Below the pieces are notes generated by a model that ran no database searches, was not told where the DNA came from, and saw nothing but the letters and a program-made list of their open reading frames with translations. Position numbers and translations under genes: made by a program. Below, in pieces: positions 1-64,000 of a stretch of 64,000 bases of DNA. Positions within the stretch are counted from its first letter, which is position 1; each line of letters begins with the position of its first letter. This DNA is from Candidatus Dependentiae bacterium. Its GTDB lineage: Bacteria > Babelota > Babeliae > Babelales > Vermiphilaceae. The stretch is from the NCBI GenBank assembly GCA_040878395.1, contig JBBDMI010000003.1, positions 1-64,000 on the forward strand, written 5' to 3'.

Positions 1-9
1 TTAAAATAA

Positions 10-50
10 TTATTTAAAGCATTACAAAAGATGTGGGTAATGCATAGGCA
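10..50. repeat. 41-nt dispersed repeat, copy 1
   Basis: By eye, 35 of 41 bases match 55401-55441 in the same orientation. The most conserved core is a TGTGGG box followed by AATGCATAGGCA. It lies at the window edge, downstream of a minus-strand gene, so its full extent cannot be seen. No function is recognised. The other copy lies inside the repeat-rich segment downstream of orn, which suggests a fragment of a mobile or repeated element. Confidence 0.5.
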
Positions 51-100
51 TTCGCGAGATACAATATTCAGCAGGGTGATAAGAGCAACTGTATGTTTCA

Positions 101-886
101 TTATTTTTTCCACCATCTATAAAGTGTAATTCCGGCTGCAATAGACGTTGCCGATACAGCCAATGATTTCCATTTGTTACGTTTGATTTTTTTCCACCAG
201 CGTTGATACCATGGTTTTACTTTTTTTAATATTGGGTAATTTGGGCCATTTGTGATTAAACTGTTTTGAGCCTCTTTGAGTACCAATGAGTCATTGTGTG
301 CAATGTTTGATATATCTACAATGTGTACATTGTTTTTACTTGTAGACATGGCAATTTTAGAACTGTTTTTATTTACTGCAACGTGGATAAACCATTCGTC
401 CGGAACATGTTGACCATTTTGGGGTATCCTTGAAAATGAAGTTGTTCCATCGAGTCCACATATAGAAATTTTTTGTGGAGAAATAATTATCACCTGTTTT
501 TGATCAGGAGTAAAAAAAGCATCTTTAATTTTACTGCCGTGCGTGATGAATGTTGTAATATTATTCATTTTGTTACGAATATATAATGTGTTTGCAAATA
601 CTGTCAATACGTAGGCATTAGTTTCTATACAACCTTCATCGGTTTCTTCATGATTAAAGGTAGAACTTGTTTCTGTGTTTTGTCTCTCAACATCGTACGT
701 ATATACTATTGAATCAGTTTTAACTGATAATGTGCTATTATCTTGAAAATATATACTTTTAATTTGTTGGTTGCATTTCAAAGTACGGGGGGAATCAGCT
801 GGTTGGTCTGTGATCATCATGCTGTTAGATATAAATGGTATACATCCTATGGCAATGATGAAAGTTTTTAAAGTTCGATAAAACAT
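101..886 (-). CDS. exported WD40-like repeat protein with C-terminal membrane anchor (paralogue A)
   Basis: The 261-residue product starts with a signal peptide (about residues 1-22). The middle has short beta-rich repeats reminiscent of WD40/beta-propeller blades, for example a stretch reading N-N-V-H-I-V-D-I-S. The C-terminus has a K-W-K motif followed by a hydrophobic helix and a basic end (R-W-W-K-K), so it is probably exported and anchored from its C-terminus. The start is supported by an upstream GAGG box. The next gene (905-1678) has the same architecture and is a diverged tandem paralogue. The function is unknown; a propeller scaffold is an inference from the repeats. Confidence 0.7.
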   Translation of the reverse strand: MFYRTLKTFIIAIGCIPFISNSMMITDQPADSPRTLKCNQQIKSIYFQDNSTLSVKTDSIVYTYDVERQNTETSSTFNHEETDEGCIETNAYVLTVFANTLYIRNKMNNITTFITHGSKIKDAFFTPDQKQVIIISPQKISICGLDGTTSFSRIPQNGQHVPDEWFIHVAVNKNSSKIAMSTSKNNVHIVDISNIAHNDSLVLKEAQNSLITNGPNYPILKKVKPWYQRWWKKIKRNKWKSLAVSATSIAAGITLYRWWKK

Positions 887-904
887 AGTCTAACCTCTGT
901 ATGT

Positions 905-1678
905 CTAAAAAATAAATACATCAAAATTGAGTATGATTTTTGGCGTGAAATAATCTCTTATATGGTTGCGCCATTTATATAAGCATCCTGCAATTGCACA
1001 TGTTGTTGCTCCAAATAGTTTCCATTTATTATTTGTTATTCTTTGCCACAACGAAGGAGATTTTTGTGATTTTAGTGTCTCTTTTTTAGGTTGTACAGAT
1101 TTATCTAAAGGTTCGTTGTTGTAAGTTTTGTTTTGATCTAATATACTTTCTCTTGCTAAAGGTGTGTTATATAAATAAATGTGATTATCTGAGCTACTGA
1201 TGGCTAAAAATTTATTGTCAGGACTTATTGCAATATCTTTTCCTTTATAGTTGATAGGCTTTGCAATGACCACTTTTTTTGTGTTTATGCAGTGGATTGA
1301 GAGTGCTTTTTTTGATAAAATGAGTGCATATTTTTGATCAGATGTAATACACAATTTTAAGATGTCCTGTCTTTGCTTAAGGGTGTTATATTCATTTTCG
1401 TTTATACCGAAACAGTGTTTATTTCTTTTTTGCAAATTCTGGAGGGTTGAGTTTGTAGATACTTTTTTTGATTTCATATCTATAGTATAGTCAACCTCTT
1501 CTTCATTTTTGTGTGTTGCTTTTACCATCAGAGTTTTATTGTCTATAAACCTGATATCTGCTATGGGATTTACTGATTGGTATTCTTTTTCTAAAGTTAA
1601 CTTCTGTTCAGCTGCGTATGACAGTTGAGGAGCACTCACTGTAAAAACAGCTAAAATAGCTAAAAATTTATGAAACAT
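905..1678 (-). CDS. exported WD40-like repeat protein with C-terminal membrane anchor (paralogue B)
   Basis: The 257-residue product begins with a cleavable signal peptide (about 1-22, ending A-Y-A-A). A propeller-like blade motif, A-I-S-S-S-D-N-H-I-Y-L-Y, is visible near residue 165. The C-terminal part repeats the layout of the downstream gene: N-K-W-K, a short hydrophobic helix and a charged end. A strong AGGAGG ribosome site precedes the ATG. It lies 18 bp upstream of gene 101-886, so the two are probably co-transcribed. The function is unknown. Confidence 0.7.
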   Translation of the reverse strand: MFHKFLAILAVFTVSAPQLSYAAEQKLTLEKEYQSVNPIADIRFIDNKTLMVKATHKNEEEVDYTIDMKSKKVSTNSTLQNLQKRNKHCFGINENEYNTLKQRQDILKLCITSDQKYALILSKKALSIHCINTKKVVIAKPINYKGKDIAISPDNKFLAISSSDNHIYLYNTPLARESILDQNKTYNNEPLDKSVQPKKETLKSQKSPSLWQRITNNKWKLFGATTCAIAGCLYKWRNHIRDYFTPKIILNFDVFIF

Positions 1679-1797
1679 TATAACCTCCTAAACGTATTCA
1701 TTTTTTCTATTATACATTATATAATATATTATTGTACTGTTTTGTCAAGCTATTAAGTAAAATAATATTTCTATATGAAAAGCTGTCTTTTTATTAT

Positions 1798-2352
1798 TTA
1801 CTGAAATAATGCACCGAGTTGATCTTGTAATGACCGGTGATTTTGAGGATTTAATCGGTGTGTGCATGCGTTTTTAATATCACTTACACTGCCTTGTTTA
1901 CATGCATCTATTAATTGTTGTCGATGTTTTTTTATTTGTTCTTTTTGTTCAGAGGTTAAATGTTTTAAATCTTCGCCATATAAAAAATCAGATAAGCGTT
2001 CAAGTTGCCATTCTAATTTATTGAATTCTGAAACATCTTTTAGTTTCTTAATTTTATGAGCTCTTATTTTTTCATTAAGTTCAGTTGGGATCCAGCCATC
2101 TTCAACAAATGCTGCATGTTCTTGAATTTCTTTAAACATGGTATGTAATTGATCAATTGTTTGTGTAAAGCATGTATTTGCTGTTTCATAATGATTGTAT
2201 GAAACCTTGCCTAAGCTATTTACTTTTAATGTGCCATTTAAAAATGCTTCGATAAAGGAGATTTTTTGCGCATCGGATATTGGTTGATTACAAGCGATGT
2301 TATTTGTAATTATAAAAATGGTCAGTAGGAATATCGGTTTTATTTTATACAT
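1798..2352 (-). CDS. exported helical protein of unknown function
   Basis: The frame is open further upstream, but only from a TTG. I choose the internal ATG at 2352 because it places a typical signal sequence (K-I-K-P then a hydrophobic run) at the N-terminus, giving 184 residues. The signal sequence ends N-I-A-C, so a lipoprotein is possible, but the -3 residue is atypical. The mature part is polar and predicted mostly helical. No family is recognised. Confidence 0.6.
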   Translation of the reverse strand: MYKIKPIFLLTIFIITNNIACNQPISDAQKISFIEAFLNGTLKVNSLGKVSYNHYETANTCFTQTIDQLHTMFKEIQEHAAFVEDGWIPTELNEKIRAHKIKKLKDVSEFNKLEWQLERLSDFLYGEDLKHLTSEQKEQIKKHRQQLIDACKQGSVSDIKNACTHRLNPQNHRSLQDQLGALFQ

Positions 2353-2432
2353 ATTTTCTTTTGAGTAGTTAAAAGTGTTATCGTTGTAATAAGTATACAA
2401 TTAAAAAAGCTTTTAAAAAATAGGGATATGAA

Positions 2433-2858
2433 ATGAAGAGTTTTTTGTTTTTACTTTTATCTTTTTTTTGTTGTCCATTACGTGCAATGTTTCTAAATTG
2501 TGCAGCGCCGAGCCGTTTTTTTTCGGTTTTATGCAAATCAAGACGTTCATTGCCTCCATGTTCTTCCGATATGATTCAACGTTCATTTTCATTTGACTCT
2601 GTCATGCCTGAAAAACAAATAGCGATTGCAAAACATATGCGTGAGTTAGATCAAGCCAAACATGATCGTGCAAGCAATGGGGCAGCAGCTGTGATGGTTG
2701 GTGTTATTGATAGTGGAGGATATGTTTTTGATATGCCAATAGAGGTTGTGGGTCTTGTTGGGACAATAGCGATGCTTTTTAGTATGCAATCTTTGAAGCA
2801 TCACATACAAGTGTGTGCAAAAAAAGATATTTTAGATATGTTGCACAAGACAAATTAA
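2433..2858 (+). CDS. small exported or membrane protein of unknown function
   Basis: The 141-residue product has a hydrophobic signal peptide (residues 1-19). A second hydrophobic segment lies near residues 105-122, followed by a basic tail. A GGGAT box precedes the ATG. Its 3' end overlaps the convergent HerA-like gene by 4 bp. It is not recognised as any known family. Confidence 0.55.
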   Translation: MKSFLFLLLSFFCCPLRAMFLNCAAPSRFFSVLCKSRRSLPPCSSDMIQRSFSFDSVMPEKQIAIAKHMRELDQAKHDRASNGAAAVMVGVIDSGGYVFDMPIEVVGLVGTIAMLFSMQSLKHHIQVCAKKDILDMLHKTN

Positions 2859-4474
2859 AAAAGTTCCTGAGAAAATTCTTCAATTTGTTCAGGTGTAATT
2901 GTGTCGCCCATTGCACGATAAAAAGCTTCATCATATTCACGTGTTTGAATAACCACCGGCATTGCTAAAGCATGTCCCATTAATAGTGCTTGTTTTTTGC
3001 TATCAAGTGATGCCAAAATAGTGCGTAAGTTTTGTGCACCATTGACGCCGGTCAAGACACCTTGAATATCTTTTTCATCATTTAATTGCGCAACAATTTT
3101 TGTGCCGATTTGAGATAACACTTCTTGATCAATGCCGGAAGGGCGTTGATCAACCACCAAAAGTGAAACATAATATTTGCGCATTTCACGTGCAATAGTA
3201 CCAAAAATAGTCTGTTTTGCCGCTTGTGGATTGAGGAATTTATGCGCTTCCTCAATGGTGATCATCAGTTTTTTTGGTTCGTCCTCTTTTTTTTGTGATC
3301 CTAAAAATTTTTCTGTTTTTTCAATAAATGCATCATGAATGCGACGAGAAATTATATTGGCAACTAAAAGATAACAAAACATTGAGGTGTAATTACCAAA
3401 TTCAAGAATAACATTTATGCCACGATCAATATATTCCATCATTTGATCAATAACATTATCTTCTTTATAAGCACCGGCACTTTGCGGTTGAAAAAAGGGC
3501 AACCGTTCAATTTTTTTCAGTTTTCTATACAGTGCTGCAACCGATTCAGGATGTGCACCAATTGATTCGGCAAATTCCTTGAGGTTGTCACCTTGTGAAA
3601 GCAAAACAGCTAACCAGTTTTGTTTATGTTTTGCTGCAATAAGGTATGCGGCTTCTGTTGCAGTGTTATGTAAATTTAATTCTTGCTGCAGTGATAACAG
3701 ATCTTCAACGCGAATTGCATGATAGGGAATAATAACTTCAACATCCGGATTGCCACCACGTCTGCGTGTTGATTGTGGGTCTAATGAAAATATGACAACT
3801 TTGTCAGGAAATAATGTTTTGAGTCCTTTAACAAATGAATGACCTTTACCTTCTTTGCGTGCTTGCAGGCCATATTCACTGTGCATATCAAAAATAACAT
3901 TTACTGCTTTATCGTTTTTAATTAAACCTGCCAACACTAAACGGGTTAAAAAAGTTTTACCGGTTCCGGTTTTACCAAAAATACCATTACTGCGTTCAGT
4001 TAAACGGTCAAGGTCAAGGCATACCGGGGTTGTCATATCAAGTGGTGAGCCAATATTAAAGTATCGTTTGCTTGGATCATTTTCATCACCAAAGATTAAT
4101 GCAACATCATCTTTGTTTGCTTCATAAACAGTTGCAAAATGTGGTGGAATAGTTTTTACCGGTTTAGGGCGTTGCTCACTGTCCAACATAAGCATAGGTT
4201 TTAGTTGTGCAGTGGCATACATGCCTTTTTGTTTCAATACTTCATTGAGTAATGTTTCTGTTTCCGTGGGCGGATAGAGTAGGATGTCCGGATTGGTAAC
4301 TTGTAAGCTCAAATCGGTAATGAGTGAAAAAAATCTATTTGCTTTGCCGACAATGGAAACAAATTTTCCTGTTTTTATTTCCTCAAGTTGCGCATCTGGA
4401 TGTATGCGCATAACAAATCCATCAGTGAGGGACCCGCTGGTGATATGGCCGATTTTTTGTTTTACCGTTTTCAT
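2855..4474 (-). CDS. HerA-like (DUF87) P-loop ATPase
   Basis: The 539-residue product has a Walker A motif G-K-T-G-T-G-K-T at residues 167-174 and a Walker B-like strand L-M-I-T-I-E-E-A-H near residue 405. A beta-rich HAS-barrel-type region precedes the P-loop, as in the HerA/FtsK superfamily. A downstream D-Q-R-P-S-G-I motif fits the sensor region of HerA-type hexameric DNA pumps. Family members drive DNA resection or translocation, often with a NurA-type nuclease; no nuclease partner is adjacent. Stand-alone bacterial DUF87 proteins also act in defence or conjugation. The ATPase family is clear, the specific role is not. Confidence 0.85.
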   Translation of the reverse strand: MKTVKQKIGHITSGSLTDGFVMRIHPDAQLEEIKTGKFVSIVGKANRFFSLITDLSLQVTNPDILLYPPTETETLLNEVLKQKGMYATAQLKPMLMLDSEQRPKPVKTIPPHFATVYEANKDDVALIFGDENDPSKRYFNIGSPLDMTTPVCLDLDRLTERSNGIFGKTGTGKTFLTRLVLAGLIKNDKAVNVIFDMHSEYGLQARKEGKGHSFVKGLKTLFPDKVVIFSLDPQSTRRRGGNPDVEVIIPYHAIRVEDLLSLQQELNLHNTATEAAYLIAAKHKQNWLAVLLSQGDNLKEFAESIGAHPESVAALYRKLKKIERLPFFQPQSAGAYKEDNVIDQMMEYIDRGINVILEFGNYTSMFCYLLVANIISRRIHDAFIEKTEKFLGSQKKEDEPKKLMITIEEAHKFLNPQAAKQTIFGTIAREMRKYYVSLLVVDQRPSGIDQEVLSQIGTKIVAQLNDEKDIQGVLTGVNGAQNLRTILASLDSKKQALLMGHALAMPVVIQTREYDEAFYRAMGDTITPEQIEEFSQELF

Positions 4475-4624
4475 TGTAATCTTCGGGCTTTATTTTTGAG
4501 TTCATCTTTATATTCTAACAGTTGCGCTGTTTCTTAGTATATCTTTCCTTATTTTTATTTAAAGCGGTTGTAGGTGAGTTGTGAGTTTGGGAGTAACTTC
4601 AAAAAAATATTATTTTTTACTCAC

Positions 4625-4746
4625 CTTACGCAAATTTATTTATTTTTTCACTTAGATTATTATCACATACTATTTGAAAACTGTGTGATAATAATTTTAA
4701 AAAAAGTTTCTTCGAAAATAAGTTATTAAATCTGTGAGTGCGTAAG
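4625..4746. repeat. nested inverted repeats in intergenic region
   Basis: The outer arms are CTTACGCA (4625-4632) and its exact complement (4739-4746). The inner arms are 12-bp perfect repeats at 4656-4667 and 4684-4695 with a 16-nt loop. They lie downstream of yraN and upstream of the HerA-like gene, both on the minus strand. The inner hairpin may end yraN transcription or act as an operator; it has no strong T run. Confidence 0.45.
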
Positions 4747-4760
4747 TTGAATAAAATATT

Positions 4761-5117
4761 TTACTGTCCAAATGCATTTTCAATATACATGAGTTCCATC
4801 TGTTCGTTTTGATCTATCTGTACAAGTGCTGCATCAAAGCGGCAAACTTTATCAATAATTCTATTTTTTGCTATATATTCACGAGCAACAAGGATTATTT
4901 TTTTTTGTTTAGTGCGTGAAATACTTGCTTGAATGGGGACGGGGCTTGAACGGCGCAATTTCACTTCCACAAATGCAAAGATATCATCTTTTTGTGCAAT
5001 GATATCAATTTCTCCATATAACTTTTGATAATTGCGTTCAACAATAGCAAAGCCTTGATATTTTAGATGCTGAGCGACAAATGCTTCTGCTTTGTTGCCA
5101 AAGGTTCGTTTATTCAT
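4761..5117 (-). CDS. yraN: YraN family (UPF0102) endonuclease-like protein
   Basis: The reading frame extends to 5234, but the ATG at 5117 gives the standard N-terminus (N-K-R-T-F-G-N-K-A-E-A) and a 118-residue protein, the usual family length. The restriction-endonuclease-like core is visible: G-E-I-D-I-I-A followed by F-V-E-V-K-L-R, matching the D-x(n)-E-x-K active-site pattern of the PD-(D/E)XK superfamily. The cellular role of YraN proteins is not settled. The gene is divergent from the exported HAD-like gene at 5235. Confidence 0.88.
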   Translation of the reverse strand: MNKRTFGNKAEAFVAQHLKYQGFAIVERNYQKLYGEIDIIAQKDDIFAFVEVKLRRSSPVPIQASISRTKQKKIILVAREYIAKNRIIDKVCRFDAALVQIDQNEQMELMYIENAFGQ

Positions 5118-5234
5118 TATGTTTTGTTTGTGATTTGAATGTAAAGTAATATTAAAAATGTAGCAAATTGAAATAGATTTGTCTAAAATTGTTGAACAGA
5201 AGGCGATATTGTTTTTTATACAAAGGGAAAACAT

Positions 5235-5972
5235 ATGAGATTTTATGGATTAGTTTTTTTGTCGTTGATGAGAGTCTTTCAACTTTCAGCATTAATTGTT
5301 GAAAGCGATCAACTTGCAGATGTGCGCAAGTATCTTACCCCGGGTTGTTTATTGATGTTTGACATTGACAATACCTTAGCTCATCCGATCGGTTTAATTG
5401 GTAGTGATGAATGGTTTGTGCATATGATTGAGCAACAAAAAGGGCAGGGGAAAGATTTTATACAGGCATTGAATAATGTTTTGCCCATTTATTATGAGGT
5501 GCAACTAAAAGTGCCATTGCAATTGATTGAACAGTCAACACCACAATTATTAATTGAATTGCAAAAAGAGGGTGTAGATGTTATTGCATTAACTGCACGT
5601 TCCTTGCCTCTTGTTAACCGCACTATCGAACAATTGTCAGCAATAGATATTGATTTTTCTCATAATCATATTGGTCCTGTTTTTGTATTGCGGAATGCTC
5701 CACATCTTTATATGTATAAACGAGGGATTCTTTTCTCCGGAGATAATAATAAAGGTGAGGCATTGATGGATTTCTTAGCTTATTGTGATATGAAGCCGGA
5801 AAAAATTATTTTTGTCGATGATAAGTTGCATAACCTGCACAAGGTCGAGGCTGTTGTTGAGCAACAGGATATTCCTTTTGTAGGAATTCGTTATTGTAGG
5901 TTGGACGAGCATGTGCAAAATTTTGATGAACAATTGGCTGATAATGAGCTGCATGCATTTCATCATATATAA
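5235..5972 (+). CDS. exported HAD-superfamily protein, DUF2608-like
   Basis: The 245-residue product has a signal peptide (about 1-19). HAD motif I appears as F-D-I-D-N-T near residue 43. A downstream I-I-F-V-D-D-K acid pair near residue 195 fits HAD motif IV. A threonine in A-L-T-A-R-S fits motif II. This layout matches the DUF2608 family of exported HAD-like proteins of intracellular bacteria. A phosphatase activity in the periplasm or outside the cell is inferred; the substrate is unknown. An AAGGGA ribosome site supports the start. Confidence 0.75.
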   Translation: MRFYGLVFLSLMRVFQLSALIVESDQLADVRKYLTPGCLLMFDIDNTLAHPIGLIGSDEWFVHMIEQQKGQGKDFIQALNNVLPIYYEVQLKVPLQLIEQSTPQLLIELQKEGVDVIALTARSLPLVNRTIEQLSAIDIDFSHNHIGPVFVLRNAPHLYMYKRGILFSGDNNKGEALMDFLAYCDMKPEKIIFVDDKLHNLHKVEAVVEQQDIPFVGIRYCRLDEHVQNFDEQLADNELHAFHHI

Positions 5973-5993
5973 AAAGATATGATGAAAATGCCC

Positions 5994-6034
5994 TTGATGT
6001 AAAATCGGGAATCTGATTCCTGATTTTACATCAA
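5994..6034. terminator. long hairpin, 20-bp arms with 1-nt loop
   Basis: The two 20-nt arms are complementary except for one G-T pair and are separated by a single base. The hairpin lies 22 bp after the HAD-like gene and 80 bp before the DUF4143 ATPase. The left arm is preceded by G/C bases, but the right arm is not followed by a clean T run. It is most likely a terminator or an RNA processing structure; a cruciform or repeat relic is possible. Confidence 0.55.
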
Positions 6035-6113
6035 TACTTGTAATTGGCGATTGAATCAATGTGTTGTTATAAATGTGTAAATATAGGATTCCAATTCCTT
6101 ATTGTGGAAAAAA

Positions 6114-7307
6114 ATGATTTATAGGGATATAACAATTGCATTACAAAAAGCAGCAAAGCATTTTAGGGCGGTTGCCGTTTTAGGGCCAAGGCAGTCTGGT
6201 AAAAAAACTTTAGTGCAACAGGTATTTGCGCATCATAGGTATATTTCATTTGAAGATTTGGATATACGGGAGCGAGCGATTCGTGACCCACGTCTTTTTT
6301 TAAAGGAGTATCCGAGTGGGCATGGTATTATTTTAGATGAGATTCAGCATGTGCCGGACTTATTGTCCTATATTCAAACTATTGCAGATCGTGAAAAAAA
6401 GAATGGTTTTTTTATAATCACCGGTTCTCAAAATTTTTTAGTAAATGAAGCAGTTTCACAAACATTGGCCGGTAGGCTTGCATTATTAACTCTATATCCT
6501 TTGTCTATTGAAGAGCTTGAGGGTGCAAAATTATTGCCAAAGACGATTGAAGAGGCTGTTTTTAATGGTTGTTATCCGGCAGTGTATGCAGAAGATGCGC
6601 CTCCGGTAAATACGTATGCTAACTATATTCGCACCTATGTCGAGCGAGATGTAAGACAAATACAAAATGTAACAAATTTAAATCTGTTTCAGCGGTTCCT
6701 TCAGTTATGCGCTGGTCGGATTGGGCAGCTGTTAAATCTTAATTCTCTTGCAAATGATTGCGGTATTGATGCAAAAACTGCCCGTGCTTGGCTGTCGATA
6801 TTAGAGGCAAGTTATGTTGTTTTTTTATTGTATCCATACTATAAAAATTTTGGTAAACGCCTTATCAAGTCTCCTAAGCTTTATTTTGTAGATACGGGAA
6901 TTGCATGTTCATTGTTGAATATTAGAGATCATAAGCAGATGTATGAGCATTATATGCGTGGAAGCCTTATTGAGTCATATGTTATATCTGATTTATATAA
7001 GCAGTATTATAATTTAGACCTTAAGCCTTCTATTTATTTTTGGCGTGATTATCAGGGAAATGAGATTGATTGTCTGTTAGAAGAGGCGCTTTATTTGTCT
7101 CCAATCGAAATTAAAGCAGGAAGAACTGTGTCTCAAGGTTATTTTAAACAGTTTGTTTATTGGAAGGAGTTGAAGACTTCAGTGCCTTCTCAAAATTTTG
7201 TTATTTATAGTGGAGATGAGGATCAGACTTGGCCGGAAGCACGTGTGTTAAGTTGGAAAACGTCAGGTTCTTTAGTTAAAAAATTAACCATGCCTATAGA
7301 AGATTGA
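6114..7307 (+). CDS. DUF4143-type AAA-like ATPase (copy 1)
   Basis: The 397-residue product has an N-terminal P-loop domain (V-L-G-P-R-Q-S-G-K-K-T near residue 28), a Walker B I-I-L-D-E-I-Q and a sensor I-T-G-S-Q-N-F. The C-terminal DUF4143 domain carries W-R-D-Y-Q-G-N-E-I-D and I-E-I-K-A-G, a PD-(D/E)XK-like acidic/E-x-K pattern. The residue after the P-loop lysine is Lys rather than the usual Ser/Thr, so nucleotide binding may be altered. I chose the ATG at 6114 (GGA upstream) over a TTG 12 bp earlier. Homologues lie at 19972-21162 and 42394-43620. Their biological role is not established. Confidence 0.82.
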   Translation: MIYRDITIALQKAAKHFRAVAVLGPRQSGKKTLVQQVFAHHRYISFEDLDIRERAIRDPRLFLKEYPSGHGIILDEIQHVPDLLSYIQTIADREKKNGFFIITGSQNFLVNEAVSQTLAGRLALLTLYPLSIEELEGAKLLPKTIEEAVFNGCYPAVYAEDAPPVNTYANYIRTYVERDVRQIQNVTNLNLFQRFLQLCAGRIGQLLNLNSLANDCGIDAKTARAWLSILEASYVVFLLYPYYKNFGKRLIKSPKLYFVDTGIACSLLNIRDHKQMYEHYMRGSLIESYVISDLYKQYYNLDLKPSIYFWRDYQGNEIDCLLEEALYLSPIEIKAGRTVSQGYFKQFVYWKELKTSVPSQNFVIYSGDEDQTWPEARVLSWKTSGSLVKKLTMPIED

Positions 7308-7534
7308 GTTTAAAAAATATGCATGTGTCAAAAAGCGCTGTTCTCTTGATTGCCAGCTAGAGTCATATTGGATGCCTTAATACATCACAAATTCAGATCA
7401 TACTCTTGGCAATGAGGTTTGAACTAATGTTCCTAACACATGCAGTTTGCCTAATATTATTTAAATAATAACATTAAGCGCCAAACTTTTTCGATAATTT
7501 GAATGTAACTGCAAAAAAAAGAAAAGTAATTTTT
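7308..7534. other. intergenic stretch with no recognised feature
   Basis: This stretch lies between the ATPase gene and the 3' end of the initiator tRNA gene. I see no open frame with a convincing start, no strong hairpin and no copy of the tRNA 3' end. Confidence 0.5.
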
Positions 7535-7611
<77 letters not shown>

Positions 7612-7726
7612 ATACTTTCAATAAGAAAAAGAGCGAAATAAGATATTTCATTATCCATATTAAAGGTTTTTTCCTCTTTGTCAACTATATTGTCATACTT
7701 GCCTGTATATACCTGGATGCAATCTC

Positions 7727-8251
7727 TTACAGGTATAATTTACCATCAGGAGCTATCGTGATATTTGCCTGTAAAAGATCTTTAAAGCTATCAGCAGGGG
7801 CGGTCAGAATTGGCCTCCAGGAGATGTTTTTGTTTATTGGATCATCAACTTTGCGATATAAACGAACGACCGTGTCATTAGCTTTAATTTTTTTGTCTTC
7901 GCTTAGTAATTGATGCATCTGTTTGCCCAATGGCTCTGCGCGTACGAGTAATTCTACCATTTTTTTATCTGTTTCTTTTGTTTTCTCTTCTGTAGCTGTA
8001 GCTATATATTTGAGGTGCTGCATGCCATTAGAATAAATGTGAGCTTGTACAGGAAGCTTTTTAGGTTCATTTCTAACGGTAATTACCTGTTGTGGGGTAT
8101 AGGATGCGTTGATGTACTGTGGCTTGTAATTTTTAAGTTTCATAAATGTGCTGTTTTCTGATTTGATCAGTTCGTCATGAGTAAAAAAAATAGGTGAACA
8201 TTGTGCTAATGCGCTTATACATAAGGCAAATAGTGTGTAATTTGTTTTCAT
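7727..8251 (-). CDS. exported protein of unknown function
   Basis: The 174-residue product has an N-terminal signal peptide (K-T-N-Y then a hydrophobic run ending A-Q-C-S). The C-terminal part contains K-A-N-D-T-V-V-R-L-Y and ends A-P-D-G-K-L-Y-L, a layout loosely like the exported protein at 45052-45582 (N-T-N-D-T-V-A-L-F). A purine-rich GGGGGAG box lies just upstream of the ATG. It is downstream of 8328-8897 on the same strand, with a hairpin between. The function is unknown. Confidence 0.65.
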   Translation of the reverse strand: MKTNYTLFALCISALAQCSPIFFTHDELIKSENSTFMKLKNYKPQYINASYTPQQVITVRNEPKKLPVQAHIYSNGMQHLKYIATATEEKTKETDKKMVELLVRAEPLGKQMHQLLSEDKKIKANDTVVRLYRKVDDPINKNISWRPILTAPADSFKDLLQANITIAPDGKLYL

Positions 8252-8281
8252 TATATTCTCCCCCTTTTTAAGAAAATATTT

Positions 8282-8320
8282 TTTGTATCGGGGTTATATG
8301 GAAAATAGCCCCGATACAAA
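8282..8320 (-). terminator. hairpin between two exported-protein genes
   Basis: There are 12-bp perfect arms (TTTGTATCGGGG and its complement) around a 15-nt loop. The hairpin starts 8 bp downstream of the stop of gene 8328-8897 on the minus strand, which fits a transcription terminator. The following bases are A/T rich but not a pure T run. Confidence 0.6.
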
Positions 8321-8327
8321 TTAATAG

Positions 8328-8897
8328 TTATTTTGCTTTTGATTGAGCAACTACTTTATGGCAATTGAATTTGCATAAAGGAGTAGATTTCCCGTTGTTT
8401 TGCATGCCAACTTTAACCAGTCCGTTTTTGTTAACATTAATGCTTAAAGAACCGTTTTGAGCTTCAGAATTTAAGATGGCTTTTTGAGCAGCTAGGTGCA
8501 TTTTTCCTCGTTCAGCTGTTGCATCATTTTGTCCTGTAAAAACTTCAACAACTGTTTGCCCTTTGCCTGCTTGCCAGTCTAAGCCATTTTGGCCCGCTTT
8601 TTTTTGCGTTAATTTTTGTGTGCTGATTAATACTTGATTGGTTTCGCCATTGGGACTGCTGAACTGCACATATTGTGCGTTTTTACGCCCAGGCTTAGGA
8701 ATAGCAACATCATTGAGAGCTTTTTCGCTTGAAACCGGCCCTAAATCTTCGACTAAATTTTCCTGTGAAAGGGCGATGTTATAAGAAGTTATGCCGGCTC
8801 TTTGAGGAGCGCCGACATCAGGTTTAACTCTTGCTTCCGTTTGCATAATTAATGTTGCGCAACCGAGTGCAACAGCAACTATTGTTATTTTTTTCAT
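8328..8897 (-). CDS. exported protein of unknown function
   Basis: The frame is open to 8993, but the ATG at 8897 has an AGGATG ribosome site and gives a clean signal peptide (K-K-I-T-I-V-A-V-A-L then A-x-A-type cleavage near residue 23). The mature protein is about 165 residues, polar and probably beta-rich (V-Q-F-S-S-P-N-G-E-T; V-V-E-V-F-T-G-Q). Two cysteines lie close together near the C-terminus (C-K-F-N-C). No family is recognised. Confidence 0.65.
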   Translation of the reverse strand: MKKITIVAVALGCATLIMQTEARVKPDVGAPQRAGITSYNIALSQENLVEDLGPVSSEKALNDVAIPKPGRKNAQYVQFSSPNGETNQVLISTQKLTQKKAGQNGLDWQAGKGQTVVEVFTGQNDATAERGKMHLAAQKAILNSEAQNGSLSINVNKNGLVKVGMQNNGKSTPLCKFNCHKVVAQSKAK

Positions 8898-16834: not shown

Positions 16835-18640
16835 TTAGAACATTAATGAGAGGCCAATGTGGAAGCCACGATCTTTGGGAACATTTGTCCCGCCGACCAC
16901 TAAACTGTAACCGCCAAAGAGACCAAGTTCTACTGTTTCAAATCTGTCTAAGCTGTCGATTACTAATTCAGTTCTAATTTTGTGCATAACAACATGGGTA
17001 AGATTTTCGAGCAATCGAGCATTGAGTGACTCACGATTACCTAAACAATCAACAGCAGTTTGTTTGCAAAGTTTTATGGTATCGGTTCCTTTTGCATAAA
17101 CAACATAGCCGACATCAAGGCCTATAAATGGTTTTTCACAAAATGAAAACAGTGCATCATAATGACTCAAAAAATAGTTCCAGCGCACTTTTGCAGGTAC
17201 ACATAAGCCTAAATTCTTAACCGTAGCATCTGCAAATGGTGTTGCGACCAGTTCAGTTTTATTAAGAACCAGATTAAAATAATAGTCAGTATTTATAATA
17301 AGTCGTTCCCATGGTTTGAATGAGACTCTGCCACCCCATTTGAGTTCATAATGTCCATTGTTTCCCAGTGGCTGTAGAAATGGTGTTTGAGCGTTGTCGA
17401 CTTTTTTGCCTGTAGGGAAGCGAACACCAAAACATCCTTGCATGTATACACGATCCGATGGTTGATATTGTATAATTAGATTTGTATCAAGATCGCCGAT
17501 ACCATTCAATTTTTGTGGCGCCAAGCAAATATCACACTCTTCGAAAAACTGTTCAGTACATCCGGGGATGCAAGGCAAAAGTGCATTAATGTTATCTTGT
17601 ATAACTTGTGCAGGCGATACCAGTTGTGCGTCATCCACTGTTGGCACAACCCATAAGGTTTCTTGCGTGCTCTGGTCGATTCCTAAAGGTGTGTAATCAG
17701 TACCTTGTACAAATCGTGATCGTTCATTGTTGCTTTGTCCATTTGCGGGTAATGCAGGCAAACTTTGTGCGATAGCTATAGGTAATGCGAGTTGGCCTAT
17801 TGGCTGACTTCCATTAGTTTTGATTGTAGTGACAGGATTACGGCTGCCAGCTTCTAAGTTTTGATTATCAGTTACATCCTGATTAGACATAGTGATGGGA
17901 AAGGTGTTATTAAATGATGCATCGCGATAGTTAACTACAGGGAATTGATTGGCCGGCGTTAATGTGCAATAACGAGGAAGCATAGATAAAAAATCTAATC
18001 GATAAGCAAAGCTATTTATAGAATTTCCATCAATATTTTCAGTCTTTTCGATCAGTACTGTATTGAGATTATCGCCACCTAGGCAACTTTTATTAGGGTC
18101 ACATGGTGGTGTTATGTCAACTGCAAAGCTGCGAATCGGCAATGTAATACGCGTACCGATGCGCAAACATTCATTTATGTGATGCCATGCATACATGCCA
18201 AGCATAGCGCCTTGATCTTTAAATTCTATATTGGGACACAATGAAGAGTTATCAAGAAAAAGATTAGTTTTTAGTCTTCTATTGGTTCCGTCACCATTAA
18301 AAACAGGATCGCTTTGTTCGTTTTGTTCAATTGATGCCGGACTGAAAGCTTCTGAACCTAAAAAAGGTGTTTTACCAAAAATTAATTTACTTAAAGGGCA
18401 ATTTTTTGAAGAGCAATCGCTTGGATTGCAAGATTTTTTACAATAAGCTTCATTTGCTTTTCGTCTGAATGCAGTTGCCCATAGTTGAATTTTGCGATGT
18501 TCAGCTTCACTTTTTCGATAAGGAAAGAGTTTATAAAATGGCCCATAGCGTGTTGGCAATGGAGTGCGAATTTCACGGGTTAAACTTGTACAAAAAGATG
18601 ATATTAATATAATACAATATATTTTTACTCTATGCTTCAT
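16835..18640 (-). CDS. predicted outer-membrane beta-barrel protein
   Basis: The 601-residue product has a signal peptide (1-20). The C-terminal half has alternating strands (Y-E-L-K-W-G-G-R-V-S-F, V-E-L-G-L-F-G-G-Y) and ends in phenylalanine (H-I-G-L-S-L-M-F), the usual Bam recognition end of outer-membrane barrels. A G-I-G-D-L-D-T-N-L motif is matched by G-V-G-D-T-T-V-S-L in the protein at 26284, suggesting one family. It lies 27 bp upstream of the esterase gene and 10 bp downstream of a small exported-protein gene. A transport or adhesion role is inferred. Confidence 0.72.
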   Translation of the reverse strand: MKHRVKIYCIILISSFCTSLTREIRTPLPTRYGPFYKLFPYRKSEAEHRKIQLWATAFRRKANEAYCKKSCNPSDCSSKNCPLSKLIFGKTPFLGSEAFSPASIEQNEQSDPVFNGDGTNRRLKTNLFLDNSSLCPNIEFKDQGAMLGMYAWHHINECLRIGTRITLPIRSFAVDITPPCDPNKSCLGGDNLNTVLIEKTENIDGNSINSFAYRLDFLSMLPRYCTLTPANQFPVVNYRDASFNNTFPITMSNQDVTDNQNLEAGSRNPVTTIKTNGSQPIGQLALPIAIAQSLPALPANGQSNNERSRFVQGTDYTPLGIDQSTQETLWVVPTVDDAQLVSPAQVIQDNINALLPCIPGCTEQFFEECDICLAPQKLNGIGDLDTNLIIQYQPSDRVYMQGCFGVRFPTGKKVDNAQTPFLQPLGNNGHYELKWGGRVSFKPWERLIINTDYYFNLVLNKTELVATPFADATVKNLGLCVPAKVRWNYFLSHYDALFSFCEKPFIGLDVGYVVYAKGTDTIKLCKQTAVDCLGNRESLNARLLENLTHVVMHKIRTELVIDSLDRFETVELGLFGGYSLVVGGTNVPKDRGFHIGLSLMF

Positions 18641-18650
18641 TACAGAATCT

Positions 18651-19106
18651 TTAAGTTATAGGTTGAAGAAGAACTTTTGATGTGCCGTTAAATACCATGG
18701 TAACGGTACCGGCCAAAAAAGTTGCTCCCGGATTTAATAAAATTTGTATGTTTTCAAAGATTATTTGTTGATCAAATGAACTAAATGATCGCAAATCCCA
18801 AATGCCCGGATCAATAACTTGAGCAGGTGCGGTTGTAGTTGGTGGAATCACGGTGCTTTTGAGTTCTATAATATTCGATTGAGTGGGCATGAAAGTAACG
18901 GTGTCAGTTGGTCCAAATCCCACACCTGCTTTTATTAACTCACATAATCCAGGGCCGGTAATTTCCAGTGGGACATCAAGTTCAATAATGGCCGATTCAT
19001 TGATTTCTGTTGGAGTTGAACAATTCAGACTAGACGCTTGTATAGTAACGATTGCATTGCAAGAAATCGTATAGCAAGCAATGAGTATATATAGTAATGG
19101 ATGCAT
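18651..19106 (-). CDS. small exported beta-rich protein
   Basis: The 151-residue product has a signal peptide (M-H-P-L-L-Y-I-L-I-A). The mature part is beta-rich (V-T-F-M-P-T-Q-S-N-I-I-E-L) and ends in strands that recall solenoid or adhesin modules. It is the first gene of the operon with the outer-membrane protein and the esterase. The family is not recognised. Confidence 0.6.
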   Translation of the reverse strand: MHPLLYILIACYTISCNAIVTIQASSLNCSTPTEINESAIIELDVPLEITGPGLCELIKAGVGFGPTDTVTFMPTQSNIIELKSTVIPPTTTAPAQVIDPGIWDLRSFSSFDQQIIFENIQILLNPGATFLAGTVTMVFNGTSKVLLQPIT

Positions 19107-19287
19107 TTATAATTCCTTTTTTTTTAATTATTTTTAAGTTATGCAGATATATATAATAAGTCAATAAATCGTTTATAACCACCTACTTTTTATTTTCAGA
19201 TTGAATAATCTATATTTTTTTAAATGTTCTATGTTATACTTTTCAATAGAGTAGAATATTTGTTTTTATTATTAATTTGGAGAGAAT

Positions 19288-19746
19288 ATGAAGAAGCAAT
19301 TTTTTATTATATGTGCATTGAGTTCAAGTCTGTCTCTTTTTGCGATTAGATATAAATTTGATAATCGCACTCATCGTAGTTTGGAGCCAGATAAGTTCGC
19401 CTTTTGGGCTATTCCTAAGAGTGCGCCTCCATATCTACTTGTTGTCGTTGATCCGAGTGAGCATGCTTCAGGTCAATTGCCTGGAGATAAAGTTCGTGTG
19501 GTGTATGTTATCAGAGATTCTTTTATGCAAAAAGTTGGTAATTATGCAAAACAGGGTGCTCAAGCTTTTGAGAAAGCTATTGCAAAACTTGGGCGCAAAG
19601 GGAGAGATTGGGAGAAGCTTGGGACAGATAAGATATTAGGGAGTTTTGAAGATCTAAATGTATATATTTATGGTCCTCAGCGTAACAATGAAAAGGGGAC
19701 ATTTACATTGGGTCATAAACGAAACATTATTATGACCAAACCCTAA
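19288..19746 (+). CDS. exported WxIPxxxPPY family protein (paralogue of 10703-11236)
   Basis: The 152-residue product has a signal peptide (K-K-Q-F-F-I-I, cleavage near S-L-F-A). The core F-W-A-I-P-K-S-A-P-P-Y and Y-V-I-R-D-S-F match the lipoprotein at 10703, and a following helix (A-F-E-K-A-I-A-K-L) is shared too. A GGAGAG ribosome site precedes the ATG. The function is unknown. Confidence 0.68.
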   Translation: MKKQFFIICALSSSLSLFAIRYKFDNRTHRSLEPDKFAFWAIPKSAPPYLLVVVDPSEHASGQLPGDKVRVVYVIRDSFMQKVGNYAKQGAQAFEKAIAKLGRKGRDWEKLGTDKILGSFEDLNVYIYGPQRNNEKGTFTLGHKRNIIMTKP

Positions 19747-19795
19747 ACTTGCCTCGAACACATCACAATATGATCAGCAACTTGTTAAACATGTA

Positions 19796-19930
19796 TTAGA
19801 GCTTAAAATTCCAAGCAACTGAGGTTTCCAATATTACCATTGCAGTTGCGATTTTAATAGTGTGTGCAAGCGAAAGATGTACATTAGGGGCTTTGATGTT
19901 TTCAGGAAGCAACGCCGGCTAATTAATGTT
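19796..19930 (-). pseudogene. duplicated 3' end of acpS
   Basis: This segment repeats the last third of acpS (21261-21380) at roughly 80-85% identity by eye. The encoded peptide P-A-L-L-P-E-N-I-K-A-P-N-V-H-L matches acpS exactly in that stretch, then diverges only slightly until past the acpS stop. The tryptophan codon before this stretch is a TAG here. There is no start codon, so it is a gene tail, not a gene. It lies directly downstream of the DUF4143 ATPase gene, so the ATPase gene is bracketed by acpS and this tail copy. Confidence 0.85.
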
Positions 19931-19971
19931 TTATTTAGAGGTTTTATTTTTGATTGCGATGTTTCTCCCGG

Positions 19972-21162
19972 TTAATTGTCTTGAAGTAAATCTTGATCTA
20001 TTAGATAGTTGACGTTATTCCAAGGAACAACAAAGCCCTTTGAACGCTTTTGTAACTGGTTGCCTCCATAAATGACTATTGGTTTTTGATGAGATTTTAT
20101 TTTTTCATTAAACCAAATAGTTGTATCAAAAAAACGATTATCCATGGTTTGAGATGCTTTAATTTCTACAGGAGTGATCTTGCCATAATGTTCAACAATG
20201 AGATCGACTTCTTTTTGATTGCTATCTCTAAAATAGGATACAACAGGATGGACATTAGTTGCATTATAGTTTTTTATCAGATCAACAATGACCATGTTTT
20301 CAAAAAGTGCGCCATATACATCGCGTTTTTTTATGATGATGTCTTGGTTTAAGCCCATTAATGTTGCTGCAAGGCCAACATCATAGAAATATAGCTTTGG
20401 TGACTTCGTTACTCTTTTGCCTAAATTGCTATGATAACTTGGTAATCTAAAAATAATAAAACTTGTCTCTAAGAGTGCCAACCAACTTTTTGCTGTGGCA
20501 GAGCCGATACCGCAATGCATAGCTAGATCGGTTATATTAAGGGGAGCGCCTACGCGTACAGCACATAATTGTATAAATTTTTTGAAGATAAGAATGTCGT
20601 CAATGTTACGTATGCTGCGAATGTCTCGTTCAATATAGGTGACCATGTAGTTTTGATAATATTCATGAGCGTTAATTTGTGGTTGATAAACGCGTGGATA
20701 AAAACCTTTCATTATTTGATGATCGACATTTTCTAAGAGCAGATCAGCACTTTTTAGCTCTTTGATTGAAAAAGGCAATAATGTATAGAAGTATACTCTA
20801 CCCGCTAATGATTCGCTTATTTTTTCATATGATAAAAAATTTTGAGATCCGGACAAAACATAATAGCCGGATTGGGGATTTTTATCTGCTTCGACTTTTA
20901 TCTGAGCAAATAGTTTTGGCGCATATTGTGCTTCATCTATAATGATGCCATGTTCATTTTTATATGTTTCAAGAAAACCCTTTGGATCGTTGTTGGCAAA
21001 AGTAAATATTTCATTGTCTTGCATGTCAATATATGTGTGCTTTTTGAAAATATGTTTTGCCAGGGTGCTTTTACCCGATTGACGAGGACCAACGATGGCA
21101 ACAACAGGTACTTGTTTTGCTCCTGCCAAAATTGCATTGCTGATGTCTCTTTTTATATACAT
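19972..21162 (-). CDS. DUF4143-type AAA-like ATPase (copy 2)
   Basis: The 396-residue product has an N-terminal P-loop G-P-R-Q-S-G-K-S-T near residue 26, Walker B I-I-I-D-E-A-Q, sensor L-S-G-S-Q-N-F, and a C-terminal DUF4143/nuclease-fold region with Y-F-R-D-S-N-Q-K-E-V-D and V-E-I-K-A-S. It resembles copy 1 (6114-7307) along its full length but has an intact Walker A. It lies downstream of acpS and is followed by a duplicated acpS tail, which suggests insertion as cargo. Its biological role is unproven; family members are abundant and often strain-variable. Confidence 0.85.
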   Translation of the reverse strand: MYIKRDISNAILAGAKQVPVVAIVGPRQSGKSTLAKHIFKKHTYIDMQDNEIFTFANNDPKGFLETYKNEHGIIIDEAQYAPKLFAQIKVEADKNPQSGYYVLSGSQNFLSYEKISESLAGRVYFYTLLPFSIKELKSADLLLENVDHQIMKGFYPRVYQPQINAHEYYQNYMVTYIERDIRSIRNIDDILIFKKFIQLCAVRVGAPLNITDLAMHCGIGSATAKSWLALLETSFIIFRLPSYHSNLGKRVTKSPKLYFYDVGLAATLMGLNQDIIIKKRDVYGALFENMVIVDLIKNYNATNVHPVVSYFRDSNQKEVDLIVEHYGKITPVEIKASQTMDNRFFDTTIWFNEKIKSHQKPIVIYGGNQLQKRSKGFVVPWNNVNYLIDQDLLQDN

Positions 21163-21260
21163 AACATCCCTTTTATGTTTATGAAAAGTATAGCATTTGC
21201 ATTATGAATTTCATAGGGTTTGTATATGTATTTTCATAGATTTAGCTGTTTTTTGCTTTT

Positions 21261-21677
21261 TTATTGGTTCTGAGAGGCTTCCAATAAAACCATCGCTGTT
21301 GCGATTTCAATAGTGTGTGTAAGCGAGAGATGTACATTAGGGGCTTTGATGTTTTCAGGAAGCAATGCAGGCCAATTGATCATGAGCATTGGCACGCCAT
21401 TCTTGTTTCGTTGTACTGTTGTATGTTTTTGTACCATTAATAATGTTTTTTTATTTTCAATGTTCAGCTGGGCGCACATTGCATGATATGCTTTAAAAAA
21501 TGCCTCACGAGCTGCAAAGCGAGCAGCAAAGCGTTCAGCGGAGGTCTGTTTGTTTTCATGTAAGCAGTATGTGATTTCATCTAAACTAAATATTTTTTGC
21601 AGTTGTTCAGAGCTTTTTTTATGCCAATCGGTAAAACGATGTACGTTAGTGGTATCTATGCCGATGCCTAAAATCAT
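21261..21677 (-). CDS. acpS: holo-[acyl-carrier-protein] synthase
   Basis: The 138-residue product matches AcpS, which moves 4'-phosphopantetheine from CoA to apo-ACP for fatty acid synthesis. The N-terminal G-I-G-I-D-T-T-N-V-H-R-F holds the metal-binding Asp. F-A-A-R-F-A-A-R-E-A-F-F-K-A contains the catalytic Glu/Lys helix. The C-terminus has the L-S-L-T-H motif (usually S-x-S-H). It overlaps comM by 4 bp (ATGA), so the two are translationally coupled. Its 3' third is duplicated at 19796-19930. Confidence 0.93.
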   Translation of the reverse strand: MILGIGIDTTNVHRFTDWHKKSSEQLQKIFSLDEITYCLHENKQTSAERFAARFAAREAFFKAYHAMCAQLNIENKKTLLMVQKHTTVQRNKNGVPMLMINWPALLPENIKAPNVHLSLTHTIEIATAMVLLEASQNQ

Positions 21678-23218
21678 TGTCTTTGCCTTTCAAGCGCTTG
21701 ATCTAATGAGCGATACATAATTGCTTCACGCATATGTTTTGCATCAATCATATCAGCGTTTGCCAAATCGGCAATAGTACGCGCAACTTTTATGATTTTA
21801 TGATAGCCACGCATGCTTAAATGCATTTTTTCAAATGCGAGTTTGATCAATTTTTCTGCTTCATCTGTCAATACACAATGTGTATCAACTTCATCTGAGC
21901 TCATCATGTTGTTGAATTTGTTATGTGTGCCAAAACGATGTTGTTGTTTTTCAATGGCTGTTTGGACCCCTTCGTATATTTTGGCAGAACTTGCTGATGC
22001 TGTTTGCGTATCTTTTATCATATCATATTCGATTGATTGCACATGCACTTGCAAATCAATACGATCGAGTAATGGCCCGGATAGTTTATTAAGGTACCGT
22101 TGAATTTGTTGTGGAGCACAAACACATGTTCTTTTTTTATCACCCCAATAGCCACATGGGCATGGATTGAGTGCGGCAACTAATAAAAAAGATGCGGGAT
22201 ATTCAATTGAATGTTTTACCCGTGAAATAGAAACTTTTTTATGTTCTAATGGTTGGCGCAGCACTTCTAACGTGTCACGTTTAAATTCAGTCAGTTCATC
22301 TAAAAAGAGAATACCGTTATGCGCTAAACTGATTTCTCCCGGTTGTGGGCATGAGCCGCCACCGACTAAACCGGCTTGTGAAATAGTATGATGTGGGCTG
22401 CGAAAAGGGCGTTCAATAACCAAAGGTTTGTCATGGAGTTTTCCACTGATAGAATATACTTTACTTGTTTGTACCACTTCATCAAAATGCATATCGGGCA
22501 TAATGGTTGCCAAACGTTTTGCGAGCATTGTTTTGCCGGCGCCGGGCGAGCCAATAAACAGAATGTTATGTCTGCCGGCCGCTGCAATTTGCAATGCACG
22601 TTTTGCCATGCGTTGACCTTTTACTTGGTCAAAGTCGATAGAGTAGTTACGGTTTTTTTTTATGTAATTGGCAAATTGGGTTTTTGTTGGTGCAATTGTT
22701 ATTTCATTGCGAATATAGCCGACAACTTCAGTTAAGTGATCAACGCCAATAATCTCTATGCCATCAATCAATGCAGCCTCTTTGGCATTTGCTTTGGGCA
22801 GTACAATGCGCTTCATGCCCATTTTTTTTGCATCAAATGCTATGGGCAATGCGCCTTTAATTGGTCTGACGCTGCCATCGAGCGAAAGTTCACCGAGCCA
22901 CAATGTTTCTTGTAAGAATTTTTTTTCGATATGAATTGCTTCGTCTGCTTTTAAGATGCCGATTGCAGCCGGAAGATCAAAGAGTGTGCCAACTTTTTTT
23001 AGATCTGCAGGAGCTAGGTTAACCACTATGCGTTTTGGAGGAAAACGAAAACCACTATTTTTGATTGCGCTGCTAATCCGATGTTCACTTTCTCTAATTG
23101 CTGTATCGGGTAATCCGACAATGATAAATTTGATCAAACCGTATGAAAGATCTACTTCTACTTCAACTTTGTGTGCATTAACCCCGATAGTCGTGGCAGA
23201 AAAAACTTTTGCATGCAT
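21674..23218 (-). CDS. comM: ComM/YifB family Mg-chelatase-like AAA+ ATPase
   Basis: The 514-residue product has the full ComM architecture. An N-terminal Lon-like/ChlI domain starts A-K-V-F-S-A-T-T-I-G-V. The central AAA+ module has Walker A G-S-P-G-A-G-K-T near residue 218 and Walker B I-L-F-L-D-E-L. A Cys cluster (N-P-C-P-C-G-Y and C-V-C) and a C-terminal helical Mg-chelatase domain follow. ComM is a hexameric helicase that extends branch migration during natural transformation. Its presence fits uptake and recombination of homologous DNA, relevant to the tail duplications in this window. It is the first gene of the operon with acpS. Confidence 0.92.
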   Translation of the reverse strand: MHAKVFSATTIGVNAHKVEVEVDLSYGLIKFIIVGLPDTAIRESEHRISSAIKNSGFRFPPKRIVVNLAPADLKKVGTLFDLPAAIGILKADEAIHIEKKFLQETLWLGELSLDGSVRPIKGALPIAFDAKKMGMKRIVLPKANAKEAALIDGIEIIGVDHLTEVVGYIRNEITIAPTKTQFANYIKKNRNYSIDFDQVKGQRMAKRALQIAAAGRHNILFIGSPGAGKTMLAKRLATIMPDMHFDEVVQTSKVYSISGKLHDKPLVIERPFRSPHHTISQAGLVGGGSCPQPGEISLAHNGILFLDELTEFKRDTLEVLRQPLEHKKVSISRVKHSIEYPASFLLVAALNPCPCGYWGDKKRTCVCAPQQIQRYLNKLSGPLLDRIDLQVHVQSIEYDMIKDTQTASASSAKIYEGVQTAIEKQQHRFGTHNKFNNMMSSDEVDTHCVLTDEAEKLIKLAFEKMHLSMRGYHKIIKVARTIADLANADMIDAKHMREAIMYRSLDQALERQRQ

Positions 23219-23382
23219 GAAATTTTATGTCCCTAAAAATGAATTTCTATTTTACATAAGCGTAGCATGTGTAAACAATTTTGAAAAGAGGCATATATAG
23301 AAAATATTTGCGGTGGTACTTTTTGTAAATGGTAGTACAATTAATGCATGCAACTGATAAAAAAAAAGACAAAGGAATGAGT

Positions 23383-26259
23383 ATGAATAACTGGTATAAG
23401 CAGTTATATATTATTTTATTAAGTATAGTAACTTCATCTATACATTCAGCGCGCATTGTTCCCGGAAATGCTGGTGGAAATGAAAGTTTTACTTTTTCAT
23501 TAGGTATGGATGCGCACAATGCAACAGGAAGTACCTTATTTGTTGGCGCGCGTAAAAAAGGTACCGGAGGTGATTATGCACTATCGGGACTTTTTTCTAA
23601 CATCAAGGGATTCATTCCCCATTCTCCTGCAATTACAACATTAAATGGACAAGCAGATCAAGCCAACCCTCTTTATGATGCTGCAATAATACAGTTAGGT
23701 CTGTTCGGTGTGCGCAGTTTAGTTGGACATCAGATTATGAATCCAATTGCTGTAACACAAGAATATCCGGCAAATATATATTATGTTGATAGTTGTGTAC
23801 AAACAAGTCGTCAGGAAAAATCCGGATGTGATGGCGATGAAACATTGGTTAATGTTGTTGGGGTATGTACCAACACCATTTCAGTGGAAAATGTAAAAGA
23901 TGCAACAGGAGTTGAGGTTACAACCGAAATTATAGGCCTGCAACGGTTTGAACAAGAAGCAATTTTTGCTGCAGTCAAACCACATGATATTATGGATGAC
24001 GATTTTGGTCAGCCGGGTAGCGGTATCGCTGTTATAAAACTGGTGCATACCAAAGTTGACGAATGTGTGCAATCTCAGTTGATTCAAATTAATGCACAAC
24101 CGGGTGACAGTTCAGATCTGCCTCGCGCTTCAGCATTGGATGTAACTTCTGATGCAATAAAAATCGGAAACGATGTCGTCAGTATCGAAAATATTATAGA
24201 TATGCATTATAGCGATCGCTTGAAACGCCTTTATATTGCTTTGCAAGTTCAAGGCGGTGCGGATGCAACTGATGGTGCTTGTGGTGTGGTTGTTGGGCGT
24301 TTAGTTAATGGAAAACTTATTTTTGCGCCAATTGCACCGGATAATGTATTTACCAATCAAGATAAAATTGTTGGTGGTACCGGAGCTGATACGCAAGTTT
24401 CGATTCATAAAGTGCGTACTATGAGCACAACAACCGGACTTGATTATGCAATTGTTGTTGGGCAAACCGGAGCACCGGATGACACTCGGCAATCAGTATT
24501 TGCAATGCCATTGGTTAACACTATATTGACCGGAACTTTGGAACAAGAGACTCAAGGGACTTTGGCAAATGTGTTGATTGATCCTGAAGAATTTTTCTCA
24601 AAAAATGAAGACAAAAAATGTAATACTTTAGCACAAGCATTTCTCGGCCGTTCATTTGTGCAAGCTGCAACTGAACCGGATCAAGTCTTTACTGACATGA
24701 GTGTGCAAGCGGTTGTTGGGATTGATGATTTACCCAATGGTGATATTACTGACATTAATGTTTCTAATGATGTAGTATTTGTTTCTGTTGCCAATACTGT
24801 TGATAATGAAAAGCCGGGTATTTTTTGTTCACGAGCATTGTTTGATGACGCCGGTGTTATTGGTGCATGGACACCTTGGGAGCGTGTTGCAGGAACGACA
24901 GATAAAGTTTTTGGATTCTCTTATCAAGCTATACCCGGAGGATTTATTTGGTTAACCGGGCAAACAGACCAATCAATAAAAACAGTAAAACAGACCGAAT
25001 GGGGCAAAGGTGCGCAAGATGGTCTTGCAGATTTAGGTTTAGTAATTGAAGAGCAGTTACCGCAAGGTTGTGGTGGCGTTCAAGGCTTTTTTGATTTACC
25101 ACAAAACAGTCCGGGATTATTTGATATCTCTTTGTTTATCGCTACAGGATTAAATAAACTATTGTTGATTGAGAGTGCTCAGCAAGATGCAAATGGCGTG
25201 TTGTGTCCCAATTCCGGCAACTTTCATGATGATTTAAGAACATTCACTGCCGGTGAAATTACAACTAATTTTCCAAATGGTGATACAAAAGTTATTTCAA
25301 TTTCAGGCGGCGTTCTTGATGACATAGGTCCTATTATTGCTGCGACAATAGGTGTCGATGACATTACCGATCAAGGATATTTGTTTGTTGGCGGTGCATA
25401 TGGACTTGCAGTGCTGGCACAAGAAGATGGTAATGGGTGGTCAACAATGAATGCATTAGGTAAAAATTTTTCCGGTTTAGTTGCAGGCATGCGTTTTATT
25501 TCATTAGATGATTATTGTTTTGTACGTAAATTGATTTTTGATGGTGGTTTTTTATATGTATTAACTGATACGCAATTGGATCGTATTGATATTGCCGCAA
25601 GTGATTTTGCAACAGGTGTTTTGTCGGTAGTTACCGTTGCTACATTAAGTGATATTTTGCGCGGTATTGACGGCACAATGTTGGATGTGGCTGTTTCAGA
25701 TAGATTTGCACTTCTTGCAGGAAGCACCGGTATATTTCGTGTTGGTGATGATGCAAACATTCAAACAGCAACGGATAGTTCTGAAGTTGACTGGACATCG
25801 GTTATAATTCCTGAAGGTTTACCGGTTGTTCGTCAATTGCAAACGATTGCGAGTAACGGTTTGCCAAATGGTTTTGCAAAAACTGATAATGGCAATGTAT
25901 ACGCTTTAGATGCTTATCGTGGTTTTGATTTTGCTCAAGAAAATCGTTATACCGTTCAATCAGTCGTTAATCAGCCTATTGATAATGATACCGTGGTGCC
26001 ATTGCCGGATATGAATATAAAAGATATTTTGACTTCATTTGCACGATTTGGTGTCTTTAAAAATTTGATTAATGTTGATGGTACTGATAATTTTTCCGCA
26101 CGAAATCGCGTGCAGACACTTTCTCCTCTTGTGCGTAATCGTCTTTTTGTACTGCCTTTAGGTATTGAGGATGCATCTACGGTCTCGGCAATTGTGCGAA
26201 GTTCTGCGTCAGGTGCATGGTTAATTACCGGTGATTTTGGCCTTCGAGTAAATGAATAA
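23383..26259 (+). CDS. large exported protein of unknown function
   Basis: The frame opens at 23329, but the ATG at 23383 has AAGGA at the right distance and starts a signal peptide (N-N-W-Y-K-Q-L-Y-I-I-L-L, cleavage near H-S-A). The mature part of about 935 residues is rich in short beta repeats with V-[VF]-V-G and G-x-D motifs, suggesting a propeller-like or solenoid surface protein. It lies 24 bp upstream of an outer-membrane barrel gene. This large exported protein plus barrel pair resembles the 14414-18640 operon. No family is recognised. Confidence 0.7.
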   Translation: MNNWYKQLYIILLSIVTSSIHSARIVPGNAGGNESFTFSLGMDAHNATGSTLFVGARKKGTGGDYALSGLFSNIKGFIPHSPAITTLNGQADQANPLYDAAIIQLGLFGVRSLVGHQIMNPIAVTQEYPANIYYVDSCVQTSRQEKSGCDGDETLVNVVGVCTNTISVENVKDATGVEVTTEIIGLQRFEQEAIFAAVKPHDIMDDDFGQPGSGIAVIKLVHTKVDECVQSQLIQINAQPGDSSDLPRASALDVTSDAIKIGNDVVSIENIIDMHYSDRLKRLYIALQVQGGADATDGACGVVVGRLVNGKLIFAPIAPDNVFTNQDKIVGGTGADTQVSIHKVRTMSTTTGLDYAIVVGQTGAPDDTRQSVFAMPLVNTILTGTLEQETQGTLANVLIDPEEFFSKNEDKKCNTLAQAFLGRSFVQAATEPDQVFTDMSVQAVVGIDDLPNGDITDINVSNDVVFVSVANTVDNEKPGIFCSRALFDDAGVIGAWTPWERVAGTTDKVFGFSYQAIPGGFIWLTGQTDQSIKTVKQTEWGKGAQDGLADLGLVIEEQLPQGCGGVQGFFDLPQNSPGLFDISLFIATGLNKLLLIESAQQDANGVLCPNSGNFHDDLRTFTAGEITTNFPNGDTKVISISGGVLDDIGPIIAATIGVDDITDQGYLFVGGAYGLAVLAQEDGNGWSTMNALGKNFSGLVAGMRFISLDDYCFVRKLIFDGGFLYVLTDTQLDRIDIAASDFATGVLSVVTVATLSDILRGIDGTMLDVAVSDRFALLAGSTGIFRVGDDANIQTATDSSEVDWTSVIIPEGLPVVRQLQTIASNGLPNGFAKTDNGNVYALDAYRGFDFAQENRYTVQSVVNQPIDNDTVVPLPDMNIKDILTSFARFGVFKNLINVDGTDNFSARNRVQTLSPLVRNRLFVLPLGIEDASTVSAIVRSSASGAWLITGDFGLRVNE

Positions 26260-26283
26260 AAAAAGAGCATAAGGAACAAATGC

Positions 26284-35419: not shown

Positions 35420-35966
35420 ATTTGGATTTACATTATTAGAAATTTTGATTGCCATAGCCATTGTTGCGGTTATGGCAATCGTCGTTGTTCCTAATGTTGG
35501 CAGAAAAAAGCCGGGCGCTGAGCGTAAGGCCTTTGTTGCTAAATTAAATGCATTAACGCAACTTGCTTGGCAAAATGCATTGGCGCAAAATAGATTGTAT
35601 AGAGTTTTATTTGATTTTAAAAATAAAATAGTTTCAGTTGAGCAAGAAACTAATCAAAAGGATGCGCAAGGGCAGCCAAAATTTGAGCAGACTCGCATCA
35701 CGTATTTAGATACTCAAATTGAATGGCCTGAACATTTGCAGATTAAAAATTTCTTTATTGAAGGTTTTGATGAATCCAAACGTTTTGTTGGTCGTGATAC
35801 GGGCGAAACGTGGTTTTTTGTGGTTCCGGATGGCATGACACAACGCGTTACTATTAATATTGCCGATACAGTAGATCGGTTGACCAATGGTCGACCAAGA
35901 AAAATTGGTCTTGTTTTGAATCCTTTTAATGCGCAGTTTAAAACATATGATACATTCAAAAAGTAA
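35403..35966 (+). CDS. gspH: minor pseudopilin GspH
   Basis: The 187-residue product starts at a GTG inside the gspG end. It has the class III signal G|F-T-L-L-E-I and a hydrophobic helix, then a GspH-like globular domain (A-W-Q-N-A-L-A-Q-N-R-L-Y-R-V-L-F). Minor pseudopilins form the pseudopilus tip and prime assembly. The overlaps with both neighbours point to tight operon organisation. Confidence 0.85.
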   Translation: MFGTPKFGFTLLEILIAIAIVAVMAIVVVPNVGRKKPGAERKAFVAKLNALTQLAWQNALAQNRLYRVLFDFKNKIVSVEQETNQKDAQGQPKFEQTRITYLDTQIEWPEHLQIKNFFIEGFDESKRFVGRDTGETWFFVVPDGMTQRVTINIADTVDRLTNGRPRKIGLVLNPFNAQFKTYDTFKK

Positions 35967-36489
35967 TGGTTTTACACTTATTGAAGTTCTGCTTGCAATG
36001 ACGCTTGTAGGCGTGGTTCTTACTCCTATTTATTCATTGCAAAATACTGTATTTACTAGAGTATTAAAGATGGTCAATGCTGTAGAGCGTATGTTTGTAG
36101 CTTATGATTTTTTTCTTGATGAAGAAAATGTTCTTCGACAAAATAGGAAAAAGAAAAAAGAACAAAAAAAAATAACCAAAAAAATTGATGATCCATCAAC
36201 TGAGCTTATCTATGAAGTTCAAGATGTACCTAAAGATTCAGCATTACAAAAAAATTTTAACAATCTTTACATTGAAAAAACAACATGGGATTGGCAAGAG
36301 GGAAACAAAAAGAGGTCAGATCAATTTATTAATATTTTGTTCGAACCTCCTATGCCAAAAAAACAAGAAAAAAAAGATGAAGCAAAAGATAAACCTCCTT
36401 CGGACAAGCAGGGTGATCAGGATGATAAAGAACAACAAAAAGGAACACCGCAGTCTCGTGGAGATACAGCTCGTGGAGGTAAAAAATGA
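35947..36489 (+). CDS. gspI: minor pseudopilin GspI-like, with Lys/Glu-rich tail
   Basis: The ATG at 35947 places the signal N-G|F-T-L-I-E-V properly, giving 180 residues. An earlier start at 35929 would lengthen the leader. Position and signal suggest GspI. The last 60 residues are an unusual low-complexity Lys/Glu/Asp/Gln tract (P-K-K-Q-E-K-K-D-E-A; D-D-K-E-Q-Q-K), absent from typical GspI. It overlaps gspH and gspJ. Confidence 0.75.
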   Translation: MIHSKSNGFTLIEVLLAMTLVGVVLTPIYSLQNTVFTRVLKMVNAVERMFVAYDFFLDEENVLRQNRKKKKEQKKITKKIDDPSTELIYEVQDVPKDSALQKNFNNLYIEKTTWDWQEGNKKRSDQFINILFEPPMPKKQEKKDEAKDKPPSDKQGDQDDKEQQKGTPQSRGDTARGGKK

Positions 36490-37487
36490 AATCAGGATTT
36501 ACCTTACTTGAAATTTTAATCGCCACCGCAATCTCTTCTCTATTGATGACGATTTTATTTTTTTCATATAATCAAATGAACAATGTTGTGCGATATGTGA
36601 CAGACTATACTGATATTTTTGATAGTGCAATTTTAGTTGAACAGCAAATTACAAAAGACATTGCAGGTGCATTTATTCCTGTGCAGGCAATTGAACCAAA
36701 GGCCAAAGGTCAAAAAGAGGCATCAACTGATGAACAACAACAACAATTAGAACCGGAAAAAAAAGAACAAAAACGGGCGGTTTTAAAGGATCCCTTTGTG
36801 AGCAAAAATGTGGGTAAAAATATGAGTATGCTCAGTTTTATTACAGCAAATCCAATGCGTGTTTATTGGGGCAAAAAAACTGGAGAGCCAAAGCCGAGCA
36901 TCGCTCGTGTGGTATATACATTACAAGAGGATAAGAATTCACCTAAAAATCAGCCTCGCTTTTCATTATATCGTCAAGAGGGCAAAGGGTTAGAGTTGGC
37001 TCCTTATACAAAAAAAGAGAGTTCAATTGAGAGATATTTAATTGCTGAGAATATTGAATCCTGTACTTTATCTTTTTTCGTAACGGTTGAAAAAGAGTCG
37101 GAGCAAGAAGTATCTGGAAAATCTCAAAATAATAAAGATACGTCTGAAGTTAAAAAGCAAAAAAAAGAGAAAGAGGTTGAGATTAAAACTTTTGATGATT
37201 GGCATATTAATGAAGATAAAAAAGATGCGCGTTCAAAATCAAAGTTGCCGGATATAGTTTCCATGGAAATTACTTTGGCCGATGAAGTTGGGCGTCGTAA
37301 TCGTACATTTAAGTTTGCTGTAGGCGTTGCAGCTAAGTTTACCGAAATTCCTGAACCCAAAGATCAAAATGAAAAAGAAGAAAAAAAACCTGGTCCGCAA
37401 CCAAGTAAGCAACAAGCGAAAAAAGAAGTTTTAGTGACTGGAGCAAATTCAGTGGTTCAAAATATACGTGCAATGTTCAGGACTTAA
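36486..37487 (+). CDS. gspJ: minor pseudopilin GspJ-like, with charged low-complexity inserts
   Basis: The 333-residue product begins K-S-G|F-T-L-L-E-I, a canonical pseudopilin signal. The GspJ-type body is interrupted by charged segments (E-P-E-K-K-E-Q-K; V-K-K-Q-K-K-E-K-E-V-E) and ends with another (Q-N-E-K-E-E-K-K-P-G). It is longer than usual GspJ (about 200 residues) because of these. It overlaps gspI by 4 bp (ATGA). Confidence 0.75.
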   Translation: MKSGFTLLEILIATAISSLLMTILFFSYNQMNNVVRYVTDYTDIFDSAILVEQQITKDIAGAFIPVQAIEPKAKGQKEASTDEQQQQLEPEKKEQKRAVLKDPFVSKNVGKNMSMLSFITANPMRVYWGKKTGEPKPSIARVVYTLQEDKNSPKNQPRFSLYRQEGKGLELAPYTKKESSIERYLIAENIESCTLSFFVTVEKESEQEVSGKSQNNKDTSEVKKQKKEKEVEIKTFDDWHINEDKKDARSKSKLPDIVSMEITLADEVGRRNRTFKFAVGVAAKFTEIPEPKDQNEKEEKKPGPQPSKQQAKKEVLVTGANSVVQNIRAMFRT

Positions 37488-37491
37488 ATAT

Positions 37492-38562
37492 ATGAATAAA
37501 AATAAAAAAGGCTTTGTGCTCATTTTTAGTTTAATGCTCATTTTTTTATGTATGTTTTTAGTTATGTACATTACCAATCGTGGGACAACATTTGTTCCCT
37601 ATGCAACAATTGCTATTGAAAGAAAGCAAGCTTATATTCTTGCTCAAAGTGGTGTGCAGCTAGCAATCAGTCAAATTATTGCACCAAAGGTACAACAAAA
37701 AAAAGAAACAAAAGAGGATGAAAAAAAGAAGGAGCCATCTGAAGAGGAACAAGTAAAAGATATGCTTACGGTTATTTTGCCCACTTTAAATCGGTGGCAA
37801 GAGATAAAACTCACTGAAAATATTGAGGGTATTGATGCTACGATTAAATTTTGTATCATGTGTGAAAATGGTAAGTTTAATCTAAACTCTTTTTATGACT
37901 TTAAAAGTAAAAAATTTATCAATTTGATAAAAGATGCTGATAGTAAAAAAGCGGCGCAAGATATTTTCAAAACAGTTAAAACTGTTATGGGAGGTAAAGA
38001 GTTATTTGGCTCTTTTGAACAGCAACTGAAGAATCGTGATATATTCTTCAATGATGCAACTGAGCTGCTCACATCTGCATTTGAACCATTTAAAAATGCA
38101 TTGTTCTATGAGCCACCGTCAGGTGACAAAGAGGGGGGTAAAATAAAGCAACCTGTTTATCTTATGGATCTGTTTACTGTCTGGACCTCAAACCCCCAAA
38201 TTAATCCATGGTTGATGTCAGATTCAGTATCAGCTGTGTTTAATTTCAAGCGTGCGCAACCTGGAGACACACAAGAAAGAAAAAAGGTAGTTGCACAATG
38301 GCTGAAACCATTTAAACTTAAAGCTCAGTGGCAAAAAGATTGGAATAGCCAATTATCGTCACTTTATGGAAAAGAATATAATAGTATACCCAAAAGTTTA
38401 CAGCCGTTTTTGAGCAGTACGTTTGAAGCAAACGTTTTTTCTATTTTAACTTATGCAACCGTAGGTCGTGTTACACAGCGCTTACTTACTATTGTTGAAC
38501 GTTTACCATCAAAGGATGATGATCCTGAAGATGTTGTAATAAAAAAAGTTTACTGGCTGTGA
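37492..38562 (+). CDS. gspK: minor pseudopilin GspK
   Basis: The ATG at 37492 gives 356 residues with signal K-K-G|F-V-L-I-F-S. The missing Glu at +5 is normal for GspK, the tip subunit. The large helical body (N-L-N-S-F-Y-D-F and later L-F-T-V-W-T-S-N-P-Q-I-N motifs) fits the GspK family. A Lys/Glu-rich insert (K-K-E-T-K-E-D-E-K-K-K-E) follows the first helix, like those in gspI and gspJ. Confidence 0.85.
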   Translation: MNKNKKGFVLIFSLMLIFLCMFLVMYITNRGTTFVPYATIAIERKQAYILAQSGVQLAISQIIAPKVQQKKETKEDEKKKEPSEEEQVKDMLTVILPTLNRWQEIKLTENIEGIDATIKFCIMCENGKFNLNSFYDFKSKKFINLIKDADSKKAAQDIFKTVKTVMGGKELFGSFEQQLKNRDIFFNDATELLTSAFEPFKNALFYEPPSGDKEGGKIKQPVYLMDLFTVWTSNPQINPWLMSDSVSAVFNFKRAQPGDTQERKKVVAQWLKPFKLKAQWQKDWNSQLSSLYGKEYNSIPKSLQPFLSSTFEANVFSILTYATVGRVTQRLLTIVERLPSKDDDPEDVVIKKVYWL

Positions 38563-38581
38563 TCTTTGTTAAGGAACAACT

Positions 38582-40057
38582 TTGCGATATACCCGAGAAA
38601 CGAAGGTCGGCATTTTTGTTTTGGCTGCAATTGCAGTATTTGGCTATATGAGTTTTTATCTTGGTATGTTTCGTTTTGATCATGATCAATATGTTCGTCA
38701 TACCTTGTATTTTCAAGATATCTCAGGATTGCTCAAAAAAGCTGAAGTAAAAATAGCCGGTGTCAATATTGGTTGGATTCATGATATTTCATTAGTTGAT
38801 AAAGATGGCATGTGTGCACGTGCTGATGTTATGATTGATAAAGCTTATCATTTGTATCAAGATGCATATGGCGTTGTGCGTCAAGAGGGCATTATAGGGC
38901 CGGTTTATCTTGAAATTGTGCCGGGTGATCCATCGTTGCCGCAACTTATGCCGGGAAGCTCATTGGTCCGTCCGCAGACAGAGCCTGCTTCGGTCGATGA
39001 ATTGATGCGGAGTTTTAAAGATATTGCAACAGAGATACATGAAATTGCAAAGTCAGTAAAAGATGCATTAGGCACAGATCAGCAGGTTAATGAAATAACA
39101 CATGTTGTCTCAGGGGTAAACCATGTAGTTGATCAGCTTAACACACAAGTGTTGCCCGCATTTACTGAAAGTGTACAAAATATTGCTCAAGTTATTGATC
39201 GTGATTTTGGTCGGTTCGCACAACGAGCAGAAGAAACTGCTGATTGTCTCGATGCGGCATCGGATCATATGGTACAAGGATTCGAAGAGGTCAATGCAAT
39301 TGCGCGAGACATTAATGCCGGCAATGGCTTTATGGGTAAAATGATGCAGGATGAACAGATCTATAACAATGTTCGTTTTTGCACAGATCAAGTTGCACAT
39401 GCTTTTGACAAATTTTCTGATCTTTATTTTACGTATGATGGTCATGTTGAGAATATGTTCGAACAGGCTTCATTTTCATGCTTTAAAAATGCTAAAGGGA
39501 TTTTTAATGTGCGTATTTATCCGCGGCCTGATTATTTTTATTTAGTTGGTGTAACGACTTCTCAGCAGGGTTACATTCGTAGAACAACAACATTGAGAGA
39601 TTTCACGGATGACTGTTTTAATGAAGTATGCTCGGATGAGCAGCTTCCTGAATGGGCAAAATATCAATATATTTTCAATGAAAACAGGCAACGCATAAAG
39701 CGCAATGCATTTAAAGTTGATTTACAGTTTGGTAAAGTGTTCAATTATGTTGCATTGCGTGCCGGTTTGATTGAAGGAACCGGCGGATTTGCGGCCGATC
39801 TTTTTGTGCCATACTCTGATCGCATTGGATTGATTTCTACCTTTAAAATGTATGATTTCAGAGGGCAAAATCGCATTGACGATGAACGACCGCACCTCAA
39901 ATGGATCAATCGTATTTTCTTATTCGATACGGTTTATATCGCATTTGGTTTTGATGATTTTGTCAGTAAATGTGACAAATCAGTTTTCCTTGGTGCCGGT
40001 TTTAGATTTGGCGATGAAGATATCAAATACTTATTGCCAAATTTTGTAGGGACTTAA
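38582..40057 (+). CDS. mlaD: MlaD-family (MCE domain) protein
   Basis: The 491-residue product starts at TTG, with AAGGAA upstream and no nearer ATG that keeps the N-terminus. A membrane anchor (V-G-I-F-V-L-A-A-I-A) precedes an MCE domain (F-Q-D-I-S-G-L-L-K-K-A-E-V-K-I-A-G-V, then G-P-V-Y-L-E-I). A long helical region and a C-terminal beta region end F-V-G-T. MCE proteins form hexameric lipid shuttles in the periplasm with an MlaE/MlaF ABC transporter, which is not seen here. The last 75-108 bp of this gene are repeated at 41734-41841 and 43638-43712. Confidence 0.88.
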   Translation: MRYTRETKVGIFVLAAIAVFGYMSFYLGMFRFDHDQYVRHTLYFQDISGLLKKAEVKIAGVNIGWIHDISLVDKDGMCARADVMIDKAYHLYQDAYGVVRQEGIIGPVYLEIVPGDPSLPQLMPGSSLVRPQTEPASVDELMRSFKDIATEIHEIAKSVKDALGTDQQVNEITHVVSGVNHVVDQLNTQVLPAFTESVQNIAQVIDRDFGRFAQRAEETADCLDAASDHMVQGFEEVNAIARDINAGNGFMGKMMQDEQIYNNVRFCTDQVAHAFDKFSDLYFTYDGHVENMFEQASFSCFKNAKGIFNVRIYPRPDYFYLVGVTTSQQGYIRRTTTLRDFTDDCFNEVCSDEQLPEWAKYQYIFNENRQRIKRNAFKVDLQFGKVFNYVALRAGLIEGTGGFAADLFVPYSDRIGLISTFKMYDFRGQNRIDDERPHLKWINRIFLFDTVYIAFGFDDFVSKCDKSVFLGAGFRFGDEDIKYLLPNFVGT

Positions 40058-40060
40058 AAA

Positions 40061-40091
40061 AATAGAGCTCTATAAAATGTAGAGCTCTATT
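40061..40091. terminator. bidirectional terminator hairpin after mlaD
   Basis: Perfect 12-bp arms (AATAGAGCTCTA and complement) surround a 7-nt loop. The hairpin lies between convergent mlaD and the exported peptide gene 1. Versions of the same hairpin follow the tail copies at 41842 and 43713. Confidence 0.8.
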
Positions 40092-40098
40092 GATTGAT

Positions 40099-40359
40099 TT
40101 AGCCTTGAGTCTCTTGGTAGTCTCCTCGCACTATTTGATTAGGATGACCTCCTCGCACTAATGGACGATTCATTCTTTCATCTCGTGGACTCACGTACCC
40201 GCCTCTTGTTATAACTAAATTGCCTAAACTTCCATACTTAGCCCCAGTTAGTTCTTTTTTATTACCTTGAGGTAGAGATTGTTTAAGCTGGGTGCCCAAT
40301 TTTGATGCAAATACGCCAGATGTTATGCACAGCAATGACAACATTAATAGTTTCTTCAT
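40099..40359 (-). CDS. exported hypervariable peptide 1 of the island
   Basis: The 86-residue product has a signal peptide (M-K-K-L-L-M-L-S-L-L-C-I-T, cleavage after V-F-A) nearly identical, also in its DNA, to those of the genes at 41230, 41886 and 43815. The mature part of about 67 residues is basic and Gly-rich, unrelated to the other three, and ends E-T-Q-G. AGGAAA precedes the ATG. Upstream lies a conserved promoter block with a 10-G tract. A secreted effector, adhesin fragment or toxin peptide would fit, but the function is unknown. Confidence 0.75.
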   Translation of the reverse strand: MKKLLMLSLLCITSGVFASKLGTQLKQSLPQGNKKELTGAKYGSLGNLVITRGGYVSPRDERMNRPLVRGGHPNQIVRGDYQETQG

Positions 40360-40388
40360 ATTCGTTTCCTTTTTTATGAAGGTTTGTA

Positions 40389-40545
40389 TATTTACGTATC
40401 TAACCTTATGTTATCAATTGGGGGGGGGGTGAATGCAATGATTTGATTGAAAAGTCATGATTTACAGGGAAAAATGATCAAAATAGGTGTCTCTTTTTAC
40501 TGACAATTCATGCTGATTTAAAGTGCAATTTTACATCAGTATGAA
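40389..40545 (-). promoter_or_regulatory. promoter block 1 with 10-G tract
   Basis: On the minus strand TTGATA (40412-40417) and TAAATA (40389-40394) are spaced 17 bp. Two bases outside the -35 box is a run of ten G on the plus strand (40420-40429), followed by a conserved box of about 70 bp including GATTTACAGGGA. The same order recurs at 41526, 42158 and 44141. Such homopolymer runs are prone to slippage; a length change would alter the spacing between the -35 box and the upstream box. Confidence 0.65.
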
Positions 40546-40547
40546 TT
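40505..40547. terminator. conserved hairpin in block 1
   Basis: Arms starting at 40505 and ending at 40547 pair imperfectly. The equivalent hairpin in block 2 (41645-41687) is a perfect 18-bp stem. At the sixth pair a G-C in copy 2 is A-T in copy 1, a compensatory change, so the stem may be under selection. It may separate the peptide promoter from the RHH/RelE promoter. Confidence 0.5.
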
Positions 40548-40580
40548 CCTTATTGTTTAATCATATCTATTTTGAGCTCG

Positions 40581-40610
40581 TTGACACAAAGTGTGCAAAA
40601 GTGATACACT
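40581..40610 (+). promoter_or_regulatory. promoter and possible operator of the RHH/RelE pair
   Basis: TTGACA and TACACT are spaced 18 bp. An interrupted palindrome (ACAAAGTGT ... ACACTTATTTGT) overlaps both boxes, the usual place for autoregulation by an RHH antitoxin. It lies 46 bp before the antitoxin start. Confidence 0.65.
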
Positions 40611-40656
40611 TATTTGTATGATAAGTAAAGGTTGTTTCATGCATTGAGGAGTGAAT

Positions 40657-40878
40657 ATGCCAACTAATAAACCACGGTTTAATATCACCATGGAGCCGGA
40701 AATGGCAGATCATTTGAATAAATTAGCAAAAAAGAGATCAATTTCAGCTTCAAAGTTGGTGCAAGAGTTGGTTGCTGATGCTTTAGATCGTTATGAAGAT
40801 ATGGCGCTTTCAGAATTGGCAGATGAGCGCGAAACAGTGACTCAAAAAGTTGTTGCGCATGATGATGTTTGGAAATAA
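40657..40878 (+). CDS. ribbon-helix-helix antitoxin
   Basis: The 73-residue product starts at an ATG six bases after GAGGA. It has an N-terminal strand (R-F-N-I-T-M-E-P-E) followed by two helices (A-D-H-L-N-K-L-A-K-K; S-A-S-K-L-V-Q-E-L-V), the CopG/RHH DNA-binding fold. The acidic C-terminus would bind the toxin. It overlaps the RelE gene by about 20 bp and has its own promoter with a palindromic operator. Confidence 0.78.
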   Translation: MPTNKPRFNITMEPEMADHLNKLAKKRSISASKLVQELVADALDRYEDMALSELADERETVTQKVVAHDDVWK

Positions 40879-41146
40879 AACAAAGTTATTTGCGATAGTA
40901 TACTTGGCAGATGTGCAGAAAAAGGATATTCCATCGCTGCCTGCATCGGCAAAAAAAATGATCCAAAAAGCGATTGAACAACGATTAATGATTGATCCGA
41001 TCGGATACGGCAAGCCATTGCGTTATAGTTTGAAAGGGTATCGCAGATTGCGTGTTGCTGATTACCGCGTGGTATATAAAATTGATCAAGAAAAAGCTCA
41101 AGTTATTGTTATTGCAATTAAACATCGTAAACAAGTGTATGATTAA
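40859..41146 (+). CDS. RelE/ParE-family toxin
   Basis: The 95-residue product (from the first of three in-frame ATGs) has the RelE-type C-terminal pattern: P-L-R-Y-S-L-K-G-Y-R-R-L-R-V-A-D-Y-R-V-V-Y, then V-I-V-I-A-I-K-H-R-K-Q-V-Y. RelE toxins cut mRNA in the ribosome, while ParE members poison gyrase; the basic R-x-x-R core and H-R-K-Q-V-Y end favour a RelE-like role. It is coupled to the RHH antitoxin upstream. Confidence 0.82.
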   Translation: MMMFGNKTKLFAIVYLADVQKKDIPSLPASAKKMIQKAIEQRLMIDPIGYGKPLRYSLKGYRRLRVADYRVVYKIDQEKAQVIVIAIKHRKQVYD

Positions 41147-41171
41147 AAATGTTTTGTTACGGAGTAAAGAG

Positions 41172-41195
41172 CCAAATTTTATAGAGACATAAAAA
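41172..41195 (+). repeat. degenerate mlaD tail copy (boundary B)
   Basis: CCAAATTTTATAGAGACATAA resembles the last 21 bases of mlaD (CCAAATTTTGTAGGGACTTAA), with three differences. It lies immediately before a terminator hairpin and an exported peptide gene, exactly where the longer tails C and D lie in their units. Confidence 0.55.
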
Positions 41196-41227
41196 GGGAA
41201 TGCAATGATTTATGCATTCCCTTTTTT
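41191..41227. terminator. bidirectional terminator between RelE and peptide 2
   Basis: GGGAATGCA pairs with TGCATTCCC, extended by A and T runs on both sides, around an 8-nt loop. The A-rich left and T-rich right flanks fit termination in both directions. Confidence 0.85.
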
Positions 41228-41229
41228 AT

Positions 41230-41496
41230 TTAGCCTTGCTGCTTTTTTTTCTCTGCATATTGTCTATCAAAAGCTGCAATAGCTGCATTAGGGTCATACT
41301 TAGTAGCAGATCCGCTTTTTCCGTATTTAGCGTCTCTTGCAGCTATTGCCCGTCTATACTGCTCATCACCAGTGATGGACTCGTGCATCGCATTAAGATT
41401 TCTACCTACTACTTCAACCCGCACTGTTCCTGCTGTTCCTCCTGCAAATGCACCAACTGTTACACACAGCAACGACAATATTAATAGTTTCTTCAT
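41230..41496 (-). CDS. exported hypervariable peptide 2 of the island
   Basis: The 88-residue product has the shared signal peptide (M-K-K-L-L-I-L-S-L-L-C-V-T, cleavage after A-F-A). The mature part of about 70 residues is charged and helical (Y-R-R-A-I-A-A-R-D-A-K-Y) and ends K-Q-Q-G. It is unrelated to the mature parts of peptides 1, 3 and 4. Its upstream block carries the longest G tract (12). Confidence 0.75.
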   Translation of the reverse strand: MKKLLILSLLCVTVGAFAGGTAGTVRVEVVGRNLNAMHESITGDEQYRRAIAARDAKYGKSGSATKYDPNAAIAAFDRQYAEKKKQQG

Positions 41497-41525
41497 ATTC
41501 GTTTCCTTTTGTATGAAGGTTTATA

Positions 41526-41641
41526 TATTTACGTATCTAACTTTATGTTATCAATTGGGGGGGGGGGGTGAAAGCAATGATTTGATTGAAAAGTCTTCAT
41601 TTACAGGGAAAAATGATCAAAATAGGGTGTCTCTTTTTACT
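41526..41641 (-). promoter_or_regulatory. promoter block 2 with 12-G tract
   Basis: TTGATA (41549-41554) and TAAATA (41526-41531) are spaced 17 bp on the minus strand. Twelve consecutive G occupy 41557-41568. The following box up to about 41640 is almost identical to blocks 1 and 4. No cargo gene follows this unit; the next mlaD tail begins at 41734. Confidence 0.65.
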
Positions 41642-41644
41642 GAT

Positions 41645-41687
41645 AATTCGTGCTGATTTAAAGTGCAATTTTAAATCAGCACGAATT
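41645..41687. terminator. perfect 18-bp hairpin in block 2
   Basis: AATTCGTGCTGATTTAAA pairs perfectly with its complement across a 7-nt loop. Homologous to the hairpin at 40505-40547, with one compensatory base-pair change. It is followed by ATTT but no long T run. Confidence 0.6.
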
Positions 41688-41733
41688 ATTTGCTGTTTAA
41701 TCATATAAAGTTCCAATGAGCGTTGCGCTTTAG

Positions 41734-41841
41734 TTTGATGATTTTATTGGCAAGTGTGACAAATCAGTTTTCCTTGGTGTCGGTTTTAGATTTGGTGATG
41801 AAGATATCAAATACTTATTGCCAAATTTTGTAGGAACTTAA
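41734..41841 (+). repeat. mlaD 3'-end duplicate (boundary C, 108 bp)
   Basis: This aligns without gaps to the last 108 bp of mlaD (39950-40057), with differences mainly at its left end. The reading frame is preserved to the stop (F-D-D-F-I-G-K-C-D-K-S-V-F-L-G-V), but a TAG immediately precedes it and there is no start. It is followed by a terminator hairpin and an exported peptide gene, as after mlaD itself. Confidence 0.93.
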
Positions 41842-41879
41842 AAAAGGGAGCTCTATGTTTTTTAGAACTCCCTTTTTTT
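41842..41879. terminator. terminator after mlaD tail C
   Basis: GGGAGCTCTA pairs with TAGAACTCCC (one mismatch), with A and T runs on the flanks. The sequence is a variant of the hairpins after mlaD and tail D. Confidence 0.8.
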
Positions 41880-41885
41880 AATGAA

Positions 41886-42128
41886 TTAACCTTGACTGTA
41901 GTTTTGACGAGTTATTGATATTGAGTTACTTGGGGCTGGTTCCATTCCCGCTGGAATATCTGACCTAGTGCCATATTCAGTCTTACCAGTTTTTGGGTTT
42001 CTCCAACTATATATTTGGACACCATGTATTTCTTTTGCGCGTTGATCGCCAGGAGCTTTGTTAGGAAGTAGGGATGCAAATGCACCAACTGTTACACACA
42101 GCAATGACAACATTAATAGTTTCTTCAT
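41886..42128 (-). CDS. exported hypervariable peptide 3 of the island
   Basis: The 80-residue product has the shared signal peptide (M-K-K-L-L-M-L-S-L-L-C-V-T, cleavage after A-F-A). The mature part of about 62 residues (K-E-I-H-G-V-Q-I-Y-S-W-R-N) is unrelated to the others but also ends in Q-G (N-Y-S-Q-G). The upstream block has a 9-G tract. Confidence 0.75.
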   Translation of the reverse strand: MKKLLMLSLLCVTVGAFASLLPNKAPGDQRAKEIHGVQIYSWRNPKTGKTEYGTRSDIPAGMEPAPSNSISITRQNYSQG

Positions 42129-42157
42129 ATTCGTTTCCTTTTTTATGAAGGTTTGTA

Positions 42158-42250
42158 TGTTTACGTATCTAACCTTATGTTATCAATTGGGGGGGGGTGA
42201 ATGCAATGATTTGTGTGAGAATCCATGATTTACAGGGAAAAGTGGGCTAT
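42158..42250 (-). promoter_or_regulatory. promoter block 3 with 9-G tract
   Basis: TTGATA (42181-42186) and TAAACA (42158-42163) are spaced 17 bp. Nine G occupy 42189-42197. The upstream box is the most diverged of the four G-tract blocks, but GATTTACAGGGA is kept. Confidence 0.6.
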
Positions 42251-42263
42251 CTTTTTATAGTAA

Positions 42264-42292
42264 TTGTAAAAAATAACAGCAGCTGATATAAT
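42264..42292 (+). promoter_or_regulatory. promoter for DUF4143 ATPase copy 3
   Basis: TTGTAA and a perfect TATAAT are spaced 17 bp, about 100 bp before the ATPase ATG. Another TATAAT lies nearer to the gene, near 42340. Confidence 0.5.
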
Positions 42293-42393
42293 TTACAAAA
42301 AATGATTAAGATAAGAAAATCTTTGAATGCAAAAATATAATATGGATATTTTTACTTAGTCTTATATCTATTGGCGATTTACAGGGAGGTTAT

Positions 42394-43620
42394 ATGTTTA
42401 AACGAAACATTAAGCCGGTTTTAGAAAAAGCCCTTAAACGGAGCCCTATTGTTTTGCTTAACGGAGCACGTCAGGTAGGGAAATCAACTTTAGCAAAAGA
42501 ATTGTTAAAAGAAGGGGGGTTTAATTATCTTACATTTGATGATGAAACGGTTTATTTGGCAGCAAAATCAGACCCAACAAGTTTTATTGAAAACATTCAA
42601 AAGCCGGTTATTATTGATGAAGTGCAGCGTGTGCCGGAGCTATTTTTACCGATAAAAAAAGATATTGATAATAATAGGGTTCCTGGGCGATATCTTTTGA
42701 CCGGTTCGGCCAATCCATTATTAATTCCACGCTTAGGTGATTCTTTGGCTGGGCGTATGGAAATTATTGATTTAATGCCATTGTCTCAAGGTGAAATTTT
42801 AGGTATTACTGAAACATTTATCGATACAGCTTTTAGTGATAAGCCATTTAAATGTCCAAAAAAGACGTTATCAAAGAAGGAGCTTTATCATAAAGTTTTA
42901 GTTGGGGGTTATCCTTCAGTTCAGGGCGGGGATGAAGAGGCTGTTGAGGCATGGATGCGTTCATATATTAATCTGTTGTTGCAGCGTGATATTAAAGATT
43001 TGGCACAGATTGAAAAATTAACCGAATTGCCCAATTTATTAAGAGTATTGGCTTTTCGAACATCAAACTTGCTTAATGTTGCAGAGGTTTCGCGTGAAAT
43101 GAAAATGGTTGCCCCTACGGTACATCGTTATATTGCACTTTTAGAAACAATTTTTATTATTTCATTGCAATTATCATGGCATACAAATTTGGGTTTACGT
43201 TTTATCAAATCTCCAAAAGTTTTTTTTATTGATTCCGGTTTGCTTGCTTATCTATTGGGTATCAATATGGAGCGAGCTTTAATTGATAGTATGCAGATGG
43301 GCAAAGTGCTAGAAAATTTTATTGTTGGAGAGTTAAAAAAACAGGCGACATGGAGCAAGATAAAACCTGAAATACATCACTTGCGTACTTTTGAAGGTAA
43401 AGAGGTCGATATCATTTTAGAGGATCGCACAGGCAAAATCGTTGGCATCGAGATCAAGAGTGGTGCAAGCGTGAATGCAAGTGCATTTAAAGGGTTAAAA
43501 TACTTGCAAGAAAAAGTTCCCGATAAATTGGTTAAAGGCATTGTTTTATATGGTGGTTCTGAGTGCGTACCGTTTGGTAAAAACATGTTTGCATTACCAA
43601 TTAATGTTCTTTGGGAGTAA
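42394..43620 (+). CDS. DUF4143-type AAA-like ATPase (copy 3, island cargo)
   Basis: The 408-residue product has Walker A G-A-R-Q-V-G-K-S-T near residue 25, Walker B V-I-I-D-E-V-Q, sensor L-T-G-S-A-N-P and a C-terminal region with G-K-E-V-D-I-I-L and V-G-I-E-I-K-S-G, the nuclease-fold signature of DUF4143. GGGAGG precedes the ATG. It is more distant from copies 1 and 2 than these are from each other. It sits between mlaD tails C and D as cargo of peptide unit 3. Confidence 0.85.
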   Translation: MFKRNIKPVLEKALKRSPIVLLNGARQVGKSTLAKELLKEGGFNYLTFDDETVYLAAKSDPTSFIENIQKPVIIDEVQRVPELFLPIKKDIDNNRVPGRYLLTGSANPLLIPRLGDSLAGRMEIIDLMPLSQGEILGITETFIDTAFSDKPFKCPKKTLSKKELYHKVLVGGYPSVQGGDEEAVEAWMRSYINLLLQRDIKDLAQIEKLTELPNLLRVLAFRTSNLLNVAEVSREMKMVAPTVHRYIALLETIFIISLQLSWHTNLGLRFIKSPKVFFIDSGLLAYLLGINMERALIDSMQMGKVLENFIVGELKKQATWSKIKPEIHHLRTFEGKEVDIILEDRTGKIVGIEIKSGASVNASAFKGLKYLQEKVPDKLVKGIVLYGGSECVPFGKNMFALPINVLWE

Positions 43621-43637
43621 AGAAGATAATGGATTGA

Positions 43638-43712
43638 TTTTTCCTTGGCGCCGGTTTTAGATTTGGCGATGAAGATATCAAATACTTATTGCCAAATTTT
43701 GTAGGAACTTAA
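43638..43712 (+). repeat. mlaD 3'-end duplicate (boundary D, 75 bp)
   Basis: It differs from the last 74-75 bp of mlaD at about two positions. The frame is preserved to the stop (F-L-G-A-G-F-R-F-G-D-E-D-I), though a TGA precedes it. It directly follows the ATPase gene and is followed by the same AGAGCTCT-type terminator as mlaD. Confidence 0.93.
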
Positions 43713-43746
43713 AAGGGAGCTCTATAAAATGTAGAGCTCTCTTTAT
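43713..43746. terminator. terminator after mlaD tail D
   Basis: GGGAGCTCTA pairs with TAGAGCTCTC around a 7-nt loop, then TTT. The loop sequence TAAAATG is identical to that of the hairpin after mlaD. Confidence 0.8.
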
Positions 43747-43755
43747 TCAATCACT

Positions 43756-44111
43756 TTAGCCGGCAGAAGAATATTGATATACTCCTGGACCCGTAGGAAA
43801 GGGTTTTTTTTCTTTTATTTTTTTTCTTTTATTTTACCAGGATATTTTTTCTTTAATGATTCAACGCAAGACTTTTCCCATATATATCGACTAGGTGGCG
43901 ATCCCATCCCTTGCCAAGGCCCTGAGAACCGTTCCTTGCGGCATGATTGCAGTTCTTGATGAACTATAGGATCATCTGAGTGATAACGGGTAGTAGTATA
44001 TCCTTCGGGTGCATCGGGTGCAGGAGCTTTGTGACGAGTTATTGTTAAAGGGCTTGATCTTAATGAACTCAATGTCATGCACAGCAATGACAACATTAAT
44101 AGTTTCTTCAT
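43756..44111 (-). CDS. exported hypervariable peptide 4, apparently frameshifted in a poly-A tract
   Basis: The continuous frame (43815-44111) gives 98 residues: shared signal peptide (M-K-K-L-L-M-L-S-L-L-C-M-T) and a basic mature part ending K-I-K-E-K-K. Near the end lie two tandem copies of a 14-nt unit (T, A4, G, A8). Adding one A to the first A8 run restores a frame through K-I-K-E-K-K twice, then P-F-P-T-G-P-G-V-Y-Q-Y-S-S-A-G to a stop at 43756. That stop lies just after the terminator, where peptides 1-3 also end. The gene may switch its C-terminus by slippage, or be freshly broken. Confidence 0.65.
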
Positions 44112-44140
44112 ATTAGTTTCCTTTTTTATGAAGGTTTATA

Positions 44141-44252
44141 TGATTACATATCTAACATTATGTTATCAAATTGGGGGGGGGGTGAAAGCAATGATTTGAT
44201 TGAAAAGTCTTCATTTACAGGGAAAAATGATCAAAATAGGGTGTCTCTTTTT
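44141..44252 (-). promoter_or_regulatory. promoter block 4 with 10-G tract
   Basis: TTGATA (44164-44169) and TAATCA (44141-44146) are spaced 17 bp. Ten G occupy 44173-44182. The upstream box to about 44250 is nearly identical to block 2. Confidence 0.62.
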
Positions 44253-44360
44253 TTACTATAGTTGAGTGTCTATACTTTTCGATTATTTATTGACAATAAT
44301 ATGTAATATTTGATAATGTTTATTTAATAAGTTAAAGAAAATGTTACTGGGGGTGATTCT

Positions 44361-44597
44361 ATGAAAAAAGTAAACGTAACCTTCTCAATTCCACCTGAAA
44401 CTCATCAAGAACTACAAAAGTTAGTGGGGCGAAAAAAGATGAGTGCTTTTGTAGCAGCTTTGATTGATAAAGCACTCGAGGATAAAAAAAAACAGCTCAA
44501 GCGAGCATATCAAGAAGCTGCGAATGATCCTGATATACAAAAAACGTTTGAGCAGTGGAGTGCTACTGATGCTGATCTGGGAGATTGGGAATGGTAA
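44361..44597 (+). CDS. RHH-type antitoxin of a MazF module
   Basis: The 78-residue product has a strand-helix-helix N-terminus (V-N-V-T-F-S-I-P-P-E-T, then H-Q-E-L-Q-K-L-V and S-A-F-V-A-A-L-I) and a C-terminal tail ending D-L-G-D-W-E-W, typical of antitoxins that bind MazF-like toxins. GGGGGTG lies upstream of the ATG. Its stop overlaps the toxin start. Confidence 0.8.
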   Translation: MKKVNVTFSIPPETHQELQKLVGRKKMSAFVAALIDKALEDKKKQLKRAYQEAANDPDIQKTFEQWSATDADLGDWEW

Positions 44598-44929
44598 AAC
44601 AGTTTCCCAAACGAGGAGATATTTTTTGGGTTAAATTAGACCCCACGCTCGGTAGCGAAATAAATAAAACACGCCCTGCAGTTATTGTTTCCAATGATTT
44701 ACAAAACGAGTATTCAAACATCGTGATTATTGCTCCGCTTACCAGTAATATTAAACGTAAGTTACCATTTCACGTGTCTATCGAAGTAGAAGGAAAGGAA
44801 GGGCGTATTCTGATTGATCAAGTTCGTGCTATTGATAAAAGAAGATTGGCAAAGCAGATGGCAATCTGTGAACTGCAAACCATGATTGCAATTGATAAGG
44901 CATTAAAGTTGGTGTTTAATTTGATTTAG
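44591..44929 (+). CDS. MazF/PemK-family endoribonuclease toxin
   Basis: The 112-residue product has the MazF pattern: R-G-D-I-F-W-V-K-L-D-P, G-S-E-I-N-K-T-R-P-A-V-I-V-S-N-D, I-I-A-P-L-T-S and a C-terminal I-L-I-D-Q-V-R-A-I-D. MazF toxins cut mRNA at short motifs. I start at the ATG overlapping the antitoxin stop rather than a TTG two codons earlier. It is cargo of peptide unit 4. Confidence 0.88.
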   Translation: MVKQFPKRGDIFWVKLDPTLGSEINKTRPAVIVSNDLQNEYSNIVIIAPLTSNIKRKLPFHVSIEVEGKEGRILIDQVRAIDKRRLAKQMAICELQTMIAIDKALKLVFNLI

Positions 44930-44937
44930 CATTGAGT

Positions 44938-44952
44938 AAATTTTGTAGGAGT
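44938..44952 (+). repeat. possible residual mlaD tail (boundary E)
   Basis: AAATTTTGTAGGAG matches the end of mlaD (AAATTTTGTAGGGA) in all but its last two bases and lies just after mazF. Alone it would be insignificant, but it falls where a fifth boundary is expected. Confidence 0.35.
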
Positions 44953-45004
44953 TTTTTCGTTTAAAAAATCCTTACAGGCTTGCTATTTTAAATGCGTTTG
45001 CCCT

Positions 45005-45029
45005 GGGGGGTGAATGCAATGATTTGATT
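45005..45029. repeat. isolated fragment of a G-tract block
   Basis: Six G followed by TGAATGCAATGATTTGATT copies the junction between the G tract and the conserved box of blocks 1-4. No peptide gene is attached on the expected side, so it looks like a leftover of a lost or deleted unit. Confidence 0.65.
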
Positions 45030-45051
45030 GATTAAAAACAGATCGTAATCT

Positions 45052-45582
45052 CTAAGTAGATTTTTTGGCGATATCTTTAGATTTTACATTGTTTTTTAGA
45101 GGTAAACCTGTTTCAGTTACACCTTTAAGTCCGGAAAGTGGACCAGATTGCGGGCCAAATTTATTTTTAAATATCTCGCTTGCATTTTTCGCATCACTCT
45201 TAATACGGACATATATATCTTTGTTAGGTGCAAATTCAAAGTATGGCAGTACTACAAAACCTTCTGAGATGGCTTTTTTATCAGTTGAGCTAGTTTCATA
45301 ATTTATTATATATGGGTCATTTCTTTTATCTGTAATAAAAAGAGCCACGGTGTCATTGGTGTTTATTTTATTAGTGGTTATGCGATCGTTAGGGCTAATT
45401 GCTTTAAGTTGGTTTGCAAAATTTTGATCAGTAACTTTTTGTTGTGTGATCAGGCTTATTTGGTTTTGATTCATTGGTAAAGCATAAAAGGTTTTTCTAC
45501 TTTTATTCCAAAGTTCAACATCAGGTTTAGTGTTTAGCGCACATGTACAAAAAAGTACCATAATTGCGACTGTTTTTTTCAT
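45052..45582 (-). CDS. exported protein, distant fifth unit of the island
   Basis: The 176-residue product has a signal peptide (K-K-T-V-A-I-M-V-L-F) that differs from peptides 1-4. N-T-N-D-T-V-A-L-F-I-T recalls the exported protein at 7727 (A-N-D-T-V-V-R-L-Y). Its upstream region keeps the TTGATAACATAA promoter core and the box beyond, but has AAGAAGGG in place of the G tract. It may be the stable ancestor or a locked version of the units. Confidence 0.65.
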   Translation of the reverse strand: MKKTVAIMVLFCTCALNTKPDVELWNKSRKTFYALPMNQNQISLITQQKVTDQNFANQLKAISPNDRITTNKINTNDTVALFITDKRNDPYIINYETSSTDKKAISEGFVVLPYFEFAPNKDIYVRIKSDAKNASEIFKNKFGPQSGPLSGLKGVTETGLPLKNNVKSKDIAKKST

Positions 45583-45619
45583 TTTAGATTCCTTTTTTAT
45601 AGTCTTGACACAAAATAAA

Positions 45620-45710
45620 ACATTACATATCTAGTGTTATGTTATCAATTAAGAAGGGTGAAATGCAATAGTTTGATTAACAAGTGATAACTTACAGGGG
45701 CGACCAGGTG
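45620..45710 (-). promoter_or_regulatory. promoter block 5, without a G tract
   Basis: TTGATA (45643-45648) and TAATGT (45620-45625) are spaced 17 bp. The tract position holds AAGAAGGG. The box beyond (TGAAATGCAATAGTTTGATT, then CTTACAGGGG) is recognisably the same as in blocks 1-4. Confidence 0.6.
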
Positions 45711-45732
45711 TGTTTTCATTATAATAGAATTT

Positions 45733-45771
45733 AAATGTGGACATAATTTAATTTGCATTATGTCCACATTT
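45733..45771. terminator. 15-bp perfect hairpin with T run
   Basis: AAATGTGGACATAAT pairs perfectly with its complement across a 9-nt loop, followed by TTTT on the plus strand. It lies in the divergent gap between gene 45052 (minus) and gene 45903 (plus). A terminator here would insulate the two promoters or end a small RNA. A smaller inverted repeat (ATTGTAAC / GTTACAAT) follows near 45834-45864. Nothing else is recognised in 45772-45902. Confidence 0.6.
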
Positions 45772-45902
45772 TTTTGGTATGGATAAAAACAGATGGATAT
45801 AAAGGGCTTAAATAGGATTTTTTGGTATATATTGTAACAACTTACAGGTTGAAGTTACAATCTGATAAGATGCAGTTCGACTAGGCAGGTGAAGGGTGAA
45901 AA

Positions 45903-46379
45903 ATGTATAAAATAGTATTATTTTTGGTTTTTTTAGCATTGAGTATAAAAGCAGCAGATATAAAAAAACCACAATATATGAATGAAGAAGATTATGCAGA
46001 TTTTTGTACAGCGCAAAAGATAGCAGGTTTTTTTTTCAAAACTCAGGATTTAGTAAATGATGCATTGGCTCATGCAATTTCATCTATTCAATTAATAGTG
46101 CCAGACGAGCGGTCCATTGCTCCTAAGATAGATTATTTAGACAGATGTGTCCCTAAGATTGATAGAGGGTTGTTGCTAAAAGAAGAGAATGGCATGTTTG
46201 GATGTCTTGTGACCAAATGGGGTGCATGGCATTTTGCAAAGGATAGGTGTACTAGGGGGTATGCACCGGAAATAATTGATGATCTTATTTTAAATGTAGT
46301 TCATATTACGATTTGGCCGGTTTTTATTGATGTGATGGTGCACGATGTTGCTGAGCTGAAAAAAAATATGAAAGGATAG
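45903..46379 (+). CDS. exported protein, first of a split paralogue set
   Basis: The 158-residue product has a signal peptide (1-17, cleavage after I-K-A). K-I-D-R-G-L-L-L-K, then C-L-V-T-K-W-G-A-W-H-F-A-K-D-R, corresponds to I-N-K-G-L-L-F-C and F-I-I-T-R-W-G-G-F-Y-F-S-Q-N-R in the protein at 46686. It ends where that protein continues. The function is unknown. Confidence 0.62.
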   Translation: MYKIVLFLVFLALSIKAADIKKPQYMNEEDYADFCTAQKIAGFFFKTQDLVNDALAHAISSIQLIVPDERSIAPKIDYLDRCVPKIDRGLLLKEENGMFGCLVTKWGAWHFAKDRCTRGYAPEIIDDLILNVVHITIWPVFIDVMVHDVAELKKNMKG

Positions 46380-46384
46380 ATTAT

Positions 46385-46723
46385 ATGCTTAGGTCAGATC
46401 AGGCCGGCGATATGTATAACATGCAAATTTTTAAAGTTTTGAGGGATATTATTTTTAAATTACATGAAAAATGTAAAGATGAAAAACAAAAACTGAAATT
46501 GAATATTTGTGGATTTACTCCTGATCATAAACCTATCTATATAGTTAAATCGTTTGATAATAAAGAGTTAAGAAATCCTTTAGGTAAGGTACATTTCAGA
46601 AATCAACAAAGTAAAGCAAAGAAAGCCCGAAGTAAAACATTAAGGCTAAGCGAGCATAGATTATATAACAAAAAGAAAGAGTGGCATGATGCAAAGAAAT
46701 TTTATATCAAACAGCAAAAATAG
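46385..46723 (+). CDS. basic protein corresponding to the second half of the 46686 family
   Basis: The 112-residue product has no signal peptide. K-P-I-Y-I-V-K then N-P-L-G-K-V and a basic stretch T-L-R-L-S-E correspond to K-S-V-F-S-V-Q, D-P-F-G-S-V and I-R-R-L-S-R in the 46686 protein, and H-E-K-C-K-D-E-K matches H-E-K-C-R-H-E-K at its end. It starts 6 bp after gene 45903, so the two may be a split or rearranged copy of one gene. Confidence 0.5.
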   Translation: MLRSDQAGDMYNMQIFKVLRDIIFKLHEKCKDEKQKLKLNICGFTPDHKPIYIVKSFDNKELRNPLGKVHFRNQQSKAKKARSKTLRLSEHRLYNKKKEWHDAKKFYIKQQK

Positions 46724-47555
46724 TTTGTTGATTATTTTAATATGTTATTCATGTAATTTAGTTGCTGCTGCGCATCAGTATACAGAGCAACACCTTCAAG
46801 AAGTACAGGCGGCTCATCAGATTCGTTCTATAGTATTTGAAGTCATTGAACAGATTAGGCACAAGACAGAAACCTCTTTTTATTATACTGACGATCAACA
46901 AGAAAGTTTTGTGCCTCTTGAGCAATGTGGCATTTACATTAATAAAGGGTTGCTTTTTTGCATCGATAAAAATAAAGTCCCCGGGTTTATTATTACTCGT
47001 TGGGGAGGATTTTATTTTAGTCAAAATAGAGTTTCTATTGTTGATGATACCCCGGATCAATTGGGTTTATGGGATGCGGTTTGTGTAAATATATGTGCCC
47101 ATGAACAATTGGAATTAAAGTTTCTTGGAGAAACGGTTTTAGGAGGCAAGTCTGTATTTTCGGTACAAAAAGTTGCAGGAGTAATGTTAGCTGATCCATT
47201 TGGATCTGTTGAAAAAAAACCAAAATTATCGATCAGCTCAGAATCTATAATAAGAAGGTTATCACGGACTGTTTCAGCTCCGGTTATCAATGCCTATTCT
47301 CATTTTTCGAGTTCTTCGGCAGGAACAGTAAGAAAAAAGCCAAGAGCTGCTTCTCAATTGCGTCCATATGTATTGCCGCGTTCTTCTGTTTATCGATCCC
47401 TTCCTTCCATGACTTACTTTAAAACAGAAGAGGAAATTAGTTGGCTTGATTTGTGTCATATATATCATGAAAAATGTAGGCATGAAAAGGATCTTGTTGG
47501 AGAACAAAAGGCAGGGCGTCGGTGCAGAAAAAATAATGGAAATGATGAAAGTTAA
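46686..47555 (+). CDS. exported protein, full-length paralogue
   Basis: The 289-residue product has a signal peptide after a short polar start (N-S-L-L-I-I-L-I-C-Y, cleavage near V-A-A-A). The first half matches gene 45903, the middle and end match gene 46385. A Ser/Arg-rich region (residues 190-250) separates them. It overlaps gene 46385 by 38 bp. I see no known domain; a surface or secreted role is inferred from the signal peptide. Confidence 0.58.
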   Translation: MMQRNFISNSKNSLLIILICYSCNLVAAAHQYTEQHLQEVQAAHQIRSIVFEVIEQIRHKTETSFYYTDDQQESFVPLEQCGIYINKGLLFCIDKNKVPGFIITRWGGFYFSQNRVSIVDDTPDQLGLWDAVCVNICAHEQLELKFLGETVLGGKSVFSVQKVAGVMLADPFGSVEKKPKLSISSESIIRRLSRTVSAPVINAYSHFSSSSAGTVRKKPRAASQLRPYVLPRSSVYRSLPSMTYFKTEEEISWLDLCHIYHEKCRHEKDLVGEQKAGRRCRKNNGNDES

Positions 47556-47632
47556 TTTTTATAGATTTGCATTTCAATCTTGAGTAGACTGTTACAAGTC
47601 CGCTATGTGCTATGTTCAAAAAGGAGTTTGTT

Positions 47633-48382
47633 GTGCGTAAAAAAATAGTTTTTTTCGTTCTTTCAGTTATTATTATAACCTTTGTGTTTTTATATACGCC
47701 GCAAACAAATAGAGCAAATGAGCCATGTTTGGCAAATCCTATTGCTCATGGCACTATTATTATCTTAAATGGTGTTCCATCTGTGGGTAAAACATCGATT
47801 CAAAAAGAATTACAAGAAATTATGGATGAGCCTTATTTGTCTTTGGGTGTTGATAATATGCTCATTGGGACTTTGCCAGAAAAATGTATGACCGGAGAGT
47901 TTCTAAAGAAAGATCGTCCAAAAAATGGTATTCAGGGTATGCATGGTTATTACGATACTAATGAACAGGGAAAAATTTTTAAACTTGAATTTGGACCGGC
48001 ATGTCGTAAATTGATTCGTGGTATGCATCGTGCATTTGCAACAATGGCTGATGAAAAAAACAGTCTAATTGTTGATTACATTCTTTATGATCAGAAATGG
48101 TTGCCGGATTTGGTTGATGCATTGTATGGATATCGAGTATATTTCGTTGGAGTAAAGGCTCCTATAGATATTGTGCAAAAACGTGAAAAAAAACGTGGGA
48201 CTTCACCTGAAGGGCATGCGCGTGCTTATTATGATACGGTGCATAAGCATGGTGAATATGATCTGATGGTTGATACATTACAGTTATCACCAAAAGAAGC
48301 AGCAGAAAAAATTAAGGAATTCATACAACAACATCCTCGGCCAAAAGCATTTAAGCGCTTATATAAAAAATTAATACAATAA
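47633..48382 (+). CDS. chloramphenicol-phosphotransferase-like P-loop kinase with N-terminal membrane segment
   Basis: I start at the GTG at 47633, which has AAAAGGAG at the right distance; an ATG 21 bp earlier would swallow that site. The 249-residue product has an N-terminal hydrophobic segment, then Walker A I-I-L-N-G-V-P-S-V-G-K-T-S and a CPT-like core (L-S-L-G-V-D-N-M-L; L-I-V-D-Y-I-L-Y-D). The family moves phosphate from ATP to small molecules. An export signal on an ATP-using kinase is odd; a membrane-tethered enzyme is more likely. The substrate is unknown. Confidence 0.72.
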   Translation: MRKKIVFFVLSVIIITFVFLYTPQTNRANEPCLANPIAHGTIIILNGVPSVGKTSIQKELQEIMDEPYLSLGVDNMLIGTLPEKCMTGEFLKKDRPKNGIQGMHGYYDTNEQGKIFKLEFGPACRKLIRGMHRAFATMADEKNSLIVDYILYDQKWLPDLVDALYGYRVYFVGVKAPIDIVQKREKKRGTSPEGHARAYYDTVHKHGEYDLMVDTLQLSPKEAAEKIKEFIQQHPRPKAFKRLYKKLIQ

Positions 48383-48400
48383 AAAATAGGAAAATGAGTA

Positions 48401-48850
48401 ATGATTTCAGTTATACTCTTTATGAATATAGTTGTTTTAGCTCTGTATTGTTTAGCTAATGCAGCTATAATGACAGGTTTATTTTCAATTGTGCAGCCAT
48501 CGATTTCATATCTGCGCACATTTCAAGTGTTGCTGATCAAGATAATCATTTCAGTTATTATTGTTTTTGGTTTTTATGCTTTATTGGCGCGTATGTTTTG
48601 TTGGACGGCAACCATTGCACAATGCTTAGAATGTATTTGTCCAACATTTACATCTTCATCATTGATAGAGCATATGAATTTACCCGCAACCATACTGTTT
48701 TTTGTGAGTGTCAGCTTAGTGCAAACAACCATTATTGCAATTCCTCGAGGATTATCGTCGACAACTTTTGTTGCATTGGTTGCAGCAAGTAATAGCATTT
48801 CCAGTTTGTTGAAATTGGGAATTATTTCATTTCTTGCTTCATATCTGTAG
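48401..48850 (+). CDS. small integral membrane protein
   Basis: The 149-residue product is hydrophobic with about four predicted transmembrane helices. No charged motif or family is recognised. AAAATG spacing suggests the start at 48401. It lies 18 bp after the kinase-like gene and 26 bp before another membrane protein, so all three may be co-transcribed. Confidence 0.6.
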   Translation: MISVILFMNIVVLALYCLANAAIMTGLFSIVQPSISYLRTFQVLLIKIIISVIIVFGFYALLARMFCWTATIAQCLECICPTFTSSSLIEHMNLPATILFFVSVSLVQTTIIAIPRGLSSTTFVALVAASNSISSLLKLGIISFLASYL

Positions 48851-48876
48851 GATGTAGATAAAAAGGTTTAGGAATT

Positions 48877-49314
48877 ATGAAGTTAGTTAATTCTTTTGGG
48901 CAATTCTTAATTACGCAGTGGGTTTGGGCCGTTACCTTTGCGCGAGCACAGCCCTTGATAAATATGTTGGTTATGTTGCTCATATTGTTGGTTGTGTCAA
49001 GAGTACGCGTTATTCCGGCAGTACTCTATGCTTTTTTTTCTCAATTTTTTGCTCTTATTCTTTTTACTTTGTTTGTGCATGGTGTGCTTGATAAAATGCT
49101 TGGCATAACTTTTGTAGAAAATGAACAGCCGTTTTTAATTCACCCATTGGCCACCACTTTTTTGCTTGCAATGATATATACTGCTTTGCAGGCGTTGTTT
49201 TTTTGTATACTTTCATCTTTTTATTCGTTACCTGTACAAAAATATGTGAGCATCGCTTTTGTGAGCAATGTAATCTCGATGTTTATCGTATACAGGTTTA
49301 TGTCGCCATATTAA
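48877..49314 (+). CDS. small integral membrane protein
   Basis: The 145-residue product has three to four hydrophobic helices and ends in a short polar tail (R-F-M-S-P-Y). TTTAGGAATT precedes the ATG. No family is recognised. It is probably the partner of 48401-48850. Confidence 0.6.
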   Translation: MKLVNSFGQFLITQWVWAVTFARAQPLINMLVMLLILLVVSRVRVIPAVLYAFFSQFFALILFTLFVHGVLDKMLGITFVENEQPFLIHPLATTFLLAMIYTALQALFFCILSSFYSLPVQKYVSIAFVSNVISMFIVYRFMSPY

Positions 49315-49382
49315 ACTTGCACAATTATGGGCGTGGGTTAAGCTCATAGGATTACCTAATCTCATTACTATGTGAACCAAAA

Positions 49383-50051
49383 ATGAATGAGCAAACAAAA
49401 AAAGAACTTGTTGACTATTTGGGTGAGTATGTAACTCCTGAAAAAAAAGAAAAAATAGATATTATTCTTGCATTGAGGACACAACATCTAACAGTTGCTC
49501 TGGAGGATGTTTTTCAGCCTCATAATGCAAGCGCTATTGTTCGATCAACTGAGTGCTTTGGGGTTCAGGATATTTATTGCGTACAGGATAAATATCGATT
49601 CAAAGTAAATCAGGGTGTAGCGCGAGGTTCAGCCTATTGGATGAACATTCACAGCAATCCGTCAATCGAAGATTCGTTTGTCCAGCTTAAAAAAAATGGT
49701 TATCGTATTGTGGCAACAACGCCACATGCAAAGGCATTGTATATTAGCGAACTTCCGATCGATCAAAAAACCGCTCTTGTTTTTGGGACAGAATTGACCG
49801 GTATTAGCCAGTTTACTACGGATAACGCAGATGCATTTGTGAAGATTCCAATGTTTGGTTTTACCGAAAGTTATAATGTTTCGGTGAGTGTTGCATTATG
49901 TTTGTATGAGTTGACAAAGCGGTTGCGTGCATCGGATATTGATTGGCAACTTACGCAAGCAGAAAGGATTGATACAAGACTTCAGTGGTATCGACGTATT
50001 GTGCGGGCATCAGATGCTTTAGAAAAAAAGTTCATACAAGAAAGAAAATAA
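49383..50051 (+). CDS. trmH: tRNA (guanosine-2'-O-)-methyltransferase TrmH
   Basis: The 222-residue product shows the SPOUT motifs of TrmH: N-A-S-A-I-V-R-S-T-E-C-F-G (motif 1, catalytic Arg), L-V-F-G-T-E-L-T-G-I (motif 2) and I-P-M-F-G-F-T-E-S-Y-N-V-S-V-S (motif 3, knot and SAM site). The N-terminal and C-terminal helical extensions are those of TrmH rather than RlmB. TrmH methylates G18 in the D-loop of tRNAs. Confidence 0.92.
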   Translation: MNEQTKKELVDYLGEYVTPEKKEKIDIILALRTQHLTVALEDVFQPHNASAIVRSTECFGVQDIYCVQDKYRFKVNQGVARGSAYWMNIHSNPSIEDSFVQLKKNGYRIVATTPHAKALYISELPIDQKTALVFGTELTGISQFTTDNADAFVKIPMFGFTESYNVSVSVALCLYELTKRLRASDIDWQLTQAERIDTRLQWYRRIVRASDALEKKFIQERK

Positions 50052-50181
50052 AAAACTGCATTAACTTTTGTTTTGACTGTATCGTCTATCTGTTGTTTTA
50101 TCTTTATTTAGTAGTTTGTTTTATGCTATTCTATTGAAATAAAAGTTATCGAACTGTATCGACTTTCCGGAGGTTATTTGT

Positions 50182-51288
50182 ATGAAAAAAAGTATCTTCA
50201 TATGTTTATTGATATTTCAATGCATATTTTCTGCCGATCACGGTGATCATGAGAAGCCAATGATTGTGCGTGGTAAGGTTGTGAGTCATCTTAATTTAGA
50301 TCGTGAAGAGCCAATTTTGGATATTGTGTTTAAAAAACATATAAAAGAAAATGATCAAAAAGGATTAGCTTCTATTGTTGCGCGTGTGAAATCAGATAAT
50401 CAGCATGTAATATATTATGATGCATATCAACTGAATAATTTAGTCTTTGGTCAAGATTCGGTTGGTCCGCTTACAAAAAGAGTGGAAGATCCACAGAGTA
50501 AGAAATTAATAGATGAAATTCGTTATTTTATTTTGCATTCAGAGCATGATCCGTCGTTTGTGACGATAGGATCAACGAGTGGGATGCAGCAGCCAAACCG
50601 AAGGTTATTTGTTCAAACGGTATTGTATGCAAATAATCCTAATGTATTGCCAAAAGATCGAGCATTAGCTCATGTTGAAGTCGGGAGAAAATATGCATTA
50701 GGGCATGGTGTCAACAAGGCTGATGCGCAAAATGCATTATATTGGTATCAAAAGGCTATAGATCAAGAAGTAAATAAAAGGGCGCAAGCGCGAGCAAACT
50801 ATGGTATCGCAAAAGTGTATCATCAGGGGCTTGCAGGAGTACAAAAAGATTATGCGAAAGCTGCGGAATATTATCGTAAAGTAATTGATCAATTCGATAG
50901 TATTGGTTCACGTGAATGGGGAAAATTTAATTTGGCTCGTATATTAGAGTTGGGCGGACATGGTCTTAAAGCAAATTGGAGTGAAGCGTTGCCATTATAT
51001 CTTGATCTTGCTCAGTATGCTACAATTCCTGAAGTAAAAAAACAGGCCTCAAATGTTACAGCTATTTATTATTTAAGAACCGAAGAATTAAAGAAAAAGG
51101 CTTTAAAAGAGTATTCTGATGAAAATCGGCATTTGCCGATCAAGTATGATTCTGATGCTGAATTATCAGGCGAAGGAACTGTAGCGCGGCCGGAAGATGA
51201 TGTTGCTCCAGGAGTAGATGAGCTTCTTCCAAATGATGATACAGGAGAACATAATAGTCCTAGATTAAAAGAAAGTTTAGGGTCTTAA
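50182..51288 (+). CDS. exported Sel1-repeat protein
   Basis: The 368-residue product has a signal peptide (1-17, cleavage near F-S-A). The second half has Sel1-like (TPR-type) repeats: V-G-R-K-Y-A-L-G-H-G-V, A-L-Y-W-Y-Q-K-A-I, I-A-K-V-Y-H-Q-G-L, A-A-E-Y-Y-R-K-V-I. Sel1 proteins are scaffolds for protein contacts and are common among host-interaction proteins of intracellular bacteria. The C-terminal 50 residues are acidic and disordered. It overlaps the convergent ligase gene by 12 bp. Confidence 0.85.
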   Translation: MKKSIFICLLIFQCIFSADHGDHEKPMIVRGKVVSHLNLDREEPILDIVFKKHIKENDQKGLASIVARVKSDNQHVIYYDAYQLNNLVFGQDSVGPLTKRVEDPQSKKLIDEIRYFILHSEHDPSFVTIGSTSGMQQPNRRLFVQTVLYANNPNVLPKDRALAHVEVGRKYALGHGVNKADAQNALYWYQKAIDQEVNKRAQARANYGIAKVYHQGLAGVQKDYAKAAEYYRKVIDQFDSIGSREWGKFNLARILELGGHGLKANWSEALPLYLDLAQYATIPEVKKQASNVTAIYYLRTEELKKKALKEYSDENRHLPIKYDSDAELSGEGTVARPEDDVAPGVDELLPNDDTGEHNSPRLKESLGS

Positions 51289-53499
51289 CATTTTGCTTTT
51301 CTGAAAGTTTTCAGCAGGTTTTTGTTGAGTATGTTCTTTTATGCCGAGCGTAACAATTGTATCGATGAAATCCATAGGCTGTATTCCTAATTCAGCGGCT
51401 TGATGAAATAGTACAGTAGCAGGTGTCATGCCAGGTAATGTGTTTGCTTCAATAAAGACAATACGTTGTTTTTTTGTAGGGCTTTCTATTTCATTTTGGT
51501 AAAAACAGTCGATGCGCGCATAGCCCTTACAATTTAAAGTTGCATATATTGATTCAATTTCATGTTGTATGAACTGTAGTGTTTTTTTTGGTAATGGAGC
51601 GGGTGTTTGATTTTCTCCTGCACCGGGCAAGAATTTTTCTTCGATTGATAAAATATCAGCAGAGCTCAAGGCCTGGCTTGGTGGTAATGCTTGTGCTTTT
51701 TCATTGCCAATGCAACCAACGGTCAATTCCATGCCTGTTATGCATTCTTCTATCAGTGCATATCTTTTTTTATGGAAAAATAAATTTTGTAATGCATGAA
51801 CAATTTCATCTTTGTTTTTTGCTTTTTGCACCATCATGCTGCATCCGTCATCGTGCGGTTTGATAATAACCGGCAGCGGAACTGTATTGGTAATATTTTT
51901 TATAATTTCCTCTCGTTGATTTAAAAAGTCGTTTTTTTCAACCAACAGATTTTTTGGAACATTGAATCCTTGTGCATGGAGGAGGTTACATGTTTTATAT
52001 TTATCCATACACAGTGCGCTGGTCAAAACAGCAGAGCCATTATAAGGAATACCAAGCATTTCTAAAGCGCCTTGCACTGAGCCATTTTCTCCTTCGCCTC
52101 CATGTAGTCCAATAAATACAAAATCTGCAATAGCAGGCAAATCTGCCCATTTAATTTTTGTATCATGATTTAATAGATTTTCTATCTCTTTTGTTGAATT
52201 ACGAATGAGGAGTTTTGGGCCGATAGGAAACAGTTCAAGTTTGCTGGAAACAAAAATAGTTGTCACTTCATACTTTGTAGGCGAAAGTTTATAGGCGATG
52301 TTACGTCCGGATTCGAGTGAAATTTCACGTTCATTAGATCGTCCGCCCAAAAGAACAGCTATCCGTGTTTTTTGTAGAGGCATTTTGTCTTCTTCTTTTT
52401 TTTCTTGTTTGAGTAATGGTTCAAGCATTCCATATGATTGCAGTTCGGTTTCAATCAAATGATTTATGACATCTGTATGGCTTAAGTGGGATTCGGCTGC
52501 TTCACGAAAAAGAAAGCTTGCAGGTCCCATCCCCGATAGACTGTTTGGGTCAACGATAATAACTTGATTGTCTTTTGTTAGAAATCCATCAATGCGTGCA
52601 ATGTTGGTGATTTCTAAAATCTGTGCAGTTTTGACGCAGATTTGCTGTATTAGGTTGATTTGTTCATCATTGCAACGTGCGGGGGTAAACTTTGATGCAC
52701 GGCCCGGCATATATTTTTGGTCATAGCAAAAGAAATGAGAATTGGCTTCAGGAACAATTTCTGTTGGCATTAATGGCATGATGGTATTGGTTTTATAATC
52801 GGTCAAACTAATGCATGAGAATTCCATGCCCTCTATTTTTTCTTCAATGAGCACCGGTTGTGGTTTGTGAGCGATATAGCAAGCATTAATAAGGGCATTT
52901 TGTAATGTATTGCTATCAAATACAATATGCACTCCTAGGCTAGATCCTTCATAGCACGGTTTTATAATTAATGGGAAATTGAGGTTGTTTTCTTCTAGCT
53001 TTGTCATTATTGCATTCATGTTGTTTTTAGTTTTAATTGCTGCAATCTCTAATGGATAGATGTTGATGCCGCGGGGGACGGTTATGCCGTTTTGGTGAAG
53101 TATTTTTTTTTGAATTATTTTATCCATACATAGTGCACTTGCAAAAACATTAGATCCTAGATAGGGAATGTCTAGAATTTCTAAAAAACCTTGTAGTCGG
53201 CCATCTTCTGCAAACTGTCCATGCATTGCAATAAATATAAAATCGACACATTTTTTTAGGTCATCCCAAACGATTGATTGAGCTTCGTTTTTTAGGCGAT
53301 GTACAAAATCTGTTATTTTTCCACGATGTAAAAAGTGCCAAGGAAGCAAAAAAAGTTGGCCTGAAGTTGTTTGAAATAAAGGGATTATATCATAGCGGTG
53401 TGCATCTAAATGATCGCATACAGTGCGTCCTGAGTTAAAAGAGACCTCATTTTCGATTGATTTACCACCCATTAAAACACCAACACGTAGCTTATGCAT
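51277..53499 (-). CDS. ddl: double D-alanine--D-alanine ligase (two Ddl modules in one chain)
   Basis: The 740-residue product holds two complete Ddl/ATP-grasp modules (about 1-365 and 370-740), each with the G-G-x-S-x-E start, H-G-x-x-x-E-[DN]-G and C-M-D-K motifs. The halves have decayed at complementary places. Module 1 keeps the ATP loop (K-P-C-Y-E-G-S-S-L-G-V) but has D-P-N-S-L-S-G-M-G at the metal/substrate motif. Module 2 has a changed loop (K-P-H-D-D-G-C-S-M-M-V) but keeps E-A-N-T-L-P-G-M-T. Ddl joins two D-Ala for peptidoglycan precursors in the cytoplasm. Usual Ddl length is 300-370. Confidence 0.88.
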   Translation of the reverse strand: MHKLRVGVLMGGKSIENEVSFNSGRTVCDHLDAHRYDIIPLFQTTSGQLFLLPWHFLHRGKITDFVHRLKNEAQSIVWDDLKKCVDFIFIAMHGQFAEDGRLQGFLEILDIPYLGSNVFASALCMDKIIQKKILHQNGITVPRGINIYPLEIAAIKTKNNMNAIMTKLEENNLNFPLIIKPCYEGSSLGVHIVFDSNTLQNALINACYIAHKPQPVLIEEKIEGMEFSCISLTDYKTNTIMPLMPTEIVPEANSHFFCYDQKYMPGRASKFTPARCNDEQINLIQQICVKTAQILEITNIARIDGFLTKDNQVIIVDPNSLSGMGPASFLFREAAESHLSHTDVINHLIETELQSYGMLEPLLKQEKKEEDKMPLQKTRIAVLLGGRSNEREISLESGRNIAYKLSPTKYEVTTIFVSSKLELFPIGPKLLIRNSTKEIENLLNHDTKIKWADLPAIADFVFIGLHGGEGENGSVQGALEMLGIPYNGSAVLTSALCMDKYKTCNLLHAQGFNVPKNLLVEKNDFLNQREEIIKNITNTVPLPVIIKPHDDGCSMMVQKAKNKDEIVHALQNLFFHKKRYALIEECITGMELTVGCIGNEKAQALPPSQALSSADILSIEEKFLPGAGENQTPAPLPKKTLQFIQHEIESIYATLNCKGYARIDCFYQNEIESPTKKQRIVFIEANTLPGMTPATVLFHQAAELGIQPMDFIDTIVTLGIKEHTQQKPAENFQKSKMLRP

Positions 53500-53682
53500 A
53501 CCATCCTTTTTTTGAAAACAGTCGCTTTATTGCATCTAGAACATGATCGTACTCAAAACTCTATACAACTGCAAGAAAAAAAGCTAAAACTGTGTTATAT
53601 TAGTATATTCAGAGAAAAACATTGTTTTTTTGTGAATATTCGTTTTTTTAATAAGTCGTCAAGGACACAAGGAGTATATTGC

Positions 53683-54030
53683 ATGACATTACTGATTATT
53701 TTTATATGTAGTTTTGTTCATATGGTGATAAGTGCTTCAGATTCATTAACATTGTCCAAATCTCCTTCTGTTCCTATAGAAATGAGTAATAAAAATTTGG
53801 GAATATCCCTTAGGCACGGTAGTGAAAGCGATCAAGAAAATTCTTCTCCTGAGTTGTTTAGCAACTCTATAGGGAGTTATAAAGGTGAATGGTCTCTTGA
53901 GGCTATGCGTAGTAGTTTAGAATTGATAAGAAAGAAAAAAACTGAAAAAGAAAAGCTTAAAGAAGAGACAGAATCGGATCAAGATGAAAGTCAAAGTGAC
54001 GATGAGTCTATGTTTGAATTGGAACTATAA
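53683..54030 (+). CDS. small exported acidic protein
   Basis: The frame is open from 53494, but the ATG at 53683 has AAGGAG and starts a signal peptide (T-L-L-I-I-F-I-C-S-F, cleavage near V-I-S-A). The 115-residue product is Ser- and Glu-rich with a charged C-terminal helix (R-K-K-K-T-E-K-E-K-L-K-E-E) ending in acidic residues. It directly abuts orn. The function is unknown. Confidence 0.6.
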   Translation: MTLLIIFICSFVHMVISASDSLTLSKSPSVPIEMSNKNLGISLRHGSESDQENSSPELFSNSIGSYKGEWSLEAMRSSLELIRKKKTEKEKLKEETESDQDESQSDDESMFELEL

Positions 54031-54609
54031 ATGAAAAAAGCAGTAAAGGTAAATCGGTTCATTTGGATTGATTGCGAAATGACCGGTCTTGAAATACAAA
54101 AGGATGTATTACTTGAAATAGCAACGATTATTACTGATGTTGACCTTAATATCATCGCTGAAGGTCCTGAATTGGTGATTCATCAATCAGATAAACATTT
54201 GAATGCGATGATTCCACTTGTGCGAGACATGCACAAAAAATCCGGATTAACAGAAGATGTCCGTTCTTCTGTGGTTTCATTGGATGAGGCTGAAAAACAA
54301 ACATTTGAGTTTATTCAAGAATATTGCAAAAAAGAAGCGGGTGTTCTTGCGGGTAATACCGTTTGGCAGGATGCTCTTTTTTTAAGAAAATATATGCCGC
54401 GCATTACCAATTTCTTGAATTATCGTATTGTTGATGTCAGTTCGGTGAAAGTATTGGTTAATCAATGGTATCCAAAAGATCCTTATACTAAATTTGAAAA
54501 AGCAAAAACACATAGAGCTCTTTCTGATATTCGTGAATCTATTGCAGAGTTGCGTCACTATAGGAAGTACTTTTTTAGAGTCGATTCTGTAATGATGAAA
54601 GAATCATAA
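54031..54609 (+). CDS. orn: oligoribonuclease
   Basis: The 192-residue product is a DEDDh exonuclease: W-I-D-C-E-M-T-G (motif I), a central N-T-V-W-Q-D (motif II region) and H-R-A-L-S-D-I (motif III). Orn degrades 2-5-nt RNAs, including pGpG, in the cytoplasm. The length is close to the usual 180. The last 33 bp are duplicated exactly at 55570-55602. Confidence 0.93.
   Translation: MKKAVKVNRFIWIDCEMTGLEIQKDVLLEIATIITDVDLNIIAEGPELVIHQSDKHLNAMIPLVRDMHKKSGLTEDVRSSVVSLDEAEKQTFEFIQEYCKKEAGVLAGNTVWQDALFLRKYMPRITNFLNYRIVDVSSVKVLVNQWYPKDPYTKFEKAKTHRALSDIRESIAELRHYRKYFFRVDSVMMKES
54577..54609 (+). repeat. orn tail, left copy of the 33-bp direct repeat
   Basis: The last 33 bases of orn, including its stop codon, are identical to 55570-55602. 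The two copies are 993 bp apart and bracket the GIY-YIG gene and the palindromic repeats. Confidence 0.95.
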
Positions 54610-54623
54610 GCTAAAGTTTTGCT

Positions 54624-54911
54624 ATGCATCAATACTACGTTTACATTTTGTGTTCTAAAAAATATGGGACTTTATATATCGGCGTTACAAATGACATAGC
54701 GCGTAGAATTTATGAACACAAGCACAAACTTGTTCCTGGATTTACATCTAAATATGGTATTAATGAGTTAGTCTATGCTAAAGAATACCGTTATATCAGT
54801 GAAGCGCTTTTGCATGAAAAAATGTTAAAACGTTGGAAGCGTGCTTGGAAGATTCGCTTGATTGAGGAGTCAAATCCTGACTGGATAGACCTTTATTACC
54901 ATTTAAATTAA
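54624..54911 (+). CDS. GIY-YIG nuclease domain protein (YhbQ/UvrC-N-like)
   Basis: The 95-residue product begins Y-Y-V-Y-I-L-C-S with the partner motif L-Y-I-G-V-T-N-D, then A-R-R-I-Y-E-H and a helical end. This is the single-domain GIY-YIG nuclease family. Members are common and often found with dispersed palindromic repeats. It lies 14 bp after orn, between orn and the palindrome array, and is bracketed by duplicated orn tails. Confidence 0.88.
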   Translation: MHQYYVYILCSKKYGTLYIGVTNDIARRIYEHKHKLVPGFTSKYGINELVYAKEYRYISEALLHEKMLKRWKRAWKIRLIEESNPDWIDLYYHLN

Positions 54912-54980
54912 TTGTCTCATGAGCGAATTCTATATCCTTGCTCTTTTATATTCTTTTCTTAGTGGAAGATTGCCTTTCTT

Positions 54981-55008
54981 TGTCATTCCTGCGGAGGCAG
55001 GAATCCAT
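54981..55008. repeat. REP-like palindrome (forward copy)
   Basis: This is TGTCATTCCTGCGGAGGCAGGAATCCA, the same element as at 33595. The open frames read through it are chance translations. Confidence 0.8.
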
Positions 55009-55109
55009 AAAAGATTGTTTATTATATTTTGTCACCTCTGTGCAGGCCTGTGTATTCACCCACATTTTATTCTTAAAAAATATACCTTTTTGTTTTAGAC
55101 TTTTTCATA

Positions 55110-55139
55110 TTCCTAACTCGCGCTTTCCTAACTCGCGCT
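55110..55139. repeat. 15-bp tandem duplication
   Basis: TTCCTAACTCGCGCT occurs twice head to tail with no spacer. Confidence 0.85.
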
Positions 55140-55152
55140 AAATTCTCCGTCC

Positions 55153-55200
55153 TGTCATTCCTGCGTAGGCAGGAATCTATAGTAAATGAAATAAATTCTT
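55153..55200. repeat. REP-like palindrome with extension (arm 1 of long inverted repeat)
   Basis: The palindrome plus a 20-bp extension (TATAGTAAATGAAATAAATT) is repeated in inverted orientation at 55515-55563, with one difference over about 46 bp. Confidence 0.85.
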
Positions 55201-55282
55201 TAAAAAATATTCTTTTTTGTTACTTGTAATTGTCCTTATATAGTTTGTAATTTCTATGCTATTTAATCGTAAAAGTTTTTTA

Positions 55283-55309
55283 TGGATTCCTGCCTTCGCA
55301 GGAATGACA
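55283..55309. repeat. REP-like palindrome (reverse copy)
   Basis: This is the reverse-orientation copy of the palindrome, ending GGAATGACA. Only single-copy sequence lies between it and 55153-55200. Confidence 0.8.
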
Positions 55310-55400
55310 GGGGGAGAGAGGCTTTGTTATTTTGTATGATAATTATTTTGAAAGTAATTTCTTCTAAAACAAGCTTTAAAATTAAATTCGTCTCAAATTA

Positions 55401-55441
55401 TTATTTAAAATATTGTAAAAAATGTGGGAAATGCATAGGCA
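55401..55441. repeat. 41-nt dispersed repeat, copy 2
   Basis: It matches 10-50 at 35 of 41 positions in the same orientation. No open frame with a usable start spans it convincingly. Confidence 0.5.
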
Positions 55442-55514
55442 CAGACAAGGATCCATAAAAAAGTCTGCAGAATCAAATGACATAGATGTTGTAAATTATA
55501 TAAAAGTTTTTTCT

Positions 55515-55563
55515 AATGAATTTATTTCATTTACTATAGATTCCTGCCTGCGCAGGAATGACA
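55515..55563. repeat. REP-like palindrome with extension (arm 2 of long inverted repeat)
   Basis: It is the reverse complement of 55153-55200 with one change in the palindrome centre. The two arms are about 315 bp apart and could form a large stem. Confidence 0.85.
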
Positions 55564-55569
55564 GAGAGG

Positions 55570-55602
55570 AGAGTCGATTCTGTAATGATGAAAGAATCAT
55601 AA
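55570..55602 (+). repeat. orn tail, right copy of the 33-bp direct repeat
   Basis: These 33 bases are identical to the orn 3' end and overlap the last two codons of priA (Leu and stop). This suggests that orn and priA originally converged here with overlapping stops, and that the 54610-55569 segment was inserted later. The gap 54912-55569 holds only the palindromes, the 15-bp duplication and the 41-nt repeat. Confidence 0.95.
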
Positions 55603-57564
55603 TGGATTTGGTGTAAAGTATATCGAACTTTTATATTGTTTTTTATTGAGTGCATTGAACAATCTATATGCGTGATGCATGTTGTCAGTTTTCAAGTATA
55701 TTACGCGCGAAAAGCAGTTTTTGATCTTGTGAACCGGTGGTTTTGCCGGACCTAAAATAGTTGCATCCAGTTGGTCGTTTTCATTTGTTATAAACAGTTG
55801 GTCAATGATTTTATCCGCATCTTTTATTACAGCAAGTTCACTTTGTGCACGTACTTCTATTTCAATCAATCGTGTGCATGGTGGATAGTTAACTTCTTTG
55901 CGTGTTTCAATCTCTTCGTTGTAAAACTGTAAGTAATCAATTTCTTTCATATAGCTAAATGCATGATGCTCTGCCATCGCTTGCAAAATGACGAGGCTTT
56001 CATCTGTTTGTCGACCCGCTCGTCCGGCAACTTGAATGAGTTGTTGTAATGTTGTTTCAGTCGCATTATAGCGAGGGAAATGTAAATTCAAGTCTGCCCA
56101 AATAATTCCAACCAAAGTCACCTTAGGAAAATGGTATCCCTTGGTGATTGTTTGTGTGCCAATTAAAATATCAATATCGCCATTACTAAAGTCATTCATA
56201 GTTACTTTCCATTCTTTCTTCTTGGTGCTTGTGTCCATGTCTGCTCGTGCAATGCGTGCGTAAGGAAACAACTTTTGGACTATAGTAACCAGTTTTTGTG
56301 TACCAACACCTTTTTTAATAAAATCTTTTTCCGGCGCTTGGCAAGTAGGGCATTCAGCAGGCAATGCACGAGAGTATGCACAATAATGACAATGTAAATT
56401 ATTGTTTTCATGTAATGTTAAGCTGACCGAACAGTTTTTGCATTCAAAAATAAAGCTGCACGATTTACATTGTACAAAAAAGCTGTGTCCGCGACGATTT
56501 AAAAACAGAATTGTTTGCTCTTTTTTGTGTAGTCTATCTTTAATGCTATTCTGCAGATCTTGGCTGATCCAAAAGTTGCGTCGTTGTTTTTTATCATTTA
56601 AGGTAACGATTTTAATTTTGGGAAAATGACCGGCAAATCGTTTTTTGAGCTGAAAAAAATGCCATCCGCGTTGTTTAATGTTGTATAATGTGCTGACCGA
56701 TGGCGTTGCTGAGCCTAGTACAATAGGGATGTTATGTAGTTTAGCGCGCATAATTGCAGCTTCTTTGGTGTTTGTTTTTGGATGTTTTTTTTCTTGATAA
56801 CCAACTTCATGCTCTTCATCAACAATGATCAATCCTAGATTTGGTAATGGCAATAATACCGGTACATGCACACCGATAATTACTGTCGGTTGCCGATTGA
56901 GCAGGCGTTGCCAAATCGTTTTTTTATCTTTTGCGGCAGATGCTGAATGAAAACTTAATAATACAATTTCTTGTGGAAATTGTATTTTCAGTAAACGTTC
57001 AAACTGCAGTGCTAAAGTGACTTCTGGCAGTAAAAGAAGGGTGGTTTTATTTTGTGCGTAAGCATGTTCAATCAATTTTTTATATACTTCTGTTTTTCCT
57101 GACCCGGTCACTCCATGGATCACCGTGGGCGTAAAAACATGATCTGTTATTTTTTGTTGTACAAAGTCAAAAGCAGTTTGTTGTTCATCGGTTAAAGTAA
57201 CCGATTGTATTTGTTTTGTTTGTTCATCAGGTTGCATAGTGTTGCTTATCGGTTTTTGTGCAACAAATTGATGTATGCGTTTTAAATAATAGGTTGGTTC
57301 TGTTTGGTAGTATTGTGCTAGATGTTGAATAAACGGCATGTAGTGAGGATCATGTGGAAGTTTTTCAATACCTTCAATGGGCCGAATTTCAAAATTGCTG
57401 TTCGGTTTATAGTTAAAAGTACGTAACACTAAAGCTTGCGCAATGCGTTTTTGAATGGGAACGCGCACAATAGAGCCGGTTAAATCTTTTTGTGTAAGAT
57501 TTGCAGGGACTTCATACAGTAATGGTTGTGGAAAGCCTTTGAGTAAGCGAACTTGAATGAACAT
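55597..57564 (-). CDS. priA: primosomal protein N' (replication restart helicase PriA)
   Basis: The 655-residue product has the PriA order: an N-terminal 3'-DNA-binding domain (V-R-L-L-K-G-F-P-Q-P-L), helicase Walker A H-G-V-T-G-S-G-K-T-E-V-Y, D-E-E-H motif II, zinc-binding cysteine pairs (C-K-S-C, C-K-N-C, C-H-Y-C, C-P-T-C) and helicase C motifs (Q-V-A-G-R-A-G-R). PriA reloads the replicative helicase at stalled forks. It is slightly shorter than the E. coli protein, mainly at the N-terminus. Its last codons lie in the duplicated orn tail. Confidence 0.93.
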   Translation of the reverse strand: MFIQVRLLKGFPQPLLYEVPANLTQKDLTGSIVRVPIQKRIAQALVLRTFNYKPNSNFEIRPIEGIEKLPHDPHYMPFIQHLAQYYQTEPTYYLKRIHQFVAQKPISNTMQPDEQTKQIQSVTLTDEQQTAFDFVQQKITDHVFTPTVIHGVTGSGKTEVYKKLIEHAYAQNKTTLLLLPEVTLALQFERLLKIQFPQEIVLLSFHSASAAKDKKTIWQRLLNRQPTVIIGVHVPVLLPLPNLGLIIVDEEHEVGYQEKKHPKTNTKEAAIMRAKLHNIPIVLGSATPSVSTLYNIKQRGWHFFQLKKRFAGHFPKIKIVTLNDKKQRRNFWISQDLQNSIKDRLHKKEQTILFLNRRGHSFFVQCKSCSFIFECKNCSVSLTLHENNNLHCHYCAYSRALPAECPTCQAPEKDFIKKGVGTQKLVTIVQKLFPYARIARADMDTSTKKKEWKVTMNDFSNGDIDILIGTQTITKGYHFPKVTLVGIIWADLNLHFPRYNATETTLQQLIQVAGRAGRQTDESLVILQAMAEHHAFSYMKEIDYLQFYNEEIETRKEVNYPPCTRLIEIEVRAQSELAVIKDADKIIDQLFITNENDQLDATILGPAKPPVHKIKNCFSRVIYLKTDNMHHAYRLFNALNKKQYKSSIYFTPNPL

Positions 57565-57627
57565 ATATACATGTTACTTCAAAATGCGTTATTTTTGTAT
57601 ATATATGTTTAAAAAAAGGATATTACC

Positions 57628-58311
57628 ATGTCAATATGGCGCTTATTTGCTTTAGTATGTATTTTTTTTGTTATGAGTATAACGTTCTATTGTTATTTCT
57701 ATTATGGCGATTGTATTTTCTTTGGGCGTTTTTTATGGCAACCAAAGCAGACCGGCTCAATTATGCCAACTTCGCGTATTGCAGCAACTGAATTGATTCA
57801 ACCAATGTTGGCAAAAGATGGCCCGCGCAATATTCTTGAAGTTGGTGCCGGTACCGGACCGGTAACTGAAGTTGTCGCGGAGCATTTACGGCCTGAAGAT
57901 AAGTTCGATGTATTGGAATTGGATGATGTATTATGCGATTTATTGCGTGATAAATTTAGTGCATATGAACAACTGGATATTCATTGTGTGCCGATTGAGC
58001 AATGGGATCCGGGTTATCAATATGATGTAATTATTTCCACGGTCCCTTTGACTAATTTAAATTCTGAGCAAATTCAGCCGATATTACATCAATTTGAGCA
58101 GTTAGCAAAGTCGAATGGTGTGATATCATATCTTGAGTATATCGGTGGTATGCAATTAAAACAGTTGGTTGCGACAGAAGAGCAAAAAATTGAAATGCAA
58201 AAAAAAGAACAATTGTTCGATACATTTAAGAATAAACATAAAACAGATACAGTTTCAGTTTTAGTTAATGTGCCGCCAACTTATGTACATCATGTGAATA
58301 TGTTAAAATAA
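57628..58311 (+). CDS. PmtA-like SAM-dependent methyltransferase with membrane anchor (copy 1)
   Basis: The 227-residue product starts with a hydrophobic helix, then K-Q-T-G-S-I-M-P-T-S-R (the G-[AS]-[IV]-x-P-[ST]-S start of PmtA-type phospholipid methyltransferases) and SAM motif I I-L-E-V-G-A-G-T-G. D-V-I-I-S-T-V-P-L-T-N is the motif IV equivalent. The family methylates phosphatidylethanolamine or related substrates at the membrane, but closely related KsgA-like enzymes act on RNA. A tandem paralogue follows. Confidence 0.75.
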   Translation: MSIWRLFALVCIFFVMSITFYCYFYYGDCIFFGRFLWQPKQTGSIMPTSRIAATELIQPMLAKDGPRNILEVGAGTGPVTEVVAEHLRPEDKFDVLELDDVLCDLLRDKFSAYEQLDIHCVPIEQWDPGYQYDVIISTVPLTNLNSEQIQPILHQFEQLAKSNGVISYLEYIGGMQLKQLVATEEQKIEMQKKEQLFDTFKNKHKTDTVSVLVNVPPTYVHHVNMLK

Positions 58312-58411
58312 GTAAGTAAAAAAAGTTAAGCTCTTGACGAATTGTGTTGTTCCCTTACAATTGCAACAACGTTAAATCATTTTTTATTAAAAACAGTTAC
58401 TTAAGGGCGCA

Positions 58412-59092
58412 ATGAAAAGACAGCTTTTATTTTCAATTTTATTGTCAGGCGTTACATCGTTATATGGCTATGATTTTTATGGCAATTATCTTTTTTTTAA
58501 ACAGTCAATGCATGATATGAGAAAAATTGGTGCTATTATGCCAACATCGAGATCTGCAGCCAATGAGTTGGTGCGTCCATTATCATTTAAGGTTGGAGCA
58601 CGGAATATTTTAGAAGTTGGTGCAGGAACCGGTGCAATTACCGAGGTTATTATTGCTCAATTAACACCGGAAGATCGATTTGATATTATCGAAATTGATC
58701 CGGCATTGTGTCAAATCTTGCACAAAAAATTCGGTCATCTTGCTCATGTTCATATTAATAGCATGTCGATTGAACAGTGGAATCCAGGCTATACATATGA
58801 TGTAATTATCTCTACTATTCCATTGACCAATTTGGCAATTGAAGATATTGAGACCATTTTTAATCATTTTCAATATCTTGCTGCACCGGGGGCTGTGTTC
58901 TCTTATTTGGAGTATATGTCTGCTCCATTAAAAAAACTATTTATAAACAGCCAAAAAGCTGCAGTATTGCAAGAGAAACTACAGTATATGCATGATTTCA
59001 GGGGGCAATTTCGTAGCAATTCTGTGAAAGTGTTTGTTAATGTGCCGCCTACCTATGCGCATCACATTGTGTTACCGGGCAAATTGGCATAG
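58412..59092 (+). CDS. PmtA-like SAM-dependent methyltransferase with signal or anchor (copy 2)
   Basis: The 226-residue product parallels copy 1 throughout: I-G-A-I-M-P-T-S-R-S-A-A, I-L-E-V-G-A-G-T-G, W-N-P-G-Y-T-Y-D-V-I-I-S-T and the end V-N-V-P-P-T-Y. The N-terminus (R-Q-L-L-F-S-I-L-L-S-G) is hydrophobic. AAGGGCGC lies upstream. The two were made by tandem duplication, and may share the phospholipid or act in sequence. Confidence 0.75.
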   Translation: MKRQLLFSILLSGVTSLYGYDFYGNYLFFKQSMHDMRKIGAIMPTSRSAANELVRPLSFKVGARNILEVGAGTGAITEVIIAQLTPEDRFDIIEIDPALCQILHKKFGHLAHVHINSMSIEQWNPGYTYDVIISTIPLTNLAIEDIETIFNHFQYLAAPGAVFSYLEYMSAPLKKLFINSQKAAVLQEKLQYMHDFRGQFRSNSVKVFVNVPPTYAHHIVLPGKLA

Positions 59093-59159
59093 ATTGGGAA
59101 CAATGAGCTTTGTATGGTATAATGGGGTAAAGTATCCTTGTTATAGAAAGCGCTAAAAA

Positions 59160-61922
59160 ATGAAGAAATTTGATCCAAAAAAAACCATATTTTTAATTGA
59201 TGGAAGCTCTTTTTTGTATCGAGCTTATTATGGCTTGCGTCCGTTGCATACAAAAGCAGGAGAGCAGGTTCAGGCGGTTTATGGCTTTATACGTATGATC
59301 AAAAAATTGATAGATCAATTCAAGCCTGAGCATATTGCTTTAACCTGGGATTCCCCCGGCAAAACAACACGTCATGATATGTTTGATGAATACAAAGCAA
59401 CGCGTCAAGCGCCGCCAAGTGATCTGTTTGATCAAAAAGAACATATCAAAACTTTTGCTGATTTAATTGGGCTCAAGCAAATTGCAATGCCCGGCATTGA
59501 AGCTGATGATATCATGTATTCTATGGCATGTGATGCAAAAAAACAGGGTTTTGATGTGGTATTGATCACTTCTGATAAGGATATGGGCCAAATGTTGGAT
59601 CAAAAAACCTATATTTTCGATACATTCAAAGATGTTATGCTTGATGTCAATTCATTTGAGGAAAAAATGGGTTTTCCGGTTGCTAGATTGCCATTCTATT
59701 TTTCATTATTGGGTGACAGTTCTGATAATATTCCTGGAGTACGTGGTATTGGCAAAAAGGGCGCATTGGAACTTGTGCAAAAATTTGATTCTCTTGAAGA
59801 TGTCTATAGTCGGCTTGATGAGGTGCCAAAGCCTCGTATGCGCACAGCTTTAGAAAATAATAAAGATAATGCATTTTTAAGTCGCGACCTATTTTTATTG
59901 CAATATTATCCATGTGAAAAAATCATTGCTGATGTGGCATTTAATCCAAGCGATTGGGCAAATGCTCGGCCATTGTTTGCCCAGCTGAATTTCAAGAGTT
60001 TGCTCAAAAGTTTAAATGGGCTTCCTGTCCCAGGTAATGTTGGCGAGCAACAACAATTGTTATTTGGTACAACTGCAGATAGTCCACAACAAACCAAAAA
60101 AAAACGAATTGATCATCAATTTAAAAAAGTAACAACAGATGCTGATTTACAACAGTTAGCTACTGCATTAAAAACAAAAAAAACTTTTGCGTTGGATACA
60201 GAAACAACCGGTATAAAACCGATGAGTGATCCAATTGTAGGGATTTCATTTGCAACTGAAGTGGGAGATGCTTGGTATGTTCCATTTGGTCATGCTACTG
60301 ATGAAGAGCAGCTTACTCAACAGCAGGTGTTTGATGTTTTAGGGCCAATTTTACAAAATCCTGATTATAAAAAATATTTGCATCATGCAGCATTTGATAT
60401 TGCAGTATTATGGCAAGCGGGTGTTGAGCTCAAAGGTGTTGCCTTCGATACGATGGTTGCAGCAAAATTGGTTAATAAGTCATGGCAAAAAGCAAGTTTA
60501 AAAGCTCTTTCAGAGTTTCATTTAGATGAAATTATGCTCAGTTATCAAGAGGTGGTGAAAGATAATAAATATCGTAATTTTTCATATGTACCCCTTGACT
60601 TGGCAACACAATATGCAGCGGCCGATGCGCATCAAACATTAAAGCTTCAAGAAGTATTGTATAAAGCACTTAAGCAAGAAGATTTAATTGAGCTTTATGA
60701 GCAGATCGAGCAGCCATTGCAAGATATATTAATTTCAATGGAGCAGGAAGGTGTTGTTGTTGACGTTGAAAAACTGAGTCAACTGGGCAAGAAAGTGAAT
60801 GCCGATTTAATAGAAATTGAAGATCATATTATTAAGGCAGCCGGCGATAAATTTGCCGGAATTAATCTTAATTCGCCAAAGCAAGTGCAGCAGTTGTTGT
60901 TTGATGAATTAGGTTTGCCGCCACAAAAAAAGAGCTCAAAAGGCAGTTTTTCAACTGATAGTGAAGTGCTTAAAATTTTGGCGAAACTGCATCCAATTCC
61001 CGGTATGATTTCAAAATATCGAGAATTGGCGAAATTAAAAAATACCTATATTGATGCATTGCCTACTTATATAAATCCTAAAACAAATAAGATACATACA
61101 AGTTTCAGTCAAACTGCGGTAGCAACAGGGCGTTTGTCCAGTTCTGATCCTAATTTGCAAAATATCCCTGCAGATATGCATGGTTATGGAATTGAAATTC
61201 GTGCAGCTTTCAGGCCAAATGAAGGCGATGTTTTTGTTTCGGCAGATTATTCACAGGTTGAATTGCGCGTAATGGCTCACTTATCACAAGATGAAAGCCT
61301 TAAAAGCGCATTTGCTCGTAATGCTGACATTCATGCGGAGACTGCAGCTCGTTTGTTTAATGTTTTGCCGGATGAAGTTACGCATCAACAGCGCCAAATT
61401 GGTAAGCGTATAAATTTTAGTGTTTTGTATGGTATGACTCCTTATGGACTATCTAAAGATTTGGGAGTTCCTTTTAAGGATGCAAAGCAATATATTGATA
61501 CTTATTTTGAACAATATCCAGGCGTTCGTGCATGGATGGATCAAGTGGTAGAGCAAACAAAAGAGCTTGGTTATGTTGCCACAATGTGTGGACGTCGTCG
61601 TTATCTGCCCGGTATTTACGAATCTAATAATGGATTATACCAAGAAGCGGTGCGGGTTGCGGTCAATACAGCAGTTCAAGGAACAGCTGCAGATATAATG
61701 AAAATTGGTATGTTGAAACTGGCCCAAGCATTTAATGAGCAACAAGTTCCTGCAAAGATACTGTTGCAAATACATGATGAATTGTTGATGAGTGTGCAAA
61801 GAGGATTTGAAATACAGGCAGGGCAGATTGCGAGCAATATGCTTGAAAATGTTGTGCTATGGGATGTCCCATTGCAAGTTACAACACGTATCGGTGCTGA
61901 TTGGAAAGAAGTGACAAAGTAA
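59160..61922 (+). CDS. polA: DNA polymerase I
   Basis: The 920-residue product has all three Pol I domains: 5' nuclease (about 1-290; I-E-A-D-D-I-M, I-T-S-D-K-D), 3'-5' exonuclease (about 320-500; A-L-D-T-E-T-T-G with the metal-binding D and E kept, so proofreading is probably active) and polymerase (about 530-920; D-Y-S-Q-V-E-L-R, Q-I-H-D-E-L-L). It removes RNA primers and fills gaps. Length is usual for a full Pol I. Downstream is a convergent small gene. Confidence 0.95.
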   Translation: MKKFDPKKTIFLIDGSSFLYRAYYGLRPLHTKAGEQVQAVYGFIRMIKKLIDQFKPEHIALTWDSPGKTTRHDMFDEYKATRQAPPSDLFDQKEHIKTFADLIGLKQIAMPGIEADDIMYSMACDAKKQGFDVVLITSDKDMGQMLDQKTYIFDTFKDVMLDVNSFEEKMGFPVARLPFYFSLLGDSSDNIPGVRGIGKKGALELVQKFDSLEDVYSRLDEVPKPRMRTALENNKDNAFLSRDLFLLQYYPCEKIIADVAFNPSDWANARPLFAQLNFKSLLKSLNGLPVPGNVGEQQQLLFGTTADSPQQTKKKRIDHQFKKVTTDADLQQLATALKTKKTFALDTETTGIKPMSDPIVGISFATEVGDAWYVPFGHATDEEQLTQQQVFDVLGPILQNPDYKKYLHHAAFDIAVLWQAGVELKGVAFDTMVAAKLVNKSWQKASLKALSEFHLDEIMLSYQEVVKDNKYRNFSYVPLDLATQYAAADAHQTLKLQEVLYKALKQEDLIELYEQIEQPLQDILISMEQEGVVVDVEKLSQLGKKVNADLIEIEDHIIKAAGDKFAGINLNSPKQVQQLLFDELGLPPQKKSSKGSFSTDSEVLKILAKLHPIPGMISKYRELAKLKNTYIDALPTYINPKTNKIHTSFSQTAVATGRLSSSDPNLQNIPADMHGYGIEIRAAFRPNEGDVFVSADYSQVELRVMAHLSQDESLKSAFARNADIHAETAARLFNVLPDEVTHQQRQIGKRINFSVLYGMTPYGLSKDLGVPFKDAKQYIDTYFEQYPGVRAWMDQVVEQTKELGYVATMCGRRRYLPGIYESNNGLYQEAVRVAVNTAVQGTAADIMKIGMLKLAQAFNEQQVPAKILLQIHDELLMSVQRGFEIQAGQIASNMLENVVLWDVPLQVTTRIGADWKEVTK

Positions 61923-62057
61923 CTATTCCGTTGTTTTTTTTGCTTTTTTTTGCTTAGGTTTAGTTGTATTGTTTTTGTTTTTAGGTTCCTCTTCATGAGG
62001 TGTATTAAGCCACTGGCCTAAGCTACTTTTTGGTTTTGATTTTTCTTTTTTTTTCAT
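61923..62057 (-). CDS. very small basic protein
   Basis: A 44-residue frame starts at an ATG preceded by AGGA. The product is Lys-rich (K-K-K-E-K-S-K-P-K) with a short uncharged core S-S-L-G-Q-W-L-N-T-P and a lysine-rich end. It abuts the polA stop. The codon pattern and ribosome site support a real gene, but the size makes this uncertain. The function is unknown. Confidence 0.45.
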   Translation of the reverse strand: MKKKEKSKPKSSLGQWLNTPHEEEPKNKNNTTKPKQKKAKKTTE

Positions 62058-62147
62058 TTTTTTTATCCTGTTTTATTTTATTTGGTATAGCTTCGTGTGG
62101 GGCTAAATTTTTATCGAAAGTGTTCGATTTAAAGATTTAAATAAGTA

Positions 62148-62180
62148 AGATTCAGCCGGAGACAAGCTCCAGCTGAATCT
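62148..62180 (-). terminator. terminator hairpin of the Cys-rich gene
   Basis: AGATTCAGCCGGAG pairs with CTCCAGCTGAATCT (one mismatch) around a 5-nt loop. It lies 26 bp downstream of the small Cys-rich gene on the minus strand and is followed by T-rich sequence. Confidence 0.65.
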
Positions 62181-62205
62181 GCTAATGTATTAGGCAGGAA
62201 CGTGG

Positions 62206-62319
62206 CTATTTACCACAAGATGTACATTCTTGCTTATCACAACCACAGTTGTCCTTGCATCCATCGCCGCAATCACATTTGCAGTGCTTACAGGCTAGAG
62301 TAAAATTAAAAGCTTTCAT
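62206..62319 (-). CDS. metallothionein-like Cys-rich small protein
   Basis: The 37-residue product has nine cysteines, mostly as C-x-C and C-x(2)-C pairs (C-K-H-C-K-C-D-C; C-K-D-N-C-G-C; C-T-S-C). An AAGGAG ribosome site lies 7 bp before the ATG, and a terminator hairpin follows. This Cys pattern fits a metal-binding protein such as a bacterial metallothionein or a Cys-rich leader peptide. No close family is recognised from memory. Its start has no signal peptide, so it would act in the cytosol. Confidence 0.72.
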   Translation of the reverse strand: MKAFNFTLACKHCKCDCGDGCKDNCGCDKQECTSCGK

Positions 62320-62551
62320 AGTAAGCTCCTTGTTTTTAATTAATTAAATAAAGATTACATAAAGGCTTTCGCCCTCTTCTATCTTAAAAGATAACAAAAT
62401 AGTTTTCTATTTGTAAATAATTGCTTGTCTTTTAATTGACTTAAAGGTTTTGCCTTAATATTAAAAACAGGTAATTATAGGTGTTTTTTTAATGTTACTA
62501 ACTGATCTATAGTCAAATATTAAAGAGGGTTTTTTTTAGGTGGAAAGGTTT
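62320..62551. other. intergenic region upstream of the Cys-rich gene
   Basis: It carries the ribosome site and promoter region of the Cys-rich gene on the minus strand. Nothing else is recognised. The rpmA promoter follows at 62552. Confidence 0.4.
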
Positions 62552-62580
62552 TTGACTTTTGTTAACGATTCGGCTATAGT
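62552..62580 (+). promoter_or_regulatory. promoter for rpmA
   Basis: TTGACT and TATAGT are spaced exactly 17 bp, giving a good sigma70-type promoter. It leaves an 84-bp untranslated leader before the GTG of rpmA. Confidence 0.78.
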
Positions 62581-62664
62581 ATCCCTATATAGAAACAAAT
62601 CCAGTATTCAGATTTCTTTTGAAAACTAAATAAATAAAAATAAATAACCTGTAAAGGAATTGCG

Positions 62665-62922
62665 GTGGCAACCAGTAAATCGGGTGGAAGTACCCAGAAT
62701 GGAAGAGATAGTCAAAGTAAAAGACTTGGTGTAAAACTTTTTGATGGACAAAAAGTTACAGGTGGCGAAATTATCGTACGTCAACGCGGTACAAGAGTTC
62801 ATCCAGGTAAATCTGTAGGTCTTGGTAATGATCATACGCTTTTTGCTAAAGCACCAGGATTTATTAAGTTTCATTATGGTCATAAAGGCCGAAAATACGT
62901 TTCAGTTATTCAACACTCATAG
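62665..62922 (+). CDS. rpmA: 50S ribosomal protein L27
   Basis: The 85-residue product is typical bL27: [15 protein letters not shown], then G-V-K-L-F-D-G-Q and [12 protein letters not shown]. The flexible N-terminus reaches toward the peptidyl transferase centre. It starts at GTG with AAAGGAA upstream. The usual partner rplU (L21) is not upstream; the gene has its own promoter. Confidence 0.95.
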
Positions 62923-63034
62923 TTGTTTATTTAAATATATAAAATTTTAATGGACAGAACGTTGAGTGCGTCGTAGAATAAAACTCTGTTATGAAGTTAC
63001 ATTGTACTAAAAAGTCTAGTTGACGGAGAGTCTC

Positions 63035-63931
63035 ATGATTAATATTTTGCAGTATCGCAAATTGAGTGCCATAGTTTCACTTACCATTTTATTAGCAGCC
63101 GGTGTATTGTTTGTGTATCGCATGCAAACACGAGGCTATGCGTTTACTTATAGTGTTGATTTTACAGGTGGAACGCAGATTTTACTTAAATTTAATAAAG
63201 ATACTACAGCTTCAGATATCAACAGTGCTCTCAATGAAGAATGGCCAAATGCTGTTTTACGTCAATTTGAAAAAGACGAATATTTAGTACGTGTGAAAGA
63301 ATTCTCTAATGACCCGCAGGGCTTATCAGCACGCATGGTTGATGCAATAAAAAAAGCTCATCCAGATTATGAAATTACAGTTTTAGAAAATGAAGCTGTT
63401 GGAGCTGGCGTTGGACAAACGCTGCGTTATAAGTCGTTAATGGCGATTTTTTATGCATTATTAGCAATGCTTGGATATATTGCTGTTAGATTTTGGTCGA
63501 TTGGCTTTGCCGTTGGTTCTGTTGTAGCATTAATACATGATGCGCTTATCATGCTGGCAGTGTTCTTGATCTTTGGCCGAGAAATTTCAACTAATGTTAT
63601 TGCAGCTGTTTTAGCCGTATTAGGCTACTCTATTAATGACACGATCGTTATCTATTCTCAAATACGAGAAAATTTAAAAACTTTAAATCGCTCTTCGATT
63701 TATGATATAGTTAATATAAGTTTGAATCAGACTATGCGCCGTACTCTGTTGACCAGTATTTCTACCGGTTTGACTGTTGGGGCAATGTTTGTATTAGGTG
63801 GTGAAGCGTTACGAAGCTTTTCTTTAGCGCTTTTAATAGGTATAGTTTTTGGTACTTATTCATCTATTTTTATTGCAAGTCCGATTGTTATGTTCTTTTA
63901 TAGAAATAAAGATAAAACAGTTTTGCAATAG
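63035..63931 (+). CDS. secF: protein translocase subunit SecF
   Basis: I choose the ATG at 63035 (CGGAGAG upstream) over a start at 63020. The 298-residue product has a first helix, a periplasmic domain beginning V-D-F-T-G-G-T-Q-I, and five further helices including V-A-L-I-H-D-A-L-I and V-L-G-Y-S-I-N-D-T-I-V-I-Y. SecDF uses the proton gradient to pull proteins through SecYEG. SecD, usually upstream, is not in the window; the two genes before secF are unrelated. Confidence 0.94.
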   Translation: MINILQYRKLSAIVSLTILLAAGVLFVYRMQTRGYAFTYSVDFTGGTQILLKFNKDTTASDINSALNEEWPNAVLRQFEKDEYLVRVKEFSNDPQGLSARMVDAIKKAHPDYEITVLENEAVGAGVGQTLRYKSLMAIFYALLAMLGYIAVRFWSIGFAVGSVVALIHDALIMLAVFLIFGREISTNVIAAVLAVLGYSINDTIVIYSQIRENLKTLNRSSIYDIVNISLNQTMRRTLLTSISTGLTVGAMFVLGGEALRSFSLALLIGIVFGTYSSIFIASPIVMFFYRNKDKTVLQ

Positions 63932-64000
63932 ATTAATATCAATTTAAGAATGTATAAAAAAATATTGAATTATTAGATGAGCGTTCAGAAATAGGTTGAC

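Follow-up and report, generated by a model that had tools for sequence, protein, structure and literature searches.

A DUF4143 ATPase gene between acpS and a second acpS tail in Candidatus Dependentiae: a candidate one-gene cassette carrying a replacement gene end

Gene order and a direct repeat at the acpS locus

The window analyzed here is a stretch of 64,000 nucleotides from a Candidatus Dependentiae bacterium (GenBank assembly GCA_040878395.1, contig JBBDMI010000003.1, positions 1 to 64,000 of the forward strand). Its source genome is referred to as G000 and related genomes by handles of the same form; contigs and loci are numbered with C and L, respectively. On the minus strand of the window, comM (23218-21674) is followed by acpS (21677-21261), by a gene for an ATPase (21162-19972) and by a partial copy of acpS. 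The features of the locus are as follows.

21674-23218, minus strand: comM
21261-21677, minus strand: acpS, the complete target gene (Pfam ACPS, E = 5.5e-11), following comM
21274-21380, minus strand: T, the tail segment joined to acpS, 107 bp and 88.8% identical to 19821-19927; presumed foreign and restoring the gene
21163-21250, minus strand: presumed left end of the cassette, with the ATPase promoter and TATGAAAATTCATA-like repeats, recognized by DNA similarity to ATPase loci of G002 and G009
19972-21162, minus strand: the cargo, an AAA_14 ATPase with a DUF4143 (PD-(D/E)XK nuclease-like) domain by Pfam, matching the PADLOC candidate defence family PDC-S01
19821-19927, minus strand: T', the second copy of the acpS tail, with one TAG, found by repeat comparison; presumed native and displaced

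The repeat (E about 5e-30) is far above chance expectation. Its two copies are in direct orientation and flank the ATPase gene, which is thus bracketed by acpS and an acpS tail as the first-pass annotation of this DNA had described. That annotation also reported about 35 codons kept in frame with a Trp codon changed to TAG, and this agrees with the comparison of INWPALLPENIKAPNVHLSLTHTIEIATAMVLLEA with IN*PALLPENIKAPNVHLSLAHTIKIATAMVILET, in which the frame is intact for 35 codons and one TGG has become TAG. The proposed extent, the last third of acpS through its stop at 19796-19930, had to be narrowed: the duplication is real, but 19796-19820 has no homology to acpS, and the matching stretch stops 13 bp short of the end of the acpS stop codon. 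The copy lacks that stop, and its frame continues to another ending, TSVAWNFKL*. The adjacent comM is 85% identical to that of G001, which belongs to the same genus.

The ATPase-DUF4143 gene and its upstream region

The ATPase scores 95.1 bits against AAA_14 (cut-off 27) and 159.7 bits against DUF4143 (cut-off 28.1), passing both Pfam cut-offs. Its Walker A and Walker B motifs and residues E288, E318, D320, E333 and K335 are invariant among 54 aligned relatives, and the catalytic E...D...ExK motif residues are 98-99% conserved among 93 relatives, a pattern from which a PD-(D/E)XK nuclease is predicted. The full-length structure was modelled with high confidence (pLDDT 92.8). Because the ATPase domain dominated the fold search with the whole protein, we modelled the C-terminal 135 residues separately (pLDDT 87); the top matches were McrC, Hjc, Bax1, Cas4 and DdmD, all of them weak, with E-values of 0.003 or worse. 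A sequence search of solved structures returned P-loop matches only. We found no description of AAA_14-DUF4143 or PDC-S01 proteins, the candidate defence families that this ATPase matches, as mobile cassettes in the open-access papers searched, a single one of which names DUF4143.

The source genome encodes seven DUF4143 genes. The nearest orthologs of the ATPase are in G001 (83% identity), G009 (68%) and G002 (65%); none of them adjoins acpS, and the subfamily has different gene neighbors in each of these genomes. The G002 and G009 loci share about 88 bp of the DNA that precedes the ATPase gene. This similarity begins at about 21250-21238, approximately 11 bp past the acpS stop, where the moved unit probably has its left edge. 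In three genomes the genes of this DUF4143 subfamily are directly preceded by repeated TATGAAAATTCATA-like palindromes (window 21163-21250; L072, L073), which resemble a putative operator for self-regulation. Different short repeats precede other DUF4143 genes (L071 9460-9560; L089 9860-9910).

Tail copies behind other genes

At about ten target genes we observed the same layout: an intact gene, cargo just past its stop codon, and then a second tail of that gene. The cargo includes DUF4143, AbiEi/AbiEii, GIY-YIG, ankyrin and TPR genes, and seven genomes or more have matching geometry (G000, G001, G002, G009, G042, G045 and G046). The third target gene in the window, named by eye as an orn-like oligoribonuclease gene, has the following surroundings.

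54031-54609, plus strand: orn-like gene, with T at 54577-54609
54624-54911, plus strand: GIY-YIG gene (Pfam GIY-YIG, E = 3.4e-14), beginning 15 bp past the orn stop
55570-55602, plus strand: T', a 33 bp copy of the orn tail with 100% identity, which ends at the stop and overlaps the 3' end of priA

Between the GIY-YIG gene and T', at 54980-55560, there is a dispersed inverted repeat with a CATTCCTGC..GGCAGGAATC motif. Outside the window, the individual cases are these (target gene, then cargo).

G009, 435-aa gene, DUF4143: 66 bp, 98.5% identity; T' starts 4 bp past the DUF4143 stop, with a terminator-like hairpin behind it
G046, 290-aa gene, DUF4143: homology to +2, terminators beyond
G002, 277-aa gene, DUF4143: tail copy
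G045, 184-aa gene, DUF4143 on the opposite strand: tail copy
G002, GNAT gene, AbiEi-AbiEii (L109 7460-11398): 128 bp tail copy, 95%
G042, radA-like gene, ankyrin gene: tail copy, 92%
G009, mnmE-like gene, secreted gene: tail copy
G002, 236-aa gene, cargo other than DUF4143: tail copy
G000, 336-aa gene, TPR gene (L082 2860-5273, contig C7): 159-168 bp tail copy, 93-95%, beyond the TPR gene

Every coding difference between the GNAT tail copies of G002 is synonymous, and a DUF4143 gene adjoins this locus (L109 7460-11398).

The second target gene in the window is more complex, and its tail is repeated within an array.

38582-40057, plus strand: target gene of 491 aa (MCE-like by eye)
40651-41146, plus strand: RHH/ParE toxin-antitoxin pair
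41734-41895, plus strand: tail copy 1, 84%, terminator included
42394-43620, plus strand: second DUF4143 gene, flanked by tail copies 1 and 2, with a G001 ortholog at the same place
43639-43747, plus strand: tail copy 2, 92%, beginning about 20 bp past the DUF4143 stop
44585-44929, plus strand: PemK/MazF-like toxin gene

These tail copies extend beyond the stop codon and are members of a tandem array that also contains small secreted genes. The secreted proteins form a tandem family (MKKLLMLSLLC...) with poly-G tracts upstream (window 40100-44250; L089 8345-13184), and in the window the array at 40100-44250 interleaves this family with the ParE and PemK/MazF toxins, the DUF4143 gene and the tail copies. 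The array is excluded from the clear single cases considered below.

The flanks of DUF4143 genes and of other genes were compared across about 1.6 Mb of sequence from related Candidatus Dependentiae. In these loci, which were picked around DUF4143 and acpS so that the rates are not genome-wide, direct repeats across the gene were found at 27 of 88 DUF4143 genes and 7 of 177 control genes (P = 4e-9), tight flanking repeats at 11 of 94 and 14 of 697 (P = 4e-5), and short copies of a neighbor gene's tail at 11 of 91 and 9 of 520 (P = 2e-5), respectively. About 70% of DUF4143 genes have no flanking repeat, including one adjacent to acpS (G002) and one adjacent to orn (G034), and 17 more stretches of the source genome (about 330 kb, partly overlapping) contained no tail copy. 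Several flanking repeats were rejected as cassettes: that at L137 reflects tandem DUF4143 genes, those at L072, L079, L088, L089 and window 40100-44250 belong to tandem secreted-gene families, and those at L085, L122 and L143 are full paralogs.

Boundaries of the repeats and divergence of the two tails

The repeats measure 30 to about 170 bp. In most single cases T and T' cease to match no more than 6 bp from the stop codon (0, 0, +1, +1, +2, +2, -1 and -6); for acpS and the 336-aa gene the match ends at -13. In contrast, true tandem duplications extend beyond stop codons (L072 by +119, L088 by +83 and L079 by +150), and repeated gene starts in the same data, unlike the tail copies, extend into promoter regions. 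The other edge is similarly regular: in same-strand single-gene cases T' begins no more than about 50 bp from the cargo stop.

The two tails differ mainly at synonymous positions. In 11 cases there are 56 synonymous and 36 nonsynonymous differences (61% synonymous), where 28% would be expected under neutral decay (P = 3e-11) and 43% if only T were constrained (P = 5e-4); the best-preserved cases give a ratio of 21:5 (P = 1e-4). The acpS pair taken alone, with 7 synonymous and 5 nonsynonymous differences, has a weak bias that is not decisive. Prophage e14 in E. coli icd, used as a positive control, gives 10:2, with homology through stop and terminator. The predominance of synonymous differences suggests that the two tails diverged as parts of two working genes. 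The second tail was therefore probably not copied in place, and one of the tails probably came from another lineage together with the cargo. The earlier suggestion that an element leaves or carries a copy of the gene end is thus better matched by "carries". No donor was found for T, and the acpS genes of G001 and G002, with only 50-65% protein identity, are too diverged to polarize T against T'.

Vacant sites and exchange of cargo

The first-pass annotation proposed that relatives free of the ATPase should have a single acpS tail, followed directly by the DNA that lies beyond 19796 here. The single tail was borne out: a second acpS match exists only in the source genome, and the extra tail is present in 0 of 42 relatives with an acpS match. 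The proposed continuation was not, since in G001, which has no ATPase at acpS, the downstream DNA differs from that of the window. For the GNAT gene and the 435-aa gene, likewise, a second, tail-only match occurs solely in the insert-bearing genome. The cleanest empty-site evidence is that from orn and priA. In G007 and G027 the end of orn overlaps the end of priA exactly at the position that T' has in the window, where T' overlaps the end of priA and orn itself is 960 bp away, past the GIY-YIG gene. The convergent orn-priA junction is an insertion hot spot in its own right (window 54609-55597; L193-L212): depending on the relative, the gap measures between -26 and about 1310 bp, and many relatives have an occupied gap with no tail copies.

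Cargo and target recombine freely, with no fixed pairing. The gene behind orn is a GIY-YIG gene in G000, an ankyrin-like gene in G001 and a DUF4143 gene in G034; acpS carries different DUF4143 genes in G000 and G002, the latter without a tail copy; and GNAT carries either AbiE or DUF4143. The occurrence of one cargo subfamily at different targets, and of one target with different cargo, is evidence against a fixed-site integrase and favors recombination via a shared tail.

Origin of the second tail

On balance, and with modest confidence, we favor the view that the ATPase gene entered as a one-gene cassette at the 3' end of acpS, bringing a replacement tail from another lineage by integrase-free recombination, and that such events are recurrent in Candidatus Dependentiae. 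Incoming DNA would pair with the resident gene through the tail that both share, by recombination rather than by site-specific integration. The incoming tail (21274-21380) would complete the resident acpS, and the ATPase gene with its own promoter would follow just past the stop codon of the completed gene. The original tail (19821-19927) would be displaced to the far side, where it would decay. The other end of the cassette may have been joined inside the resident tail, or the whole may have integrated by a tail-duplicating crossover. In the same manner small accessory genes (DUF4143 ATPase-nucleases, toxin-antitoxin pairs, GIY-YIG, ankyrin and TPR genes) would settle directly behind other genes. 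The first-pass annotation had recognized the signature of an element integrating at a gene 3' end. The recurrence of the layout at about ten genes, the lack of extra tails among the 42 relatives and the location of the ATPase orthologs elsewhere uphold that reading, but integration machinery belonging to the element finds no support.

Homology-facilitated illegitimate recombination is a possible route, as one homologous and one illegitimate end would give the cassette layout (PMC3240628). The outer ends are then expected to be random, whereas here T' starts near the cargo stop, and illegitimate joining at one end alone leaves this distance of at most about 50 bp unexplained. The presence of a ComEC-family match in the source genome (C12:51859-52311, the sole one there) speaks for the cassette view, but a stop codon interrupts the matched region, and natural competence is uncertain.

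Judged by its layout, the closest known arrangement is that of the mobile ORFs of fungal mitochondria, described in Allomyces atp6 and in Glomus atp6, atp9, cox2 and nad3, where a foreign C-terminal part completes the gene, the ORF comes next, and the native C-terminal part is displaced beyond the ORF (PMC3630166). The two systems share the order of complete gene, ORF and second C-terminal part, the use of several different target genes and GIY-YIG among the ORF types (PMC3630166); the completing tail is probably foreign here as well. The mobile ORFs are, however, mitochondrial and driven by homing endonuclease cleavage, while the present inserts lie on bacterial chromosomes and mostly carry no known homing endonuclease. 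A related reading would make the DUF4143 ATPase-nuclease a bacterial tail-carrying homing element, which cuts genes in their last third and installs itself with a replacement tail, toxin-antitoxin and other small genes using the same route. We regard this as rather unlikely. A nuclease motif is present in DUF4143 and absent from the other cargo, and the fact that cargo without a nuclease has the same layout weakens the case for insertion driven by the ATPase-nuclease itself.

A textbook example of a tail-carrying insertion is prophage e14 in E. coli icd, and 3' ends of the mnmE and icd type are known integration sites. The inserts could be remnants of integrase-bearing elements of the e14 or satellite type that restored the gene tail and then lost all but their defence-type cargo, an origin that we consider unlikely, if the least so of the alternatives. 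The layout at icd (icd/icdC) has the same signature, with a tail carried through to the stop, a displaced native tail and mainly synonymous differences, and cargo such as AbiE and DUF4143 of the PDC-S01 type is typical of defence genes on integrase-bearing elements. Yet e14 is about 15 kb long, encodes intE and xisE and has one fixed target, while the inserts described here consist of one or two genes at many unrelated targets, with one cargo subfamily at different ones. The acpS insert contains the ATPase gene only, in agreement with the initial observation that no integrase is seen, and none was found in the inserts read, very young ones included (orn at 100%, the G009 case at 98.5%). The only two tyrosine-recombinase genes of the source genome, on C9 and at C7:78104, both lie outside the inserts and are presumably XerC/XerD.

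Duplication of the gene tail in place, either as a long target-site duplication or as a tandem duplication that encloses the cargo, is improbable. Ordinary tandem duplications do occur in these genomes, as in the small secreted gene families and the array at 38582-40057, but they overrun the stop codons at which cassette edges lie, and the tails of the cassettes are too synonymous in their differences for a fresh, unselected T' (P = 5e-4 even with constraint on T alone; 21:5, P = 1e-4). A transposon with target-site duplication was rejected, as the repeats are 30 to about 170 bp long with mainly synonymous differences and the acpS insert contains no transposase. That common accessory DUF4143 genes came by chance to lie in intergenic gaps beside tail copies that are unrelated debris would accord with the minority of DUF4143 genes that have repeats and with the orn-priA gap as a hot spot that lacks tail copies in many relatives; the enrichment over control genes and the recurrence of one geometry make this very improbable. 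We give slightly less credence still to an assembly artefact in which strain variants of one gene end were joined around the cargo. The genomes are fragmented, several are named as metagenome-assembled, and T and T' differ as strain or species variants would, but the same geometry recurs in at least seven genomes, and some copies have decayed, as the TAG in the acpS copy illustrates.

Significance for Candidatus Dependentiae

This gene-insertion habit of Candidatus Dependentiae is apparently undescribed, as judged from the open-access papers searched. The relatives in which the arrangement recurs are amoeba-associated bacteria. If the cassette interpretation is correct, these bacteria would acquire accessory or defence-like genes singly and with no integrase, by a harmless landing behind essential genes, and the cassettes would be a bacterial counterpart of the tail-carrying mobile ORFs of fungal mitochondria. 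Were the homing interpretation true, essential genes such as acpS would become safe landing sites. A second gene tail with mainly synonymous differences and an edge at the stop codon would be a diagnostic usable on any genome, and the scatter of DUF4143 genes in Candidatus Dependentiae genomes would be explained.
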